A program made the translations under genes and the position numbers. The notes beneath the pieces were generated by a model. That model was given only the letters and a program-made list of their open reading frames with translations, searched no databases and was not told the DNA's origin. A stretch of DNA of 64,000 nt from positions 62,001-126,000 of the forward strand of contig JANYCZ010000059.1 in assembly GCA_025360015.1 (NCBI GenBank), given 5' to 3'. Each line of letters opens with the position of its first letter. Positions within the stretch are counted from its first letter, which is position 1. This document shows positions 1 to 64,000 of the stretch, in pieces. The stretch comes from Verrucomicrobiota bacterium. Its GTDB lineage: Bacteria; Verrucomicrobiota; Verrucomicrobiia; Verrucomicrobiales; Verrucomicrobiaceae.

Positions 1-933
1 GAGCAGCGCGGTGATTTCGCCCTTCACTTCGGCAAAGGCCGGCAGCCGTGAGGCAAGGCGTTCCATGACGATGATGAGGTGCCAGCCGAGCTGGGTCTGC
101 ACGGGCTCGCTGAACTGGCCGACTTTGAGTTTCTCCACCGCTGCGATGAAATCCGACGGCATGCGCTGCTGCGTGAACCAGCCGAGATCGCCGCCGAGGG
201 CTTTGCTGCGGGCGTCATCCGAATGCTCTTTGGCCAGTTGCGCAAAGGTTCTCTCTTTGGTCAGAAGCTGGCGCTGGATCTCCAGGATCTCCGCCTCGCG
301 ATCCGGCTGCGACTTGTCGTGCTGGGTAAGAAAGATGTGTGCCGCGTGGTGCGCCAGCGGGATGCGCAGCGTTTCCTTGAATGCAGCGTACCAAGCGCGG
401 GCGTCCTGGTCCGAGGTTTCCTTCATGCGCGGCTGAATTTGCTCTGCGATCCATGCTCCATCGAGCTGCGCTTCGTCGATCCGGGCTTCCAGCGACTTCG
501 CTGTCAGTTGCTGTGCGGCCAGGCGTCTGTGAAACTCCGCCGCATCGGCAAACTGGCGCTGCATCCAGTCCGCCTCGTGCTTCACGGCGGCCTTGGGTGC
601 TGCGGTGTCGATACTGCTTTGACTGCGGCTGGCACGCACGAGGCGGCCATTCACCAATTCCTCCAGCGCCTGCCAGCGTGTCTGCTTGCGCGCCTCTGGG
701 GTGAGACTGGCCCATGCGGCATCGCGCTTCCAGAGCTGCTCGCGCATCGCCTCCTCCAGTTCCAGCCGAGTGATCGTTTGGCCATGCACTTCCGCTGCCG
801 TTTCCCTTTTCGGTTGAGCCATCAGCCATGCACGCAAGGGCCCTTTAAAAACATAGAGGTCTGCCAGGAGGCAGCAAGCGAGGATTAAAAAGGCGGTCAA
901 CCGCCATGGGAAGCCTGGTGACGAATGCGACAT
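1..933 (-). CDS. PpiC-type peptidyl-prolyl isomerase, partial (3' end outside window)
   Basis: Reading the minus strand from an ATG at 933 gives an open frame with no stop down to position 1, so the carboxyl end is missing. The protein begins with a short cytoplasmic stretch and one hydrophobic segment (about residues 11-29) that should anchor it in the inner membrane facing the periplasm. A charged helical region follows, then a parvulin (rotamase) domain recognisable by AAHIF, GGDLGWF and an LGWH motif near the truncated end. Parvulin proteins of this layout assist folding of exported proteins. Plus-strand frames over this DNA are shadows. The start is divergent from the PEP-CTERM gene at 1105. 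Confidence 0.85.
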   Translation of the reverse strand, partial: MSHSSPGFPWRLTAFLILACCLLADLYVFKGPLRAWLMAQPKRETAAEVHGQTITRLELEEAMREQLWKRDAAWASLTPEARKQTRWQALEELVNGRLVRASRSQSSIDTAAPKAAVKHEADWMQRQFADAAEFHRRLAAQQLTAKSLEARIDEAQLDGAWIAEQIQPRMKETSDQDARAWYAAFKETLRIPLAHHAAHIFLTQHDKSQPDREAEILEIQRQLLTKERTFAQLAKEHSDDARSKALGGDLGWFTQQRMPSDFIAAVEKLKVGQFSEPVQTQLGWHLIIVMERLASRLPAFAEVKGEITALL

Positions 934-1104
934 TGGCACTGCAAACTAGGGGGGGCTTTGGCGATGGCAAGCAGGGCGCATTCTCATAAAAGCGCCTCAC
1001 ACTCTCAAAATTGGCTCGATTTTACATATTTTTTACATGTTTTTCATCATTTTAACAATTTAAACCTAGATTTATTGAGCCTTTACCATTATTTTCATAC
1101 CATC

Positions 1105-1911
1105 ATGACCTTCCCAAAGTTTTTCTCCCTGGTATTTGTTGCTTTAGCCGCCACGGCTTCGGCCGACACCGTCAGTGTGACCGGCTTGGAAAACGACGGC
1201 AATCCAATTGGACAGTATGTGATTGGTGGTCAGACCTATTGGTGGATGTGCATCGAGCCTGGACCGCCAGCCTTGAGCAATCAGACCATCACTGCACAGA
1301 CCTATTCGTTTCAGGATGGCTGGGACAAGCAGAACACCGAGCGTTACGCCATCTATCAGTCAGACCCGAGCCTCTACACCAGCGTCATCCCAAAGCAGGT
1401 CGCGGTCATGGAGTACGTGCTCGACGCTTACCTACCTTGGGACACGCAGGCAGGAGCCTCGGGCCGCTTCTTGGAGCAGGATCCCAGCTTTTCCAGTTTC
1501 ACCAACAACGACACCTTTCACAACTCGATGTTCGCGGTGCAGAACTTCCTTTCCGAAACTCAAGGCAAGGCGGTGAACTCCGACTTCACCACCATCATGG
1601 ACTCCAGCGGGAACACCTTCTACCAAGATTACTATGCCGGTCTCGGAGATGCCACGGACAACGCTCGTTCATCCATCTTCCAGAGCATCCTCAACGATGT
1701 CGTCGCCAAGGATGCGGCGGGCTTCTTCGCCACCTACACCGCCCAGCACAGCTACTTCACCGTGAATACTTTCGCGCCCGTAAACGATCCGAACAACTGG
1801 CAGGATGGCTTGGTCATTGGCGGGTTTTCTCCCGTTCCAGAGCCCGGCGGTGCCCTCCTCATCGCAGCCTGCGGCATCGCATGGACCCTGCGCCGCCGTC
1901 GGATTGGATAG
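1105..1911 (+). CDS. PEP-CTERM sorting domain protein, secreted
   Basis: A 268-residue protein. The frame is open upstream, but the ATG at 1105 is followed at once by a signal peptide (Lys, then FFSLVFVALAATASA with a cleavable Ala-Xaa-Ala end), which fixes the start. The body is rich in Ser, Thr, Asn, Tyr and aromatic residues and has no enzyme motif I recognise. The tail reads VPEPGG, a hydrophobic helix, then RRRR, the classic PEP-CTERM signal that exosortase/archaeosortase-type enzymes use to sort proteins to the surface or matrix. The DNA before it (1005-1100) is strikingly AT-rich. No exosortase gene is in the window. Confidence 0.85.
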   Translation: MTFPKFFSLVFVALAATASADTVSVTGLENDGNPIGQYVIGGQTYWWMCIEPGPPALSNQTITAQTYSFQDGWDKQNTERYAIYQSDPSLYTSVIPKQVAVMEYVLDAYLPWDTQAGASGRFLEQDPSFSSFTNNDTFHNSMFAVQNFLSETQGKAVNSDFTTIMDSSGNTFYQDYYAGLGDATDNARSSIFQSILNDVVAKDAAGFFATYTAQHSYFTVNTFAPVNDPNNWQDGLVIGGFSPVPEPGGALLIAACGIAWTLRRRRIG

Positions 1912-2251
1912 AACGGGAGCGTCATCGCCCGCTCTGCAAGGTTTGGGAAAACTGCACCCTCGCGTGCCCGAGTGCTGCATCTGCCATGAGCAGCCGTGAG
2001 GGGGGTCGTATTGTCATCCTCCTCAAGACCCGCCTGCGCATAGTCATACCGCTGGTTGGGATATCCGCTGCTACCTGATTACCTGCCCCCCTGCCGAGAG
2101 GAGTATGAAAAAATCGTGCCCCAAGATGGCAGCGAGCCACTTTGCAAAATCGCAAAAAGTCGCAACGCGGCGTCGCTCTTTTACAAATACCTGACTTGTG
2201 ACTGTATGATCATTATAGACAGTGTGTCGCTAACGATAAGGATCGTCATTT
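1912..2251. other. Intergenic region upstream of the MbnP-MbnH / oxidase pair
   Basis: A 340-base stretch without a convincing gene. GC content drops from about 2100 onward, as expected of a promoter region. An AT-rich patch at about 2200-2220 contains TATGATCATTATAG and could hold a -10 element, but I see no convincing -35 partner. The only clear structure is the inverted repeat at the end, listed separately. Confidence 0.5.
2233..2246 (+). promoter_or_regulatory. Inverted repeat placing the ribosome binding site in a hairpin loop
   Basis: ACGAT at 2233-2237 and ATCGT at 2242-2246 are perfect inverted arms. The 4-base loop AAGG, with the next A, makes the purine-rich ribosome binding site of the gene starting at 2252. 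It could be an operator or a weak RNA hairpin that hides the binding site. The stem is only 5 bp, so chance is possible. Confidence 0.4.
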
Positions 2252-3997
2252 ATGCGCCGCATCATCACCAGACTGCTTCTTTCCTGGGCCCTCGTCGGCC
2301 CTTGGATGGGTATGCCAATGGCTTGGGGGCAGGAGCTGAGGCTGGAAGTGGTGCCGGTGGTGAATGGCGGCGCGCTGCGGCTGAATGAGCCGCTGTCTGT
2401 GGCGATGGCGGCACAAGTGACGCGGCTGGATTGTTTGCTCTCGGGACTGGCATTGCAGAGGCAGGATGGCAGGTGGGTGGAATCGCGGGACTGGTTTGCG
2501 TATTTGAGTGTGGCGGCGGGGCGGCTGACGGCGAAGGGCTCGGGCATCCCGGTGGGCGACTACAAGGGCATTCGTTTCCGCATTGGGGTGGATGAGGCCA
2601 CGAACAAGTCGGACCCGAATCGTTATGCGCCGGAGCATGCGCTCAATCCGCAGGTCAATGGGCTGCACTGGGGCTGGCAGGGCGGGTATATTTTCATGGC
2701 ACTGGAGGGGCGCTTGCCAGATGGCGGGTTCTCGTATCACATCGCCAATGCGGCGCAGTTGATGACGGTGGAGCTGCCGGTGGAATTTCGCGGGGGACGG
2801 CCGCTGACGGTGGCGCTGGAGCTGGATGTGCAGCGGGTGCTGGCGGGCATCGATTTTGCCAAGGATGGCACCTCGACGCATTCGCGCGCAGGGGATGTAC
2901 TGGCGGCGAAGCTGAAGGCCAACATTGAGCATGCGTTCCGGGTGCGCAGCGTGGATTACGACGTGTATCAGACGCCGGCGTTTGCCAGCGCACCTGCTCC
3001 CCTGCCCGCGGGTACGCATGCGCTGACGCCAGCCATGACGCAGCGTTTTCCAGAGGTGACGCTGCCTGCGGACAATCCGCTGACGCAGGAAGGCGTGGCG
3101 CTGGGGCGGCAGTTGTTTCATGACAGGCGGTTGTCGGGAAATGGCACACAGTCCTGCGCGTCCTGCCATGATGAAACGCATGCCTTTGCCGATGGCCGGC
3201 GCTTCAGCCCCGGCGCGGAGCAGCAGGCGGGGACGCGAAATGCGATGCCGTTGTTTAATCTGGCGTGGCAGCAGAGCTTCTTTTGGGATGGCCGTGCGGC
3301 CACGCTGCGTGAGCAGGTGCTGATGCCGATCCAGGACAAGCGGGAGATGCATGAGACGCTGCCGAATGTGATTGCGAAGCTGAGTGCGGATGAGGAATGC
3401 ACGACCGCGTTTGCCAGGGCCTTTGGCTCCGCAGGGATCACGTCTGAGCGGATCGCGAAGGCGCTGGAGCAGTTTCTGCTCACGCTCGTTTCGCAGGAGT
3501 CACGCTTTGACCGTGCGGCGCGCAAGGTGGCGGAACTGACGGAGAGCGAGAGGCGCGGGCTGCGGCTGTTTGTGACGGAGTTTGATCCGAAGCGCGGGCT
3601 GCGTGGCGCGGACTGCTTTCACTGCCATGGCGGCACACTGTTCACGAGCCAGCAGTTCGCGAACAACGGACTCGGCCTTTCCAGCGATGATCTGGGCCGC
3701 ATGGCGGTGACGCAGAACGCGGCGGATCGTGGCAAGTTCAAGACGCCCAGCTTGCGCAATGTCGCGCGCACCGCGCCCTACATGCATGATGGCCGTTTTG
3801 CCACGCTGGAGGAAGTGGTGGAGCACTACAGCGGCGGGGTGCAGCGCACGGACACGCTGGACCCGAACCTGGCCAAGCATCCGGAAGGAGGCATTCAATT
3901 CACGACTCAGGAGAAGGCGGACCTGGTGGCCTTTCTCAAAACGCTGACGGATGAGGGCTTCACTGGCACCGCCGCCGCCACCACCGCTGCGCGATGA
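2252..3997 (+). CDS. MbnP-like domain fused to MbnH/MauG-like diheme peroxidase
   Basis: A 581-residue exported protein (signal peptide about 1-26, cleavage near AWGQ). Residues about 27-232 match the MbnP family: an opening beta strand with PVVNGG, SGLALQ, PVGDYKGIRFRIGVD, NGLHWGWQGGYIF and LEGR, FSYHI. Residues about 265-570 are a bacterial cytochrome c peroxidase/MauG domain with two heme-binding sites, CASCH (302-306) and CFHCH (455-459), and the family motif APYMHDG (508-514). In methanotrophs MbnP and MbnH are separate; MbnH oxidises a Trp of MbnP to kynurenine, which takes part in copper binding. Here both are one chain. The MbnP part has a single Cys (61), so the four-Cys motif of many relatives is absent. 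The gene overlaps the next one by ATGA. Family assignment is strong; the function is inferred. Confidence 0.85.
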   Translation: MRRIITRLLLSWALVGPWMGMPMAWGQELRLEVVPVVNGGALRLNEPLSVAMAAQVTRLDCLLSGLALQRQDGRWVESRDWFAYLSVAAGRLTAKGSGIPVGDYKGIRFRIGVDEATNKSDPNRYAPEHALNPQVNGLHWGWQGGYIFMALEGRLPDGGFSYHIANAAQLMTVELPVEFRGGRPLTVALELDVQRVLAGIDFAKDGTSTHSRAGDVLAAKLKANIEHAFRVRSVDYDVYQTPAFASAPAPLPAGTHALTPAMTQRFPEVTLPADNPLTQEGVALGRQLFHDRRLSGNGTQSCASCHDETHAFADGRRFSPGAEQQAGTRNAMPLFNLAWQQSFFWDGRAATLREQVLMPIQDKREMHETLPNVIAKLSADEECTTAFARAFGSAGITSERIAKALEQFLLTLVSQESRFDRAARKVAELTESERRGLRLFVTEFDPKRGLRGADCFHCHGGTLFTSQQFANNGLGLSSDDLGRMAVTQNAADRGKFKTPSLRNVARTAPYMHDGRFATLEEVVEHYSGGVQRTDTLDPNLAKHPEGGIQFTTQEKADLVAFLKTLTDEGFTGTAAATTAAR

Positions 3998-6900
3998 AAC
4001 GTCTGCTGCTTGCGCTGCTGCTGACCAGCCCCCTTTCCCATGCGGATACTCTGACGCATGAGCAAAGCGATGATCTCTCCGCGGAAGCCGCGAGGCTCGC
4101 GCCGGCCGCGCAAATGCCGCAGACACAGGCACCCACACCAGCCCAATATGCCACACTCGGCCTGTGGAGTGCGGTCATCCCATGGACACCGCATATTCCA
4201 GTGACCTGTGCACAACTGCCGGACGGACGGCTGCTGACGTTTGCCTCCAGCCAGCGCACCAGTTTTCCTGCGGAAAACTTCACCTATGCGGCCACCTGGG
4301 ACTACCGCACGGGTGAATTTGTGGAGATCAACAACACGCGCCATGACATGTTCTGCGGGGGCGTCTCGCTGCTGCCAGACGGCCGCCTGATGGTGAACGG
4401 CGGAAACGACATCATCCGTGACTGCAGCCTGTTTGACTGGCGCACGAACACCTGGAGCGCAGCGCCGGACATGCAGGACCCGCGCTGGTACAACACCAGT
4501 GTGGCGCTGCCAGACGGCAGCGTGTTCACGGCCTCCGGCAGCGGCGGCAGCAACACGGCGGAACGCTGGGTGGAGAGCAGCGGCTGGACGCGCTACACGA
4601 ACATCAACTGGGCGCTGGCCACGGATGAAGGCGGCCTGAATTCCATCTGGCATCCGTTTCTGCATGTCGCGCCGGATGGCCGCATCGCGCATACCGGACC
4701 GACGCACACCATGCACTGGGTGGACACGAAGGGGAACGGTCAGTTCATCAGCGCCAGCGCCTTCATCCAGGGAGGTTATTATCCCAAAGACGGAGCGATG
4801 GTCATGTTTAACGAAGGGAAAATCCTCCAGGCCGGTGGTCACACCAATGGCACGGACTCCGCTTCGAAGTTTGCCTATGTCATCGACATCAACGGCAGCA
4901 ATCCCACGGTGACACCGACCAGCAGCCTCACGCATGCACGCACGTTTACCACGGGGGTGGTACTGCCCACAGGCGAAGTGATGGCCATCGGCGGCAACAC
5001 CTCACAGGTCGAATTCAGCGACGAGGGCAGCGTGCTGACGCCGGAAATCTGGAACCCCGTCACCGGCGAATGGCGCAGCGGAGCGGACATGCAAGTGCCG
5101 CGCAATTATCACTCGGTCGCCCTCCTGCTGCCCGATGGCCGGGTCTGGGCCGGTGGTGGTGGCCTGAGCGGGAACTCCGCGGACCATCAGGACGCACAGA
5201 TCTACACACCGCCCATGCTTTACAATGCGGATGGCACGCCAGCCACACGCCCAGAGATCAAGGAAACGCCGGAGGCTATAGGCCCCGGGATGGCGTTTAC
5301 GGTGCGTGCCACTGCTGGCGTGAAGCGCTTCACGTTCATCAAGCTGGCTTCGCTCACGCACTGCGTGACGAGTGATCTGCGTTTCCTCGAACTGCCATTC
5401 ACTGAACACGCGCCCGGTGCCTACGTGGTCCATGCGCACGCCAATTTGAATGTGCTGACACCGGGCTACTGGATGCTGTTTGCCATTTCACCCGATGGAC
5501 CGTACTCGGTTTCCAAAACCGTGCTGGTGGACGCCGCGCTCACGGACTCCATCAGCAATCCCGGGGCTCAATCCACCACGGTGGGCAAGGCAGCCCTGGC
5601 CACCAGCCTCAAAGCTCCAGGTTACAGTCCGGCATCACGCGTGTACTCCGCCACTGGTCTGCCGCCCGGCCTTGGGCTGGATGCCACGACGGGTCTCATT
5701 TCCGGCACGCCCACCAGCATCGGCCGCTACAGCGTGACCGTGACGGTCGATGACGCCAATCTTGAGCCGGCGTCTGCTACGTTCCTCTGGACGGTGCATT
5801 CCGATCTGGTGCTCGCACCACTGGCTCATGCGCCGGTGCCAGCGGGGACGGTGTTTGATTTCACCGCGTCATCCGCCGGGAGTGCCAAGCCGGAGTATCA
5901 GTGGGATTTTGGTGATGGCTCGCCTCCCTCTGACTTTAGCAGCAGCACGACGATCAGCAAAACGTACGCTGTACCTGGGCGCTACCTCGTCACGCTCACC
6001 GCGCGTGATGACACGGGCAGTGTGGTCACCGTGAGCTTTCATCAAGCGGTGCATGCCACGCTCACACCCACGCGTCCCACGGTTTCCAGCAGCATCGCCT
6101 ATCAGGTGCGCAGCGGTGCCAATGCGCGGCTGTGGGTGGTGAACCCGGACCAGGACAGCGTCACCATCTTTGATGCGGTGACGCGCACACGCAGCGGCAT
6201 TATTCCCACGGGAAGGGCACCGCGCAGTGTCGCCATCGCGCCGGATGGGCGGGCCTGGGTGGTGAACAGTGAAAGCGGCAGCATCGCGATCATCGGTGCA
6301 AATCTCAATGTGATGCAGACGATTCCGCTGCCGCGCGGATCGCGCCCCTTTGCCATCGTGTTTGATCCTGCGGGCACGGCAGCCTATGTTTCGCTGCAGG
6401 ACAGCGGCGTGGTGCTGAAGATCAATCCGGCGGTGCCCACGCAGTTCCTCGCCACCGCTGCGGTCGGCGGCAGCGTGCGGCATTTGTCCGTCAGTGCGGA
6501 TGGCACGCAGGTGTTTGCCACGCGCTTCATCACGCCGCATCTGCCCGGCGAGGAAACGGCCAATGTCATCACGCAGGATGGCAGCACGAAGTATGGAGGT
6601 GAGGTCAGCGTGATCGATGCCGCAAGCATGACGGTCAGCCGCACGATCATCCTCGCCCACAGTGATGATGCCGACAGTTCCATCGCCGGACGTGGCATCC
6701 CCAATTATCTCGGCCCCGCCGTGATCAGCCCGGACGGTACGAATGCGTGGGTGCCTTCCAAGAAGGACAACATCAAGCGCGGCCTGCTGCGGGATGGCAA
6801 CCCACTCACGCATGACAACTCGGTGCGCAGCATTACCTCGCGCATTGAGCTAATGACCGGGAGCGAGGACCTCGCGGCACGCATTGATTTCAATGATGCA

Positions 6901-9900
6901 GGCATTGCCAGCACGGCGGCGTACGATCCCAACGGCATGTATCTTTTCACCGCACTGGAAGGCAGCCGTGAGGTGGCCGTGGTGGATGCGTGGAACCGGC
7001 GCGAGCTGCTGCGCTTCACCGCCGGGCGCGCGCCCCAGGGCGTGGTGACCTCGCCGGATGGGCGGATGCTGTATGTGCACAATTTCATGGACCGCAGCGT
7101 GACGGTGCATGATGTGGGCGCGATCCTCAATGGAGCCGAAACGGCACCGCAGATGACTGCGCTGCTGAACTGCATCACCACGGAAAAACTGCCCGCCAAT
7201 GTACTGAAGGGAAAGCAGTTCTTCTATGACACACGCGACCAGCGCCTGGCACTGCAGCAGTACATCAGCTGCGCCTCCTGCCACAATGACGGCGATCAGG
7301 ATGGGCGCGTGTGGGACTTCACCAGCTTCGGTGAAGGCCTGCGCAACAACATCTCCCTGCGCGGTCATGCCACTCATGGACCGCCGCACTGGACGGGCAA
7401 CTTTGATGAGATCCAGGATTTTGAAGGGCAGATCCGCAGCTTTGCCGGTGGACTGGGGCTGATGAGTGACAACGATTTTCATTCGGGGACGCGTGATCAA
7501 CCGCTGGGGACGCCCAAGGCTGGCGTCAGCGAGGATCTCGATGCGCTGGCCGCCTACGTGACCTCTCTCACTACTGCTGGCAGCAGCCCGAACCGCAACA
7601 GCAATGGCGCGCTCACCGCCGATGCGCTGGCGGGGCAGCAGATCTTCCGTGAGCAGAACTGCGCGGCCTGCCATGGCGGCACGCGCTTCACCAACAGCGC
7701 GCTGAATGTGTTTGCGAACATCGGCACGATCAAACCTTCCAGCGGCCAGCGGCTAGGTACGCCCATCACCGGACTGGATGTACCCACGCTGCGCGGGCTG
7801 TGGAGCACCGCACCGTATTTGCATGATGGCAGTGCTGCGACTCTGGGCGCAGCCGTGCGCGCGCATCAGGGGGTGCTGCTTACCGACAGCGAGCTGTCTA
7901 AAGTCGTGGCTTTTCTCTCTCAAATTGACGACGCAGTCGTGCATGCCCCCTCACCTTTGAGCGTGGTGCTCGCCACCGCGAGCAGCAGCGTGAATGCTTC
8001 GTTTCCGGTGATCGGTTATTTGAGCGAAGCGGCCACCGGTTTCACCGCGAGCGACATCAGCATCACCGGCGGCACGCTGCGTGGTTTCAGCATCTCAGGC
8101 ACCCGCTTCAGCTTTTATGTGGAACCGACGGCGGGCCGTGTGAGCATCGGCATCGCCGCGAATGTGATGAGTGATTCCACCGGGCTGGGCAACCTTGCCT
8201 CGAACGTGCTCAGCATTGCCAACAGCAGCGATGTGACACCGCCGGTGATCACGCTGGCGACCCCGGCAGACACGGTGAGCTCCGCCTTTGAAGTCAGCCT
8301 GACCGCCAGTGAAAGCATCGGCGGATTGAGTGCGCCTGAATTCGCGGTGACGAACGGCAGCGCGGCCAATCTCACGGGCAGTGGGGCGAACTACAGCGTC
8401 ACCATTACTCCAACGGCCACGGGTGTTGTGACGGTGCAACTGCCTGCTGAAGCCGTCACCGATGCGGCTGAAAATGGGAGTGTCGCGTCCAACACGCTGA
8501 GCGTCACGTTTGCCCCGGCTAACAACGTGCAGCCCACGGTCACGCTTGCCACGGCTGCGACGGAGGTGAGTGGTGCGTTTGATGTGACGGCCACCTTCAA
8601 TGAGAACGTCAGCGGCGTGAGCGTGAATGATTTCATCGTCACCAACGGCAGTGCCGCAGCGGTCAGCGGCAGCGGTTCCTCTTATGTTGTCTCAGTCAAG
8701 CCAGCGGCGAATGGCGTGGTCACGATTCAGTTTTCTAAAACCATTGTGTCGGATGTCCTGAGCGTGAACTACACCGCGCCCGCAGATCCTGCACCCACCG
8801 TGCTGCTTGCTGCCGCAGGCAGCACCGCCAACGGCAGCTTCATGGTGAATGCGCAGTTCAGTGAAGCCGTCACGGATGTGAGCGCGGCGGATTTCATGGT
8901 CACCAATGGCAGCGTGACTGGGCTCAGCGGCAGTGATTCACTGTGGATCGCCACGATTCAAGCGGCCAGCGCGGGGGATGTGAGCGTGCGCCTGCCCGCC
9001 AATGCGGCGCAGGACAGTGCAGCGCAGGGCAGCAGCGCCTCGAACACGCTCGTCCTCGGGTTTGCGCCACCTGCACCGCTTACTGCGAAGATCAATTTTC
9101 AAAATGTGGGGGCACCCGTACCGCTGGGTTATGTGGCTGATGAAGGCGCGGTGTTTGATGAACGCAACGGGCTCAGCTTTGGCTGGAACAACGACCACAG
9201 CGCGCAGGGTCGAGACCGCAGTGCGGTGACGGAGCAGCGGCAGGACACTTTTATCCGCATGCAGGCTGGCGCGAAGTGGGAGATCGCCGTGCCGAATGGT
9301 GAATACGACCTCAGCATCAGCGTGGGAGATGCGACGGCGGAGAGCCGCAACACGCTGAACGTGGAAGGCACCTCCGTGTGGAGCGCCAGCGCCTGTGCTG
9401 CAGGTGCGTCCCAGGTAAAGTCTCTGCGCGTGATGGTGACGGATGGCCGCCTGACGCTGGACAATGGCAGTGCCGCTGGTGGTGCCACCGCGCTGGACTA
9501 TCTCGACATCGCGAGCAGCAGCAGTGTTGCTCCGGCCATACCCAATGGGCTCGCGGCGGATTACTTTGCCGGGATCAATTTTGATCAGCTCCGCTTCAGC
9601 CGCAGCGACCGCAGCATTGATTTCCGCTGGAGCGCGGCCGCGCCTGACGCACGGCTGGGTGCAGACAGTTTCAGTGTGCGCTGGCAGGGCGTGGTGATGC
9701 CGCGTCACAGCGAGCGGTATTCGTTTGCCACCACCAGCGACAACGGTGTGAGGCTGTGGGTGAACGGGCAACTGCTGATCAACCACTGGAACAAGCATGC
9801 GGAAGAAACCAATACCGCTGAAATTGATCTGCAGGCAGGCGTGCCCGCCACGATGCGGATGGAGTTCTTTGCCAATGATGGCGATGCGGTGGTGCGCCTG

Positions 9901-11334
9901 CTGTGGGCGAGCACGAGCCAGCCGCTGGAAGTGATCCCGGCGGATCGCCTCTTGATCCATGCGCCAGGGGAGCCTGCCGTCCCCTACCCTTCCACCTTTG
10001 CCGACTGGATCGCCAGCGGCCGCAGCAATGGCGCGCAAACGACGGCCACCACGAATGCCGATGGCGATGATCTGCCGGACCTGCTAGAATATGCGCTGGG
10101 TGGCAGCGCGGGGAGCGGCATCAACGCGGGCGACGTGCTGCGACTGGGCACGCGCAACGGCCACGTGAGCGCCAGCGTGATGCGCCCTCAAGGGCTGAGC
10201 GATTTGACCTGGGTGTTGGAGGGCAGCGCAGATTTGAAAACCTGGACGACACTCACGGTCAGCGCGGTGGTCAGTGACAACGGCGATGGCACTGAGACTT
10301 TGCGCTGGTACAATCTGGATGCGGCGGGCGGCCCAAGCATGGTGCGTCTGAAAGTGCAATGCACTAGCACGGGTGATAGTGCAGCCACCGCTGCTTTTGC
10401 GTGGCAGCAGTGGACCACGCAGAACGGCACGCAGTCGATCGGGGTGAATGTGGTGAACACGCCGGTCTTTGCCGGGTATGCGCACTCCGCTACCGAGACC
10501 GCGCTTTATTTGGCCGATGCTTCGTATCTTCCGGGCGTGGTGGATGCGGATGCGAGCTACTATGTGGAAGTGACCGGTGGCGTGTATGCGGGCCACCATT
10601 GGGATCTCGCGCACATCGGTGATCGGACGCTGCTCATCGACAGCGAATCCTCTGGCAACACACTGGCCGCACTGCCCGCCGACATCGCGGGGTCACGCAT
10701 TGCAGTGCGCAAGCACATCACCCTCGGGCAGGTGTTTGATAAAGGCGTCCTGCGAGGCTCGAACAATCCTGCGGGCGCAGATCAGGTGCAGTTTCTGAGC
10801 GCGACGAACAGCTTCAAAACGTACTGGCTGCTGCAGGCCGGGGCCTATCATCAATGGATCGCGGCGGGCGATGCCACGCTGACCAGCGCTGACAATCTCA
10901 GCATTCCCCCCGGTACGGGTGTGATGCTGAAAAGCAGCGGCACGACGCCGCGCCCGCTGCTGATCGCTGGGCAGGTGCGCACGACGCCCTTTGCGAGGGT
11001 GCTGGTGCCGGGTTCCAGCCTGTTCGCCAATCCGTGGCCTCTGGCGGCGTCTCCGACGAGTCTAAACATGACGAGCGCCGTGGTCTTTACCGCCACCACG
11101 AGCCCCGCCACGGCCGATGCGCTGCAGTTTTGGAAAGGCGACAGCCAGTCGGGGTCCAGCGGCTATGATGGCTACTGGTTCTTCCAAAGCCCGAAGACCG
11201 CCGCGCTGTGGGTTTCCACGCGGGATGCGACGCTGCACTCGCAAAATGATCTGGCGCTGTTTAAGGCGGGTCGTGCGGCGATCTTGGTACGGCGGAGCAT
11301 GGCAAGCAGTGTGTGGATGGTGCCTGCGCCGTGA
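3994..11334 (+). CDS. Giant secreted copper radical oxidase with propeller and diheme cytochrome modules
   Basis: 2446 residues with a signal peptide (1-17). Residues about 50-515 form a galactose/glyoxal-oxidase-type kelch propeller plus DUF1929 domain. The expected copper-radical residues are present: Cys121 (MFCGG) and Tyr166 (RWYN) for the Tyr-Cys cofactor, Tyr372-His373 (RNYHS) and His456 as copper ligands. Then: putative Ig domain (about 517-600), PKD domain (605-690), YVTN-type propeller (700-1045), a diheme cytochrome c/peroxidase-like module with CASCH (1093-1097), CAACH (1223-1227) and APYLHDG (1273-1279), four related Ig-like repeats (about 1315-1690), a malectin-like module (1695-1840), a PA14 domain (1850-1990) and a C-terminal region of a kind seen in other large Verrucomicrobia proteins. 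The start overlaps the stop of the MbnP-MbnH gene, so the two are translationally coupled. The substrate is unknown; PA14 and the malectin-like part suggest carbohydrate. Confidence 0.85.
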   Translation: MKRLLLALLLTSPLSHADTLTHEQSDDLSAEAARLAPAAQMPQTQAPTPAQYATLGLWSAVIPWTPHIPVTCAQLPDGRLLTFASSQRTSFPAENFTYAATWDYRTGEFVEINNTRHDMFCGGVSLLPDGRLMVNGGNDIIRDCSLFDWRTNTWSAAPDMQDPRWYNTSVALPDGSVFTASGSGGSNTAERWVESSGWTRYTNINWALATDEGGLNSIWHPFLHVAPDGRIAHTGPTHTMHWVDTKGNGQFISASAFIQGGYYPKDGAMVMFNEGKILQAGGHTNGTDSASKFAYVIDINGSNPTVTPTSSLTHARTFTTGVVLPTGEVMAIGGNTSQVEFSDEGSVLTPEIWNPVTGEWRSGADMQVPRNYHSVALLLPDGRVWAGGGGLSGNSADHQDAQIYTPPMLYNADGTPATRPEIKETPEAIGPGMAFTVRATAGVKRFTFIKLASLTHCVTSDLRFLELPFTEHAPGAYVVHAHANLNVLTPGYWMLFAISPDGPYSVSKTVLVDAALTDSISNPGAQSTTVGKAALATSLKAPGYSPASRVYSATGLPPGLGLDATTGLISGTPTSIGRYSVTVTVDDANLEPASATFLWTVHSDLVLAPLAHAPVPAGTVFDFTASSAGSAKPEYQWDFGDGSPPSDFSSSTTISKTYAVPGRYLVTLTARDDTGSVVTVSFHQAVHATLTPTRPTVSSSIAYQVRSGANARLWVVNPDQDSVTIFDAVTRTRSGIIPTGRAPRSVAIAPDGRAWVVNSESGSIAIIGANLNVMQTIPLPRGSRPFAIVFDPAGTAAYVSLQDSGVVLKINPAVPTQFLATAAVGGSVRHLSVSADGTQVFATRFITPHLPGEETANVITQDGSTKYGGEVSVIDAASMTVSRTIILAHSDDADSSIAGRGIPNYLGPAVISPDGTNAWVPSKKDNIKRGLLRDGNPLTHDNSVRSITSRIELMTGSEDLAARIDFNDAGIASTAAYDPNGMYLFTALEGSREVAVVDAWNRRELLRFTAGRAPQGVVTSPDGRMLYVHNFMDRSVTVHDVGAILNGAETAPQMTALLNCITTEKLPANVLKGKQFFYDTRDQRLALQQYISCASCHNDGDQDGRVWDFTSFGEGLRNNISLRGHATHGPPHWTGNFDEIQDFEGQIRSFAGGLGLMSDNDFHSGTRDQPLGTPKAGVSEDLDALAAYVTSLTTAGSSPNRNSNGALTADALAGQQIFREQNCAACHGGTRFTNSALNVFANIGTIKPSSGQRLGTPITGLDVPTLRGLWSTAPYLHDGSAATLGAAVRAHQGVLLTDSELSKVVAFLSQIDDAVVHAPSPLSVVLATASSSVNASFPVIGYLSEAATGFTASDISITGGTLRGFSISGTRFSFYVEPTAGRVSIGIAANVMSDSTGLGNLASNVLSIANSSDVTPPVITLATPADTVSSAFEVSLTASESIGGLSAPEFAVTNGSAANLTGSGANYSVTITPTATGVVTVQLPAEAVTDAAENGSVASNTLSVTFAPANNVQPTVTLATAATEVSGAFDVTATFNENVSGVSVNDFIVTNGSAAAVSGSGSSYVVSVKPAANGVVTIQFSKTIVSDVLSVNYTAPADPAPTVLLAAAGSTANGSFMVNAQFSEAVTDVSAADFMVTNGSVTGLSGSDSLWIATIQAASAGDVSVRLPANAAQDSAAQGSSASNTLVLGFAPPAPLTAKINFQNVGAPVPLGYVADEGAVFDERNGLSFGWNNDHSAQGRDRSAVTEQRQDTFIRMQAGAKWEIAVPNGEYDLSISVGDATAESRNTLNVEGTSVWSASACAAGASQVKSLRVMVTDGRLTLDNGSAAGGATALDYLDIASSSSVAPAIPNGLAADYFAGINFDQLRFSRSDRSIDFRWSAAAPDARLGADSFSVRWQGVVMPRHSERYSFATTSDNGVRLWVNGQLLINHWNKHAEETNTAEIDLQAGVPATMRMEFFANDGDAVVRLLWASTSQPLEVIPADRLLIHAPGEPAVPYPSTFADWIASGRSNGAQTTATTNADGDDLPDLLEYALGGSAGSGINAGDVLRLGTRNGHVSASVMRPQGLSDLTWVLEGSADLKTWTTLTVSAVVSDNGDGTETLRWYNLDAAGGPSMVRLKVQCTSTGDSAATAAFAWQQWTTQNGTQSIGVNVVNTPVFAGYAHSATETALYLADASYLPGVVDADASYYVEVTGGVYAGHHWDLAHIGDRTLLIDSESSGNTLAALPADIAGSRIAVRKHITLGQVFDKGVLRGSNNPAGADQVQFLSATNSFKTYWLLQAGAYHQWIAAGDATLTSADNLSIPPGTGVMLKSSGTTPRPLLIAGQVRTTPFARVLVPGSSLFANPWPLAASPTSLNMTSAVVFTATTSPATADALQFWKGDSQSGSSGYDGYWFFQSPKTAALWVSTRDATLHSQNDLALFKAGRAAILVRRSMASSVWMVPAP

Positions 11335-11373
11335 GGTGACTCGCTTTCGGCCTCCTACATTCGTCATTGCGAA

Positions 11374-11447
11374 TGGTTACCCCGCAAGGATTCGAACCTT
11401 GAACGAGAGAATCAAAATCTCCTGTGTTACCATTACACCACGGGGTA
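11374..11447 (-). tRNA. tRNA-Gln (anticodon TTG)
   Basis: Read on the minus strand, the 7-bp acceptor stem TACCCCG/CGGGGTA closes a cloverleaf with D arm (GTG/CAC), anticodon stem GGAGA/TCTCT with loop TTTTGAT (anticodon TTG), and T arm CAAGG-TTCGAAT-CCTTG. The discriminator A is followed by an encoded CCA (11376-11374). Confidence 0.95.
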
Positions 11448-11955
11448 GGAGGTGTTCCGAGCGCGATATTAGAGCTTCATTGCCGCTGCGCAAGGACGGC
11501 TTTCAGGGTGAATCAGGCAGCTTTGGCGTTTGCCGAAACCGATTTCAGAAAAGCGAGCGTGGAGACGCTCGGCGGCGGCTTGAGGACAAGCCGCCCTACC
11601 TCACGCTGGTCATGCGTAAGCGCAGCTCGATGAAGGAGAGCCAAGAAGGAAAGCCTATTATCTCCATGGAAAGGCGGCCATCGTGACCCGCCATGGGGTA
11701 ACGAGTTTTGCGATGTGCCGCAAAAAGGGAGTTGGGGGCGGTTTCATACTCCAAAGTCGGCCTCAATCCGATGAGCCCGCATTTTTTTTTGCGCAGGGTG
11801 CGGCAAGTTGAAATGATGCTGCATGCCTTGATTTTGCAGGAAAGCTAGGCTCTAAAGATTGCTTTATGGTGTTGAAATTATGGAAATGTGAAATATTTGT
11901 TCTTGCAATAGATTCCATAATTAGCATAATGGCTTTGCAATTTAAGAAAACTATT
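11448..11955. other. Intergenic region between tRNA-Gln and the P-loop ATPase gene
   Basis: About 500 bases without a convincing gene. The first part is GC-rich and holds the double hairpin at 11555-11594. From about 11850 to 11955 the DNA turns very AT-rich and probably contains the promoter of the next gene, including TAATTAGCATAATGG. The frames through this stretch have no family signature. Confidence 0.5.
11555..11594. repeat. Two adjacent hairpins, intergenic
   Basis: GAGCGT and ACGCTC (11555-11570) form one stem. GGCGGCTT and AAGCCGCC (11573-11594) form a second with perfect 8-bp arms. There is no T tract, so this is not a standard terminator; it looks like a repetitive intergenic palindrome. 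Confidence 0.6.
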
Positions 11956-12699
11956 ATGAAGAAGCTCATCCTTATCCAGAACGACTATCCCGGCACCGGC
12001 AAGAGCACCCTGGCTCTCTGCTTCCACCGCTACCTCCAGCAGTATGGTGTCACCCATCAACTCCTCGCCCTCACGGAAGAGGATTCCCATGATCATATGG
12101 GCGCCACGGCTCTCGATGCCAGTTCACTGACACCCCGAGCGTTCCTTGCCCATGTGGACGCCTCCCCCCTGACCATTTTGGACGTGAGCACGGGGCTCGG
12201 CGAATTCTTCAACAAGTTCTATCAGGGCTGCGAGATGAACGAGATTCTCCAAGCAGCGGGCGTGGCTGTCTCAGTGGTGCTGCCGGTGACGGCGGATCGT
12301 GAGAGCTTTGATTCGGTCACCGATGCAGCGGAAGTTTACTCGGACAACGCCGAGTACCTGATCGCCCACTTGGTGACGAGCTGCTATGATGAAGACGACA
12401 AGGTCTGGGACACCAGCTATGCCGCACGGGTGATGGACATGTTTGAAGCCGTGGAGCTGCACATCCCGGAAATCACCTTCCAGGTGGAACTGAGCGCCGA
12501 GCGCATGAGCCTCGACACCGCCCTGCAAATGGACGATGCGGAAGAACGCCTGGGCCGTGAATACACCAAATGGCAGCGCCGCGTGATGGGCCAGGTGGAC
12601 AGCGCCCGCCAGTATCTCTTTGGTGACGCCTTCCGCCCGACGATGGCACCGAAATCCTTGAAAGCGATGCGCAAAGCGAAGACAAAGCTGGCAGCGTGA
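11956..12699 (+). CDS. P-loop ATPase of unknown role
   Basis: A 247-residue protein starting at the ATG at 11956 (MKKLILIQND); the open frame continues upstream but only through AT-rich promoter-like DNA. A Walker A motif (PGTGKST) lies within the first 20 residues. A hydrophobic strand ending in Asp (LTILDVSTGLG) resembles the Walker B or switch strand of ParA/StbB-like ATPases. The C-terminus is basic (KSLKAMRKAKTKLAA). ParA-type proteins move cargo or plasmids, but there is no partner ParB-like gene here and no plasmid sign. It stands alone between tRNA-Gln and 10-bp repeats. The family level is uncertain. Confidence 0.65.
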   Translation: MKKLILIQNDYPGTGKSTLALCFHRYLQQYGVTHQLLALTEEDSHDHMGATALDASSLTPRAFLAHVDASPLTILDVSTGLGEFFNKFYQGCEMNEILQAAGVAVSVVLPVTADRESFDSVTDAAEVYSDNAEYLIAHLVTSCYDEDDKVWDTSYAARVMDMFEAVELHIPEITFQVELSAERMSLDTALQMDDAEERLGREYTKWQRRVMGQVDSARQYLFGDAFRPTMAPKSLKAMRKAKTKLAA

Positions 12700-12706
12700 A
12701 AGCAGA

Positions 12707-12785
12707 GTTGACGGGTGTTGACCGTCGTTGACGATTGTTAGCGAGGGGTTTTCGAACAACTGTCAACCATCGTCAACGATTGTTC
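12707..12785. repeat. 10-bp-phased GTTGACG repeats with inverted copies
   Basis: GTTGACGGGT, GTTGACCGTC and GTTGACGATT follow one another with a 10-base period. About 25 bases later the complementary orientation appears (TGTCAACCATCGTCAACG). The same motif recurs at 23640 and 24203. Confidence 0.75.
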
Positions 12786-12807
12786 AGCCACTGCAAACTC
12801 CGCCTTC

Positions 12808-14568
12808 CTACTCAAATAATTCGGGATAGCACCGATCCGCAACAGCCCGGCTGAGGGCCCGTATCTCGGCCGGGCTGGCGCATGTGAGGACGGTTTGCGC
12901 CAAGGCTTCACAGTCGGCGACGTCGAGACGCCGCACGGCATGCTTGACGCGTGCGATCTGCGTGGTGGCGACGCTGAGTTCATTCAAACCGAGGCCGATC
13001 ATCAAGGGAGTGAGCGTCAGGTCCGACGCCATCTCGCCACACATGCCGATGCGGATGCCGGCGGCACGTGCGGCTTTGACGGACATGCCGATCAGACGCA
13101 GCACCGCAGGATGAGTGGGCTGGTAGAGCTTTGCCACGCGGTCATTGAGCCGGTCCACCGCGATGGTGTACTGAGTGAGGTCATTCGTGCCGAGGCTGAG
13201 GAAATCGACTTCTGCGGCAATCAGGTCTGCCGAGAGCGCGGCGCTGGGGATCTCGATCATGGCACCGATCTCGATCTCTTCGGGCACATCCACGCCTTCG
13301 GCGGTGAGTTCTTCGGCGCAATCGTTGAGCACGGCCTTTGCTTCGAGCACTTCCTCCACGCCGGAGACCATGGGGAACATGATGCCCACGCGCCCATGCA
13401 CGGCGGCGCGCAGCAGGGCCCGCAATTGACGTTTGAACAAATCGAGCCGACCCAGCGAGAGGCGGATGCCGCGCCAGCCGAGGAAGGGATTGGGCTCAGG
13501 CTCCTGGGCGAGGCGTTCGTCCACCTTGTCTCCGCCGAGATCCAAGGTGCGGAAGACGACGCGCCTGGGTGCCTGGGACTGCACGACTTTGCTGTAGGCC
13601 GTGGTGAGTTCTTCCTCAGTGGCGTCCGGGTTTTCCAGATGCAGAAACTCCGTGCGGAAGAGGCCCACCTCCTCGGCGCCGCTGTCTCCCACGATCTTCA
13701 TTTCTTCGATGAACTCCGCATTCGCGCCAACGCAGACGGCGGTGCCGCACTTCGTGAGCGAAGGCTTGTGGCGCTCCATTTGAAAGACGTCCTCGCGCCG
13801 CTCGGCCTGCTCCTCCCGGAGACGGTAGCGTGCGAGGGTTTCAGCGCTGGGATTCTGAATGAGAAGGCCGCCTTCGCCATCCAGCAGCACGGTGTCGCCG
13901 CTGTGCAGTTCATCGCAGATGCCATGGAGGCGCACGACCGCTGGCAGCGCCAGGGAGCGGGCGATGATGGCTGCATGCGACACGGCGCTGCCTGTCTCCA
14001 GGGCAAAGCCGAGGACTTTGCTGCGGTCCAGCTGAACGGTGTCCGAAGGGGTGAGGTCATGCGCCACGACGATGACGGGCTCGTCAAACATCGGGTGGTC
14101 GAGGAGCTCGCCGCGCAGGTGGCGCATCACGCGGTGCGTGACGTCCTTCACGTCAAGAAAGCGCTCGCGCAGGTAGGCGTCTGAGAGGCCGCGCAGAGCG
14201 TCCATGTGCTTGCACATGAGCTTGTAGTAGGCCCAGTCCACGCACACGTGCTGCTCGCGCACGGTCTTTTCCGTCTGCTTCAGAATGGTGGAGTCCTGGA
14301 GGATGAGCAGATGCGTCTCAAAAATTTCGCTCTCGGCGCTGCCATGTTCCCCGGCCATCACGCGCTGGAGTTCCTCGATCTCTTTGCTGGTCACGGCCAA
14401 GGCAGCATGCAGGCGCTGCATTTGGTGCTCTTCCGTACCGGGCTCGATGCTGTCTTCGTCCGGCTCGTCAAAGTGGTCCTTAAGCACATGAACCACCGCA
14501 TGCGCCACCCCGTGCGACACTGCGGTGCCGGTCCAGTTTTTTTCTTGCGAAGGGGGTGGAGAAGTCAT
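12808..14568 (-). CDS. ptsI: Phosphoenolpyruvate-protein phosphotransferase (PTS enzyme I)
   Basis: 586 residues, the usual length of enzyme I. It takes the phosphate of phosphoenolpyruvate onto a His and passes it to HPr. The active-site His is residue 198 in GSAVSHAAIIARS. The PEP-binding TIM barrel carries LGTNDLTQYTIAVDR, and the conserved Cys sits in GMCGEMASD. The N-terminal HPr-binding helices are present. No HPr or enzyme II gene is nearby; the DhaK/DhaL pair at 47-49 kb is the only possible PTS-linked system in the window. The long plus-strand frame opposite is a shadow. Confidence 0.95.
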   Translation of the reverse strand: MTSPPPSQEKNWTGTAVSHGVAHAVVHVLKDHFDEPDEDSIEPGTEEHQMQRLHAALAVTSKEIEELQRVMAGEHGSAESEIFETHLLILQDSTILKQTEKTVREQHVCVDWAYYKLMCKHMDALRGLSDAYLRERFLDVKDVTHRVMRHLRGELLDHPMFDEPVIVVAHDLTPSDTVQLDRSKVLGFALETGSAVSHAAIIARSLALPAVVRLHGICDELHSGDTVLLDGEGGLLIQNPSAETLARYRLREEQAERREDVFQMERHKPSLTKCGTAVCVGANAEFIEEMKIVGDSGAEEVGLFRTEFLHLENPDATEEELTTAYSKVVQSQAPRRVVFRTLDLGGDKVDERLAQEPEPNPFLGWRGIRLSLGRLDLFKRQLRALLRAAVHGRVGIMFPMVSGVEEVLEAKAVLNDCAEELTAEGVDVPEEIEIGAMIEIPSAALSADLIAAEVDFLSLGTNDLTQYTIAVDRLNDRVAKLYQPTHPAVLRLIGMSVKAARAAGIRIGMCGEMASDLTLTPLMIGLGLNELSVATTQIARVKHAVRRLDVADCEALAQTVLTCASPAEIRALSRAVADRCYPELFE

Positions 14569-14620
14569 TTCCGACGTTACCTTTCATGCGGACGGTGCAT
14601 TTGGCAAACGCCACCGTGCA

Positions 14621-15469
14621 TCAAACTGCGGCGAGCACCTTTTCCATGCGCTTTTTCAAGGCGGCAGCCTTGCCTTCCTCGCCGATGATCTCGAGCATGG
14701 CGACGTAGTCGGTGCCGATGGCCTCGTAGCTGCGTGATTCCTGCGGGAGCTGGGCTTCCAGGATCGTGAGGCTTTTCTCAAAATGCTTCTGCGCCGCGTC
14801 GTTGTCCTTCAGTTCATGGCAGGCTGTGCCTAGATTGCATAGGGACTGCGCCACATCGCGATGGCGCTCTCCGAGCACCTCGGTGCGGATCTGCAGGCCG
14901 TCTTCGAACATTTCCTTGGCCTGATCTGGGAACCCGGCGGCGTAGTAGAGGCTGCCTAGGTTGTTGAACACACAGGCCACGGATTCCGATTTGCGGCCGC
15001 GCTTGTTTTCCAGCGTTTCCAGGGAGCGCAGGTAGTGCTGCTCTGCCAAGGCAAACTTGTCCATGCACTTGTAGGTCATGGCGAGGTTGTTGCGCAGTTG
15101 CGCGGCAATCTCGGCATTTTCACCGCCCAGCTCTTCGTGATTGTTGATCGCCTCCTCGTAAAACGGCAGGGATTCCGCCTCACGGTTGCTGAAGTCCAGC
15201 AGCGTGGCGAGGCCGGTGCGCAGATTGGCCATCAAATCCAGCGGCAGATCCAGCTTCGTGCCGACTTCCAGTCCTTCGCGGTACGTCGCCTCTGCACTGG
15301 CGATGTCGCCTGCCTCGCGCTGGGCGTCTCCCAGTGCCTGGAGCGCACGGGCCAGGCCGGGGGCCTTGCCGGGAAATTCCTTCACCGCCGCACGCTGAGC
15401 CTCCGCCGCCTTGAGGGCGGACTGGACGGCAGGACTGGCAGTAGCGGCTGAGGAGGTGTTTTCGGGCAT
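14621..15469 (-). CDS. Tetratricopeptide repeat protein
   Basis: 282 residues, no signal peptide. At least four TPR-like helical pairs run through it (for example ALQALGDAQREAGDIASAEATYREGLE, positions 43-69, and VFNNLGSLYYAAGFPDQAKEMFEDGL about 165-190), in the kinesin-light-chain style with 40-44 residue spacing. Such proteins are scaffolds; no partner can be named. It lies 52 bases upstream of ptsI on the same strand and may be cotranscribed with it. Confidence 0.8.
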   Translation of the reverse strand: MPENTSSAATASPAVQSALKAAEAQRAAVKEFPGKAPGLARALQALGDAQREAGDIASAEATYREGLEVGTKLDLPLDLMANLRTGLATLLDFSNREAESLPFYEEAINNHEELGGENAEIAAQLRNNLAMTYKCMDKFALAEQHYLRSLETLENKRGRKSESVACVFNNLGSLYYAAGFPDQAKEMFEDGLQIRTEVLGERHRDVAQSLCNLGTACHELKDNDAAQKHFEKSLTILEAQLPQESRSYEAIGTDYVAMLEIIGEEGKAAALKKRMEKVLAAV

Positions 15470-15608
15470 GATCTCGACAAAAAACGGTCACGGGGGTTGA
15501 AACGTACCTTCGTGGACACAGCCGCCCCCCGTCAAGTGCCGCCTTTGCCCCGATGCACAAAACTCGGGAGGAGGTAGCGGCTCGCTGTGCGATCAAGCGG
15601 CGAGCATT

Positions 15609-16691
15609 TCACGGTTTGAGCCAGTATTCAAAGAAGCGGTAGATCTGCTCGTTGGACTCCTCGTTGGGGTCGTGCTTCTCGCGGTTCGTCATGGCGACGC
15701 GGCTGGTGGTGCCGAGGAGGTGGTTGACGGCGATGGCGTGATTGAGCGCCGCCCAGCGTTTGGGCGGATCTTCGGCACCGCCGGAGACGAGGAATGGGCG
15801 CGGGGCCATGAGCGCGTGCAGTTCTTGGAGGTCGTGACCTGTTTCGATGAGGGTCTTGTATGCGCCGGTGCGCGGGCTTTCGGCGCTGATCAGCCCCGGT
15901 TTGCGGGTGAGCGTGGGATCGAGGCCGAGATACCACGGCTCCTGGTAATTGATGCTGACGCGTGATTCATCAAACACGATACCGGGATCGCTCCACACGG
16001 CGCAGGCATATTTGTCCCACAGGCAGGAGCCAAACAGCGACCACTTGCCGCCGTAGGAATGACCGACGATGCCGATGCGCGCGGCATCGACCTCCGGCAG
16101 GGAGGCCAAGGCCTGCCACATGTTGGCGCTGATATAGCCGAGATAGGAGAGGGGCTGGCAGTGGGCGGCGGCGCTGAGTACGGGCTTGCGTGCATCGCCA
16201 CCGGGTGAACCGATTGAGAGCGTGACGAAGCCGCGCCGGGCGAGCTGCCAGGCGAAGTCGCGCAGGGGTTTCTCGCTGAGGCCCGCGCTGGTTTCGGGAT
16301 CGTAATAGGGCACGAATGCGGCGGGGCGTTTGCCTGCTGTGGCGGGAAGGAGCAGGTAGCCCTCACCCGTTTGGCCGGGGGCGATTTCGATGCGGACTTT
16401 GCGCTGGGTGATGTTCCCTTCCCGCTGCGTGGTCGCCAGCACTTCGATCTTGGGCTTTTCAATCACTGCGGGCCATGCGCCCATGAGGGTATGCCAGTCC
16501 GCGAGGATTTCCGCGCGGCGTTTGGGCCAGTCGGTGGGGGTCTTCACAGGGGTGCCGTCGTTGAACACGAGCGGGGATTTGCCGGGGGAGAACTGACCGG
16601 CGAATTCGGCGGGGACCTGGGTGAACGGGAGGTCATCGGCAGGGGCTATCACAGCGACGGCAAGCAAGCCAAGGAGGAGCGAAAGTTTCAT
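15609..16691 (-). CDS. Secreted alpha/beta hydrolase (acetyl-xylan-esterase/dienelactone-hydrolase-like)
   Basis: 360 residues with a signal peptide (MKLSLLLGLLAVAVIAPADD). The nucleophile elbow GHSYGG puts the catalytic Ser at 212. A strand with SGGAEDPPKRW may carry the acid, and HDPNEES near the end gives the likely His. The N-terminal part (about 40-110) precedes the hydrolase core, as in Planctomycetes/Verrucomicrobia proteins annotated as esterases of plant polysaccharides. The substrate is not determined. Confidence 0.75.
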   Translation of the reverse strand: MKLSLLLGLLAVAVIAPADDLPFTQVPAEFAGQFSPGKSPLVFNDGTPVKTPTDWPKRRAEILADWHTLMGAWPAVIEKPKIEVLATTQREGNITQRKVRIEIAPGQTGEGYLLLPATAGKRPAAFVPYYDPETSAGLSEKPLRDFAWQLARRGFVTLSIGSPGGDARKPVLSAAAHCQPLSYLGYISANMWQALASLPEVDAARIGIVGHSYGGKWSLFGSCLWDKYACAVWSDPGIVFDESRVSINYQEPWYLGLDPTLTRKPGLISAESPRTGAYKTLIETGHDLQELHALMAPRPFLVSGGAEDPPKRWAALNHAIAVNHLLGTTSRVAMTNREKHDPNEESNEQIYRFFEYWLKP

Positions 16692-16833
16692 GGGGTTGGG
16701 GTGTCATGAACGTGACCTCGCGGCGGTTCCATGCGGGCGAGTGAGTCCTGCCGGAGATTGAATGGCCGCCAAAAACGCACAGCCGATCCAAAAAAATGAG
16801 CCGCACAGCCCTGGCTTAGAACGCTGCGCTTCT

Positions 16834-18489
16834 TTACGGTGTGCCGCTCTCCCGCAGATGGACGCGCAGGATGCGGACGACTTCTCCTACGACTTCGGGG
16901 CGCTCGACGCAACCGTGCCAGCAGGGGACGACTTTTTCGGACTGTGCGCCGTCGAGATGGGCGCTCCAGTAGGGCACGGCGCCGTCGGAGCTGTTGAGCA
17001 GGGTCTTGTACCCGAGGTGACCGATGATGGAGTGATAAGGGACGGGAATGGGCACGGCGTTGAGGCCTTTGTAAAAGGGGTGCTGGTCGGAAAGGGTGCC
17101 GAGGCTGAGAAAGGCGAAGAAGCCCCAGTCGCGGATTTGCGGAGAGAGGGCGTCGATGTTACCGGTGAGGAGCTGCTTTGACATGAGCAGGGTGTCCACC
17201 GGCAGGCGGATGAGGGAGGCGAGGCGACGGACGATGTTGATGCCGGCGAGATTGCTGCCGCGCTGCGGGGTGGTGATGAAGACGAGGCGCTTCACCTCGG
17301 CCTGCGGCTTGAATTTGAGCGCGGTGACCAGCCGCTCGCGCACGGGCTCGGAGACGTTCAACTGCTGCGGCGGCTTGCGGAAGATGGCGTCCCACAGCTT
17401 GTCGGCGGGATCGATGGACTGCATGCGGCTGAGGAGGCCACCCATGCTGTGACCCACGAGAACCATACGGCTCATACCGGGGTCGTTGTGGTCAGGATCG
17501 AAGTAGTCACGGGCCTGCTGTAGGGAGGCGCGCAGGCGAGCGGAGGTCTGAGGCACGCCCATGGCGGTGGGGTAGAGGAAGTACCAGGGCTGATACTTGG
17601 CGCGCAGTTCGGGATCTGAGCTGATGGCGTTGACGGTGTTCAGCCAGATGTGCGGATCGGACATGAGTCCATGCACAAAGACGACGGGAATGCGCTGCGG
17701 GTCATAGCCGTCCATGCAGTAGAGATGGCTGTCTCCCAGCGTGCGCTCGGGATAAAACAGACCCAGCCATGAAAACAGGCCAAGTGATTTTTTGGACAGG
17801 GCCAGGTCTTTGGCGGCGGTGAAGTTTGCCGCGAGCGGGCGCTCATCTTTTTCCACCTTCACGGTCTGCACGTTGAGGGCATTGTGCAAATGCAGGCGGC
17901 ACAGCCGTGGCGTGGCGGGATTGCCATCGTCGTCGGCCACTTCCATGACGGCGGTGAGGGTGATATTGCCACCGTTCGGCGGAAGGTAGGGCTGCTCTTT
18001 GCGGGTGGTGTCCGTGCGGTAGATGTGACCGACGACGGGTACGCCCACGCCGGCTCGTTCGGAGAGAGTGTCCTCGCCATGTGACCTCGTGCGCGTGGCG
18101 AGCAGGAGTTGGTCGATCTCCGTGGGCGGCATTTCGAGCGAGGACTGCGCGTGAGTATCGAAGTCGATCTGGAATGCCTGCTGGCGGGAGGCAAAGAGGC
18201 TGCCGCTACGCCAGTAGCGCGGGCTTTGCTGCGCATTCCATTCACTCAGCAGCTTGGCGAGCGCGCGCTCATACCGCTCCTCGGCGGCAGACCGTGCGGA
18301 GGCCCTGCCCTGCTGCATGCCGTCCCAGCCAGCGGCCACTTCTTCCAGCAGCGCGGCCATGTGGCGCTTATCACGCGTGCTCAGCGTGGTCTCGGCGCGC
18401 GTGATCTCCACGCGTAGCACGGAGTGGCAGGAGGCAAGGACTGCGCAAAAGGCGAGAGCGAACAGACGCAGCGCTGGCAGGGGCCGCAT
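16834..18489 (-). CDS. Lipoprotein alpha/beta hydrolase (lipase-like)
   Basis: 551 residues from the ATG at 18489. A longer open frame exists, but its first 69 codons lie inside the upstream gene and have shadow composition. The N-terminus is a lipoprotein signal with lipobox LAS-Cys21. The C-terminal half is an alpha/beta hydrolase with oxyanion motif FVHGLMSDPHIW and nucleophile elbow GHSMGG (Ser348). The N-terminal 260 residues show no known domain. It probably acts on lipids or esters at the envelope. Start and the stop of the DUF1080 gene overlap by one base (TGATG). Confidence 0.8.
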   Translation of the reverse strand: MRPLPALRLFALAFCAVLASCHSVLRVEITRAETTLSTRDKRHMAALLEEVAAGWDGMQQGRASARSAAEERYERALAKLLSEWNAQQSPRYWRSGSLFASRQQAFQIDFDTHAQSSLEMPPTEIDQLLLATRTRSHGEDTLSERAGVGVPVVGHIYRTDTTRKEQPYLPPNGGNITLTAVMEVADDDGNPATPRLCRLHLHNALNVQTVKVEKDERPLAANFTAAKDLALSKKSLGLFSWLGLFYPERTLGDSHLYCMDGYDPQRIPVVFVHGLMSDPHIWLNTVNAISSDPELRAKYQPWYFLYPTAMGVPQTSARLRASLQQARDYFDPDHNDPGMSRMVLVGHSMGGLLSRMQSIDPADKLWDAIFRKPPQQLNVSEPVRERLVTALKFKPQAEVKRLVFITTPQRGSNLAGINIVRRLASLIRLPVDTLLMSKQLLTGNIDALSPQIRDWGFFAFLSLGTLSDQHPFYKGLNAVPIPVPYHSIIGHLGYKTLLNSSDGAVPYWSAHLDGAQSEKVVPCWHGCVERPEVVGEVVRILRVHLRESGTP

Positions 18490-19154
18490 CACTTCTTCTC
18501 CGTGATCGGCGTGAGCTTCACATTGCGGATGGCCGCCCTGGTGTTGAAGGTCGTCAGCGAGAGTGGCAGGTAGCTTTCGATGGGGCCGGGGCGCACGCTG
18601 ATTTTTTTGCCTTCGATGTCTTCGTCGATGATCTGCTTGTCGCCGAGCCAGACGCTGAGATTTTTCGGGGTGACGCGCAGCTTGATGGCATACCATTCGT
18701 CATCCTTGTAGCGCTGGTAGCTGGAGGTGTTGTTGTCGGAGGCGTCCATGCTGTCGATGCAGGAGATGCCGGTCACGCTGCCGCCCCAGCCGCCGCAGAT
18801 CAGGGTGGCGCAGTGTTTGACATCGCCGACGGGAAAGGTGAGGCCGACGAAAAAATCGACGCCCTGAATCCGCTTGGCTTCCAGCGTGATCTCGTAGTTG
18901 GTCGTTGGCAGTGTGGCTGCTTTCTTGTAAATGGCACCGCTCACATTCTCCCCCTGATTGATCATCATGAGGCCATCCTCCAGTTCCACCACCCCGCTGC
19001 CGCCGACGTCCACGGACTCCCAGTCGTCGAGTGATTTGCCGTTGAAGAGCACGATCTCCTTCGCCGCCTCCGGGCTGGCGGCGGCAGGTTTGTCTTCAGC
19101 GGTGGCAAAGGCGGTGCCGAGCACCAGAAGAGCGGTCAGGATGGGAAATTTCAT
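18489..19154 (-). CDS. DUF1080 (3-keto-disaccharide hydrolase-type) secreted protein
   Basis: 221 residues from the ATG at 19154, where a signal peptide (MKFPILTALLVLGTAFATA) begins. FNGKSLDDWES is the hallmark opening of DUF1080, a concanavalin-like fold greatly expanded in Verrucomicrobia and Planctomycetes and linked to carbohydrate breakdown. The strand pattern (YEITLEAKRIQGVDFFVGLTF; DEWYAIKLRV; SVWLGDKQI) fits. It precedes, and is translationally coupled to, the lipoprotein hydrolase. Confidence 0.85.
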   Translation of the reverse strand: MKFPILTALLVLGTAFATAEDKPAAASPEAAKEIVLFNGKSLDDWESVDVGGSGVVELEDGLMMINQGENVSGAIYKKAATLPTTNYEITLEAKRIQGVDFFVGLTFPVGDVKHCATLICGGWGGSVTGISCIDSMDASDNNTSSYQRYKDDEWYAIKLRVTPKNLSVWLGDKQIIDEDIEGKKISVRPGPIESYLPLSLTTFNTRAAIRNVKLTPITEKK

Positions 19155-19220
19155 GGCTTCGGCGCGCACCCTCAGCGTGGCATGCCCCACGGTCAAGCTT
19201 CACAAAAATCACCTTCAACC

Positions 19221-19733
19221 ATGCTCAACCCCGATCTAAAAACCATCATCATCATGGGCGTCTCCGGCAGCGGCAAGTCGCTCATCGGCAGCCTGCTGGC
19301 CACGAAACTCGAAGGCGTCTTCGAAGACGGCGACGACTTCCATCCGGCCGCGAACAAAGCCAAGATGTCCGCTGGCACACCGCTGAACGATGACGACCGC
19401 TGGCCGTGGTATGCCACGCTGCGCCAGCGCATCGAGGACATGCGCCACCTCACGCCCATCTACGTGCTGGCCTGCTCCGCGCTGAAGTCCATTTATCGCG
19501 ACAAGCTGCTGGCCCACGATCAGCCAGGTACGCTGCGCTTTGTGCTGCTGGACGGCTCGAAGGAACTCATCGCCTCCCGCCTCGCCGCGCGCAAAGGGCA
19601 CTTCATGCCGCCTGCCCTGCTGGACAGCCAGCTCGCCACGCTGGAGCCGACGCCGGACATCCTTCGTGTTTCCATTGATCAGACGCCTGAGCAGATCGTG
19701 AATGACATCATCCAGAAACTGGAACTCGTATGA
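19221..19733 (+). CDS. gntK: Gluconokinase
   Basis: 170 residues from the ATG at 19221. Walker A GVSGSGKS, the substrate loop DGDDFHPAANKAKMSAGTPLNDDDRWPW, and CSALKSIYRDKL are specific to gluconokinases of the GntK family, which phosphorylate gluconate to 6-phosphogluconate with ATP. The stop overlaps the start of the next gene (ATGA), an unexpected pairing with a DNA nuclease. Confidence 0.92.
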   Translation: MLNPDLKTIIIMGVSGSGKSLIGSLLATKLEGVFEDGDDFHPAANKAKMSAGTPLNDDDRWPWYATLRQRIEDMRHLTPIYVLACSALKSIYRDKLLAHDQPGTLRFVLLDGSKELIASRLAARKGHFMPPALLDSQLATLEPTPDILRVSIDQTPEQIVNDIIQKLELV

Positions 19734-22555
19734 GTGACCCGATTCAGCGGCTGTTCTGGGGCTGGGAGACGCCGGTGCTGGAGCAGGCCGTGGCGCTGCT
19801 ATGCCGCGAGTGGGATTCTACGCGTGCGCTGGATCTCAGCAGCACGCTGCTGCTGGTGCCGAACGGCGAATCTGGACGCCGCCTGCGGGAGGCGCTGGCC
19901 CAGGTGACGAACGAGACTGGCACCGCAGCCTTTGTGCCGCATCTCTGGCTGCCGGAGCAGGCGCTGCTGCCGCAGGCGCGCCGCTTTGAAGCGGCCACGC
20001 CGGTGCAGGCGCAGATGGCGTGGCAGCGTGCGCTGGAGCGTGTGCCGCTGGAATCACTCACCGCACTGTTTCCGCACCCGCCGGTCGCTCCCGGCTGGGG
20101 CTGGCAGGCGGAGACAGCGCGCATGCTGACGGAGCTCAAGATGCTGCTGGGCAGTGGGGGCCTCACCTTTGCCGATACCGCCGTGCATCCCGCCGCGCAG
20201 CGGGAGGCCGCACGCTGGCAGGATCTGGCAAAGATCGAGCGTGCGTACTTCGCGGAGCTGGCGCAGGCGAAAGTGGCCGACGCGCAGGTGCTGAAGCGCG
20301 GCTATGCGCATGCGCCCGCGCTGCCCGAAGGGGTGCAGCGCATCATTGTGCTCGCCTCGCCGGATTTGCCACCCTTGCTGGATGACTGGATCGCGGGCTG
20401 TGCGAAGCGTGGCCTGCAGGTCATCGTCGCTATTCAGGCACCGCAGTCTTTGGCGCATACGTTTGATGCGTGCGGACGCCCGCTGCCCGAATGCTGGGGT
20501 GAAGACGCGGGCAGCAGCCTGCCGTTTCAAAACGAGCAGATCCATGTGACGCGCGATCCTGCCACGCAGGCGGCGCTGACGCTGGATCTCATGCGTGAAC
20601 TCGTGCCCACGGGCCGCACGGCGCTGGGTGTGTGTGATGCGGAAGTGGGCAGTCTGCTGCTGGAAAAGCTGACGCTGGAGGAGGCGCGCAGTTTTGAACC
20701 CGGCGGCATCCCGGTGCAACGCGAGGGGCTGTGGCACATGCTCGACTGCTTTCGCCTGCTGATGAGCTCCGGGGCCTGGCGTGCCTTTGCCGCGCTGCTG
20801 CGCATCGAGGAATTTCGCAGGGCCGTTATTCCCGACGACAAGAACACCACGGCGCTGCTACGTGAGGCCGATGAGTTTACCAGCGAGCATCTGCCTGTGA
20901 CTCTGGGGCATGCGCTGGAGCTGCCGCTGGCGAAGTCCCCTGCGCTGCTGCCCGCCATCAAGCACACGCTCACGTTGCTCGATGCACTGCGCCGCCTGAC
21001 TCCGGCCAAAGCGGCGCGCGCGCTGATGCTGAAACTGCTCGGCGAGCACAAGTTCAATCCCGACAAACCCGGCGACCGTGAACGCACGGAGCTGGCCACG
21101 GAGTGGCTGCGCATCAGCGAAGAGCTGGAAGTGGAAGCGCAGCGATTTGGCTTGCAGCCGAAAGCGGAAGACGCCTTCGCGCTGTCGCTCGACTGCCTGG
21201 CGCAAAGCCGCCTGGCGGAGCCACGCGGCGACATCGACCTGGTGCTGCAAGGGTGGCTGGAGCTGCTGTGGGAAAAAGCGCCCAATCTCATCGTCACGGG
21301 ACTCAATGAGGAGCACGTGCCCGGCATCTTCATCAGTCATCCGTTTCTGCCGGACAGCCTGCGCAAGGCCCTGGGCCTGCCCAATCAAAACACCCGCTTT
21401 GCGCGTGACGCCTTCATCCTCGCTGCGCTGGCGCAGCAGCGTCTGGGTGATCGAGGACGACTGCGCCTGCTCTGCGGGCAGTGGAGCGAGGATGGCGATG
21501 CGCTGCGTCCCTCAAGGCTGCTGTTTTTGTGCGATGACGAGGCACTGCCGAAGCGCGTGGCGCATCTTTTTCCAAAGGAGGAAGATCAGCCCGCCATAGC
21601 CGAGCCACCGCGCACGCTGGCCTGGAAGCTACAGCCAGATTGGCTCGCGAAGCCGCTGGAGACGATCTCGCCTTCGCGCTTGCGCGAGTATCTGGGCTGC
21701 CCCTTCCGCTACTACCTGGGCTGCACGAAGAACATGAGCGCCATCGAGACTGGCAAACGCGAGCTGGATGCCGCTGAGTTTGGCAATCTCATCCACCATG
21801 CGTTTCACCGCCTGCATCTGGAGACGAGCATGCACGACTCCACGCACGAGCGGCATATCGCTGAGTGCCTGGAGAATGCCGCGCGTGAGCAGGTACGGGA
21901 CGTTTATGGCCGCCGGCCTGCGCCGCTGATCACACTGCAGCTCGAAAGCATTCTGCAGCGTTTGAAGAAAGCCGCTGAAGTGGAGGCCAGGAACCGGCAG
22001 GAAGGGTGGCGGTGCATTGATGCGGAGTTGCAGATCGGTGGTGAGGGAGACGCCACGCCTTTCAAGATTGCCGAGGCGCGGCTGAGAGGGCGTATCGACC
22101 GGGTGGAGCGGCATGTGGACGGCACGCTGCGCATCGTGGATTTCAAAAGCTCGGACAAACCGCGCCTGCCGCAGGAGTCGCATTTCAAGGTGATCACTTC
22201 CCGCACCCGGCTGACGGAGACGGACGAATGGAAGTGCTTTGACCTGCCCGATGGCAAACGCGGCCTGTGGCTGGACCTGCAACTGCCGCTGTATGCGGCG
22301 GCGCTGCAGCAGCGGGGGCTTAATGTGAGCAAGGTGGCCTACTTCGCCCTGCCGAAGAGCATTCAGGATACGGCCATTCTTGAGTGGGAGAGTTTTGACA
22401 AAGAGCTGACGGAGGCTGCAGTTGTGTGTGCAGCGGAGGCGGTGCAGCGCATTCGCAGCGGGGTCTTTTGGCCGCCGGCGGAGCGCTCTCTTAATGCGAG
22501 CTTTGATGAGATTTTGCTGGGGGATGCGGAGCGGAGTGTGGTGGGGCAGGAGTGA
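19730..22555 (+). CDS. PD-(D/E)XK nuclease family protein, AddB/RecB-like
   Basis: 941 residues. The C-terminal third is a RecB-family nuclease: LREYLGCPFRYYL (about 650), FGNLIHHAFHRLH (about 683-695, giving the metal-site His) and IVDFKSS (about 802-808, Asp and Lys of the active site). The N-terminal part looks like an inactivated helicase of the AddB kind: the position of Walker A reads VPNGESGRRL, with no GKT. The cysteines of the AddB iron-sulfur cluster are not evident. Relatives process double-strand breaks with AddA, but no AddA lies in the window. Confidence 0.8.
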   Translation: MSDPIQRLFWGWETPVLEQAVALLCREWDSTRALDLSSTLLLVPNGESGRRLREALAQVTNETGTAAFVPHLWLPEQALLPQARRFEAATPVQAQMAWQRALERVPLESLTALFPHPPVAPGWGWQAETARMLTELKMLLGSGGLTFADTAVHPAAQREAARWQDLAKIERAYFAELAQAKVADAQVLKRGYAHAPALPEGVQRIIVLASPDLPPLLDDWIAGCAKRGLQVIVAIQAPQSLAHTFDACGRPLPECWGEDAGSSLPFQNEQIHVTRDPATQAALTLDLMRELVPTGRTALGVCDAEVGSLLLEKLTLEEARSFEPGGIPVQREGLWHMLDCFRLLMSSGAWRAFAALLRIEEFRRAVIPDDKNTTALLREADEFTSEHLPVTLGHALELPLAKSPALLPAIKHTLTLLDALRRLTPAKAARALMLKLLGEHKFNPDKPGDRERTELATEWLRISEELEVEAQRFGLQPKAEDAFALSLDCLAQSRLAEPRGDIDLVLQGWLELLWEKAPNLIVTGLNEEHVPGIFISHPFLPDSLRKALGLPNQNTRFARDAFILAALAQQRLGDRGRLRLLCGQWSEDGDALRPSRLLFLCDDEALPKRVAHLFPKEEDQPAIAEPPRTLAWKLQPDWLAKPLETISPSRLREYLGCPFRYYLGCTKNMSAIETGKRELDAAEFGNLIHHAFHRLHLETSMHDSTHERHIAECLENAAREQVRDVYGRRPAPLITLQLESILQRLKKAAEVEARNRQEGWRCIDAELQIGGEGDATPFKIAEARLRGRIDRVERHVDGTLRIVDFKSSDKPRLPQESHFKVITSRTRLTETDEWKCFDLPDGKRGLWLDLQLPLYAAALQQRGLNVSKVAYFALPKSIQDTAILEWESFDKELTEAAVVCAAEAVQRIRSGVFWPPAERSLNASFDEILLGDAERSVVGQE

Positions 22556-22877
22556 GCTTTCTTTTGCGCGCAGCTTACTTAGGAGAGGCAAGCCTGGGCG
22601 CGAGGCCGCTTTTTGTGGGCTGGACGGTGCGGTTTGGCCGAAAGTGTGTGCTACACCCCGCGAAAGCGGTGCTGCCGATGCAGGCTTGCGCCGTGCATCT
22701 CTGCACCGCACTCCACGACGCTGGCGCGCGCGCGTGAGTGCTGGGCCTAACGCTGCCGATGGGCGATGAAAACGAATGACCCGCTGCGCTAACCAAATGC
22801 CATTCCTGCTTGACCTCTTGACCCTGCCTTGACTTCTTGACCTCCCCTCCGCCCTTTTCACTCTCCTCCCCCCTATC
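22556..22877. repeat. Intergenic GC-rich dispersed repeat, then TTGAC-rich leader
   Basis: 322 bases without a gene. From about 22585 to 22740 the DNA carries blocks also found at 47085-47360: GGCAAGCCTGGGCGCGA, GCCGATGCAGGC, CGCCGTGCATCTCTG and CACCGCACTCCACG. Inverted parts can fold. From 22803 to 22850 there are four CTTGAC words shortly before dapB. Confidence 0.75.
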
Positions 22878-23618
22878 ATGTCCGACCTCAAACTTCTCAT
22901 CACTGGCAGCAAAGGCCGCATGGGCCAGGCGATCATCCGTGCCGCAGAGGCTCAAAACGTCACCGTCGCCTCCACCGTTGACGTGGGCGATGCACTGGCT
23001 CCGGCGTTGGCCAAAGCCGACAGCGTGATCGACTTCTCGTCCCACCTGTTCACCGATGAATTGCTGAGCGAGTGTCTAAATCAGAAGAAGAGCCTGGTCA
23101 TCGGCACCACGGGGCATACGAATGAGGAGCTGGGGCGCATCCGCGAGGCGGCGAAGACGCTGCCCATCGTCTTTGCGTCCAATTACAGCATCGGTGTGAA
23201 CACGCTGTTCTGGCTCACGCGGAAAGCGACTGAGCTGCTGGGGCCGGACTTTGATCTGGAGGTGGTGGAGATGCATCACCGCATGAAGAAGGATTCACCG
23301 AGCGGCACGGCGCGCACGCTGGTCGAGATCCTCGCCGACGTGCGCGGTCTTGAGTATGACAAGGACTGCAAGCATGGCCGCTTTGGCGATGTGGGTGCGC
23401 GCACACCGAAGGAGATCGGCGTACACGCCATCCGTGGCGGCGATGTCGTGGGCGATCACACGGTGATTTTTGCCAATGTGGGCGAGCGCGTGGAACTTAC
23501 GCACAAGGCCAGCAGCCGCGACACGTTTGCCACCGGGTCTGTCCGCGCTGCGCGCTGGCTCGAAGGCAAGCCTGCGGGGATGTATGATATGCAGGATGTG
23601 CTGGGACTGAAGGGATGA
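22878..23618 (+). CDS. dapB: 4-hydroxy-tetrahydrodipicolinate reductase
   Basis: 246 residues. The N-terminal Rossmann fold has GSKGRMGQAI for the pyridine nucleotide. The catalytic His-His and Lys lie in EMHHRMKKDSPSGTA. GTTGHT and the late GDHTV motif are typical. It reduces the product of DapA in lysine and peptidoglycan (meso-diaminopimelate) synthesis. Other dap genes are not in the window. Confidence 0.96.
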   Translation: MSDLKLLITGSKGRMGQAIIRAAEAQNVTVASTVDVGDALAPALAKADSVIDFSSHLFTDELLSECLNQKKSLVIGTTGHTNEELGRIREAAKTLPIVFASNYSIGVNTLFWLTRKATELLGPDFDLEVVEMHHRMKKDSPSGTARTLVEILADVRGLEYDKDCKHGRFGDVGARTPKEIGVHAIRGGDVVGDHTVIFANVGERVELTHKASSRDTFATGSVRAARWLEGKPAGMYDMQDVLGLKG

Positions 23619-23631
23619 TGGGGGAAGTTTA

Positions 23632-23729
23632 CGGTGGCTAAACGATTATTGACGATGGTTGACGGTTGTTTCCAATCCATCGCTAACAACCGTCAACGAC
23701 AGTAAACCACGTCAACTACCGTCAACTCT
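23632..23729. repeat. 10-bp-phased GTTGACG repeats with inverted copies
   Basis: ATTGACGATG and GTTGACGGTT follow with a 10-base period, then the opposite orientation (CAACCGTCAACGACAG, GTCAACTACCGTCAAC). The repeat ends just before the folK start codon at 23731, so it forms the folK leader. Confidence 0.75.
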
Positions 23730-23730
23730 T

Positions 23731-24201
23731 ATGCAGTTTGGCATCGCTCTCGGCTCCAATCTCGGTGACCGCGCTGTGAATATTCAGCGGGGTGTTGAAC
23801 TGTTGTTGTCGCGAGTGCCGGGTATTCAACTCACAGGCAGTGCGCGGGTGTATGAGACGCAGCCGGTGGATTGTGCGCCGGGGACGCAGGCTTTTTTGAA
23901 TACGGTCATTGAGATCGCGGCGGATTGTACGCCGCAGGAGTTGCATGGGCATCTCAAGGCCATCGAGCAGGCGCTGGGGAGACCGGAACAGCGGGAGAGG
24001 AACTCGCCACGCACGCTGGATTTGGATCTGCTGTATGCGGATGATGTCGTCAGCGATGATCCGGTGCTGACGCTGCCGCATCCGCGCATGCACCTGCGGC
24101 GTTTTGTGCTGGAGCCGCTGGCGGACATCCGGCCTGACTTGGTGCTGCCGGGGCAGCGGGTGCCGGTGGCGGAATTGCTGGCGGACTTGATGAAGGCATG
24201 A
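23731..24201 (+). CDS. folK: 2-amino-4-hydroxy-6-hydroxymethyldihydropteridine diphosphokinase
   Basis: 156 residues from the ATG at 23731; the codons before it lie in repeats. The family motifs are clear: GSNLGDR at the start, YETQPV, and PRTLDLDLLYADD with the two metal-binding Asp residues. It transfers pyrophosphate from ATP to the pterin in folate synthesis. Repeats flank it on both sides. Confidence 0.95.
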   Translation: MQFGIALGSNLGDRAVNIQRGVELLLSRVPGIQLTGSARVYETQPVDCAPGTQAFLNTVIEIAADCTPQELHGHLKAIEQALGRPEQRERNSPRTLDLDLLYADDVVSDDPVLTLPHPRMHLRRFVLEPLADIRPDLVLPGQRVPVAELLADLMKA

Positions 24202-24202
24202 G

Positions 24203-24245
24203 TTTACGGTTGTTGACGATGGTTGACGGTGGTTGACAGTTGTTT
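24203..24245 (+). repeat. 10-bp tandem repeat GTTGACGRTK
   Basis: Units GTTGACGATG, GTTGACGGTG and GTTGACAGTT, bordered by degenerate GTTTACGGTT and GTTTTCAATC, follow exactly every 10 bases. The block lies between folK and the next gene. It is the cleanest of the three loci. Confidence 0.8.
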
Positions 24246-24282
24246 TCAATCCACCCCTCCATTGTAATCACGTTCACTGCCC

Positions 24283-25041
24283 ATGACTGAAGCCCAACCT
24301 CCCTCTGCTGATCCTGGACGCTGGATTCGTTTCGCGCTCGTCATGCTGCCCGTTGGTACCATCCTGCTGGGCATTGCTTCGTTTGGCATCTGGCAGTGGA
24401 AGAAGGATCAGGCGGCGGATCGCTCGTTTAAATATGCGCTGGCGCTGCGGCGGCAGATCAGCCCGGAAGGCATCGAACGGTATGCGGGGATCGTGCGCAC
24501 GGCCTTGGGCAAAGCTGACCGGGATTTGAGCATTCCCGGCTATCTTGAATCCACCATGGGCGCGGAAAACATGGGCTACTCAGTGCGGCGCGAGCGCTTT
24601 GGCTCCGAGCAGTCGGTCATCGACGCCGAACTGACGGGTGTACAACGCCCGCTGGAAGTGGTGATGGTGCTGGCAATCTACGGCGGACAGGCAAATCAAA
24701 TGGAAAGCACGGCGCAGGCCATCGCGGAATCCTTGTCTGTGGCGCATGAACTCACGGGAGAAAAAGTGGTGCGCTCCTTGCGGTTTGCGTTCATTCCCGA
24801 CACGCCCGAGGCGCTGAGGCAATTGAAGGAAGGACTGCAGCGCGATGGCGAAAGGCTGATGCATCTGCTGGTGCTGGGCGGCCCCGAAGTGGCGAGTATT
24901 GAGAGCATCACCCACGTGCTGGACACCAAGGCCAAGGGCACGCGCGTTTTGTCCATGCCTTCCACTAAAACGACGCAGGAGACTCTGCCGTCGGCCTATC
25001 AACTCAAAGGCATGCTGCTGGAGGCTGCGGAAATCCCGTGA
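24283..25041 (+). CDS. Membrane-anchored protein resembling a degenerate M28 peptidase
   Basis: 252 residues. A single transmembrane helix (about 17-41) is followed by an external domain. Its pattern (GYSVRRERF, VIDAELTG, LEVVMVLAIYGG, AIAESLSVAHEL, RSLRFAFIPDT) follows the strand and helix order of M28 metallopeptidases. The metal ligands that belong in the GAHYDS-like position are missing (AIYGGQ), so I expect no peptidase activity. The resemblance is my reading and needs a profile search. The stop overlaps the GTG start of nnrE-nnrD. Confidence 0.55.
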   Translation: MTEAQPPSADPGRWIRFALVMLPVGTILLGIASFGIWQWKKDQAADRSFKYALALRRQISPEGIERYAGIVRTALGKADRDLSIPGYLESTMGAENMGYSVRRERFGSEQSVIDAELTGVQRPLEVVMVLAIYGGQANQMESTAQAIAESLSVAHELTGEKVVRSLRFAFIPDTPEALRQLKEGLQRDGERLMHLLVLGGPEVASIESITHVLDTKAKGTRVLSMPSTKTTQETLPSAYQLKGMLLEAAEIP

Positions 25042-26543
25042 TCGTCACCTGCCAGCAAATGCAGCAGTGCGAGGAGACTGCCTTTGCAGGCGGGGTGAGT
25101 GCGGCGGCACTGATGGAAGAGGCGGGGCGCGGCATCGCGAATGTGGTGCGGCAGTTTGCACCGCGTGCGGGCTCGCTGGTGCTGTTTCTGGGCAAAGGCA
25201 ACAACGCGGGAGATGCGCTCGTCGCTGCGCGGGGACTGGTGGCGGACGGGTGGCGGCTTTATGCACGGTGTTCTTGCGCTCCAGAAGCGATGAAGGAGCT
25301 GCCGCGCCACCACCTGGGGGTGCTGGGCGGTCTGGTGCGCATGCTGGAGGATGCGACGACGTTTGATTTTCCTGCTGGGCCTATCGTGAGTCTGGATGGG
25401 TTGCTCGGCATTGGTGCGCAGGGTGCGATGAAGCCGGAGCTGCAAGCGCTGGCACGTGAGATGAACACGCTGCGCACGCAGCGACATGCAGTGACGATTG
25501 CGATGGACATCCCCTCCGGTCTCGACGGCGATCATGGCGATGCCTGCGAAGATGCGGTGGAGGCGGATGTGACTGCCGTGGTGGCTCACATCAAAGCGGG
25601 GCTGCTGGAAGATGGCGCGGATCATTACGTGGGGCGCATCGCGCTTGTACCGCTGCCTGCGCTCACACAGACCGCCGGCGATACGCAGGCTGAAGTGCTG
25701 ACGCCCGGGCTGCTGCGCTCCTGGCTGCCGCGACGGGCCAATGACATGCACAAAGGCGAGGCGGGGCGTTTGGGAATCCTGGCGGGCTCACCGGGATTTC
25801 TCGGTGCGGCGGAGCTGGCATGCCGTGGCGCGATCCGTGCCGGTGCGGGACTCGTGACGCTGCTGGTGAAAGAGGAGGTGTATCCGCTCATGGCTGCGCG
25901 CATGCCTGCGGAGGTGATGGTGAAGGCGGTCGATGATTATCGCGAGGTGCTGGAGATGCGCTTTGACGCGCTCGCCATCGGCCCGGGGCTGGGCCTTGCG
26001 CATGAGAAGGAAATTCTTGAAGTGCTGAAGCGGGCGAAGCCTCCCGCCATCGTGGATGCGGATGCGCTGACGATGCTGGCGCAGCACCCCGATGTGCTGG
26101 ATGCCACGGGCAAACTGCCGCGACTCCTGACCCCGCATCCCGGCGAGATGGACCGCCTGCTGCGCCATTTCCCCGGCTGGCATGGCATGAACCGCCGCCT
26201 GCTGGTCGAATCGCTCACGGAGACGAATCCAGGCCGCACGCTGCTGCTCAAAGGCACGCGTACGGTGATCGCCACGCATGGCCAGCCGACGTTGTTCAAC
26301 ACCACGGGGCACGCCGGCATGGCGAGCGGGGGCATGGGCGATGTGCTGTCTGGCGTGTGCGCGGCCTTTGCTGCACAGCATCTGTCGTTGCATCAGGCGG
26401 CGGGTCTGGGCGCGTGGTTGTGTGGCCGGGCGGCTGAGAGGTTTATCGTTCAAGGGAGCGCGGCGATGGAATGCATCGGCGCGAGTGATGTCACCGCGCA
26501 TCTCGGGGGCGCGCTGCTGGATCTGAAGGACGGGCGATTTTAA
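25038..26543 (+). CDS. nnr: Bifunctional NAD(P)H-hydrate epimerase / ADP-dependent dehydratase
   Basis: 501 residues, GTG start overlapping the previous stop. The N-terminal epimerase domain (about 1-215) has MEEAGRGIA, LGKGNNAGDALVAARGL and MDIPSGLDGDHGD. The C-terminal carbohydrate-kinase-like dehydratase domain (about 225-495) has HKGEAGRLGILAGSPGFLGA, PHPGEMDRLL and GMASGGMGDVLSG. Together they repair hydrated NADH and NADPH. The length is that of fused bacterial enzymes. Confidence 0.95.
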   Translation: MIVTCQQMQQCEETAFAGGVSAAALMEEAGRGIANVVRQFAPRAGSLVLFLGKGNNAGDALVAARGLVADGWRLYARCSCAPEAMKELPRHHLGVLGGLVRMLEDATTFDFPAGPIVSLDGLLGIGAQGAMKPELQALAREMNTLRTQRHAVTIAMDIPSGLDGDHGDACEDAVEADVTAVVAHIKAGLLEDGADHYVGRIALVPLPALTQTAGDTQAEVLTPGLLRSWLPRRANDMHKGEAGRLGILAGSPGFLGAAELACRGAIRAGAGLVTLLVKEEVYPLMAARMPAEVMVKAVDDYREVLEMRFDALAIGPGLGLAHEKEILEVLKRAKPPAIVDADALTMLAQHPDVLDATGKLPRLLTPHPGEMDRLLRHFPGWHGMNRRLLVESLTETNPGRTLLLKGTRTVIATHGQPTLFNTTGHAGMASGGMGDVLSGVCAAFAAQHLSLHQAAGLGAWLCGRAAERFIVQGSAAMECIGASDVTAHLGGALLDLKDGRF

Positions 26544-26571
26544 GGGGCGGCGGGCTTTAGCCCGGTTCCGG

Positions 26572-26653
26572 TTCTTCGTATTGTAGCACCGGTTTTAACC
26601 GGTCTGGTCGCGCTGTCCAGAACCGGCTGAAGCCGGTACTACAATACGAAGAA
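26572..26653. repeat. Palindromic dispersed element with CTACAATACGAAGAA ends
   Basis: TTCTTCGTATTGTAG at the left end and CTACAATACGAAGAA at the right end are perfect inverted repeats around CCGGTTTTAACCGG and CCGGCTGAAGCCGG, both themselves near-palindromic. A related copy lies at 40823-40898. The element sits between nnr and menG, which are convergent. Confidence 0.8.
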
Positions 26654-26661
26654 GCTTTCGC

Positions 26662-27336
26662 CTACTTCACTGCCTCGTATAATGAAGCGATGCCTAGCGT
26701 GAGCTGGCGACCTGTGGCGGTTTGGAAGCCGTTGGCGCAGATGAGGGACTCCATTTCGCGACCGGAGGGAAAGCGCTCGATGGAGCCGCAGAGGTACACG
26801 TAGGCTTCGCGTTTGCCGGTGATCCAGCCTGCGACGCGGGTCATGATCTGCTTGAGATAAAACAGGTACAACTGGCGGATGCCGGGGATGCGCGGGATGG
26901 AAAAATCGAGCACGAACAAACGGCCACCGGGACGGAGGACGCGGTTCATTTCCTGCAAGGCGGCAGGCCAGGAGGCCATATTGCGCAGACCGAAGGCGAC
27001 GGTGAGGACATCGAAGACGCCGTCTTGAAAAGGCAGCGCGAGGCCGTCTGCGGCGATGAGGCAGCGGAGCTGGCGCTTTTGCGCCTCGCGCATCATGGGC
27101 ACCGAAAAGTCTGCGCCGAGTACTTTGGCCTGCGGACAGGCGGTTTGAATGGCCTGGGCGAGATCGCCGCTGCCGGTGGCGAGATCGAGCACGCGCTGCG
27201 GATTCAGCTCGGCGATGCGGCGTGCGGTGGTGCGGCGCCAGAGGCAGTCGATGCCGAGGCTGAGGACGTGATTGGCCAGCACATAACGCGATGCGATTCC
27301 CGCAAATGCCTGCCTCACAAATCCTGCGTCTTGCAT
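26662..27336 (-). CDS. menG: Demethylmenaquinone / ubiquinone methyltransferase
   Basis: 224 residues. The class I SAM fold starts with VLDLATGSGDLA. UbiE/MenG signatures are FGLRNMASW and MNRVLRPGGRLFVLDFS. It should carry out the last step of menaquinone synthesis, which fits menF and menD at 44-47 kb. Convergent with nnr; tRNA-Leu lies just upstream on the same strand. Confidence 0.93.
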   Translation of the reverse strand: MQDAGFVRQAFAGIASRYVLANHVLSLGIDCLWRRTTARRIAELNPQRVLDLATGSGDLAQAIQTACPQAKVLGADFSVPMMREAQKRQLRCLIAADGLALPFQDGVFDVLTVAFGLRNMASWPAALQEMNRVLRPGGRLFVLDFSIPRIPGIRQLYLFYLKQIMTRVAGWITGKREAYVYLCGSIERFPSGREMESLICANGFQTATGRQLTLGIASLYEAVK

Positions 27337-27386
27337 GTGACTTTCTGTTTAACCGGTCAACCGAAGGCGGCACTGTTGCCGCTGGA

Positions 27387-27471
27387 TGGTGCTCACGACT
27401 GGACTCGAACCAGCACAATGTTACTTACTAGAACCTGAATCTAGCGCGTCTACCAATTCCGCCACGTGAGC
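27387..27471 (-). tRNA. tRNA-Leu (anticodon CAG)
   Basis: On the minus strand the acceptor GCTCACG/CGTGAGC, D arm GGCGGAATTGGTAGACGC, anticodon arm CTAGA-TTCAGGT-TCTAG (anticodon CAG), a long class II variable arm and T loop TTCGAGT are all present, with encoded CCA at the end (27389-27387). Confidence 0.95.
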
Positions 27472-27581
27472 AAAGGAGTCGGGTTAACCGGGTCGAGAGT
27501 TTTGACCAAGCCAAAGAATACTCAAGCGGGAAAATGACTTTCTTCTGGCGGCAGAGCGGGCTTGGGGTTAGGCGCGTGCGC

Positions 27582-28469
27582 ATGTCCTTTCGTCTTGAGA
27601 TGCTGCAAGTGGCGCGCCTGGCCCCCAAACTCCTCGGTGAGTCGGCGGAGCTGGTGCAGGCTTTTCTGCGTTCCCGCCTGTCTGCTGAGGGTGGATTTTT
27701 GGATCGCAATGACAAGCCCGACCTCTACTACACGGTGTTTGGTCTGGAGGGTTTGCAGGCGCTGTCGGTGGATGCGAGCACGATCCCCGATGTGCGGCCG
27801 TGGCTGGCGCAGTTTGGCGATGGCGAGCGGCAGGATTTTGTACACCTGTGCTGCCTGGCACGGTGCTGGGCGAATGCGGGCCTGCAGGACTTCCCGATAG
27901 CTTCACGTGAGGCGCTGGCGATGCGCATTGAGGCGTTTCGTTGCCCGGACGGGGGTTATCATCAGGCGCCGAAGCGGGCGAAAGGCAGCGCCTATGGCTG
28001 CCTGCTGGCCTGGGGGGCGTATCAGGACCTCGGCGGCATGCCGCCGGAGCCTTGGCGATTGGTCACATGCATGGGCGGGCTGCGCACGCCGGACGGCGCG
28101 TGGTCCAACGAGCCGGGCATTCCTGTGGGCTCTACCACCGCCACGGCAGCGATGGTGGCCCTGCACCGCCACATGGACATGGAACCGCCGGCTGAGGCGG
28201 TGGACTGGCTGCTGCGGCAATGCCTGCCCGCAGGTGGGTTCCTAGCGCTGCCTGCTGCGCCCCTGCCCGACCTGCTTTCGACTGCGGTGGCCCTGCATGC
28301 ACTGGATGCGGTGCAGGCGGATTTCTCGCGGCTCAAGGAGCCCTGCCTCGATTTTGTCGATTCATTGTGGAATGCGACAGGGGGGTTTCATGGGAACTGG
28401 ACGGATGACATGCTGGACTGCGAGTACACCTACTATGGGATGCTGGCTCTGGGGCATCTGTCGCTCTGA
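27582..28469 (+). CDS. Prenyltransferase / squalene-oxidase-repeat toroid protein
   Basis: 295 residues from the ATG at 27582. Repeats of about 50 residues begin with a Gly-Gly-Phe/Tyr-type turn (GGFLDRND, GGYHQAP, GGFLALPA, GGFHGNW) as in protein prenyltransferase beta subunits and terpene cyclases, forming an alpha-alpha toroid. Asp and Cys near the end (DDMLDCEYTYYG) recall the zinc site of prenyltransferase beta subunits. Bacterial members are poorly understood, and no alpha subunit is nearby. Confidence 0.75.
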   Translation: MSFRLEMLQVARLAPKLLGESAELVQAFLRSRLSAEGGFLDRNDKPDLYYTVFGLEGLQALSVDASTIPDVRPWLAQFGDGERQDFVHLCCLARCWANAGLQDFPIASREALAMRIEAFRCPDGGYHQAPKRAKGSAYGCLLAWGAYQDLGGMPPEPWRLVTCMGGLRTPDGAWSNEPGIPVGSTTATAAMVALHRHMDMEPPAEAVDWLLRQCLPAGGFLALPAAPLPDLLSTAVALHALDAVQADFSRLKEPCLDFVDSLWNATGGFHGNWTDDMLDCEYTYYGMLALGHLSL

Positions 28470-28480
28470 TTGAGCGGGCA

Positions 28481-28510
28481 CAAAAAACCCGGACATTGCT
28501 GTCCGGGTTC
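28481..28510 (-). terminator. Rho-independent terminator of the DUF1501 gene
   Basis: AACCCGGACA and TGTCCGGGTT (28486-28509) are perfect 10-bp arms around a 4-base loop. Read on the minus strand the stem is followed by six T, ending the transcript of the gene at 28537-29871. It lies in the convergent gap and may slow plus-strand transcripts too. Confidence 0.85.
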
Positions 28511-28536
28511 TCTGAATGATTTGCTGGGGCGTCGGA

Positions 28537-29871
28537 TTAGGCGAGGGCTTCCGTGAGGACGCGGCCACCGTTGACGATGTCGATGGGGCGGCCGCCGTCG
28601 GCCATGATGCGCTTCTCGCTGTTGATGCCGAGGAGGCGATACATGGTCTTGGCAAGATCTTCAGGGCCCACAGCATCGCGGTCGGGCTCACCACCGAGGG
28701 CGTCAGACGCACCGTGGATGTAGCCTTCTTTAAAACCGCCACCGGCCATGGCGACGGAGAAGACGCGTGGCCAGTGGTCACGACCGTTGGTGCCGTTGAC
28801 CTTGGGTGTGCGGCCGAATTCGGAGCTGACCATAACGAGCGTGCGCTTGAGCATGCCACGATCTGCGAGGTCGGTGATGAGGCGGGCGAAGGCCTGATCG
28901 AAGTTCGGGGCCTGACCGGTGAAGGCGTCCTTGATGTTGGAGTGGTGATCCCAGCCGCCGTAGTTCACGGAGACCATGCGCACGCCGGACTCCACGAGAC
29001 GGCGGGCCAGCAGGAAGCGCTGACCGGCGGAGTTGCGGCCGTATTCGTCACGCAGTTTGTCGGTTTCCTTGGTGAGGTCGAAGGCTTCGCGGGCCTTCTG
29101 GCTGCTGATGAGGCCATAGGCGGCCTGGTAGAAGCTGTCCATGGCGCTGATGGAGTCGGCTTTTTCCACGGCTTTGAAGTGCTCGTCCACGGTGCCCAGC
29201 AGGTTGCGGCGGCGGTCAAAGCGCTTCTCGTCCACATCTTTTGGGGTGAGGAGATCGCGCACGGTGAAGCCTTTGTCAGCAGGATCGCTGCCGAGGGCAA
29301 AGGGGCCAAAGGCGCTGCTCATGTAGCCGGTGCCTTGATCAGGAGCGACCATGTTTGGCACCACCACATAGGGAGGCAGATTGTTGCGGCTGCCCTGTTC
29401 GTGGGAAATGACGGAGCCGAAGCTGGGGAACTTGATGGCCGGGCTCGGACGGTAGCCGGTGAACATGTTGTGAGTGCCACGCTCATGAGCGGCTTCACCG
29501 TGCGTCATCGAGCGGATGACGGTGAGCTTGTTCATGATCTTGGCGATGTTCGTGAACTTCTCACCGACGTATTCGCCGGGGATGGAAGTCTTGATGGGCG
29601 TGAAGGGGCCGCGATAGTCAGGCGAGGCGAACGGCTTCGGATCCCAGGACTCATGCTGTGCCATGCCACCCGGGAGGTAGATGTGAATGATCGAATCCGC
29701 GACGGGCTTGAAGGTTTCGACCTCCGGCATGACCTGCGCGGCCTGCAGGCGCAGCATCTCAGGCAGGGAGAGGCCAAGGCCGCCAAGCATGCCGACGTAG
29801 AGGAAATCACGACGGCTGACACCGGAGCGCAGATCAAGGTGATTGCCTTGGCAGAGAGAGTGCATTTTCAT
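28537..29871 (-). CDS. DUF1501 protein (sulfatase-like fold), Tat-exported
   Basis: 444 residues. The twin-arginine signal SRRDFLYVG has its Arg pair at 20-21, followed by a hydrophobic stretch, so it is exported folded. The core follows DUF1501: YLPGGMAQHESWDPK, GEYVGEKFTNIAKIMNKL, RSMTHGEAAHERG, GGWDHHSNIKDAF and SSEFGRTPK. DUF1501 belongs to the alkaline-phosphatase/sulfatase superfamily and is abundant in Planctomycetes and Verrucomicrobia, normally next to a DUF1549/DUF1553 heme protein. Neither partner is adjacent here. Confidence 0.9.
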   Translation of the reverse strand: MKMHSLCQGNHLDLRSGVSRRDFLYVGMLGGLGLSLPEMLRLQAAQVMPEVETFKPVADSIIHIYLPGGMAQHESWDPKPFASPDYRGPFTPIKTSIPGEYVGEKFTNIAKIMNKLTVIRSMTHGEAAHERGTHNMFTGYRPSPAIKFPSFGSVISHEQGSRNNLPPYVVVPNMVAPDQGTGYMSSAFGPFALGSDPADKGFTVRDLLTPKDVDEKRFDRRRNLLGTVDEHFKAVEKADSISAMDSFYQAAYGLISSQKAREAFDLTKETDKLRDEYGRNSAGQRFLLARRLVESGVRMVSVNYGGWDHHSNIKDAFTGQAPNFDQAFARLITDLADRGMLKRTLVMVSSEFGRTPKVNGTNGRDHWPRVFSVAMAGGGFKEGYIHGASDALGGEPDRDAVGPEDLAKTMYRLLGINSEKRIMADGGRPIDIVNGGRVLTEALA

Positions 29872-29974
29872 AAAAAGAGAGAGATGTTGTTGCTGGAATC
29901 GAGAGGAATTACGGCCCCTCCCGGGGGTTCTTGCAGATCTTGCGAAAATTGGAACAAATCCTCGCCCCTCACAA

Positions 29975-31174
29975 TTACGGGGTCACCCAGCCGGCCTGCA
30001 CGAACTGATGAATCCACACCTGGAAATCCACAGGGGCATCCGGGGGGAATTTGAGCCGTAGAATCATCGGCACCGTGGCGTCCTCGCTGAGCTGAATTTG
30101 GTAGTCCAATGCCTTGGCGAGAGCGCTGTCCTTCTCAGCGTAACCATAGACGACTTTGGCCCCGGGCTCGGAGATGTTGCGCAGGCTGTAGCACTGGAGG
30201 GTGGCAGGATCGCCGAACTGATTTTCAAAATGTCCCGCAGGAGAAACGAGCACGCGAAACAGGGTGGGTGCAGCCTGCCTCAATTCGAGAAAATCCGACC
30301 AGCCCATCTCGCCTGCGCCAACGAATGATTCCCAGTCCACCCGTGGTCCTGCACTGGTATGTTCGACGGTGGCAACCCGCCGGCCACCGCCTTCAAACAC
30401 CACGACATGCTGGCTGAACTTGGGGGAGATTTCCGTCGCCTCGACGATGGAATCAAACGCGATGGGGCCGTCCGCATTTTTTGCATAGTAGATGCTCATC
30501 AACTGGGCCACGCGCAGTTTATCGCGCACCAGCAGCACGCGCTTTTTCCACTCGGCGGTTTGTAGAAACTGGCCCAGAATTTCCTCCGCAGCGGCCAGCT
30601 TCTTCAGATCTCCGCCCGGGGTGGTGGGCAGGGCGGTGGCGGTTTTGAGGCTGCCGCTGCCAGGCGGACGAAACACCAAATTGCCAGAGTTCACCTGCTG
30701 CAGCGGTTCTTCGGGCGGCATCATTGACGCGCCCGAGGCAAGGGTCTTCTTCACCCCATTGCCCGATGGTGAAGCCCCTGGCTTTGACGACTTTAAATCC
30801 TGCTGTTTTCCAGCCTCCGCCGATGGCCATGAGGCCCAGACCACGAGCACGAGAACGAGAACGCCCACCACACCCGCGCCAAACATCAGCCGCTGCCGAA
30901 ACTGATGGATCTCGGGATCCATGCGCATGCGTTCAAAGGCATCCCCCAGCAACGGCTGCGGCTCTGAGAAAGCACCCGGGCCCGTCGCAGTCGTACTGAC
31001 CGGCTCATTCTGCGTCATCAGCAGCGCACGGCGCTTGGTCTTGGTGGTCTTCTCCGCCATCTGCAGCATCACCATCTGCCCGCACTCGGGACAGGGGCGT
31101 GAGCGGGTCACTGATGAAACTTGGATTTCGACAGTTTTTTCGCAGTGGGGACAGACGAGGGTGGTGGCCGGCAT
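29975..31174 (-). CDS. Zinc-ribbon membrane protein of unknown function
   Basis: 399 residues. An N-terminal zinc ribbon is given by Cys8, Cys11, Cys28 and Cys31 (CPHC, CPEC). A linker and one transmembrane helix (about 97-116) follow, then a Pro/Ser/Lys-rich stretch and a probably periplasmic domain of about 230 residues without known motif. The layout (MJ0042-like ribbon, helix, outer domain) is common in Planctomycetes/Verrucomicrobia hypotheticals. It is followed downstream by DUF1501 on the same strand. Confidence 0.75.
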   Translation of the reverse strand: MPATTLVCPHCEKTVEIQVSSVTRSRPCPECGQMVMLQMAEKTTKTKRRALLMTQNEPVSTTATGPGAFSEPQPLLGDAFERMRMDPEIHQFRQRLMFGAGVVGVLVLVLVVWASWPSAEAGKQQDLKSSKPGASPSGNGVKKTLASGASMMPPEEPLQQVNSGNLVFRPPGSGSLKTATALPTTPGGDLKKLAAAEEILGQFLQTAEWKKRVLLVRDKLRVAQLMSIYYAKNADGPIAFDSIVEATEISPKFSQHVVVFEGGGRRVATVEHTSAGPRVDWESFVGAGEMGWSDFLELRQAAPTLFRVLVSPAGHFENQFGDPATLQCYSLRNISEPGAKVVYGYAEKDSALAKALDYQIQLSEDATVPMILRLKFPPDAPVDFQVWIHQFVQAGWVTP

Positions 31175-31241
31175 TCTTGGCTGACGTTAAGGGGGTATGA
31201 TACTCTGGCTTCTAGAACGCTTCGCAGCAACCGGCGGTTGT

Positions 31242-32204
31242 TCAATTTCCCAGCCAGCCGCCCATGGCCACCCCGCCGCTGGAACGCAGCCGCTGCAGGC
31301 CCCAGCCCATCATGATCCGGGCATCGTCCCAGATGTACTTCGTCTTGGTGCCGAGCTGCACGAGGATGACCTCCCGGCCACCGCTGGCGGCACTGGAGAT
31401 GAGGCAGCGACCGCTGGCCACGGTGTAGCCGGTTTTCATGCCGTTGCACTCGGGCATCTTGCCGAGCAGTTCGTTGGTGTTGGTGAGCGTGACGACATGC
31501 CCGTCTGCGCGGCGGAAGCTGTGATGCTTCCGCCGCACCACGTCACGGATCACATCGTTGCGGTACGCGGCCATGGCCACACGGGCCATGTCCCGGGCGG
31601 TGGAGTACTGCCCGCCTACGGTCAAACCATGCGGATTTTTAAAATTGGAGCTCGTGCAGCCCAGCGAGCGCACCTTTGCATTCATCTTGGCCGCGAAGGC
31701 GCTGATGCTGCCGGCATTGTCACGCGCCAGCACATTGGCCACGTCATTCGCGCTCTTTACCAGAAAGGCGTAGAGCAGCTCACGGCGTGAGTACATTTCA
31801 CCGGGTTTGACCCCCAGCCGCGTCGGCTCCACGGCCACATCGGAGGGCTGCACCTGCACCATCTTGTCGAGGTTTCCCGCATCCATCACCACCAGGGCGG
31901 TCACCAGCTTCTGCGTGCTGGCCACCCCGCGGACTGTTTCGAAACTGCGCCCCGCCAGATGCTGCCCGGTGCGAGCATCCAGCAGGAGGTAGGAGGCGGC
32001 ACGGATGGCAGGACCGGAGGTGGCCACGAGCATGGTGCGCTCCGGCAGTTGTTGCATGGGCATCTGCGCGCTGTCTCCCTGGGAGTACAGGTGCTGGGAA
32101 TTGGGCGAGACGGGGAGGGCACGCGCCAGACCCGGGGTCTCACAACTCATCAGCGACACTGTGGCCGCGCCTGTCATCAAAAGCTGGATCAATCTCATCA
32201 TCAT
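31242..32204 (-). CDS. D-alanyl-D-alanine carboxypeptidase (S11 family), probable lipoprotein
   Basis: 320 residues from the first of three successive ATG codons at 32204; a longer open frame has no signal character. The three penicillin-binding motifs are Ser96-Thr-Gln-Lys99, Ser151-Ala-Asn153 and Lys257-Thr-Gly259. A lipobox-like LMS-Cys21 ends the signal. The enzyme trims pentapeptides of peptidoglycan. The C-terminal PBP5 domain is absent, so it is a short form. Confidence 0.9.
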   Translation of the reverse strand: MMMRLIQLLMTGAATVSLMSCETPGLARALPVSPNSQHLYSQGDSAQMPMQQLPERTMLVATSGPAIRAASYLLLDARTGQHLAGRSFETVRGVASTQKLVTALVVMDAGNLDKMVQVQPSDVAVEPTRLGVKPGEMYSRRELLYAFLVKSANDVANVLARDNAGSISAFAAKMNAKVRSLGCTSSNFKNPHGLTVGGQYSTARDMARVAMAAYRNDVIRDVVRRKHHSFRRADGHVVTLTNTNELLGKMPECNGMKTGYTVASGRCLISSAASGGREVILVQLGTKTKYIWDDARIMMGWGLQRLRSSGGVAMGGWLGN

Positions 32205-32345
32205 GAAGTATGCATCGTAAAGCAATGCCAGTCCGGCCCGCAGTTTTCGTGCCGGGCTGAAGAACGGTGGCGTAGTGCATCTAGGCCACCCCTTGTTTGT
32301 TGTCAAACCTTGCGCCCTCCCCGCGGCGCTCCATGTTCGGCCCAT

Positions 32346-33233
32346 ATGGCACTAATCATCAACGGCGAACAGATCGACGACGAAATCATCGAGGCGGAAT
32401 TCCGCCACATTAAAGGTCACTACGAACGCACCCTCCAAGTGGCCTGCTGCGAGCGTGACCCTGAATTTCGCGGCATCGCCAAGGATAATATCGTCTCCCG
32501 CGCCCTGCTCGGCCAGGAAAGCCGCCGCCGCCATCCCGAAGTCCCCGAGGCCGACGTCACCGCCCGTCTGACCAAGCTCATCGACGAGGCCGGGGGCGAA
32601 ACGCAGTTCTACATGAACATCGGCATGTCCGTCAAAGACGAGGCGGCCGTCCGCGCGAACGTGACCGGCGGGGTGCAACTCGACAAAACGCTGCAGGAAA
32701 TCTACGCCCCGGAACCGGAGCCGACGGAGGCCGACCTGCGCGCCTGCTATGAGGCCAATCTCAAGCACTACATGACGGAGGAGGAGATCAAGGCCTCCCA
32801 CATCACCAAAAGCCTCCAGGGAGCCACCAGCCGCCAGGAGATCTACCAGGCCATGCGCGATGTCCGCTCCCAGCTCCTCGCGGGCGCTGACTTCGCCAAA
32901 CTGGCGGAAGAGCACCGCACTGCTGAGCAGCAGCAGATTGACCTCGGCTGGTTCAAGCGCGGCGAGTTCATGGAAGAGTTCGAAACCATCGCCTTCTCCA
33001 TGGGCGAAAACGAGATCAGCCCCGTCTTCACCACGCAGCTCGGATTCCACGTTTGCACCGTTACCGGTCGCCGCCCGTCCGTGGCACGCCCGTTTGATGA
33101 AGTGAAGGACGAGGTGAAGAACCGCTTCCTCGAAGAATACCGGGACAAGAAATTCAACGCCTTCCTCGAAGAACTCAAAACCACGGCGAAGGTGGAAGAC
33201 ACGGATCCGGACGGCACGAACTGCGGGCATTAA
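32346..33233 (+). CDS. PpiC-type peptidyl-prolyl isomerase, cytoplasmic-looking
   Basis: 295 residues from the ATG at 32346; the open frame upstream is a shadow of the carboxypeptidase region. No signal peptide or transmembrane helix is visible, unlike the PpiC protein at position 1. The N-terminal half (about 1-135) is a helical SurA-like part, and the parvulin domain (about 140-245) has IKASHI, FAKLAEEHR, DLGWFKRGEF and LGFHVCTV. The end is TNCGH, possibly metal binding. A trigger-like chaperone role is possible. Confidence 0.85.
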   Translation: MALIINGEQIDDEIIEAEFRHIKGHYERTLQVACCERDPEFRGIAKDNIVSRALLGQESRRRHPEVPEADVTARLTKLIDEAGGETQFYMNIGMSVKDEAAVRANVTGGVQLDKTLQEIYAPEPEPTEADLRACYEANLKHYMTEEEIKASHITKSLQGATSRQEIYQAMRDVRSQLLAGADFAKLAEEHRTAEQQQIDLGWFKRGEFMEEFETIAFSMGENEISPVFTTQLGFHVCTVTGRRPSVARPFDEVKDEVKNRFLEEYRDKKFNAFLEELKTTAKVEDTDPDGTNCGH

Positions 33234-33371
33234 ACGCGGAACACGCGGAGGCTTCCATTGCGAAGGCTTCCCCGGCTTCATCACCGACTGCGCATGAGGC
33301 TTTCCCTGAACTTCACCGCAGCCCCTCACACGCCCTTGTGAGGTCCGCGTTTCGTGGCTAGCTCGGTGCCT

Positions 33372-33953
33372 ATGAAGATCACAGGCACACTCGCGCATTT
33401 CAATCACAGCCCCAAAGGCAGCTATGAAGCCCTCATCATCACCACCGCCAAAGGCACGGTGCAGGTGAACTTCGAGCCGCATCAGGCCCAGGCGCTGGCC
33501 GCCAACCTCAAGCCCGGTGGCAAGATCACCCTCAAAGCTGACGCCCTGCACGACCATGACGGAGCCGTGCATCCCGTCTTCCAGCTCAACAGTGTGCAGA
33601 CGGGTGGCAAGACCCTCGACCTCGACCCGCGCATCCAGGTCTCAGGCAAAGTGCAGCGGCTCAACTACGCCCTGCATGGGGAAGCCAACGGCGCCGTGCT
33701 GGACACTGGAGACTTCGTCCACCTCAAGCCTCATGGAGCACGCGCCCTCGGTCTCAGCCTCGGCCAGACGCTCCGCGCCACCGGGCGGGCACGCCCTCTC
33801 CTCTTCGGCCCTCACCGCGCCCTCGAAGCAGACACCGCCAACGGCATCGACCTCGCTGATTTGAAGCACGGGAAAAAAGCGGCGAAGAAGGCAGCCAAAA
33901 AGGCTGCGAAAAAAGCAGCCAAGAAGGCGGTGAAAAAGCCCGCCAAAAAGTAG
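33372..33953 (+). CDS. Small protein with histone-H1-like Lys/Ala tail
   Basis: 193 residues from the ATG at 33372. The first 165 residues look like a beta-rich globular domain with two similar halves (MKITGTLAHFNHSPKGSYEALII; IQVSGKVQRLNYALHGEANGAVL), perhaps OB-like. The last about 28 residues are repeats of AAKKAAKK ending in KKPAKK, as in bacterial histone H1-like (HU-extension) tails that bind DNA or RNA without sequence preference. I do not recognise the globular part. Confidence 0.75.
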   Translation: MKITGTLAHFNHSPKGSYEALIITTAKGTVQVNFEPHQAQALAANLKPGGKITLKADALHDHDGAVHPVFQLNSVQTGGKTLDLDPRIQVSGKVQRLNYALHGEANGAVLDTGDFVHLKPHGARALGLSLGQTLRATGRARPLLFGPHRALEADTANGIDLADLKHGKKAAKKAAKKAAKKAAKKAVKKPAKK

Positions 33954-33976
33954 CCCCCTTTGAGCCCGAGCTCAGC

Positions 33977-34531
33977 TCACATTTTTGACACTGACACTGC
34001 CGGCACCGACGTGCGGAAAATTTCCACAGGTTCCGGCAGCGAGTCCATCGGCGGTGGGCCGGGGAAATTGTCATCCACAAAGCGACGCCAGGTATCGCGC
34101 GTCTTTTGGGAGATGAAGCCCTGCACGGTGTCGCCGCATTTGCCGCAGATCATCACGCTGTGCAGCAGCGCGAGGCCTTCGCACACGCCGGTGATGACAA
34201 AATCATCCATGCCGGGTGCATCGCGCCGGGCATCACACACCGCGCAGGATTCCAGACCGCGCTCCAGCGTGACCTGCTCATCCTGAAACTGTGCCAGCCG
34301 CTTTTTCGACTCTTGGGAAAACTCTTCCATCATCTGCGAGCGGCAGTGATCGCACAGCGCATACTCCATCACGCACTCGCCACGCTTGTAAGCCTTGGAG
34401 ATTTGAAAGCCGCCGGGGAAGTCCGGCAGGGACTCCCCGCAGCGCGTGCAGTTCTGAAAGGGACGCTCCTCATACTCGCACCGGAGGTCAGGCGGGATCG
34501 GCGGCGGCTGTTGGAGATCGTGATCAGACAT
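33977..34531 (-). CDS. Hypothetical protein with four CxxC zinc motifs
   Basis: 184 residues from the ATG at 34531. Four Cys pairs (CTRC, CDHC, CAVC, CGKC) are spread over the protein and could make two zinc ribbons. The middle is helical and charged. No known family is apparent. It is divergent from the PQQ-like propeller gene; their starts are about 50 bases apart. Confidence 0.7.
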   Translation of the reverse strand: MSDHDLQQPPPIPPDLRCEYEERPFQNCTRCGESLPDFPGGFQISKAYKRGECVMEYALCDHCRSQMMEEFSQESKKRLAQFQDEQVTLERGLESCAVCDARRDAPGMDDFVITGVCEGLALLHSVMICGKCGDTVQGFISQKTRDTWRRFVDDNFPGPPPMDSLPEPVEIFRTSVPAVSVSKM

Positions 34532-34582
34532 CGGCTTGTTTGCAACAAAGCGCACAACATGGCAGTTTCACAGTCCAAACTC

Positions 34583-35728
34583 ATGCGAACCCTGCTTTTC
34601 CTCTACCTCAGCCTTTTCACCGCAGCCATGCTGCATGCCCAGCCGCAGAGCGCCGACTGGCCGGACTCACGCGGCAACGCAGCCATGACGGGCACCTCCC
34701 CCGTGGAGCTGAAGTTCCCGCTTGAACTCGCGTGGCAGTTCAAGCTTATGGACAAGCCGAAGGGCCAGGCCGAGATGCTCGTCTCCAGCGCCGTTGTACG
34801 TTCCGGCAAAGTCTATACTGGCTGCAAGGACGGTAAATTCTTCTGCCTTGATCTCGTCACTGGCAAGGAGGTGTGGAAGACCGAGGCCAAGGGGGCCTTT
34901 GACGGAGCCGCTGCGTTTGCAGGCGAGCTCGTCGTCGTCGGTTGTCAGGACGGTTTTGTTTACGCCTGGAATGCCGATACCGGCAAAGAAGCGTGGAAAT
35001 TTGAAACGCAGGCTGAGATCCACGCGGCGGCGAATGTATGGACGAATCCGGAGACCAAGGCACAGAAAATCATCATCGGCAGTTACGACTATTCCATCTA
35101 CTGCCTGGACGCGAAAACAGGAGCGAAGGATTGGGCCGCCGAAACCGGCTACTACATCAATGGCGGCTCGGCCGTGGGTGAGGGCAAGGTGGTCTTCGGC
35201 GGCTGTGACAGCGTGCTGCATGTGCACGATGTGAACACCGGCAAGGAAGAGCGGCAGATCGAAGTGGGAGCCTACATCGGCAACAACGTCGCCATCGCCG
35301 ATGGTGTGATTTACGTCAGCCACTACGGCAACCGCGTGGGTGCGTACAAAATCGCCGACGGCACCAAACTCTGGGAATACGGCGAGCGCGACTTCGAGTA
35401 CTACGCGGCCCCTGCCATCTGGGACAAAGGTGTCTATGTCGGCGGTCGTGACAAACGCTTTCACGCCATCGACCGCGTCACCGGCGCACAGCTCTGGGAA
35501 TTCCGCGCGCGGGATCGCATCGACAGCAGCGCTGTCATCTGCGCCGGGAAGGTGGCGATCTTTGGCTGCGATGATGGCTATCTCTACGCCCTCGACATCA
35601 AGGACGGCAAAGAGGTGTGGCACAACGAACTCGGCGCGCCGGTGAAGACATCACCGGCGATTGCAGGGGATTACATCATCGTCGGTGCGGATGATGGGGT
35701 GCTGTATGTGTTTAAGAATGGGAAGTGA
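34583..35728 (+). CDS. Secreted PQQ-type beta-propeller protein
   Basis: 381 residues from the ATG at 34583, where a signal peptide (MRTLLFLYLSLFTAAMLHA) begins; an ATG at 34559 in frame is an alternative. Repeats of about 40 residues with the tryptophan-docking pattern (GKFFCLDLVTGKEVWK, GFVYAWNADTGKEAWKF, YSIYCLDAKTGAKDWA and more) build a seven- or eight-bladed propeller. Similar proteins in this phylum are annotated as outer-membrane-assembly BamB-like or PQQ-binding; catalytic residues of quinoprotein dehydrogenases are not evident. Confidence 0.85.
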   Translation: MRTLLFLYLSLFTAAMLHAQPQSADWPDSRGNAAMTGTSPVELKFPLELAWQFKLMDKPKGQAEMLVSSAVVRSGKVYTGCKDGKFFCLDLVTGKEVWKTEAKGAFDGAAAFAGELVVVGCQDGFVYAWNADTGKEAWKFETQAEIHAAANVWTNPETKAQKIIIGSYDYSIYCLDAKTGAKDWAAETGYYINGGSAVGEGKVVFGGCDSVLHVHDVNTGKEERQIEVGAYIGNNVAIADGVIYVSHYGNRVGAYKIADGTKLWEYGERDFEYYAAPAIWDKGVYVGGRDKRFHAIDRVTGAQLWEFRARDRIDSSAVICAGKVAIFGCDDGYLYALDIKDGKEVWHNELGAPVKTSPAIAGDYIIVGADDGVLYVFKNGK

Positions 35729-35738
35729 GAGCTTGCGC

Positions 35739-36257
35739 ATGAAAACCATCTCAAAAGCCAGCTTCCTATCTCTGATGAAGCCACGAGGACTGATGCTGGA
35801 CATCCAATATCAGCCGCCCCAGACCTTGGTGTTTCCCGGCACTCCAGACCTCTGTCATTCATGGGACATGCCAAGCTCGCCCAAGAATGTCGCCAGATTC
35901 GTCACCTCCCTGTTTGATGCCACCGAAGAGACCACTGGTTTTTACCTCTACCCGCGTGTGGGGGCCTGGGCGGCAGGTTACTCGCTGCAGACCTTTCAAA
36001 CCAGAGCCGTGTTCATCGCCTGTGGTATGAATCCCAATGATGACGATGTCATCTATGCAACCGTCGATGAAATGGATGCCATCGAAACACTTTTCGCCAT
36101 CTCCCTGATCTTTGGCGGCACGGTGGATGATGATGTTTTCGCGATCCCCTCCCACGGCAAGATGCTGCTCTATGCGGACCATCATGAAGCAGTGCATCCT
36201 GCGTTTTCATGCGCTGATTTGATGAACCGATATGTGCCACAAATTTCTGCGGGTTAA
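35739..36257 (+). CDS. Hypothetical protein
   Basis: 172 residues from the ATG at 35739, 10 bases after the propeller gene. It is probably cytoplasmic, of mixed alpha/beta composition with many acidic residues (GMNPNDDDVIYATVDEMDAIE). No signal peptide or known motif. The size and composition recall immunity-type or stress proteins, but this is not evidence of function. Confidence 0.6.
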   Translation: MKTISKASFLSLMKPRGLMLDIQYQPPQTLVFPGTPDLCHSWDMPSSPKNVARFVTSLFDATEETTGFYLYPRVGAWAAGYSLQTFQTRAVFIACGMNPNDDDVIYATVDEMDAIETLFAISLIFGGTVDDDVFAIPSHGKMLLYADHHEAVHPAFSCADLMNRYVPQISAG

Positions 36258-36352
36258 AACATCCGCAGGCTGACAGCCCTTTTTTACGTCCGACCCATTC
36301 TGATCCTGCGGCATCCCCTTGCATCCCCACAACCCACCGCTAAAGGAAACGG

Positions 36353-36934
36353 GTGCGCATCATTTCCGGCATTGCAGGGGGGCTTGCTCTTGAAGTCCCG
36401 AAAACCGTCACACGACCCACGCAGGATCGGGTGCGGCAGGCTGTGTTCTCAATGCTGGGCGAACTCGTCCCCGGCGCGCATGTGCTGGATCTGTTTGCCG
36501 GCACGGGAGCCATCGGCCTCGAATGCCTGAGCCGGGGTGCGGCTTCGGCGATGTTTGTGGATGAAAACAAAGGGGCCTGCGACGTGATCCGCAAGAACAT
36601 CGCCAAGACCCGCCTGACGGGGGCCACGGTGCGCCACGGCGATGTCTTCAGCAATCTGCCGCTGCTGCAACGCGACGGCAAAAAGTTTGATCTCATCTTC
36701 GCCGATCCACCCTACACACACTGCGATGCGGATACGGACTTCGTCGCCCAACTGCTGGCCGAGGAGGCGCTGCCTGCGCTGCTGCACGCGGAGAGCCACC
36801 TCATTCTCGAAAGCCACCACTTCAACCGCGAAACGAAAAGCTGGCCCGGCTGGGAGGTGCTGACCGACCGCAACTACGGCTCCACCCGCATCGTCTGGCT
36901 GCGCAAAATCCCGCATGTCATCGAAAGCGCTTAG
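36353..36934 (+). CDS. rsmD: 16S rRNA (guanine-N2)-methyltransferase RsmD
   Basis: 193 residues, GTG start preceded by the ribosome binding site AAAGGAAAC. MRIISGIAGG, the phosphate/SAM motif LDLFAGTGAIGLECLSRGA and the catalytic FADPPY are diagnostic. It methylates G966 (E. coli numbering) of 16S rRNA. It overlaps the start of waaA by 20 bases; rsmD is often near coaD, which is not here. Confidence 0.93.
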   Translation: MRIISGIAGGLALEVPKTVTRPTQDRVRQAVFSMLGELVPGAHVLDLFAGTGAIGLECLSRGAASAMFVDENKGACDVIRKNIAKTRLTGATVRHGDVFSNLPLLQRDGKKFDLIFADPPYTHCDADTDFVAQLLAEEALPALLHAESHLILESHHFNRETKSWPGWEVLTDRNYGSTRIVWLRKIPHVIESA

Positions 36935-38267
36935 CCTCACTCTCTACAATCTGGCGCTGCCTCTGGGGCTCGTACTGATGCTGCCCCGCGCCTTGATCAA
37001 AATGCGCCGCCGCAACGGGCGCTGGCAGGATCTGGCCCAGCGCTTCGGCTTCTTCCCCGCCGAGACGCAGGCAGCCATCCATGCCCTGCCGCAGCGGGAG
37101 CGCTTCTGGGTGCACGCCGTGAGCGTGGGTGAAGTGGGCGTGGCGAAAAAACTCATCGCGCGGCTGCTCAAAACGCAGGGCGATCTCGGCATCGTGCTCA
37201 GCACGACGACACCCACCGGATATGCGCTGGCGGAAGAACTGGCAGCGCAGAATGCGGGGCGTGTCGTTGCTATTTACAGTCCCATTGATCTGCCCGGTGT
37301 CGGCCGGCTCATGCTGGAGCGCATTCAGCCGACACAACTGGTGCTGGTAGAGGCTGAGGTGTGGCCCAACCTGACCGCCTCGGCTTCACGCCTTGGCATT
37401 CCGATTTCGCTGGTCAATGCGCGGCTCTCCCCGCGCAGTGAGCGGCGCTATCGCAAATTTCGCAACTTCATCGGGCCGATTTTCCGCATGCTGCATCAGG
37501 TGCTGGTGCAGGAGGCCGACGACGTGGCGCGGTGGCAGGGCTTTGGGGTCGATGCGGAGCGCATCCACTTCACGGGCAGCATCAAATACGATCCCGAAGG
37601 TGCGGTGGTGGCCGCTGCGAAGATTGACGAACTGCGCAGCGTGCTCACGCAGACTGGCATTGCCCCCGCACAACCGACACTGCTCGCCGCCAGCACGCAT
37701 GCGGGGGAAGAAATCGAGCTCGCCCGTGTCTTTCTGCGGCTGCGCGAACAGGTGCGCGATCTCGCGCTGCTCATTGTGCCGCGTCATGTGGAGCGGCGTG
37801 CGGAGATCAGCGCCGCCCTGCAAAGCATCGGCATCTCCCCCGCCCTGCGCAGCGATTCATCTTCACGCGTCGATCCCGCTGCGCCCGTCTTCATCATCGA
37901 CACCACCGGCGAACTGGCCGCGTGGCAGCACCTCGCCACGCTCGTCGTCGTTGGGAAAAGTTTCCTGGCTGAAGGCGGGCAGAATCCCGCCGAGGCGGCG
38001 CTGGCACAGAAGCCGGTGCTCTTCGGCCCGCACATGGAGAACTTCAGGCCGCTGGTGGAGCTGCTGCTGAAACGCGGCGGCGCGCAGCAGGTCGCTGATT
38101 TTGCGGAGCTCGAATCGGCCTGCCGCACGCTGCTGCAAGATCCGGCCAAAGCTGCGCGCATGGCAAAGGCCGGGCATGATGCATTGACGATTCATGAAGG
38201 CGCGACGATGCGCAGCGTGGAGCGGCTGCTGTCATCCTCTGCATCCACCCCAAGCTTCCAGGCATGA
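36915..38267 (+). CDS. waaA: 3-deoxy-D-manno-octulosonic acid (Kdo) transferase
   Basis: 450 residues. An N-terminal membrane-associated helix (LTLYNLALPLGLVLMLPRALIK) precedes a GT30 fold with HAVSVGEV, STTTPTGY, EAEVWPNL, NARLS and the late FGPHMENF motif. It attaches Kdo to lipid A precursor at the inner membrane and shows that the organism makes, or descended from makers of, lipopolysaccharide. It starts inside rsmD. Confidence 0.95.
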   Translation: MSSKALSLTLYNLALPLGLVLMLPRALIKMRRRNGRWQDLAQRFGFFPAETQAAIHALPQRERFWVHAVSVGEVGVAKKLIARLLKTQGDLGIVLSTTTPTGYALAEELAAQNAGRVVAIYSPIDLPGVGRLMLERIQPTQLVLVEAEVWPNLTASASRLGIPISLVNARLSPRSERRYRKFRNFIGPIFRMLHQVLVQEADDVARWQGFGVDAERIHFTGSIKYDPEGAVVAAAKIDELRSVLTQTGIAPAQPTLLAASTHAGEEIELARVFLRLREQVRDLALLIVPRHVERRAEISAALQSIGISPALRSDSSSRVDPAAPVFIIDTTGELAAWQHLATLVVVGKSFLAEGGQNPAEAALAQKPVLFGPHMENFRPLVELLLKRGGAQQVADFAELESACRTLLQDPAKAARMAKAGHDALTIHEGATMRSVERLLSSSASTPSFQA

Positions 38268-38861
38268 AACGTGTAGTCCTGCTCACGGCTGCTGTTAGCT
38301 TGCTGGTCGGTTTCGGTGCAGGCTACTTCTTCGCCGTGGGAACAATGGTCTTCCATGCTAAGACGCTCATGAATGAAGTTTATGATTCTCAGGCGACTCT
38401 CCATGTCCGGTGTTTTCCCAAAAATACTCGTGGCACTTTCACCATTCTGGAGCCGACGGGAAATTTGGGGACACGAACCTTTCCCTGATAACGGAGGACA
38501 ATCCCATCGGCCTGAACTTATATGATCCACGATCAAAGGACGACATCGTTTCCCCCGAACTTGTGCTGCCCTGTGGCAGACAGGTCGAACTGATCACCGG
38601 CTCGGCTGACGTGATTCATGCTCTGGGTGACTTCCATGACAAAATGGAAATCGACGCTTTCCCCTCAATTGAAGAGAGGAAACTTTTCAAACTCCGGCTG
38701 AGCCTGCTTCCGGAACTCTACACTGCGTTCAATTATGCGGCCCCGGCTTCAAGAATCATCATGCCCCGTATCGCTACATTGATGATGCGGCATTTACGGC
38801 GTGGCTGAATACGCGGCGGCCATTGGCGGAACAAATTGGTGCGGTGCCTAGCACTCAGTGA
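38264..38861 (+). pseudogene. Small membrane-anchored gene broken by two frameshifts
   Basis: An ATG overlapping the waaA stop opens a frame (to 38488) with an N-terminal helix (VVLLTAAVSLLVGFGAGYFFAVG). Protein-like sequence then continues in a second frame from about 38470 (GDTNLSLITEDNPIGLNLYD) and a third from 38736 (CGPGFKNHHAPYRYIDD) to the stop at 38861. Each switch needs one extra base: near a TTT-GGGG run at about 38463-38470 and near 38735. The joined product would be about 200 residues. Either the gene has decayed or these are sequencing indels. Function unknown. Confidence 0.5.
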
Positions 38862-38974
38862 AAAGGAGAAGCCCTGAACCTGAAGGGGATCGGGAGACCC
38901 CGTCACCTTGGGCACAACTCCAACTTCGCGACCCAAGAATGCTTTCCAGAACGAGCTCAAGCTCGCGAGTACTT

Positions 38975-39886
38975 TCAGGCCCAGAGCGCTTGCGGATACT
39001 CACCCGCATCCACCAGCGCGCGGATGCTGGCGACGACTTCGGCTTTGTCTTCGGGATAGGTGACACCGAACCATTTGCCGGTGGTTTCGAGGACGCGCAC
39101 GTCGGCTTTGCCGGCGGCGATGAGGGCATCGACCTGAGCGGGGACGTAGCACTCGGATTTGAGCTCGGTGCCACGCTCGGCGAGGAAGGCGGCGAAGGCC
39201 TGGCGCAGGTGCGCGAAGATGTCCGGGGTGAAGCCGAAGAAGTTCATGGATACAACTTCATTGCCGGTGAGCGGGACGTAAGCGCCTTCGACCTCGCGGT
39301 TTTCCGCCGCGCTGCCGTGCCGGAAGATCTTCGTCATCTCCAGGACGGTGCTCAGCATGCCGTGGGCATCGCAGGTGCAGACGCCACGGGAGACGCTGCC
39401 GTGATCTGACAGCGTGTTCTTCAGGTAGAAGCCGACCATGGACCAGTGGCTTTTGCCGTCCTGCGGGCGTGGCTGGATGAGGTCTGCGGCGATCTTGGTG
39501 AACGCATCCTGCCCGTAGAAATCGTCCGCATTGATCATGAGGAAGGGTTCGTGCACCACGCTCTCAGCGGCGAGCAGGGCATGCGCGGTGCCCCAGGGCT
39601 TGGTGCGGCCTTCTGGGACGGTGAAGCCAGCGGGGAGATCGTGCAGATCCTGGAACGCGTAATCCACCGCGATGCGGCCCTCATACTTGGCGCCGATCTG
39701 GGTGCGAAACAGCTCTTCGAAGTCGCGACGGATGACGAAAACCACCTTGCCGAAGCCCGCGCGGATCGCGTCAAAGACGGAGTAGTCCAGCACCACCTCG
39801 CCGGAAGGCCCCATGGCATCGAGTTGTTTGAGGCCGCCGTAACGGCTGCCCATGCCGGCAGCGAGGATGAGGAGAGTGGGTTTCAT
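38975..39886 (-). CDS. Sugar-phosphate nucleotidyltransferase
   Basis: 303 residues. The nucleotide-binding start LILAAGMGSRYGGLKQL is the NTP-transferase signature, with a P loop GPSGE, MINADDFYG (metal-binding Asp pair) and GTAHALLAA. This is the fold of glucose-1-phosphate uridylyl- and thymidylyltransferases; the exact sugar cannot be read. Its start is divergent from the zinc-ribbon gene at 40094. Confidence 0.85.
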   Translation of the reverse strand: MKPTLLILAAGMGSRYGGLKQLDAMGPSGEVVLDYSVFDAIRAGFGKVVFVIRRDFEELFRTQIGAKYEGRIAVDYAFQDLHDLPAGFTVPEGRTKPWGTAHALLAAESVVHEPFLMINADDFYGQDAFTKIAADLIQPRPQDGKSHWSMVGFYLKNTLSDHGSVSRGVCTCDAHGMLSTVLEMTKIFRHGSAAENREVEGAYVPLTGNEVVSMNFFGFTPDIFAHLRQAFAAFLAERGTELKSECYVPAQVDALIAAGKADVRVLETTGKWFGVTYPEDKAEVVASIRALVDAGEYPQALWA

Positions 39887-39968
39887 CGAATGAGAAGAGA
39901 GGAAAGTGAGTGTGAACTTGTACCTTTTCGCCGGGCGGCGGTCAGGTCAAGGTGGAAGAGGATGCGAC

Positions 39969-40013
39969 GTCAAGAGGTCAAGCAGGGCAGCTTCGAAGCT
40001 TGCCCCTCTTGAC
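39969..40013. repeat. Long intergenic hairpin with TTGAC arms
   Basis: GTCAAGAGG at 39969-39977 pairs with CCTCTTGAC at 40005-40013. Inside, GGGCA and TGCCC flank the palindrome GCTTCGAAGC. It lies between two divergently transcribed genes, so it is not a terminator for either; further TTGAC words surround it. Confidence 0.65.
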
Positions 40014-40093
40014 CGACGAAGTCTTGACTCTTTGACGACCCGGTTCAACACAGAGCTTGTGCTCCTTCCTCGTTTCGGCTTACATCCAGACAC

Positions 40094-40798
40094 ATGCTTC
40101 AAGACATCACGAAACTCATTCAGCTTCAGGAACGTGACCAGCGCATTCGCGCGCTGCAGAAAGACCTCAAGGACATCCCCACGCTGCAATCCCGGGCCAA
40201 AATGCAGCTGGCCGGAGATCAGGCCGCTGTGGACGCCGCAAATCTGGCCATGAAGGAGATCGAGGTGAAGATCAAAAGCATCCAGCTCGATGTGCAGACG
40301 CGCCAGACCTCCATCAAGCGCCTGCAGGACCAGCAGTTCGAGACGCGCAAGAACGACGAATTCGCCGCCCTCGGACATGAGGTCAAACGTTACCAGGGCG
40401 ACATCAACAAGCTCGAAGACGGTGAACTGGAGCAGATGGAGCACCTCGAAACTGCCAAGGCGAAACTCAAGGACGCCCAGGCCAAACTGGCCGCCACGCA
40501 GACCCGCGTGAACGACGAGCTCAAGAATCTTGAAGAGCGCGGCGTGGGTGTGAAAAACCGTCTCGTAGATCTCACTGCGGAACGTGCCAAGCTGGCCGAA
40601 CCCATCGATCCCGATTCGCTTGATCTCTACACCCGGATCTTTAACAAGAAAGGCGATGCGGCGATCGTGCCGATGGAAAACATGATGTGCGGCGGCTGCC
40701 ACATGAAGGTGGTCGTGGGAGTGATGCAGTCGCTGAAGCAGTCGGAGAGCCTCACCCAGTGCGAAGCCTGCGGGCGGATTTTGTATCTGGTGGAATAG
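40094..40798 (+). CDS. Coiled-coil protein with C-terminal zinc ribbon
   Basis: 234 residues. Residues about 5-165 form a long antiparallel coiled coil rich in Glu, Lys, Gln and Leu. The end carries a C4 zinc ribbon: CGGC and, 25 residues on, CEAC. This is the CT398/YbfG-like family (COG1579) found across bacteria, thought to bind nucleic acid or act as an adaptor, with no settled function. Confidence 0.85.
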   Translation: MLQDITKLIQLQERDQRIRALQKDLKDIPTLQSRAKMQLAGDQAAVDAANLAMKEIEVKIKSIQLDVQTRQTSIKRLQDQQFETRKNDEFAALGHEVKRYQGDINKLEDGELEQMEHLETAKAKLKDAQAKLAATQTRVNDELKNLEERGVGVKNRLVDLTAERAKLAEPIDPDSLDLYTRIFNKKGDAAIVPMENMMCGGCHMKVVVGVMQSLKQSESLTQCEACGRILYLVE

Positions 40799-40822
40799 TC
40801 GGGAGTCGGGCCATCCAGAGCC

Positions 40823-40898
40823 GTTCTGTAGTACCGGTTTTAGCCGGAATCTGGAGGCTTCCCAGACCGCCTAAAGGCGGGACTACAATACGAAGAAC
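40823..40898. repeat. Second copy of the CTACAATACGAAGAA palindromic element
   Basis: GTTCTGTAGTACCGGTTTTA on the left and GGGACTACAATACGAAGAAC on the right match the element at 26572-26653, with a different middle (CCGCCTAAAGGCGG). It lies between convergent genes. The left end is less perfect than in the first copy. Confidence 0.75.
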
Positions 40899-40915
40899 CG
40901 ATCCCTCGCCCTCCC

Positions 40916-42367
40916 CTACGCCAGCAGCTTGTGCAGGACCCTGCCATGCACATCCGTGAGGCGGAAGTCGCGGCCTTGGAATTTGAAAGTGAGCTTCTCG
41001 TGCTCCAGGCCGAGGAGGTGCAAAATGGTAGCGTGCAGATCGTGCACATGCGCGGGATCTTCCGCCACGCCGAAGCCCAGCTCATCCGTTTGGCCCAACG
41101 TCTGCCCGGCCTTCACACCGCCACCGGCGAACCACATGGTGAAGGCGTCGATGTGGTGATTGCGCCCCGTCTTGTCGCGGTTTTCGCCCATCGGCGTACG
41201 GCCGAATTCGCCGCCCCAGATGACAAGTGTTTCTTCCAGCAAACCGCGAGATTTCAGATCGCGGATCAGCGCCGCGCAGCCTTGATCGACGTCTTTGACC
41301 ACCTTGGGGAAATCATCTTCCAGCGTTTCGCCTTTGCCGCCGTGGTTGTCCCAGCTGGTGTGGTAGAGCTGGACGAAGCGGGTGCCGCGCTCGACGAGAC
41401 GGCGTGCGAGCAGGCAGTTGCGCGCGAAGGACGGCTGAGAAGGATCGACGCCATAGAGATCAAGCGTGGCTTTGGATTCACCGCGCAGGTCGATCAGCTC
41501 CGGCGCGCTGCTCTGCATGCGCCAGGCCATTTCATAGGCGTTGATGCGCGTTTGGATTTCATCGTCCCCGGTTTCAACGAGGCGGGAAAGATTCAGCTCG
41601 CGTGCGGTGTCGATGACGCGCCGCTGGCTGGCGACGCTGTACTCCGCCGGCGTGGAGAGATTCAGGATGGGCTCGCCCGAACCACGCAATGGCACGCCCT
41701 GGTAGGTCGTCGGCAGGAAGCCGCTGCCCCAGAGCACGGAGCCGCCACGCGGGCCACGCGGCCCGCTTTGCAGCACGACGAAGCCGGGCAGATCGCTCGA
41801 CTCACTGCCGATGCCATACGTCACCCACGCTCCCATCGACGGCCGGCCAAACTGGCCGCTGCCGGTGTTCATGAAGAGCTTGGCCGGGGCGTGATTGAAC
41901 AGCTCTGTCTTGCAGGTCTTGACGATGCTGATGTCATCCACCACGCCCTTCATGTGCGGCAGCATGTCGCTCACCCACGCACCGCTCTGGCCCTCCTGCT
42001 GAAACTCGCGCCGCGTGCCCAGCAGCTTGAAGCCATTGCTCGTGCCCATGAAGGCAAAGCGCTTGCCCTCGATGTAGCTCTGCGGAATCGGCTGACCATT
42101 CAGCTCCACGAGCTTCGGTTTGTAATCAAACAGTTCGAGCTGTGACGGCCCGCCGGCCATGAAGAGGTAGATGACGTTCTTGGCGCGCGGCGTGACATCC
42201 GCTTTTTTCATCACGCCCGGGCCTGCCGCTGCGGCAGCACTGGCGGCATGCAGTCCGCGTTCAGCCATCATCGACGCCAGCGCCACGGAGCCGATCCCCA
42301 TGCCGCACTGGCTGAAGAAATGGCGGCGCGTGGTTTCGCGGAGCTGGCTGTCTTGCGGAGAAATCAT
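40916..42367 (-). CDS. DUF1501 protein, Tat-exported (second copy)
   Basis: 483 residues. Twin-arginine signal TRRHFFSQCGMGIGS with Arg14-Arg15. Family motifs: YLFMAGGPSQLELFDYKP, FNHAPAKLFMNTG, HTSWDNHGGKGETL, WGGEFGRTPMGENRDKTGRNHH and GFGVAEDPAHVHDLHATILHLLGLEHEKLTF. It belongs to the subgroup usually encoded directly after a DUF1553 heme/cytochrome gene; here the upstream gene is hicB instead. Confidence 0.9.
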   Translation of the reverse strand: MISPQDSQLRETTRRHFFSQCGMGIGSVALASMMAERGLHAASAAAAAGPGVMKKADVTPRAKNVIYLFMAGGPSQLELFDYKPKLVELNGQPIPQSYIEGKRFAFMGTSNGFKLLGTRREFQQEGQSGAWVSDMLPHMKGVVDDISIVKTCKTELFNHAPAKLFMNTGSGQFGRPSMGAWVTYGIGSESSDLPGFVVLQSGPRGPRGGSVLWGSGFLPTTYQGVPLRGSGEPILNLSTPAEYSVASQRRVIDTARELNLSRLVETGDDEIQTRINAYEMAWRMQSSAPELIDLRGESKATLDLYGVDPSQPSFARNCLLARRLVERGTRFVQLYHTSWDNHGGKGETLEDDFPKVVKDVDQGCAALIRDLKSRGLLEETLVIWGGEFGRTPMGENRDKTGRNHHIDAFTMWFAGGGVKAGQTLGQTDELGFGVAEDPAHVHDLHATILHLLGLEHEKLTFKFQGRDFRLTDVHGRVLHKLLA

Positions 42368-42404
42368 CTAGCGAGCTTACGCAGGTGCCGGTGCGGATGT
42401 TTCA

Positions 42405-42629
42405 TCAAGTCCCCAGCGCATAGATCGCTGGGCGGTAACGTGGCTTTGGCACCGGCTTCTTGTGCTTCCTGGCTGCAGCGAGCCAAGCTGTCTTTGCTAT
42501 GAGCACTTCTTTGAGCGCCGTCTCGGGTGTGGCCCCAAAAGCAGCACATGACTTTAAATCCGGCACATCGGCGATGTAGCCGCCATCCTCAGCACTGAAA
42601 AAGAGATTGATGTGGTAGTCCGTTTTCAT
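42405..42629 (-). CDS. hicB: HicB-family antitoxin
   Basis: 74 residues from the ATG at 42629, sharing one base with the hicA stop (TGATG). The HicB fold is seen in the opening YHINLFFSAEDGGYIADVPDL and the helix GATPETALKEVLIA. There is no separate DNA-binding domain, so it is the short HicB type that neutralises HicA and may repress through the partial fold. Confidence 0.85.
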   Translation of the reverse strand: MKTDYHINLFFSAEDGGYIADVPDLKSCAAFGATPETALKEVLIAKTAWLAAARKHKKPVPKPRYRPAIYALGT

Positions 42630-42877
42630 CACTCGTGCATGGTAAGGTGAAACTCCTCAATGTCGCGCAAGAACTGCTTCACCTGATACGGCTTGGCCTT
42701 ACCTGAGGCATTTTGAATATTGAGAGGTCTCGTTGTTTTAGGATTCACAAAAATATGATGACTGCCACTGACGCGATCCAGATGATAGCCAAACGCACCC
42801 GCAAGTGTGCAAAGATCGGCGAACCGCACATTCTGCGGCGCGTTCATGGATTTGTGGAGCAGTTTGCGGAGCTTCAT
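42629..42877 (-). CDS. hicA: HicA-family mRNA interferase toxin
   Basis: 82 residues. The double-stranded RNA-binding-like fold has NVRFADLCTLAGAFGY, the catalytic His region GSHHIF, and AKPYQVKQFL at the end. HicA cleaves mRNA when HicB is lost. The gene comes before hicB, the usual order, and the two overlap. It sits between a DUF1501 gene and the double-SIS gene, and its upstream 15 bases leave little room for an own promoter. Confidence 0.88.
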   Translation of the reverse strand: MKLRKLLHKSMNAPQNVRFADLCTLAGAFGYHLDRVSGSHHIFVNPKTTRPLNIQNASGKAKPYQVKQFLRDIEEFHLTMHE

Positions 42878-42892
42878 TGAAAGGTCCGATTG

Positions 42893-44422
42893 CTACACCA
42901 CCACCCCCAAAGCCGCCAGGGTCTTCAGCACAATCGGCTCTCCTGGCTGCAGCTTGTCGCGTTCCTCAAAGAGCAGGCGCGTCACTTTTTCATAACCCGG
43001 CAGTTTGCCGGTGCGGCGCTGGGCGAGGAGACGCACGTACCGGACGGCGCGGTCGATGAGCTTGTTGTTGCTGGGCTTCACGTAGGTCATGAGGTTGTCG
43101 AGGTAGCGGCCGAGACGGCCCATGACGAGCGTGGAATGAATGTTGATGAGCAGCTTGAGCAGCAGGTGCGCGTGAAATTCGTGGATGCCGGTCAGGTCGA
43201 TCCGGTGGGTCAGTCCGTCGAAGTCCCAGACCATCTCTCCGGGTCCGCCGTCGATGTGAAACAGCAGGTGCTCGGCCCCATGCGTGCGGAGTTGTCGGCG
43301 GGCCGTCAGTTGCGCGGAGAAATCATAGGACGCCAGAACCTCGACACCGGCGACGTGGCGCACGTCCGGCCATTCCAGCGTGCGCGGTTCGCGGTGCAGC
43401 AGGGCGTGCCATGCGGCATGTGCGCCCGGTTGCTCGGGCATCAGGAAATGACACCAAGAAGCCTGTGCGGCGGGATCATCCTGCTTTTCAAAAGGGACGA
43501 GGCTGAAGGTGGGCGCGCGCTCGGTGGTGTCTGTGACGACGGTGATGCCAAAACGTGCGCTGGTGTAAAAAACAAAGGCACCACGATCATACACCGCTGC
43601 CTCATGCTCGATGAATGGCACCAGAAACTGCCCGTCACAGTGAGCGACATGCCGCAGCAGTTGCAGCACTTCCCCGGGCGCGTTTTCAGGATCGTGCTGG
43701 TGCATGAATGCAAAGCCGATGGCCGCCATCAGCACAGTGCTGGCCTGCAAACGCGTGCTGCCAGAGACAGCCATGGCCCCCACCGCGAGATTCAATTTGT
43801 GGATGGCTGGATTTTCGATCACGCGCTTGGAACGCGCTGCGACTTTGACCAACTGCTCATCCGGATTGCAGTAGAGAAACCAGGGAGGATTGGTGGAAAG
43901 CTCTGCGGCGCGTTCCGTGGCACCGATGACAAACGGCGTCTCGCCGCCTTCGGTGGTGGCGATGAGCAGGTCGCCTGCGGCAAAGCCCAGTGCTTCAAGC
44001 TGCCGCGCGCCGTATTCGGGATGATCCTCGAAGGTTTCGATGGCCTTGATCAGCGCGAGATCCCCACCCGCCATAAACGCGACGATGCGATCAGGATCTG
44101 GCACGGGCAGGACACCCATGCGGCAGAACACCTCAATGCTCAGCGAGAGCCGTCCGGTGGCACCGCAGCCGCAGAGAAACACCCGGTGGCCGGCGGCCAG
44201 AGTGGCGGCAATTGCGCGGGCGAGGTCCGCCAGCGGGGCAGCCTTGGCCGCAAACTGCCGCAAAGCGTGGATATCGACCTGATGCATGAGCTTGACCGCC
44301 TCCCCCACATCAGAGCGCGCCATTTGCGAGAGAGAGGTGGTAAACGGGTGCTGCGCCTCCGTATCCAGCGCCCCGAGCTGATAATCGGTGGCTACCTTGA
44401 GAAATTCGTCGGCGGCATTCAT
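42893..44422 (-). CDS. Double-SIS-domain protein (MurQ / glucokinase-regulator-like)
   Basis: 509 residues from the ATG at 44422. The N-terminal SIS domain has HRVFLCGCGATGRLSLSIE and TTEGGETPFVIGATERA, close to N-acetylmuramic-acid-6-phosphate etherases, and SGSTRLQA fits the phosphosugar site. A second SIS-like half and a C-terminal helical part follow, giving the length of glucokinase regulatory protein rather than the about 300 residues of MurQ. It may be an etherase for cell-wall recycling or a sugar-phosphate sensor. Divergent from menF. Confidence 0.75.
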   Translation of the reverse strand: MNAADEFLKVATDYQLGALDTEAQHPFTTSLSQMARSDVGEAVKLMHQVDIHALRQFAAKAAPLADLARAIAATLAAGHRVFLCGCGATGRLSLSIEVFCRMGVLPVPDPDRIVAFMAGGDLALIKAIETFEDHPEYGARQLEALGFAAGDLLIATTEGGETPFVIGATERAAELSTNPPWFLYCNPDEQLVKVAARSKRVIENPAIHKLNLAVGAMAVSGSTRLQASTVLMAAIGFAFMHQHDPENAPGEVLQLLRHVAHCDGQFLVPFIEHEAAVYDRGAFVFYTSARFGITVVTDTTERAPTFSLVPFEKQDDPAAQASWCHFLMPEQPGAHAAWHALLHREPRTLEWPDVRHVAGVEVLASYDFSAQLTARRQLRTHGAEHLLFHIDGGPGEMVWDFDGLTHRIDLTGIHEFHAHLLLKLLINIHSTLVMGRLGRYLDNLMTYVKPSNNKLIDRAVRYVRLLAQRRTGKLPGYEKVTRLLFEERDKLQPGEPIVLKTLAALGVVV

Positions 44423-44523
44423 GGCACTAGTGATTCGACTGGCACGACGCGGCGGATGTTCACTTGTGACACTTTCCCATCTTGCACGCCGCGTGGCGCG
44501 TTTCACTATGCATGCAATATCGC

Positions 44524-45543
44524 ATGATGGAATTCGCATTGTTCAGGCTGCCCGACGGGCGGGCATGGCTGGGAGAAGGCCCTTTCACCGCGCTGGCCGC
44601 TGCGCCAGCAGCGGGGGGAGCCTTCTACATCAATGACTTCGACCTGAAAGATCCCCTGCCCTGGAAAGTGCCTGCGCGGCTGCATGAAATCACCGCCGAT
44701 AGCCTCGCTGAGACGATCCACCTCAATGGTGCGCAAAAGCCTCAGATCCAATGGGCCAAGCCTGCCACGGAGTGGTTCAAGATGGCCTTCCGCCGCATCC
44801 GCCGGGAGGTGCTGTCCAAGCGCCTGGAAAAAATGGTGCCCGTCCTCACCGAATCCGGCACCTTGACTGCGGGCGACCCCAAACGACTGCTCGATGCCGT
44901 GATGCACGCGCCTGCGAACATGTGGGGCTATGCGCATGTCAAAGACGATGGCGGCTTCCTCGGAGCCACCCCGGAACTGCTCTTCAAAGTGCAGGGTCAA
45001 AATCTGGAAACGATGGCGCTGGCTGGCACGGCGAAGCCCGGCAATCAGGATGCCTTTCTCACCGATGTGAAGGAAATCGAGGAGCATGAAATCGTGGTGC
45101 GCTATCTCGCGGAGCAACTGCAGGCTCTTGGCGTCGTCACCCGTGATGCGCGTACCCTGTGCCAGACTTCCGGCCTCGTACATTTTCAGTCCAGACTGAG
45201 CGTGAAGCTGAACGCCGTTGCTGATCCTGCGCAGCTCGTGCCACTGCTGCACCCCACACCGGCCGTCGGCTGCCTGCCACGCGATGCGGAGGGCTTGGAA
45301 AAACTGCGCGAATATCGGCAGCAGCTCAAGGTGCCGGGATTTTTCGGCGCGCCGTTTGGCTTTGCCGAAGCCGATGGCACCACGCACATCGTCGTTTCCA
45401 TTCGCGGCATCTGCTGGGAGGGGGATCAGGTGAGCCTGCCCTCCGGCTGCGGCATCGTGGGTGGCAGTGCCTTTGATCATGAATGGCGCGAGCTGCGCCT
45501 CAAGCGCGAGGCCGTGCTGCGCCTGCTGGCTCTTCAATCATGA
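44524..45543 (+). CDS. menF: Isochorismate synthase (chorismate-utilising enzyme)
   Basis: 339 residues, start taken at the ATG at 44524 (44527 and 44512 are possible). Motifs of the chorismate-binding fold: FLGATPELLFKV, ALAGTAKPG, KEIEEHEIVV, HPTPAVGCLPRDA and PFGF, SIRG, GCGIVGGS near the end. It is shorter at the N-terminus than E. coli MenF. With menD overlapping its stop, isochorismate synthase is the likely activity. Confidence 0.88.
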   Translation: MMEFALFRLPDGRAWLGEGPFTALAAAPAAGGAFYINDFDLKDPLPWKVPARLHEITADSLAETIHLNGAQKPQIQWAKPATEWFKMAFRRIRREVLSKRLEKMVPVLTESGTLTAGDPKRLLDAVMHAPANMWGYAHVKDDGGFLGATPELLFKVQGQNLETMALAGTAKPGNQDAFLTDVKEIEEHEIVVRYLAEQLQALGVVTRDARTLCQTSGLVHFQSRLSVKLNAVADPAQLVPLLHPTPAVGCLPRDAEGLEKLREYRQQLKVPGFFGAPFGFAEADGTTHIVVSIRGICWEGDQVSLPSGCGIVGGSAFDHEWRELRLKREAVLRLLALQS

Positions 45544-47072
45544 CGCAGGCCCAGCTCATACAACAAACCCTGCACACGCTCGCCTACCTGGGTGTGAGGG
45601 AGGTGTGCGTGGCCGCCGGTGCGCGCAATGCGCCGCTGGTGTCCGCACTGCTGGCCAGCAGCGGCGTGAAAATCTGGAATTTCTTTGAAGAACGCAGCGC
45701 CGCCTTCTTTGCGCTGGGCCGCATCATGGCCGACCGCCAGCCGGTGGCCGTGCTGACGACTTCCGGCACGGCGGCGGCAGAGCTGCTGCCTGCCACCATC
45801 GAGGCGCATTACCAAAATCTGCCGCTCGTGCTGGTGACGGCAGACCGTCCGAAAAGCTACCGTGGCAGCGGCGCACCGCAGGCCATTGAACAGGCGGGGT
45901 TGTTTGGCGTTTACGCGACCATCGTGGGAGACTGGGATGCGGCAGACGAATCTCACGACGGACACTGCTCGGACGGGCCGATGCATCTCAACGTCTGCCT
46001 GGATGAACCGCTGGAAACGAACGTCGGCGGCATTGATTTCACCACCGCCCCGCCACCGCCCACCTACGAGGAAGGACAACCCGGCTCCCTGCAATGCGAT
46101 CTGGTGCTGGCGGCGGGCATGCACCCTGAAGACGCCGCCGAGGCAGCCGTCCTGCTGGCCCAACTGGGCGCGCCCATCGTGGCTGAAGCCACGGCCAATC
46201 TGCATGGCTTTCCTGAACTGCAGCCTCTGCTGATTCCCGGTGGCGAGCAGGCCTTGCAGTCTGCACGCCCCGCGCATGTGCTGCGGATCGGCGCAGTGCC
46301 GTCATGGCGCTGGTGGCGTGATCTGGAGACGCTGCCGAAAGTCAAAGTCACCCACATCACCCGCAGCGGCTTCAGCGGACTCGCGCGGAAGGAGAATGTC
46401 GAAACTCTTGCCTGGGAGAACATTCGCAGCACGCAGTTTGCCCGTGTGGACCCTCCTTGCGGCATCCTGCGCTTTGAGCCCGAATTTGACAAGTTTCCTG
46501 ACTCCGAGCCGGCGTGGGTGCGCAAAATCACGAACGCCATTCCGGCGGGTTCGCGGGTGTTTCTGGGCAACAGCCTGCCCATTCGCGAGTTCAATCTGGC
46601 GCTGCAGACGACGAAGCCCGGAGTGGAGTTCTTTGCCAATCGTGGTGCCAATGGCATCGACGGTCTCATTTCAACCTTCCTCGGCACCAGCGCAGCGCAT
46701 GCCGGCGAGTGCTGGCTCATCCTCGGGGACCTGAGCGCGCTGTATGATCTCGCGGCCCCATGGGTCATTGCGCAGATGGAGCACCCGCGCCTGCGCATCG
46801 TGGTCATCAACAACGGCGGCGGCAAGATCTTCTCCCGCGTAGCCAGCATGCGCGCCCTGCCTGAGGCTGCGCGCAACGTCATCGAAAACCGTCACTCGAT
46901 GAGCTTTGAACCCTGGGCGGAGCTGTGGGGCATGGAGTATCTCCACACCGATGATGAGAATGATCTCGGTGATCTGCTGCCCATGCCGATGGTGATCGAA
47001 ATCCGCCCCGACCCCATGCAAACGGAGGCGTTCTGGAAAGACTGGCAGCGCCCGGTGATCAGGCCACGATGA
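45540..47072 (+). CDS. menD: SEPHCHC synthase (2-succinyl-5-enolpyruvyl-6-hydroxy-3-cyclohexene-1-carboxylate synthase)
   Basis: 510 residues, ATG overlapping the menF stop (ATGA). A thiamine-diphosphate enzyme: the Glu-containing start FEERSAAFFALG, TTSGTAAAELLPA, TADRP and the cofactor motif GDLSALYD with INNGGGKIF. It joins isochorismate and 2-oxoglutarate in menaquinone synthesis. The frame ends where GC-rich repeats begin. Confidence 0.93.
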   Translation: MTQAQLIQQTLHTLAYLGVREVCVAAGARNAPLVSALLASSGVKIWNFFEERSAAFFALGRIMADRQPVAVLTTSGTAAAELLPATIEAHYQNLPLVLVTADRPKSYRGSGAPQAIEQAGLFGVYATIVGDWDAADESHDGHCSDGPMHLNVCLDEPLETNVGGIDFTTAPPPPTYEEGQPGSLQCDLVLAAGMHPEDAAEAAVLLAQLGAPIVAEATANLHGFPELQPLLIPGGEQALQSARPAHVLRIGAVPSWRWWRDLETLPKVKVTHITRSGFSGLARKENVETLAWENIRSTQFARVDPPCGILRFEPEFDKFPDSEPAWVRKITNAIPAGSRVFLGNSLPIREFNLALQTTKPGVEFFANRGANGIDGLISTFLGTSAAHAGECWLILGDLSALYDLAAPWVIAQMEHPRLRIVVINNGGGKIFSRVASMRALPEAARNVIENRHSMSFEPWAELWGMEYLHTDDENDLGDLLPMPMVIEIRPDPMQTEAFWKDWQRPVIRPR

Positions 47073-47405
47073 GCGCAGCGGCTGGACGATGCAGGCTTGC
47101 GCCGCGGCTTGGCGCAATGCGAGCGCGCCAGCGTCTTGGAGTGCGTGCGGCAAGCCTGGGCGCGACGCCGCTTTCGCAGGCTGGACAGCAGGCTGAGTTC
47201 AAAGAAAGCTCTTCATCTCGCGAAAGCGGATACCACTCTCGCAGGCCGCGCGGCAGCGCTGAGTTCGAAGAACACACCGCACCTCGCGAAAGCGGTGCCG
47301 CCGATGCAGGCGGCGCCGTGCATCTCTGTCACCGCACTCCACGGCGCTGTCGCGCACTCGCAAGCACCAGAGCCCACGTGGCCGCGCTTGCTTGGCGGCC
47401 GGTGA
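47073..47405. repeat. Intergenic array of GC-rich dispersed inverted repeats
   Basis: 333 bases without a gene. It shares blocks with 22585-22740: GGCAAGCCTGGGCGCGA, CGCGAAAGCGGTGC, GCCGATGCAGGC, CGCCGTGCATCTCTG, CACCGCACTCCACG. One block occurs also in inverted orientation (GCGCGCCAGCGTCTTGGAGT), so large hairpins are possible. The words AGTTC..AAGAA and CTCGCGAAAGCGG repeat within the array. Confidence 0.78.
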
Positions 47406-48041
47406 TCAGGCCACGATGAAATCGCGGAAGGCGGTGATGATCACCACCACGGAGCAGGCCCCGGCATCCGGGAAGCCAATGCAGCCTTCGCCGAGAGTCT
47501 TGGCCCGGCCAAACTTGGCCACCATGGCTTTGCTGGCTTCCGTGCCTGCTTCGGCGGCGGCGGTCACAGCGGTGATGGCATCGGGCAATGACTGAGTGGC
47601 GACTTCCGCCGCCTTGGTGGCCGCAGGCTCCATGGCATCCACGCAGGTCTTGTCGCCGATGGCGGCACCGCCGCGCTGCTTCACGCCATCCACACCTGCT
47701 TGAAGGAAGGCAGCCAGTCCGGCGGCATCAAACGTTTCCTTGCCATTGAGCGCCTTGCCGCCATTGCGGAAGAAGGTGCCAAAGATCGCGCCGCTCGCGC
47801 CGCCCATGCTGCTCATCATCGCCATGCCCACGGTGGAGAAGGCTTTTTCAATGCTTTCGACCTCGCCCGCATTGAGTTTTTCCGTGGCGGCACGCATGCC
47901 GCGCTCCATGCCCATGCCGTGGTCACCGTCTCCGAGATCACGATCCGCCTGGGACAGCATCGGCTCGGCAGCGATGATGCGCTCGCAGGCGAGCAGGAGC
48001 ATGGCTTTGACTTCGTCTTTGGAAAGGTTGGCTTTGGGCAT
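47406..48041 (-). CDS. dhaL: Dihydroxyacetone kinase subunit L
   Basis: 211 residues. The nucleotide-binding barrel has the metal-site motif DLGDGDHGMGMERG, the helix FRNGGKAL and the late TKAAEVATQSLPDA region, as in DhaL. It carries ADP/ATP and passes phosphate to the substrate bound to DhaK. It is the last gene of dhaK - cyclic-nucleotide-binding gene - dhaL on the minus strand. Confidence 0.92.
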   Translation of the reverse strand: MPKANLSKDEVKAMLLLACERIIAAEPMLSQADRDLGDGDHGMGMERGMRAATEKLNAGEVESIEKAFSTVGMAMMSSMGGASGAIFGTFFRNGGKALNGKETFDAAGLAAFLQAGVDGVKQRGGAAIGDKTCVDAMEPAATKAAEVATQSLPDAITAVTAAAEAGTEASKAMVAKFGRAKTLGEGCIGFPDAGACSVVVIITAFRDFIVA

Positions 48042-48103
48042 GGGACCGCGATTGTTGGCGCGCTGGCGGGGAAGTCAAATGCGAAGCCTGCGGGACCGGG
48101 TGC

Positions 48104-48466
48104 CTACCCCTCCGCGCGTTGGTCTGCGCGGCGCAGGCGATCAGCCATGCCTTTCATGACGTGCAGGGCGAACTGCGGCATCTCATCGACCAGGACCAGG
48201 AAGTGGTGGCGGTTCACGGGGAGCAGCCTGCAATCGGTGCGGGCAATGGCATCGGCGGTGCGCTCGGAGTCTTCGATGAGGGAGATTTCGCCAAAGAATC
48301 CCTCGGGGCCGACGGTTTCCACGATGACGCCGTGGATCAGGATGTCCACTTCGCCGCTTTCCACCACAAACATCTCCCCTGATTCGTCGCCTGCGTTGAA
48401 GATGGGCGTTCCTTGCGGAACGGCCCGCACGTTGGCGGGGCTGGCAAAGATTTCGGGGAGTTTCAT
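48104..48466 (-). CDS. Stand-alone cyclic-nucleotide-binding domain protein
   Basis: 120 residues, essentially one Crp/PKA-type cNMP-binding beta roll: GTPIFNAGDESGEMFVVESGEVDILI, then the phosphate-binding cassette FFGEISLIEDSERTADAIA. The Arg expected to contact the cyclic phosphate is present in that cassette (SERTA). No DNA-binding or other output domain is attached. It lies 15 bases after dhaK and 62 before dhaL, so it probably acts on, or is coexpressed with, the kinase. Confidence 0.88.
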   Translation of the reverse strand: MKLPEIFASPANVRAVPQGTPIFNAGDESGEMFVVESGEVDILIHGVIVETVGPEGFFGEISLIEDSERTADAIARTDCRLLPVNRHHFLVLVDEMPQFALHVMKGMADRLRRADQRAEG

Positions 48467-48481
48467 GGAATGGGGTCTGTT

Positions 48482-49495
48482 TTAGAGCTTGGTGTAGCCG
48501 ACACTTTCGCAGGGCATGTCCCAGAGTTTTTTCAGTTCGGCATCCAGCTTGGTGATGCTGAAGCTCACGCCAGCCATCTCCTGGCAGGTGACGATGTTAT
48601 CGACGATGGTCTGGTGAATCTTGATGCCGCGCGCATCGAGAATGGGCTTCGCGCCGCGCAGCAGGATGAGCAGCTCCATCATGTGGGTGGCACCGAGGCT
48701 GTTGACGAAAAACACGATTTCATCTCCGGCAGCGAGCGGCAGATCATCCGCAAAGAGCAGCTCCAGCATCTTGGCCGCCAGTTCATCCGCTGTGCACATG
48801 GGGATGAGTCCCACGCCCTTTTCACCGTGGATGCCCATGCCGAGGCCGATGACGTCATCCGCCAGCTCAAAGGTGGGCTTGCCGGTGGCGGGAATGCTGC
48901 CGGACTTGGTGGAGACGCCGACGGTGCGCGTGTGGTCGCAGGCTTTTTGCGCGATGCGGGCGAGTTCCTCCAGCGAATCCACCGTCTGCGCAGCGGCACC
49001 GGCGATCTTGGTGATGGGCACCAAGCCCGCGACGCCACGGCGATTGTGCTTCATGTCCGGAGGCGCGGAGCAGACGTCGTCGGCGATGATGACGGTTTTC
49101 ACGGTGATGCCTTCTTCCTCAGCGAGTTCCGCGCCAATGTCGAAGTTCATCACATCCCCGGCGTAGTTGCCGTAGAGGAAGAGCACGCCTTTGCCACGGT
49201 TCACCGCCTGGGCTGCTTCCAAAACAATGTCCGGCGGCGGTGCGGCGAAGATCTCACCCACGGCGGCACCATCGGCCATGCCTTTGCCGACGAGGCCGTG
49301 ATAGATCGGCTCATGCCCTGCCCCGCCGCCGACGAGCAGCGCGGGAGCGTTAGGACGCAGATCATTCATCACGATGGAGCGCGTGCCGACACGCCGGGCC
49401 TTGCCATCGTAAGCGAGCACGAGTCCTTCAAAGAGTTCGTCGGCGCACTTCAGCGGGTTGTTGATGATCTTCTTGGCAGGGTTGGCTTGGCTCAT
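48482..49495 (-). CDS. dhaK: Dihydroxyacetone kinase subunit K
   Basis: 337 residues from the ATG at 49495; upstream codons of the frame have no family similarity. The substrate-binding fold has LLVGGGAGHEPIYHGLVGKG, GNYAGDVMNFD, and the active-site His in GLGMGIHGEKG, to which the ketose is bound covalently. Typical lengths are 330-360. It may act on dihydroxyacetone or another ketose. There is no dhaM, so the phosphate donor cannot be read from the locus: ATP directly, or the PTS through enzyme I elsewhere. Confidence 0.92.
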   Translation of the reverse strand: MSQANPAKKIINNPLKCADELFEGLVLAYDGKARRVGTRSIVMNDLRPNAPALLVGGGAGHEPIYHGLVGKGMADGAAVGEIFAAPPPDIVLEAAQAVNRGKGVLFLYGNYAGDVMNFDIGAELAEEEGITVKTVIIADDVCSAPPDMKHNRRGVAGLVPITKIAGAAAQTVDSLEELARIAQKACDHTRTVGVSTKSGSIPATGKPTFELADDVIGLGMGIHGEKGVGLIPMCTADELAAKMLELLFADDLPLAAGDEIVFFVNSLGATHMMELLILLRGAKPILDARGIKIHQTIVDNIVTCQEMAGVSFSITKLDAELKKLWDMPCESVGYTKL

Positions 49496-49584
49496 GGTCT
49501 GGGTCGTCTGGGTTGGAAAGGAGACGCCAGTTTTACGGCGTGCACCGAGGCTGTCAAAGCCGATTGCCACCTGCCACGGCCGAC

Positions 49585-50190
49585 TCAGTGGGAACCATGA
49601 CCGGCCAGCAGCACCAGACGCGCCACGATCCACCAGCCCAGCGCCAGCAGCAAAAACGTCATGCCCTTGCGTACATTGTGCAGCTTGGCCTCCAGCACGA
49701 GGGCCTTGGAGTGGATCTGCCCCAGCACGGAGCGCTTGACCCCGTCATTCGACTGCTTGCAGAACAAGTCCGCGTATTCCTCGCCGGGAATCAAGGCGAT
49801 CTGGCCCGAGAAATAGAGATTGGGATGATGGTTTTCCCCGCCGCTTTTTTTCACGGCGCGTGGGAAGGCGGCGGCAATGGCGCGCCCAAAGGCAAAGCAC
49901 ATGCAGATGATGAAGAGCAGGTAAAACAGCACGGCCATGCTTTCAAACCACCGCATGTCCGCCACCTCCGGTGTCTTCACTCCGGTGCCCATGTTCACGA
50001 TCATGGCCATCAAAACCGCCGAGGTGCTCAGGGTGAGCTGCGCCTTCATGTCCGCCCGGTTGATCTGCTGCTCCACGTCCTGGTAGAGCATGTAGATCAA
50101 ACGTGTGACATCCACCTGCGTGTCCTGCACCAGTGCGGTCACAGTGCCGAGAAGATTGCCTGCGGAAGTAGAAGAGGTGGCTGGCTGCAT
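49585..50190 (-). CDS. Membrane protein of the PycTM (DUF5706) type
   Basis: 201 residues with three hydrophobic helices (about 50-66, 84-108 and 176-196). The start QQINRADMKAQLTLS, the middle helix ending FPRAV, the LYFSGQIA and EEYADLF motifs, and the last helical QIHSKALVLEAKLHNVRKG follow the PycTM/DUF5706 family, whose named members are the membrane effectors of Pycsar anti-phage defence, switched on by cyclic UMP or CMP. No nucleotide cyclase is adjacent. A cNMP-binding gene is 1.1 kb downstream. The call is by pattern memory only. Confidence 0.65.
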   Translation of the reverse strand: MQPATSSTSAGNLLGTVTALVQDTQVDVTRLIYMLYQDVEQQINRADMKAQLTLSTSAVLMAMIVNMGTGVKTPEVADMRWFESMAVLFYLLFIICMCFAFGRAIAAAFPRAVKKSGGENHHPNLYFSGQIALIPGEEYADLFCKQSNDGVKRSVLGQIHSKALVLEAKLHNVRKGMTFLLLALGWWIVARLVLLAGHGSH

Positions 50191-50274
50191 GGGGAGGGGC
50201 TCTCTACTTTAATAAGCACCCGCACACCAGAGGCAAGACGGAGGCACGAACCTGACAAAATCGTCACTTAACGT

Positions 50275-50805
50275 TTATCGCCCCACCATGGAACTGTCCG
50301 GCATCTGGAAGGCATTTTCGATGACGTTGACGCGCGGCAGTTCGCCCTGGGTGAGGATGACTTCGGCGATGTCGAAGCGAAATTTGATGCGCGGGTTGCC
50401 CAGCAGACGCAGCCAGTCCATGGCACCGCGTTGAATAAGGCGCTGCTTGTCAGGCCCCACTGCATCGGCAGGGCGGCCAAAGGCGGTGCTGGTGCGGGAC
50501 TTGACCTCCACAAAGGTGAGCACATCGCGATGGCGCGCGACGATGTCCACCTCCCCGCGATTGCCTCCGCGATAATTCCGATACAGCACCTTGCGGCCAT
50601 GCGCGGCCAGCCAGCGTGCGGCGATGAGTTCGCCCATGTCCCCCACTTCCTTGCTGCTCATCTTGCGTCCTGCCAGACGACGTTGAAACAAAGCCAGCGG
50701 CTTGGCCCGCAGCCAGAGCGCCGCTTTGCGCACCCGCACGTTTCCTGTAACCCGCCGCCGCAACCAGCGCCACAGACTTCGGGGCCGGGAGATGCGACGT
50801 TTCAT
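50275..50805 (-). CDS. yraN: YraN / UPF0102 family putative endonuclease
   Basis: 176 residues, with a basic N-terminal extension of about 48 residues before the usual family start (KEVGDMGELIAARWL). GNRGEVDIVARHRDVLTFVEVKSR contains the PD-(D/E)XK-like residues (Glu, Asp, Glu-x-Lys). Relatives lie next to rnhB as here, with a 4-base overlap. No substrate is established. Confidence 0.9.
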   Translation of the reverse strand: MKRRISRPRSLWRWLRRRVTGNVRVRKAALWLRAKPLALFQRRLAGRKMSSKEVGDMGELIAARWLAAHGRKVLYRNYRGGNRGEVDIVARHRDVLTFVEVKSRTSTAFGRPADAVGPDKQRLIQRGAMDWLRLLGNPRIKFRFDIAEVILTQGELPRVNVIENAFQMPDSSMVGR

Positions 50806-51419
50806 GCCAGGTCGAGTTCGAGCTGGGCCACTGGCGCGAAACTGCGCCGATGATGCGGACAGGGACCATGCTGCCTCAGGGCCGCCAGGTGCGCCGGAGT
50901 GCCATAGCCTTTGTGCGTCTCAAAACCATACTCAGGATGCAGCCGCGCCATGGCCACCATGAGGCGGTCCCGTGTGACCTTCGCAATGATGCTGGCCGCC
51001 GCGATGGAGTAGCTAAGGCTGTCTCCCTGGACCAAGGCGAGGTGATGCAGCGGAAAACGTTTCACTCGCAGCCCGTCGATGAGGGCTGCATCTGGCACCG
51101 GACTCAACCCCATGACAGCACTCCTCATGCCCTTCCACGTTGCTTGCAGGATATTGATGCGGTCGATCTCGCGGGGTTCAATGCTCACGCAATGCCAGCG
51201 AATGCGCACGTCACCGGTGATCTCTTTATAAAGACGTTCACGCTTCACCTCGCTGAGCTGCTTGGAATCGTTCAGCACAGGATGCTCAAAATCATCCGGC
51301 AGCACCACCGCCGCCACACAGACCGGGCCGGCGAGAGGGCCACGGCCCGCTTCATCAATACCGGCCACGATGCGGAAGCCCGCAGCACGCAGCGTGTTTT
51401 CGTGGTGGATGGTCGGCAT
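50802..51419 (-). CDS. rnhB: Ribonuclease HII
   Basis: 205 residues from the ATG at 51419 (an in-frame alternative 7 codons upstream is less likely). The start GIDEAGRGPLAGPV gives the first catalytic acidic residues; NDSKQLSE and the late SIIAKVTRDRLM with YGFETHKGYGT complete the family pattern. It cuts RNA in RNA-DNA hybrids and at embedded ribonucleotides. It overlaps yraN. Confidence 0.96.
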   Translation of the reverse strand: MPTIHHENTLRAAGFRIVAGIDEAGRGPLAGPVCVAAVVLPDDFEHPVLNDSKQLSEVKRERLYKEITGDVRIRWHCVSIEPREIDRINILQATWKGMRSAVMGLSPVPDAALIDGLRVKRFPLHHLALVQGDSLSYSIAAASIIAKVTRDRLMVAMARLHPEYGFETHKGYGTPAHLAALRQHGPCPHHRRSFAPVAQLELDLA

Positions 51420-51446
51420 GATGGAAAAACAAAGAACCAAAAAGAA

Positions 51447-52322
51447 CTACGGCTTCACTTCAATAGGCAGCGTCACCTTGGCCGGAGCCCCGCTTTCAGG
51501 AGCCTGCCAGCGCAGCACTTCGGTCCCAGGTTTGCTGGAATCTTTGGACAGAAGGTACACACGGATTTGCAACGTGCCATTCTCTCCTTCAGGCCGTGGC
51601 ACCGGCTTGATGTGGAGAGTGATTTCGTTGTGCCCATTGACGAGGCCGCCGATGAGGATCTGCTGATCCAGACCATCCCGCACAGGCTCATAGTTGACGC
51701 CATTCATGCTCATCGTCGTTTCATAGCCGAAGGTCTCCAGCTTGCAGCCCGCCTTGTAATCAGGGATGCGGCACAGCGGCGGCGGTGGTGGCATGCTGCC
51801 GGGAGGAGTGTACTCAGGAGTATCCAGAAAGTCAGGGCGCTTGCCCTCCTGCAGGGACTTGAGCACCTCAGGCGCGCCATCCAGGCGGGAGATGCGATTG
51901 CTGTCATACTTCCATGTGCCGTTCTCACGGAAGAATTTCAGCTTCAGGATGTTTTCGCGGATGAGCTCCTTGTCCTGGCCCATGTCGATCCTGCCAAAAT
52001 AAACCAGATGCGCGGTGTCACCCACAGCCTGGGCTTCGAGCAGACGCAGTCCGCCCAGCGCAGGCGGCTGCCCCCCGGAAGCAAACACGGCGTCAGGAAA
52101 AGGCTGGCGCTCACTGACCACGGAATTGCGGATGACCGTCTGGCGGTAGCGGCTGATGTTCGCGGCCCAGGCTTTTGCATCTTTGCGCAGCATGGCATCC
52201 CGCCATTTCAAATACACTTTTTCCAAAACGGCCTGCAGCCCCGCGCCCTCCTCCTGGCCGTGCGCAGGCACGCAGAGTTGGAACAGGCATAATCCAAGAA
52301 GCAACGGGAAAAACTGGCGCAT
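51447..52322 (-). CDS. Secreted hypothetical protein
   Basis: 291 residues with a signal peptide (MRQFFPLLLGLCLFQLCVPAHG). The first half (about 27-155) resembles a SnoaL/NTF2-like helical-then-beta module (LEKVYLKWRDAMLRKDAKAWAANISRYR). A Pro-rich linker (about 170-180) precedes a beta-rich second half of about 110 residues. I do not recognise the family. Upstream of rnhB on the same strand. Confidence 0.65.
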   Translation of the reverse strand: MRQFFPLLLGLCLFQLCVPAHGQEEGAGLQAVLEKVYLKWRDAMLRKDAKAWAANISRYRQTVIRNSVVSERQPFPDAVFASGGQPPALGGLRLLEAQAVGDTAHLVYFGRIDMGQDKELIRENILKLKFFRENGTWKYDSNRISRLDGAPEVLKSLQEGKRPDFLDTPEYTPPGSMPPPPPLCRIPDYKAGCKLETFGYETTMSMNGVNYEPVRDGLDQQILIGGLVNGHNEITLHIKPVPRPEGENGTLQIRVYLLSKDSSKPGTEVLRWQAPESGAPAKVTLPIEVKP

Positions 52323-52491
52323 GACAGGCGGTTAAAAGAAGAAACAAGTGCATGTTTCACGCAAAAACAACTGCTGATCATCATTTTATGATTCGCGTCT
52401 GAGAAAATTTGCAGTGATAGTTTAATCCAGCGTAAAACCATTTGCCGTTTTGGTGATTCTGGCAAACGTCCACTTTTCTTTCCCCCCAAAC

Positions 52492-53364
52492 ATGGAGTTA
52501 CACAGCGAAGGCCAGCACCGCACCCCCCCGATCGACCGCAATCGGGAGTTGCTGAAGACCGCCCGTGAAGAAATCTATAAGACGGTGGGCGGAGTGAATC
52601 TCTCGGCCTACATCTGGGAACCGGAGATGGACAAAGCACCCGCGTATCCAAAATCGGTCGCGGCTTTCTTCTTCAGCAGCGGCTGGGACAATGGGCAGGT
52701 CGCGCAGTTTGCCCCGCATTGCGTTTACTTTGCCTCACGCGGCATGACGACCATCTGTTTTGATTACCGCGTCGCCACACGTCATGGCACCGGCCCGGTG
52801 GAAGCCATGGCCGATGCGCGCTCTGCCATCCGCTGGATCCGCATGAACGCCGTCGAGCTCGGCATCAATCCCGGCAAGATCGTCGGCGTCGGTGGTTCGG
52901 GCGGTGGCCATGCCATCGCCTCCTCCGCCATCCTCAGCGGCTTTGATGATCCGTCTGACGCGCTGGACTGCAGCCCGGCCCCGAATGCCATCGTGCTGTT
53001 CAATCCGGTGATGGACACCTATTCCAAGCACGCCTTTGGTCGTGACCGCTGGCCGGACCAGGCCACCTCCAAAGCCGCAGACCTCATCCGCGCCATCCGC
53101 CCCGGCCTTCCGCCCATGCTCATCATGCACGGCACCGCTGACCGCGTGGTGCCCTTTGACGGCTCCTATGAGTTTGCCCGCAAGTCGAGCAAGAAGAAGA
53201 ACCTCTGCCGCCTGATCGAGTTCGAAGGCCAGGGCCACGGCTTCTTCAATTTCAATCTCTCCTTCGAGATGTACGAGGCCACGCTCATGGCCATGGACGA
53301 GCTCTTTGTCGAGCTCGGCTTCCTGGAACCCGACCCCGAAGCGGGTCTGGGCAAGGTGGAATAG
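52492..53364 (+). CDS. Alpha/beta hydrolase (carboxylesterase-type), cytoplasmic
   Basis: 290 residues from the ATG at 52492. No signal peptide. The nucleophile elbow GGSGGGHA carries the Ser, HGTADRVVPFDGS the Asp and GQGHGFFNF the His of the triad, the order of the hormone-sensitive-lipase/BD-FAE-like families that act on acetylated sugars or small esters. An oxyanion HGGG motif is replaced by FFFSSGWDNG. Substrate unknown. Confidence 0.8.
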   Translation: MELHSEGQHRTPPIDRNRELLKTAREEIYKTVGGVNLSAYIWEPEMDKAPAYPKSVAAFFFSSGWDNGQVAQFAPHCVYFASRGMTTICFDYRVATRHGTGPVEAMADARSAIRWIRMNAVELGINPGKIVGVGGSGGGHAIASSAILSGFDDPSDALDCSPAPNAIVLFNPVMDTYSKHAFGRDRWPDQATSKAADLIRAIRPGLPPMLIMHGTADRVVPFDGSYEFARKSSKKKNLCRLIEFEGQGHGFFNFNLSFEMYEATLMAMDELFVELGFLEPDPEAGLGKVE

Positions 53365-53515
53365 CCGCCGCTGCCACACTGGCGGGAATGTCGAATTCCA
53401 AAATCCTAATGACGAATTTCCGCTCACACGCCGTTTCGTCTTTGGAATACTTGCGCATTCTCCAGCCGCTTTGACCTCGTCATCCGTTTACTTTTTCAAC
53501 CCCTGCCGCACAACC

Positions 53516-56347
53516 ATGCTCCGCTCTCTCCTCCTCGCAGCCCTCGTCTCCACCGCACATGCCGCCTCCTGGCCGCAGGACACCAGCGATCTCAAAGCCG
53601 ACCCCAAGGCCGAGTACGGCACTCTCGAAAACGGCCTGCGCTACGTCATCCTCCCGCATGATGAGCCGCCCGGCCGCGCCAGCATCCGCCTGTATATGGA
53701 TGTCGGCTCCCTCATGGAGCAGGACGATCAGCAGGGCATGGCACATTACCTTGAGCACATGGCCTTCAACGGCTCTCGCCACTTCAAAGGCGGCGAGATG
53801 GTCGAGTACTTCCAGCGCCTCGGCATGGGCTTCGGTGCGGACACCAATGCGCACACGTCCTTCAAGGAGACAGTGTACATGCTCGAACTCCCCAAGATGG
53901 ACGCCAAATACATCACCGAAGGCTTCCAGCTCTTCCGCGATGACCTCGACGGCATGCTGCTCAACGAGACCGAGATCGACAAGGAGCGTGGCATCATCCT
54001 CAGCGAAAAGCTCAGCCGCGACTCCATCGAGTACCGCACCATGATGGCAGGCTACAAGTTCGCCATGCCGGAGTCCATCCTGCCTGACCGCATGCCCATC
54101 GGCACGGAAGAGATGATCAAAAACATGAAGCGCCCCCGCTTCGCCGAGTTTTACGAAAAGTACTACACGCCCAAGCGCGCCACCATCGTGGCCGTCGGTG
54201 ATTTCAAAGACACCGCCGCCGTCAAAGCCGAGATCGAAAAACAGTTCAAAGACGCCAAACCGAAACATGGCGACGCTGAAGACCCGAACCTCGGCAAAGT
54301 CACCTCCGGCTACGGCATCATCGCCAAGCTGCACACCGAGATGCAGGCCGAGGCACTCACCCTCTCCATCGAGATCCCCCGCCCTGCCAAGAACAAGCCC
54401 GACAACGCCGCTACCCGCCGCGAGAAGACCATCCGCGATCTCGCAGACATGATGATCAATCAGCGCCTGTCCAAGCTCTCGAAGGCCGAAGGCGCTCCCT
54501 TCATGGGCGCAGAAAGCTACAGCTACGAGTATCTTGAATTCGTCAGCGTGGACGGCATCCAGGCCCAGTGTGATCCGAAGAACTGGCAGGCCACGCTCAC
54601 CCTGCTGGAAACCGAAATGCGCCGCGCCATCGAGCACGGCTTCACCGAGGCGGAATTTGAAGAAGCCAAAGCAACGATTTTGAAAGGAGCCAAGCTCCGT
54701 GCCGACCAGGCCGACAGCCGCAAATCCCGCGATCTCGCCAGCGGCCTCGTCAGCATTCTCGCCAGCAAGAAAGTCTTCACCCATCCTGCGGACGATCTCG
54801 CCCGCATCTCCACGGTGCTCGCCAGCTTGAAGAAAGAAGACAGCCACGCCGCGCTCGTGGAAGACTGGAAGGGCGATGACGTGCAGCTCTTCCTGGGTGG
54901 CAATCTCAAGCTCGAAGGCGATGCCTCCAAGCAGATCATCGACACCTTCAAGGCCAGCCGCGCCAAGCCCGTGGCTGCTCCCGTAAAAGAAGAAACCGCC
55001 GCCTTTGCCTACGCCGACTTTGGCCCTGCCGGCAAAGTCGCCAGCCGCAGCGAAGCCAAGGACCTCGAAATCAGTCAGGCCGTGTTTGAAAACAAGGTGC
55101 GCTTCAACTTCAAGCACACCGAGTTTGAAAAAGGCACCATCCGCGTGCTCATCAATTTCGGCGGCGGCAAGCTCAGCACCCCCACCGACAAGCCTGGGAT
55201 CATCCCCTTTGCGCAGAGCACCTTCCAGCTCGGCGGCCTTGAAAAACACGGCGTCGATGACATCCGCCGCATCTTCGCAAGCCGCACCGTGGGCAGTGAT
55301 TTCGCCATCGGTGATGAAGCCTTCCTCCTCAGCGGCCGCACCACTCCGGCGGATCTGGATGCCCAGCTCCAGCTCCTCACCGCCTACCTCGTCGCTCCCG
55401 GCTATCGCGACGAAGCCGCACGCCAGTTTGAGAAAAACATCGACCCCCTCTACACCCAGCTCCAGCACACCGCCGAAGGCGTCATGAACAACGACGTCGT
55501 CAGCTTCATGCACTCCGGCGACACCCGCTGGGGCTTTCCCAAGGCCGAAGAACTCCGCAAGCGCACGCTCGCCGAACTCAAAGCCTGGCTCACCCCGGCG
55601 CTCACTCAGGACTACCTTGAAGTCACCGTACTCGGAGATATCGATGCCGAAACCGCGCTTGCAGCGGTGGCCAAGACCCTCGGTGCCCTGCCCGCCCGTG
55701 CCGACAAAAAACCCGCTTATGAAAAAGAGCGCGCCGTCGCCTTTCCCAAGCGCGAGGACAGCAAGACCTTCCCCTTTGATACCGAGATCCCGAAGGCCAT
55801 CGCCTCCGTTTACTGGCCCACCACGGACATGCTCCAGATCAAGCGCACGCGCCGCCTTACCGTCCTCGGCTCCATCCTCGACGACCGCCTCCGCATCAAA
55901 GTGCGTGAAGAACTCGGAGACACCTACAGCCCTGCCTGCTACCACGTCGCCAACGACACCTTCACTGGCTACGGCTACATGACGACCATGATCGAGTGCA
56001 AGCCAGAGCTGGCCGTTTCACTCACCACTCTCGTCACGGAGATCGCCGACAAGCTTTCCGCCGGCCCCATCACCGATGATGAATTCGACCGCGCCATCAA
56101 GCCGATGCTCGCGCAGCTCGAACAGATGCGCCGCGACAACCGCTACTGGTCCATGAACGTCCTCCGCTGTGCGCAGGAGCACCCCGAGCGCCTCGACTGG
56201 GCCCGCAGCTTCGTCAGCGATTTCTCCGGCATCAAAAAGGACGAGCTCGAAGCCCTCGCCAAAGAATATCTCGGAGCCACTCGCGCCGTCAGCGCCGACA
56301 TCATTCCAATCGAGAAGAAGGAAAGCGCGAAGGAGCCGGCCAAATAG
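53516..56347 (+). CDS. M16 family zinc metallopeptidase, secreted
   Basis: 943 residues from the ATG at 53516, where a signal peptide (MLRSLLLAALVSTAHAA) starts. The inverted zinc motif HYLEH is at 77-81, with the downstream Glu expected in NETEIDKERGIILSE. Two M16 domains and two inactive halves (to about 930) match the size of periplasmic PqqL/pitrilysin-like enzymes, which degrade small peptides. A minus-strand open frame of 821 codons overlaps it and is a shadow of biased codon use. Confidence 0.92.
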   Translation: MLRSLLLAALVSTAHAASWPQDTSDLKADPKAEYGTLENGLRYVILPHDEPPGRASIRLYMDVGSLMEQDDQQGMAHYLEHMAFNGSRHFKGGEMVEYFQRLGMGFGADTNAHTSFKETVYMLELPKMDAKYITEGFQLFRDDLDGMLLNETEIDKERGIILSEKLSRDSIEYRTMMAGYKFAMPESILPDRMPIGTEEMIKNMKRPRFAEFYEKYYTPKRATIVAVGDFKDTAAVKAEIEKQFKDAKPKHGDAEDPNLGKVTSGYGIIAKLHTEMQAEALTLSIEIPRPAKNKPDNAATRREKTIRDLADMMINQRLSKLSKAEGAPFMGAESYSYEYLEFVSVDGIQAQCDPKNWQATLTLLETEMRRAIEHGFTEAEFEEAKATILKGAKLRADQADSRKSRDLASGLVSILASKKVFTHPADDLARISTVLASLKKEDSHAALVEDWKGDDVQLFLGGNLKLEGDASKQIIDTFKASRAKPVAAPVKEETAAFAYADFGPAGKVASRSEAKDLEISQAVFENKVRFNFKHTEFEKGTIRVLINFGGGKLSTPTDKPGIIPFAQSTFQLGGLEKHGVDDIRRIFASRTVGSDFAIGDEAFLLSGRTTPADLDAQLQLLTAYLVAPGYRDEAARQFEKNIDPLYTQLQHTAEGVMNNDVVSFMHSGDTRWGFPKAEELRKRTLAELKAWLTPALTQDYLEVTVLGDIDAETALAAVAKTLGALPARADKKPAYEKERAVAFPKREDSKTFPFDTEIPKAIASVYWPTTDMLQIKRTRRLTVLGSILDDRLRIKVREELGDTYSPACYHVANDTFTGYGYMTTMIECKPELAVSLTTLVTEIADKLSAGPITDDEFDRAIKPMLAQLEQMRRDNRYWSMNVLRCAQEHPERLDWARSFVSDFSGIKKDELEALAKEYLGATRAVSADIIPIEKKESAKEPAK

Positions 56348-56384
56348 AGTCTCTCGCCGCAGCCCGCCCTTTATCTCAAATCAG

Positions 56385-56419
56385 CAGCCCGCACATCACG
56401 ATGTGCGGGCTGTTTTTTT
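56385..56419 (+). terminator. Rho-independent terminator after the M16 peptidase gene
   Basis: CAGCCCGCACAT and ATGTGCGGGCTG form a perfect 12-bp stem with a 4-base loop (CACG), followed by seven T. It lies 37 bases after the stop codon of the peptidase gene. Confidence 0.93.
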
Positions 56420-56481
56420 ATCGCAACGCGCTGAACGTCATAGAGGCAGCCTGCCTGTGGATTGGAATCCCTTCCCCCACG

Positions 56482-57181
<700 letters not shown>

Positions 57182-57274
57182 GGGTGCTTTGCATGAGTGG
57201 GGATGCGGGTCTGTGCAAGGTTGAGTTTCCAGTTGCCCCCGCTCCACTCGGCACCTATGAAAACCCATGGCGGT

Positions 57275-57525
57275 GGGCGTCCTATCGGGTGCCCTCCGTT
57301 TTCTTTATCTGCATCGCGTGTCAAACACACGCCGTGCAGCCGTTCGCAGATGCAGGGAAGGCCGTGAGAACCGGCCACAGTGGCGCTGCGGTATCGGGTA
57401 ACGACCCTCCATTCATGTCCCTCGGGACATGGAACACAGCCAATCGGGAGCAATCCTGGTGAAGGCGGAGGCGAGGTGCGACGTCAGACGTCGCGCAAAC
57501 CCGGAGTCCGAACATCTCGCTGCGA
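57275..57525 (+). promoter_or_regulatory. Cobalamin (adenosylcobalamin-type) riboswitch
   Basis: The leader of the TonB-dependent receptor gene carries the cobalamin riboswitch pattern: TCGGGTGCCCTC at 57285, the core GGGAAGGCCGTGAGAACCGG from 57355, CACAGTGGCGCTGCGGTA, a hairpin GTCCCTCGGGAC, GAAGGCGGAGGCGAGGTGCGA and the closing ACCCGGAGTCCGAAC at about 57499. The order and spacing fit the family, and the downstream gene is the expected target. High vitamin B12 would lower expression. The minus strand up to 57181 is the thiE start. Confidence 0.8.
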
Positions 57526-57593
57526 ACACATCATCCGACCCGCCACTTGGCGTGCGCGGATGATTTCATCGAACCAATGAACAACCCAACGAC

Positions 57594-59564
57594 ATGTACC
57601 TCCAGAAAAACTCTGGTCGCCGCCCCTGCGCAGCGATCACGGCGGCCCTCTTAGCCGCCATCCAACTCAGCTCGGCACAAACGCCCGCTCAGACTCCGAC
57701 CAAAAAACAGCCGCAGCAGCAAAAGCAAACGCAGCAGCAAAAAAGTCAGCTTCCGCAACAGCCGCAGGCGACGACGGCCCCCGGCACTTCTGCCACAGAC
57801 ATCCCCGAAGTCGTCGTCACCGCGACGATGACGGAAACGGAATCCTGGCGCACCGCCAGCAGCGTCACCGTCATCGACCGCAAGAAGATCGAGGAGAACC
57901 AGTACCGCTTTGCCGTCGATGCCCTGCGCAACGTCCCCGGTGTGGCCATCGCCACCCCCGGCATCCCCGGCAACGTCGCCACCGTGATGACCCGCGGCAC
58001 CACCACAAAGGACACCGCCGTCATGATTGATGGCAGGCCCATGCCTGCGAACCTCGCCGGCTCCTTCAACCTCGAAACCATGACGCTGGACAACGTGGAG
58101 CGCATCGAAGTGCTGCGCGGCCCCGCCGCCAGCCTCTACGGCGGGCGCACCATGGGTGGTGTCATCAACATCATCACCCGCAGCGGCAAAGGTCTGGCCA
58201 AGCCCAAGACCACGGCCTTCTTTGAGACGGGCAGCTACGGCACCTTCCGCGAAGGCCTCAGCTCCCTCGGCGCCATCGGCAAGCTCGACTGGGGCTTTGA
58301 GGCCAGCCGTACCGACATGGCCGGGCAGCGCGAAAACAGTCAGTTTCGCCAAACCAGTGCGGCAGGCAAAGTCGGCTACCAGCTTGCGGACAGCCTGCGC
58401 TTTGACCTCGACACCCGCTACTACACCGCGCAGGTCGGCAGCCCCGGCAACATCTACAACGTGGACCCGGATGCCCGGGTGCTGTCTGAATTCTGGAGCA
58501 TTTCACCACGCCTCGTCTGGAACACGAATGATCGATGGACGCAGTCGCTCACCTTCTCCCACAGCCAGTTCCGGCAGGTGGCCACGGGCATGGGCGGCTT
58601 CTTCAATCCGAACAACCGTACCAGCTCCCGCACCGACTTTTTGGAATACAAAAGCGTCGTGAAAGTGACGGACAAATGGACCCTCACCGCAGGTGCGTGG
58701 TTTCAAGATCAAAAGATCAGCCGCTACAATGACACCGCCCAGATGCTGGACATCTCCCAGGCGCAGACCAACTACGCCTTCTTCCTCCAGTCGCAGGCGG
58801 AGCTCTTCAAGGGCTTCAACCTCATCGGCGGAGTGCGCTACGACAAGTATTCGGATTTCGACAGCGCCCTCACCTGGCGCAGCGGCATCAGCTACCAAGT
58901 CCCTGTGGTAAACACCGTGCTGCATGCCAACTACGGCACCGCCTACACTCCGCCCACGCCGCAGGATCTCACGCCCGTCTTTGGTGGCAATCCCAATCTG
59001 GTGAACCCCGAGCGCAGCCGTGGCTATGAGTTCGGCATCGCGCAGCCGTTGTTCCAAAATAAGCTGACGCTGCGCGCCACCTACTTCCACAATGACCTGC
59101 GCAACACCTACCAGTACCTGCCGCCGTTCTTCATCCCCGTGGCCGTCGGCTCCGCCACCACCCAGGGCCTGGAAAGCGGCCTCGACTGGAACCCCTGCGC
59201 TATGTTTGGCGTGAACCTCAACTACACCTACCTGGGCGCCTATGACAATACCAACATGGCGCGCCTGGTGCGCCGCCCGCGCCACACCGTCTCCGCCGGC
59301 ATCCGCTTCCAGCCCGTGCCCGCGCTGACGTTCAACCTCAACGCCGTCTATGTCATCGACCGCGAGGACTTCGACCCCGTCACCTTCGCGCAGCGCGATC
59401 TGGAGGACTACCTCAACGTGCGCCTCTCCGCCAACCTGCGCGTGAATGAGCACCTCGATCTCTTTGCCCGGGTGGAAAACCTCCTCGGTCAAAAATACTC
59501 CGAGATCCCCGGCTATCCCGTCATGAGCACCGGAGCCTACGCCGGGCTGCGTTTGCGCTTTTGA
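57594..59564 (+). CDS. TonB-dependent receptor, BtuB-like
   Basis: 656 residues, signal peptide to about residue 28, then a Gln/Pro/Lys-rich stretch (about 33-60) before the TonB box region EVVVTATMTET. The plug (about 70-190) has DALRNVPGV, TRGTTTKDTAVMIDG, VERIEVLRGPAASLYGGRTMGGVINIITR. The beta barrel ends in LRLRF with a C-terminal Phe. The upstream riboswitch says it takes up cobalamin or a corrinoid. A cytoplasmic-membrane transporter is not in the window. Confidence 0.93.
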   Translation: MYLQKNSGRRPCAAITAALLAAIQLSSAQTPAQTPTKKQPQQQKQTQQQKSQLPQQPQATTAPGTSATDIPEVVVTATMTETESWRTASSVTVIDRKKIEENQYRFAVDALRNVPGVAIATPGIPGNVATVMTRGTTTKDTAVMIDGRPMPANLAGSFNLETMTLDNVERIEVLRGPAASLYGGRTMGGVINIITRSGKGLAKPKTTAFFETGSYGTFREGLSSLGAIGKLDWGFEASRTDMAGQRENSQFRQTSAAGKVGYQLADSLRFDLDTRYYTAQVGSPGNIYNVDPDARVLSEFWSISPRLVWNTNDRWTQSLTFSHSQFRQVATGMGGFFNPNNRTSSRTDFLEYKSVVKVTDKWTLTAGAWFQDQKISRYNDTAQMLDISQAQTNYAFFLQSQAELFKGFNLIGGVRYDKYSDFDSALTWRSGISYQVPVVNTVLHANYGTAYTPPTPQDLTPVFGGNPNLVNPERSRGYEFGIAQPLFQNKLTLRATYFHNDLRNTYQYLPPFFIPVAVGSATTQGLESGLDWNPCAMFGVNLNYTYLGAYDNTNMARLVRRPRHTVSAGIRFQPVPALTFNLNAVYVIDREDFDPVTFAQRDLEDYLNVRLSANLRVNEHLDLFARVENLLGQKYSEIPGYPVMSTGAYAGLRLRF

Positions 59565-59586
59565 TCTGCGTGGCTAACACTGCGGC

Positions 59587-60363
59587 GTGAGCAAACCCGC
59601 GCCACGCCTCGAATCCCCTGCCGCACTGCGCGAACGTTTCATCCGTCGCGTCAGTGCGGACAGTCCTTTTTACCGGCTGTTCGATCACTTGCCGGACCTC
59701 GCCTTCTTCGCCAAAGACAGCGACTTCCGCTTCATGTGCGCCAGCCGCCGCTTCATGGACCGCTTTGGCATCACCGAAGAAGCCGGCATCGTCGGCAAAA
59801 ACGACTTCGATCTCTTCCCCGCCCGCCTTGCCGAAAACTTCCGCCGCGATGACGAAGAAGTCCTCCGCACCGGCAAAGCCCAGCTCAACATCGTCGAGCT
59901 CTTCTTCACCGACCAAGGCCTGCCCGACTGGTTCGTCACCAACAAGCTGCCGCTCACCGACGCCAAAGGCCGCGTCATCGGCATCATGGGCACCGTGCAG
60001 AGCTTTGAGGGCAAGAAGCAGATGCTGCAGCCCTACCTGCAGATCGACCGCGCGCTCGCCTACATCCGCGAGCACTTCCGCACCGGCGTCTCCATCACCG
60101 AGCTCGCGCAGATCGTCCACCTCTCCCCCCGGCAGCTTCACCGCAAATTCGTCGAGACCTTCGGTGCCAGCCCCCAGGCCTTCATCATGAAGCTCCGCAT
60201 CCAGGCCGCCTGTGAAGCCCTGCAGCGCGAAGGTGCCAACATCTCCGACGTCGCCCGCGACCTCGGCTTCTGCGATCAAAGCGCCCTCACCCACCACTTC
60301 CACCGCCACATGGGCCTCACCCCGCTGCGGTACCTGCAGCAGTTCCGCCTCCGCCGCACGTAG
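59587..60363 (+). CDS. PAS-AraC type transcriptional regulator
   Basis: 258 residues, GTG start 22 bases after the receptor stop. A PAS domain (about 28-145: FDHLPDLAFFAKDSDFRFMCASRRF, VGKNDFDLFP, LTDAKGRVIGIMGTVQ) is followed by an AraC/XylS double helix-turn-helix (about 155-255: ITELAQIVHLSPRQLHRKFVETFGASP; ISDVARDLGFCDQSALTHHFHRHMGLTP). Probably cotranscribed with the receptor and so also under B12 control. The ligand of the PAS part is unknown. Confidence 0.9.
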   Translation: MSKPAPRLESPAALRERFIRRVSADSPFYRLFDHLPDLAFFAKDSDFRFMCASRRFMDRFGITEEAGIVGKNDFDLFPARLAENFRRDDEEVLRTGKAQLNIVELFFTDQGLPDWFVTNKLPLTDAKGRVIGIMGTVQSFEGKKQMLQPYLQIDRALAYIREHFRTGVSITELAQIVHLSPRQLHRKFVETFGASPQAFIMKLRIQAACEALQREGANISDVARDLGFCDQSALTHHFHRHMGLTPLRYLQQFRLRRT

Positions 60364-60512
60364 CTGCAGCAATCCTCCTCTTCCTCACACTCCTCCTCCC
60401 AGAAGAGAAAGCCCTCACGAGATCCAAATCACCAGCCACGCCGCAACCAGATTTGCAATTTCCGGTTGCCGCAACCCCGAAGCCCTGTTACAGACTCGAC
60501 CCCACGATTTTC

Positions 60513-60587
60513 GCGCGATTAGCTCAGTGGTAGAGCATTGCCTTCACACGGCAAGGGTCGCAGGTTCGAACCCTGCATCGCGCACCA
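60513..60587 (+). tRNA. tRNA-Val (anticodon CAC)
   Basis: Acceptor GCGCGAT/ATCGCGC, D arm TAGCTCAGTGGTAGAGCA, anticodon arm TTGCC-TTCACAC-GGCAA (anticodon CAC), T arm CAGGTTCGAACCCTG, then encoded CCA. Confidence 0.96.
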
Positions 60588-60749
60588 TTTCGTAATTCGA
60601 TATTCTTATCGTTTCCACTAAGCGGGCGAACTCCTGGTGTTCTGTGCGTCCAGTGGCTCTATCACGGACGATGGATGCAAGTGACTCCCAAAGGTGCCCT
60701 GATTTTGAGCGGCCTTGAGTTTTCACCGAAATCCAACCTCTGTGTCCTC

Positions 60750-61451
60750 ATGTACTACGCTTCTCCTGATGAAATTCTCACCCGCCTGGAGGCTGGCTTT
60801 GACGCCAACTCGTCCCACCTGAAAGACGTGGAGAACGAGCTCCGCGTCAACGTTCAGCGCGGCCGCGACTTCGGGGCCAAGCATGGGGCCGACCGGGGGC
60901 TCAGCAGCACATGGAACGACATCGAGGAAATACTGCAGCGCATTCAACTCCTGGCCGACGAGATCGATCAAGCTCCCCAGGGCAGGCACGATCAAAAAGA
61001 CATCGAACACGCACTGAAGGCATGGAAAACGCTGCAAGCAGAGGCCTCGAATCTGGAAACGGAGCTGGTAGACCTGCGTGATCAAGTCGCGGGTCTTGAC
61101 CTGCCTGCCCGGCAGGAATGGAACGCACTGGCACAGACTTTTGAGGAAGAACTGAGGGCCCTTCTTGTCTGCGCCAAGACTCTGCGCATCAGGCTCGAAC
61201 TACAGGACGGGCGCAGCCAGGAGGAGGTGGACCAATTCATCCGGGACGTGCTCACAGAGCTGCGCGAGCGCCCCAGGCCAGAAAATGTGGATGCCAGCAC
61301 CTATGAGCTCGAATACCTCAAGTCCGCCATCGAGATCGCCCACGAAAAGCAGGAGAGCCTTGGCTTTCCTGTGATCATCAAGACGCTGTTCACCTGGTAT
61401 GAGAATCCGGAGGAGCGTGTGGGCCGGACGCTGCTAGTGCCCATCGACTAG
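60750..61451 (+). CDS. Coiled-coil hypothetical protein
   Basis: 233 residues from the ATG at 60750; an earlier in-frame ATG at 60675 is possible but gives an unlikely N-terminus. The protein is rich in Glu, Leu, Asp and Gln, with heptad-like helices at about 75-160. No signal peptide or known family. It stands alone after tRNA-Val. Confidence 0.6.
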   Translation: MYYASPDEILTRLEAGFDANSSHLKDVENELRVNVQRGRDFGAKHGADRGLSSTWNDIEEILQRIQLLADEIDQAPQGRHDQKDIEHALKAWKTLQAEASNLETELVDLRDQVAGLDLPARQEWNALAQTFEEELRALLVCAKTLRIRLELQDGRSQEEVDQFIRDVLTELRERPRPENVDASTYELEYLKSAIEIAHEKQESLGFPVIIKTLFTWYENPEERVGRTLLVPID

Positions 61452-61636
61452 TTTGGATTCCCAGCTCGGGGAGCTAGGTGATAAATGCCAGTCATGGCCA
61501 GGCATTTTATACCATCTGGCCTCCGAAGCCAATGGGCTGAAGCACTTCATGGTGCAGTCCCAATACCACTCGCCACGGCATCACCACACCTTCATCCCAC
61601 CTCTGACTGGAAGCCGCCGGGAATGATCCGGATGTT

Positions 61637-62218
61637 CTACCAGTCGGGCTGTTTTTGCATGGCTCCGCGCGGAAACTGCACTCGTTCGTATCTTCCTCCA
61701 CCATACCCGCCATGAACGGGGTGGATGACGATGCCGCCTGCTGATATGGAGCCTTTATGCCGCTCATATTCACCCAAGAAATTGAAGGTCTCGGTCGTGA
61801 TTTCATCACCTGTGATCGAGTAGCGTCCCGAAAGCATGCCCATCCGCTGAAAAGTGTCCCCATCTTCGGCGGTCGGCACTTGCCCCTCAATCTGATTCCG
61901 ATAGAGCAGACGCCCATTCGGCCAGAGGCGATAAAAGTGATAGCCATCCACAAGTGTCTCTCGACGCCCGCTCATTTGTTCGCGCGAATAGTGACTGACA
62001 TACAAGGCGTTTGGATCGGGCACACAACTGGCTGCCGATGGAGTATAGTTTTTCACACTCCAACTCGGATGCTCCGGCACAATCATTCCGCTCGGCGACA
62101 CCATCATACGGTGGGGCGCGCAGCTCACTCCCACAAATAAAAGTAGAACCAAGGCGAGTGTATTCAGCAGCTTTATTGCCCACTGTTTTCTCCGAAAACC
62201 ACAGACTGTGTCGCTCAT
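61637..62218 (-). CDS. Small lipoprotein, hypothetical
   Basis: 193 residues. A basic N-terminus and a hydrophobic stretch (about 15-30) end in the lipobox GVS-Cys. The mature part is polar with many Tyr, Gly and Arg and no known motif (YHFYRLWPNGRLLYRNQIEGQ; GGYGGGRYERVQF). It is probably anchored in the outer membrane. Confidence 0.7.
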   Translation of the reverse strand: MSDTVCGFRRKQWAIKLLNTLALVLLLFVGVSCAPHRMMVSPSGMIVPEHPSWSVKNYTPSAASCVPDPNALYVSHYSREQMSGRRETLVDGYHFYRLWPNGRLLYRNQIEGQVPTAEDGDTFQRMGMLSGRYSITGDEITTETFNFLGEYERHKGSISAGGIVIHPVHGGYGGGRYERVQFPRGAMQKQPDW

Positions 62219-62488
62219 GGGTGTCGTTTTACATTCATTTGCCGTTCCTGAGCAACAAAATCTGGCGCTGCAACGGCATAGGAGGGTAAATTTTATGTAC
62301 GAGCATTCCTAACCCCCGACTCAAACGGGAGGAACGGCTGCGCGGCGTAATGCGGCTGAAGCAGCACAGCAAGCGAACGAAAGAAAGAAGGCGCAATGTA
62401 CAAATGCTATGCACCCCATTGCTGAGCTGTCTGGACTTACGGTGTTGGCTTCCAAATCCCATGTGAAGCCCCGCCTTGACGCCTTCCC

Positions 62489-62830
62489 CTAAACCTGCGG
62501 GATCAACTCACTCTCCCTCACTACCCTCGCGCGTTGCATCAAAAGCTGCCCCTCCTTGATGGTGAAAAATTCAAAATGGGGATCGATGGCATCATCGTCG
62601 ATTTCGCAGCGCAGTTCGCCTTCGGCATCGCCGATGGTTTTGGCGACTGCCATGAACAGCTTCAGGATCACATGCCCACGCTCCGAGCCCATCCAGGAGA
62701 ACTCCAAGGATTGCAGGGCCAGGTCCACCTCGATGCCGCTCTCGGCGAATAGGTCGTCCAGTTGGTCGGCGCTCTCACGGGAGAGGATTTTGAAAGTGAA
62801 GTAGCCGTCGTAGGTTCTGATTTCGCTCAT
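62489..62830 (-). CDS. Small acidic hypothetical protein
   Basis: 113 residues from the ATG at 62830 (three codons upstream of it there is another). Acidic alpha/beta protein (DGYFTFKILSRESADQLDDLF; HVILKLFMAVAKTIG). No known family seen. The gap of about 270 bases to the previous gene has no recognisable element. Confidence 0.55.
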   Translation of the reverse strand: MSEIRTYDGYFTFKILSRESADQLDDLFAESGIEVDLALQSLEFSWMGSERGHVILKLFMAVAKTIGDAEGELRCEIDDDAIDPHFEFFTIKEGQLLMQRARVVRESELIPQV

Positions 62831-62947
62831 GCACCGCATGCTTGGCAGCTTTTTTCCCGGGAGCCACTTCTTAACTTCGATTCATCCCAGAAACTTTTAT
62901 TTACCGCCGGGCTGCCTATTTAAGGTCCGGCGTTGGGGAGTTTGATC

Positions 62948-63051
62948 CTGCGCACCTGAAGCTCGAATTTGCCCTCTTCCGGCAGGTAACCATGGGGCTA
63001 CCGAGGCTTGCGCAGAGGCAGCGGGGTACGGAGGGCAACTACCTAACGCAG
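62948..63051 (+). ncRNA. Candidate structured RNA leader upstream of the PEP-CTERM gene
   Basis: TTGCCCTC (62969-62976) and GAGGGCAA (63031-63038) form a perfect 8-bp stem. An outer stem CTGCG/CGCAG (62948-62952 with 63047-63051) encloses it, and GGTA/TACC (62985-63002) forms an inner hairpin. It lies about 125 bases before the start codon. The nesting suggests a riboswitch-like leader; no known class could be assigned. Confidence 0.4.
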
Positions 63052-63174
63052 CTTAATATTGCTTTGGTTTGTATAAATAAAAGCCTGGTCACTTCTTTAC
63101 ATTTATTATGTTTTCCATATTTACAATGCTCTTACAATTACCCTGTCTCCACTGTCCATTACCGTTCGAACTCG
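63052..63174 (+). promoter_or_regulatory. AT-rich promoter region of the PEP-CTERM gene
   Basis: Very AT-rich, with TTTGTATAAATAAAAGC and repeated TTTACAWTTAT-like words, similar in composition to 1005-1100 upstream of the other PEP-CTERM gene. No exact -35/-10 pair could be fixed. Confidence 0.4.
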
Positions 63175-64000
63175 ATGATCCGCCGCTCCCCCTACGCCCC
63201 TTGTGTCGCAACCTTCCTAGCTTGTGGCGTCTTTCTGCTGAGCCTAAACACTCACGGTGCGAATCCCTTAATTTTTAATGATCCCGTTCAGTCCACAAAT
63301 GGCAACTACAGCCTAGGGGCCTACTATTCCGGCACCACCATGGACTTCCTGAATGTGGGAACCGTGAATGGAAGCGCCATCGACATGCGCGTGACGGTGG
63401 CCAGCCCCGTGGGACCGTACAGTTACATCGGTCTGATGCCCAATGTCACCATGGGCTCCACCATTGCCGGTGACCTGGGGTTTCTTCATGAGGCCACCAG
63501 CGCAGGATTTGGCGGGGTTGATTATACCCTGACGTTTTATCAAGGCGGCGGAGTCTTCGCCCAAACGGTGGTCGTGCCGCAGCTGCACTGGATCATCAAT
63601 GATGTGGACGGCGAGGCCCACCAGTCAGAAACGGTGACTGCCTACAATGCCGATGGCCTGCAGTCCTACCAGGTGGGGAACGCCAGCAATCAGGTCACTG
63701 CAGCTATGTCCGCCAGCAGCGTGCTTTTCACCGGCCCTGGCGCCAATACCAATGAAAATGATCCGACGGGGGCCTTTGTGCTGACCTATGCAAACACCAG
63801 CGCCGTCACACTCAGCATGCGTTCGACCACCAGCAACAGTTCATCATTTCCTAATACCGTCTATACCGGTCTTGACGGAGACCTGAGCTCGAATCCCACC
63901 CTCACTGGCTTTGGCACGGCGGTGCTGGTGCCGGAGCCCGGCGGAGCGATCCTGATCGCCCTCGTGGGCATGCGGCTGCTCATGCGGCGGCGCAGAGTGC
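63175..64000 (+). CDS. PEP-CTERM sorting domain protein, end at window edge
   Basis: From the ATG at 63175 a frame runs to the window end without a stop (275 codons). Signal peptide about 1-30 (PYAPCVATFLACGVFLLSL). The body is rich in Gly, Thr, Asn and Val (beta-type surface protein). The end reads VPEPGGAILIALVGMRLLMRRRR, a complete PEP-CTERM tail, so only a few residues and the stop are likely missing. The tail closely resembles that of the gene at 1105. Confidence 0.85.
   Translation, partial: MIRRSPYAPCVATFLACGVFLLSLNTHGANPLIFNDPVQSTNGNYSLGAYYSGTTMDFLNVGTVNGSAIDMRVTVASPVGPYSYIGLMPNVTMGSTIAGDLGFLHEATSAGFGGVDYTLTFYQGGGVFAQTVVVPQLHWIINDVDGEAHQSETVTAYNADGLQSYQVGNASNQVTAAMSASSVLFTGPGANTNENDPTGAFVLTYANTSAVTLSMRSTTSNSSSFPNTVYTGLDGDLSSNPTLTGFGTAVLVPEPGGAILIALVGMRLLMRRRRV

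Follow-up and report, generated by a model that had tools for sequence, protein, structure and literature searches.

Within the 64,000-nucleotide stretch of DNA from a Verrucomicrobiota bacterium that was analyzed here as a whole (the window), a gene for a fused MbnP-MbnH protein (MbnPH; ORF1) overlaps the gene for a large protein headed by a predicted copper radical oxidase (ORF2), and our data indicated that the fusion and the oxidase are very probably functionally linked. The link is drawn from the conserved gene order, from the separate position of the oxidase-linked MbnPH set, and from the co-occurrence of both genes even where they are unlinked. On balance, we lean toward a reading in which ORF1 is a dedicated copper-supply or maturation partner that delivers copper to ORF2, an exported copper enzyme; structure matches, conserved residues, pairing, co-occurrence, and the precedent of Streptomyces GlxA all point in this direction.

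The gene pair and the MbnPH fusion

ORF1 (581 aa; 2252-3997), with a signal-peptide-like stretch at its N terminus, and the multidomain ORF2 (2446 aa; 3994-11334), which begins with its galactose-oxidase head, lie on the forward strand, as do all features given below. Both frames were open as an earlier note on this DNA had described, and the start of ORF2 inside the stop codon of ORF1, also reported there, was read directly from the junction gcgATGAaacg, in which TGA (3995-3997) and ATG (3994-3996) share an ATGA overlap (3994-3997). No published description of an MbnPH plus oxidase system was found among open-access PMC papers, and the open-access papers on galactose oxidase with MauG or in Verrucomicrobiota, or on the "metallo-mystery pair," were silent on a system of the ORF1/ORF2 type; since the coverage was that of open-access PMC, a description elsewhere, including one of MbnPH fusions, is possible.

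The N-terminal part of ORF1, which had been proposed to be MbnP, was confirmed as such by profile and by fold. PF20243 (MbnP) matched residues 27-209 in Pfam (E = 1.1e-32; 113.9 bits; cut-off, 27), and in the structure model of ORF1 (mean pLDDT, 81.5) the MbnP domain (residues 27-215; 2330-2896) resembled 7l6g (Z, 17.9; root mean square deviation [RMSD], 2.9; 200 residues). A profile of the MbnP half compared with solved structures returned 7l6g as the sole match, at a weak E of 0.01, and aligned W140 with the first Trp of the WNW (WxW) motif of that structure. By this alignment, W140 of the ORF1 motif W140-G-W142 (2669-2677) is the predicted kynurenine position. W140 was kept in 49/50 oxidase-linked and 91/91 other MbnPH proteins and H163 in all of them, the WxW motif was present in 47-49 of the 50 oxidase-linked proteins, and H139, H163, and H210, all conserved in the MbnP half, are candidate copper ligands. 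ORF1 scored 35.5 bits against the full-length cut-off of 140 of TIGR04052, the MbnP equivalog in NCBIfam; the MbnP half is a member of the Pfam MbnP family and not of this equivalog.

The C-terminal half is an MbnH/MauG-type diheme domain (residues 261-575; 3032-3976), matched by CCP_MauG (PF03150; E = 6e-56) in Pfam and, in the structure model, by 6e1c (Z, 27.6; RMSD, 2.5; 295 residues), with the heme c motifs CASCH (residues 302-306; 3155-3169) and CFHCH (residues 455-459; 3614-3628). Pfam, sequence, and structure model thus agree with the earlier description of one protein joining an MbnP-like part to a diheme domain with these two motifs. The NCBIfam model TIGR04039 (MbnH-type, hypothetical equivalog) matched with E = 3.7e-74 and 249.8 bits, below its full-length cut-off of 362.85, and this half is a divergent member of the wider MbnH/MauG family. 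The heme-binding residues (C302/C305/H306 and C455/C458/H459) were conserved in the MbnPH alignment together with W345, Q355, E365, and Y526, which we take, also by their spacing, to occupy the places of MauG W93, Q103, E113, and Y294. Residues of this kind at these places suggest the features of a Trp-oxidizing maturase.

The oxidase head and the diheme module of ORF2

ORF2 comprises a head, an Ig-like domain, a PKD domain, a YVTN propeller, a diheme domain, Big_12 repeats, a PA14 domain, and a C-terminal domain; the PKD, propeller, Big_12, PA14, and C-terminal parts were absent from the earlier note. The head (residues 49-515; 4138-5538; PF09118, PF07250) was recognized by phmmer, with residues 50-512 reaching E = 1e-90 to 9g8h and 6e-70 to 1gof. 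Alignment to these solved structures placed Cys121 (crosslink Cys; 4354-4356), Tyr166 (crosslink/radical Tyr; 4489-4491), Tyr372-His373 (copper ligands; 5107-5112), and His456 (copper ligand; 5359-5361) on the ligand and cofactor columns of galactose oxidase, consistent with the five copper/radical residues predicted previously; in galactose-oxidase numbering, these columns are presumably C228, Y272, Y495, H496, and H581. All aligned Verrucomicrobiota heads had the five residues (counts of 87-90 in 92 rows, the remaining rows being gapped), with Cys121 in all 89 heads aligned there, and the stacking Trp of fungal galactose oxidase (W290 region) was missing from these heads. Judged from sequence, the Cys-Tyr pair and the Tyr/His/His ligands make the head an AA5-like copper radical oxidase. 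The identification of ORF2 as GlxA was rejected because its score was far below the NF052501 equivalog cut-off (141.5 versus 800 bits); PF21110 (GlxA family) did not match ORF2 and was equally silent in every control, so that its silence is uninformative.

The YVTN-type propeller (residues 691-1045; 6064-7128; TIGR02276) was structurally closest to hydrazine synthase beta (5c2v_B; Z, 38.0), with 1l0q at a Z of 37.2. It is followed by a diheme c domain (residues 1051-1325; 7144-7968) with the motifs CASCH (residues 1093-1097; 7270-7284) and CAACH (residues 1223-1227; 7660-7674), which was similar in sequence to hydrazine synthase gamma and to cytochrome c peroxidases (CCPs) and has H1132-W1133 among its conserved residues. 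The domain was modeled at low confidence and without hemes, and the structure matches listed are those of the propeller only and are uninformative on the diheme part. In the alignment, His1291 (7864-7866) takes the place of MauG Tyr294 and is the predicted axial ligand of the second heme; it was invariant in alignment A5 (H701 of the first row). Unlike ORF1, the ORF2 diheme domain has no Gln/Glu pair in register (W+10/+20), and the residue set of diheme cytochrome c peroxidases (Gln/Glu, with Met or Tyr at the second heme) was not found in it. His1291 and the out-of-register Gln/Glu make a bis-His electron-transfer heme likelier than a peroxidase, and an electron-transfer domain is the better fit for this part of ORF2. 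The diheme domain of the earlier note therefore stands, whereas its peroxidase label does not, given His1291, the missing Gln/Glu register, and the likeness to hydrazine synthase beta-gamma. ORF2 as a hydrazine synthase was itself rejected, as it remained far below the cut-off of the beta-gamma family NF052342 (66 versus 1250 bits).

Downstream lie the PA14 domain (residues 1851-1983; 9544-9942; PF07691, E = 6.8e-19) and a C-terminal domain of about 300 aa (10444-11331), which is common to three other giant frames of the host genome. Frames of about 10,900 and 8,000 aa carry this domain (G000:C33:69686-70354 and G000:C26:43074-43748), and it is possibly a surface-sorting domain. In another genome (G106; L071:10155-16000), an MbnPH of 773 aa shares a 4-base overlap with the gene upstream of it, which encodes 1175 aa or more and has an ORF2-type C-terminal domain.

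Distribution and gene order of the pair

Among 240 genomes of the order (Verrucomicrobiales), PF09118 was found in 48 (59 copies) and PF20243 in 112 (144 copies), the latter mostly in frames of about 570-650 aa, the size expected for the fusion. MbnP lay upstream on the same strand for 32 of the 59 oxidase copies, and further pairs were split over contig ends. The 4-base overlap recurred in 21 of 30 non-redundant pair loci, and in 27 of them the genes were at most 30 bases apart. The adjacent pair was present in four families of the order, and a scan of named genomes revealed it in the cultured Brevifollis gellanilyticus and Roseibacillus persicicus as well as in metagenome-assembled genomes (MAGs) of Prosthecobacter and Opitutaceae and in one Spartobacteria MAG. 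The survey thus extended the gene order beyond a single strain to other Verrucomicrobiota, and a strain-specific accident was rejected on the recurrence in four families, Opitutaceae, and Spartobacteria. Across 388 genomes sampled from the whole phylum, the sole oxidase outside the order was the paired Opitutaceae copy; oxidase homologues of other phyla had no heme motifs, and no MbnPH was detected within the surrounding DNA examined.

In the tree of oxidase heads, pairing extended to the deep branches; it was lacking in one clade, made up of eight solo copies. The second oxidase giant of the host (L006:7083-17492, G000:C67; 3469 aa), with galactose-oxidase, propeller, and diheme parts and no neighboring MbnPH, belongs to an oxidase clade without MbnPH linkage. 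No other neighbors of the pair were conserved past close relatives, and membership of the pair in a larger conserved cluster was rejected for this reason. The flanking genes in the window, encoding an exported protein with a PEP-CTERM-like end (925-1911) and a P-loop-like, MKKLILIQNDYPGTGKST-containing protein (11866-12699), are syntenic in close relatives without the intervening oxidase gene.

MbnPH types and co-occurrence with the oxidase

In a tree of 63 MbnPH proteins, the oxidase-paired copies all fell on the same side (95*), opposite the CusAB-linked copy of the host. This second host MbnPH (L005:8447-14922, G000:C34) lies directly downstream of CusA-/CusB-like efflux genes and beside an Ig-repeat/multicopper-oxidase-like giant, a differing copper context for the other type. 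In a larger FastTree of 142 rows, most pairs fell into a 44-row clade, and an 11-row standalone group nested among the basal pairs; the oxidase type was defined as the 44-row clade plus seven basal rows added by hand, six of which are pairs. The oxidase-linked set is thus an imperfect clade in the larger tree, which counts against the dedicated-partner reading.

Oxidase-type MbnPH was present in 47 of 49 oxidase genomes. The exceptions were G056, whose 539-aa oxidase has neither propeller nor hemes, and G123 (93% complete), in which the oxidase was present and no MbnP was detected; the latter also counts against a dedicated partner. Conversely, three genomes, all 70-85% complete, had oxidase-type MbnPH without a detected oxidase, and none of the 60 genomes carrying only other MbnPH types had an oxidase. 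In about ten oxidase genomes, the oxidase-type MbnPH was present and the genes were unlinked; among the genomes examined, G085, G109, G152, G069, and G045 showed the neighborhood of the window with the oxidase missing beside MbnPH, and each keeps an oxidase elsewhere. The Fisher p-value for co-occurrence was 1e-43, a value that overstates independence because the genomes are related; the test is also partly circular because the paired rows define the type, and its informative part is the unlinked cases. The earlier term "self-contained" for this system was too strong, given the partners unlinked in about ten genomes and the solo second oxidase of the host. That MbnPH and the oxidase are kept or lost together suggests that MbnPH prepares or supplies the oxidase copper.

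The same observations bear on the rather unlikely alternative that the two genes are merely co-regulated, with MbnPH serving general copper acquisition or storage and sharing an operon with the oxidase for the same copper condition. MbnP/MbnH pairs are indeed known from many settings in which no such oxidase is present (PMC3621798), and the neighbors of the second MbnPH of the host would suit such a general role. Against this, oxidase-linked MbnPH form a type of their own whose presence follows that of the oxidase, also in genomes where the two genes lie apart; the other MbnPH types show no such tie. The positions specific to the oxidase-linked type (D60, W81, T186, D237, Q240, and R265) are spread over MbnP, the linker, and MbnH.

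Discussion

In the proposed role of ORF1 as copper-supply partner, the MbnH half, using peroxide, would oxidize W140 in the MbnP half of the same protein to kynurenine and so enable that half to bind copper. ORF1 would then hand this copper to the radical-copper site of ORF2, where the Cys121-Tyr166 cofactor could form, and the mature head would oxidize an alcohol or aldehyde with O2, yielding H2O2. Part of this H2O2 could in turn feed MbnH, and the propeller-diheme module of ORF2 would probably exchange electrons with the head or an external acceptor, a classical peroxidase function being less likely. Kynurenine formation, copper binding, and oxidase chemistry are proposed here by analogy with characterized homologues; the handover of copper to ORF2, the feedback of peroxide to MbnH, and the function given to the ORF2 hemes are purely our inference. 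We know of no experiment in which any MbnP was shown to pass copper to an oxidase. In galactose oxidase, copper and O2 are enough to form the Cys-Tyr cofactor, and a chaperone may therefore be dispensable. A canonical copper chaperone within the locus was rejected, the three SCO1/SenC genes of the host lying on other contigs, where they are a potential alternative copper supply. The kynurenine copper sites of MopE and CorA consist of two His, a water, and a kynurenine around Cu(I) (PMC3912023), and the Cu(I) held by the CorA site makes a storage role also possible. More tentatively, the loop may be closed, with the H2O2 made by the client driving formation of the kynurenine copper site in MbnPH as a single-client metallochaperone.

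It is also conceivable, although doubtful, that the head is a dehydrogenase that passes electrons via the diheme domain to an external acceptor and makes little H2O2, the oxidant for MbnH coming from elsewhere. The His at the distal position of the second heme, the absence of a MauG-type Gln/Glu register in the ORF2 diheme domain, the resemblance of the propeller-diheme module to hydrazine synthase beta-gamma, and the head without the stacking Trp of fungal galactose oxidase all favor this chemistry. However, characterized radical copper oxidases of the same fold are generally known to use O2, and the diheme model is of low confidence and lacks hemes. This reading concerns the chemistry of ORF2, and MbnPH could supply copper under it as well.

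An improbable alternative is that the MbnH half modifies ORF2, for example, a Trp or Tyr of its head or diheme domain, while the MbnP half docks or senses copper. The Cys-Tyr cofactor of galactose oxidase is generally known to need copper and O2 only, and the WxW motif kept in nearly all oxidase-linked MbnPH makes the protein's own Trp the obvious substrate, even though Trp, Gln, Glu, and Tyr of the MauG set are all present in the MbnH half, ORF2 offers conserved diheme residues including H1132-W1133, and MauG, as is generally known and discussed in PMC3912023, is the maturase of another protein. Still less probable is a peroxide defense in which the diheme domains of ORF1 and ORF2, as peroxidases, clear the H2O2 that the head produces, with copper loading of only incidental importance. 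Both proteins carry a diheme peroxidase-type domain, and Streptomyces DtpA consumes the H2O2 of GlxA (PMC4736821). However, at the position where turnover peroxidases have Met, ORF1 has the Tyr seen in MauG/MbnH and ORF2 has His, and this reading gives no reason for MbnH being fused to a conserved MbnP.

With the survey tying MbnPH at the gene level to one defined copper enzyme, the role of MbnP/MopE-type kynurenine-copper proteins outside methanotrophs can be put to the test, as a matter of client and chaperone, in the cultured Brevifollis gellanilyticus and Roseibacillus persicicus. In the open-access literature, we found no earlier report in which a propeller-diheme module is part of the same polypeptide as a radical copper oxidase. 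The pair may represent a second, unrelated answer to a task that in Streptomyces falls to Sco and DtpA. If the closed loop proves true, the oxidase would be the first client assigned to an MbnP-type protein, and copper would reach a galactose-oxidase-type site by a new route.

ORF1 resembles MbnP/MbnH of Methylosinus trichosporium (7l6g, 6e1c), MopE/SACCP, and CorA/CorB in its folds, WxW motif, heme motifs, and MauG-type residues. In contrast to MbnP/MbnH, it is a single polypeptide, as in nearly all copies of the order, and, in contrast to the methanobactin and methanotroph copper loci of MbnP/MbnH, one MbnPH type goes with a radical copper oxidase. It shares its fold (Z, about 23.5) and catalytic residues with MauG but falls below the TTQ_mauG cut-off (192 versus 444 bits), and its fused partner is MbnP and not methylamine dehydrogenase. 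ORF2 shares head homology and all five copper/radical residues with galactose oxidase and other AA5 enzymes (1gof, 9g8h), whereas the ORF2-type head stands at the N terminus of a protein of 2200-3500 aa with propeller and hemes. It is also similar to hydrazine synthase beta/gamma (5c2v) in its propeller (Z, 38) and diheme sequence, and beta-gamma fusions exist (NF052342), but here the propeller-diheme module is joined to a galactose-oxidase head. In Streptomyces, GlxA maturation at low copper requires Sco and the peroxidase DtpA (PMC4736821), so that, as with ORF1-ORF2, a bacterial radical copper oxidase has copper-carrying and heme peroxidase-type partners; however, Sco and the DyP peroxidase are unrelated to MbnP and MbnH, and GlxA is without the propeller-diheme fusion that ORF2 possesses.
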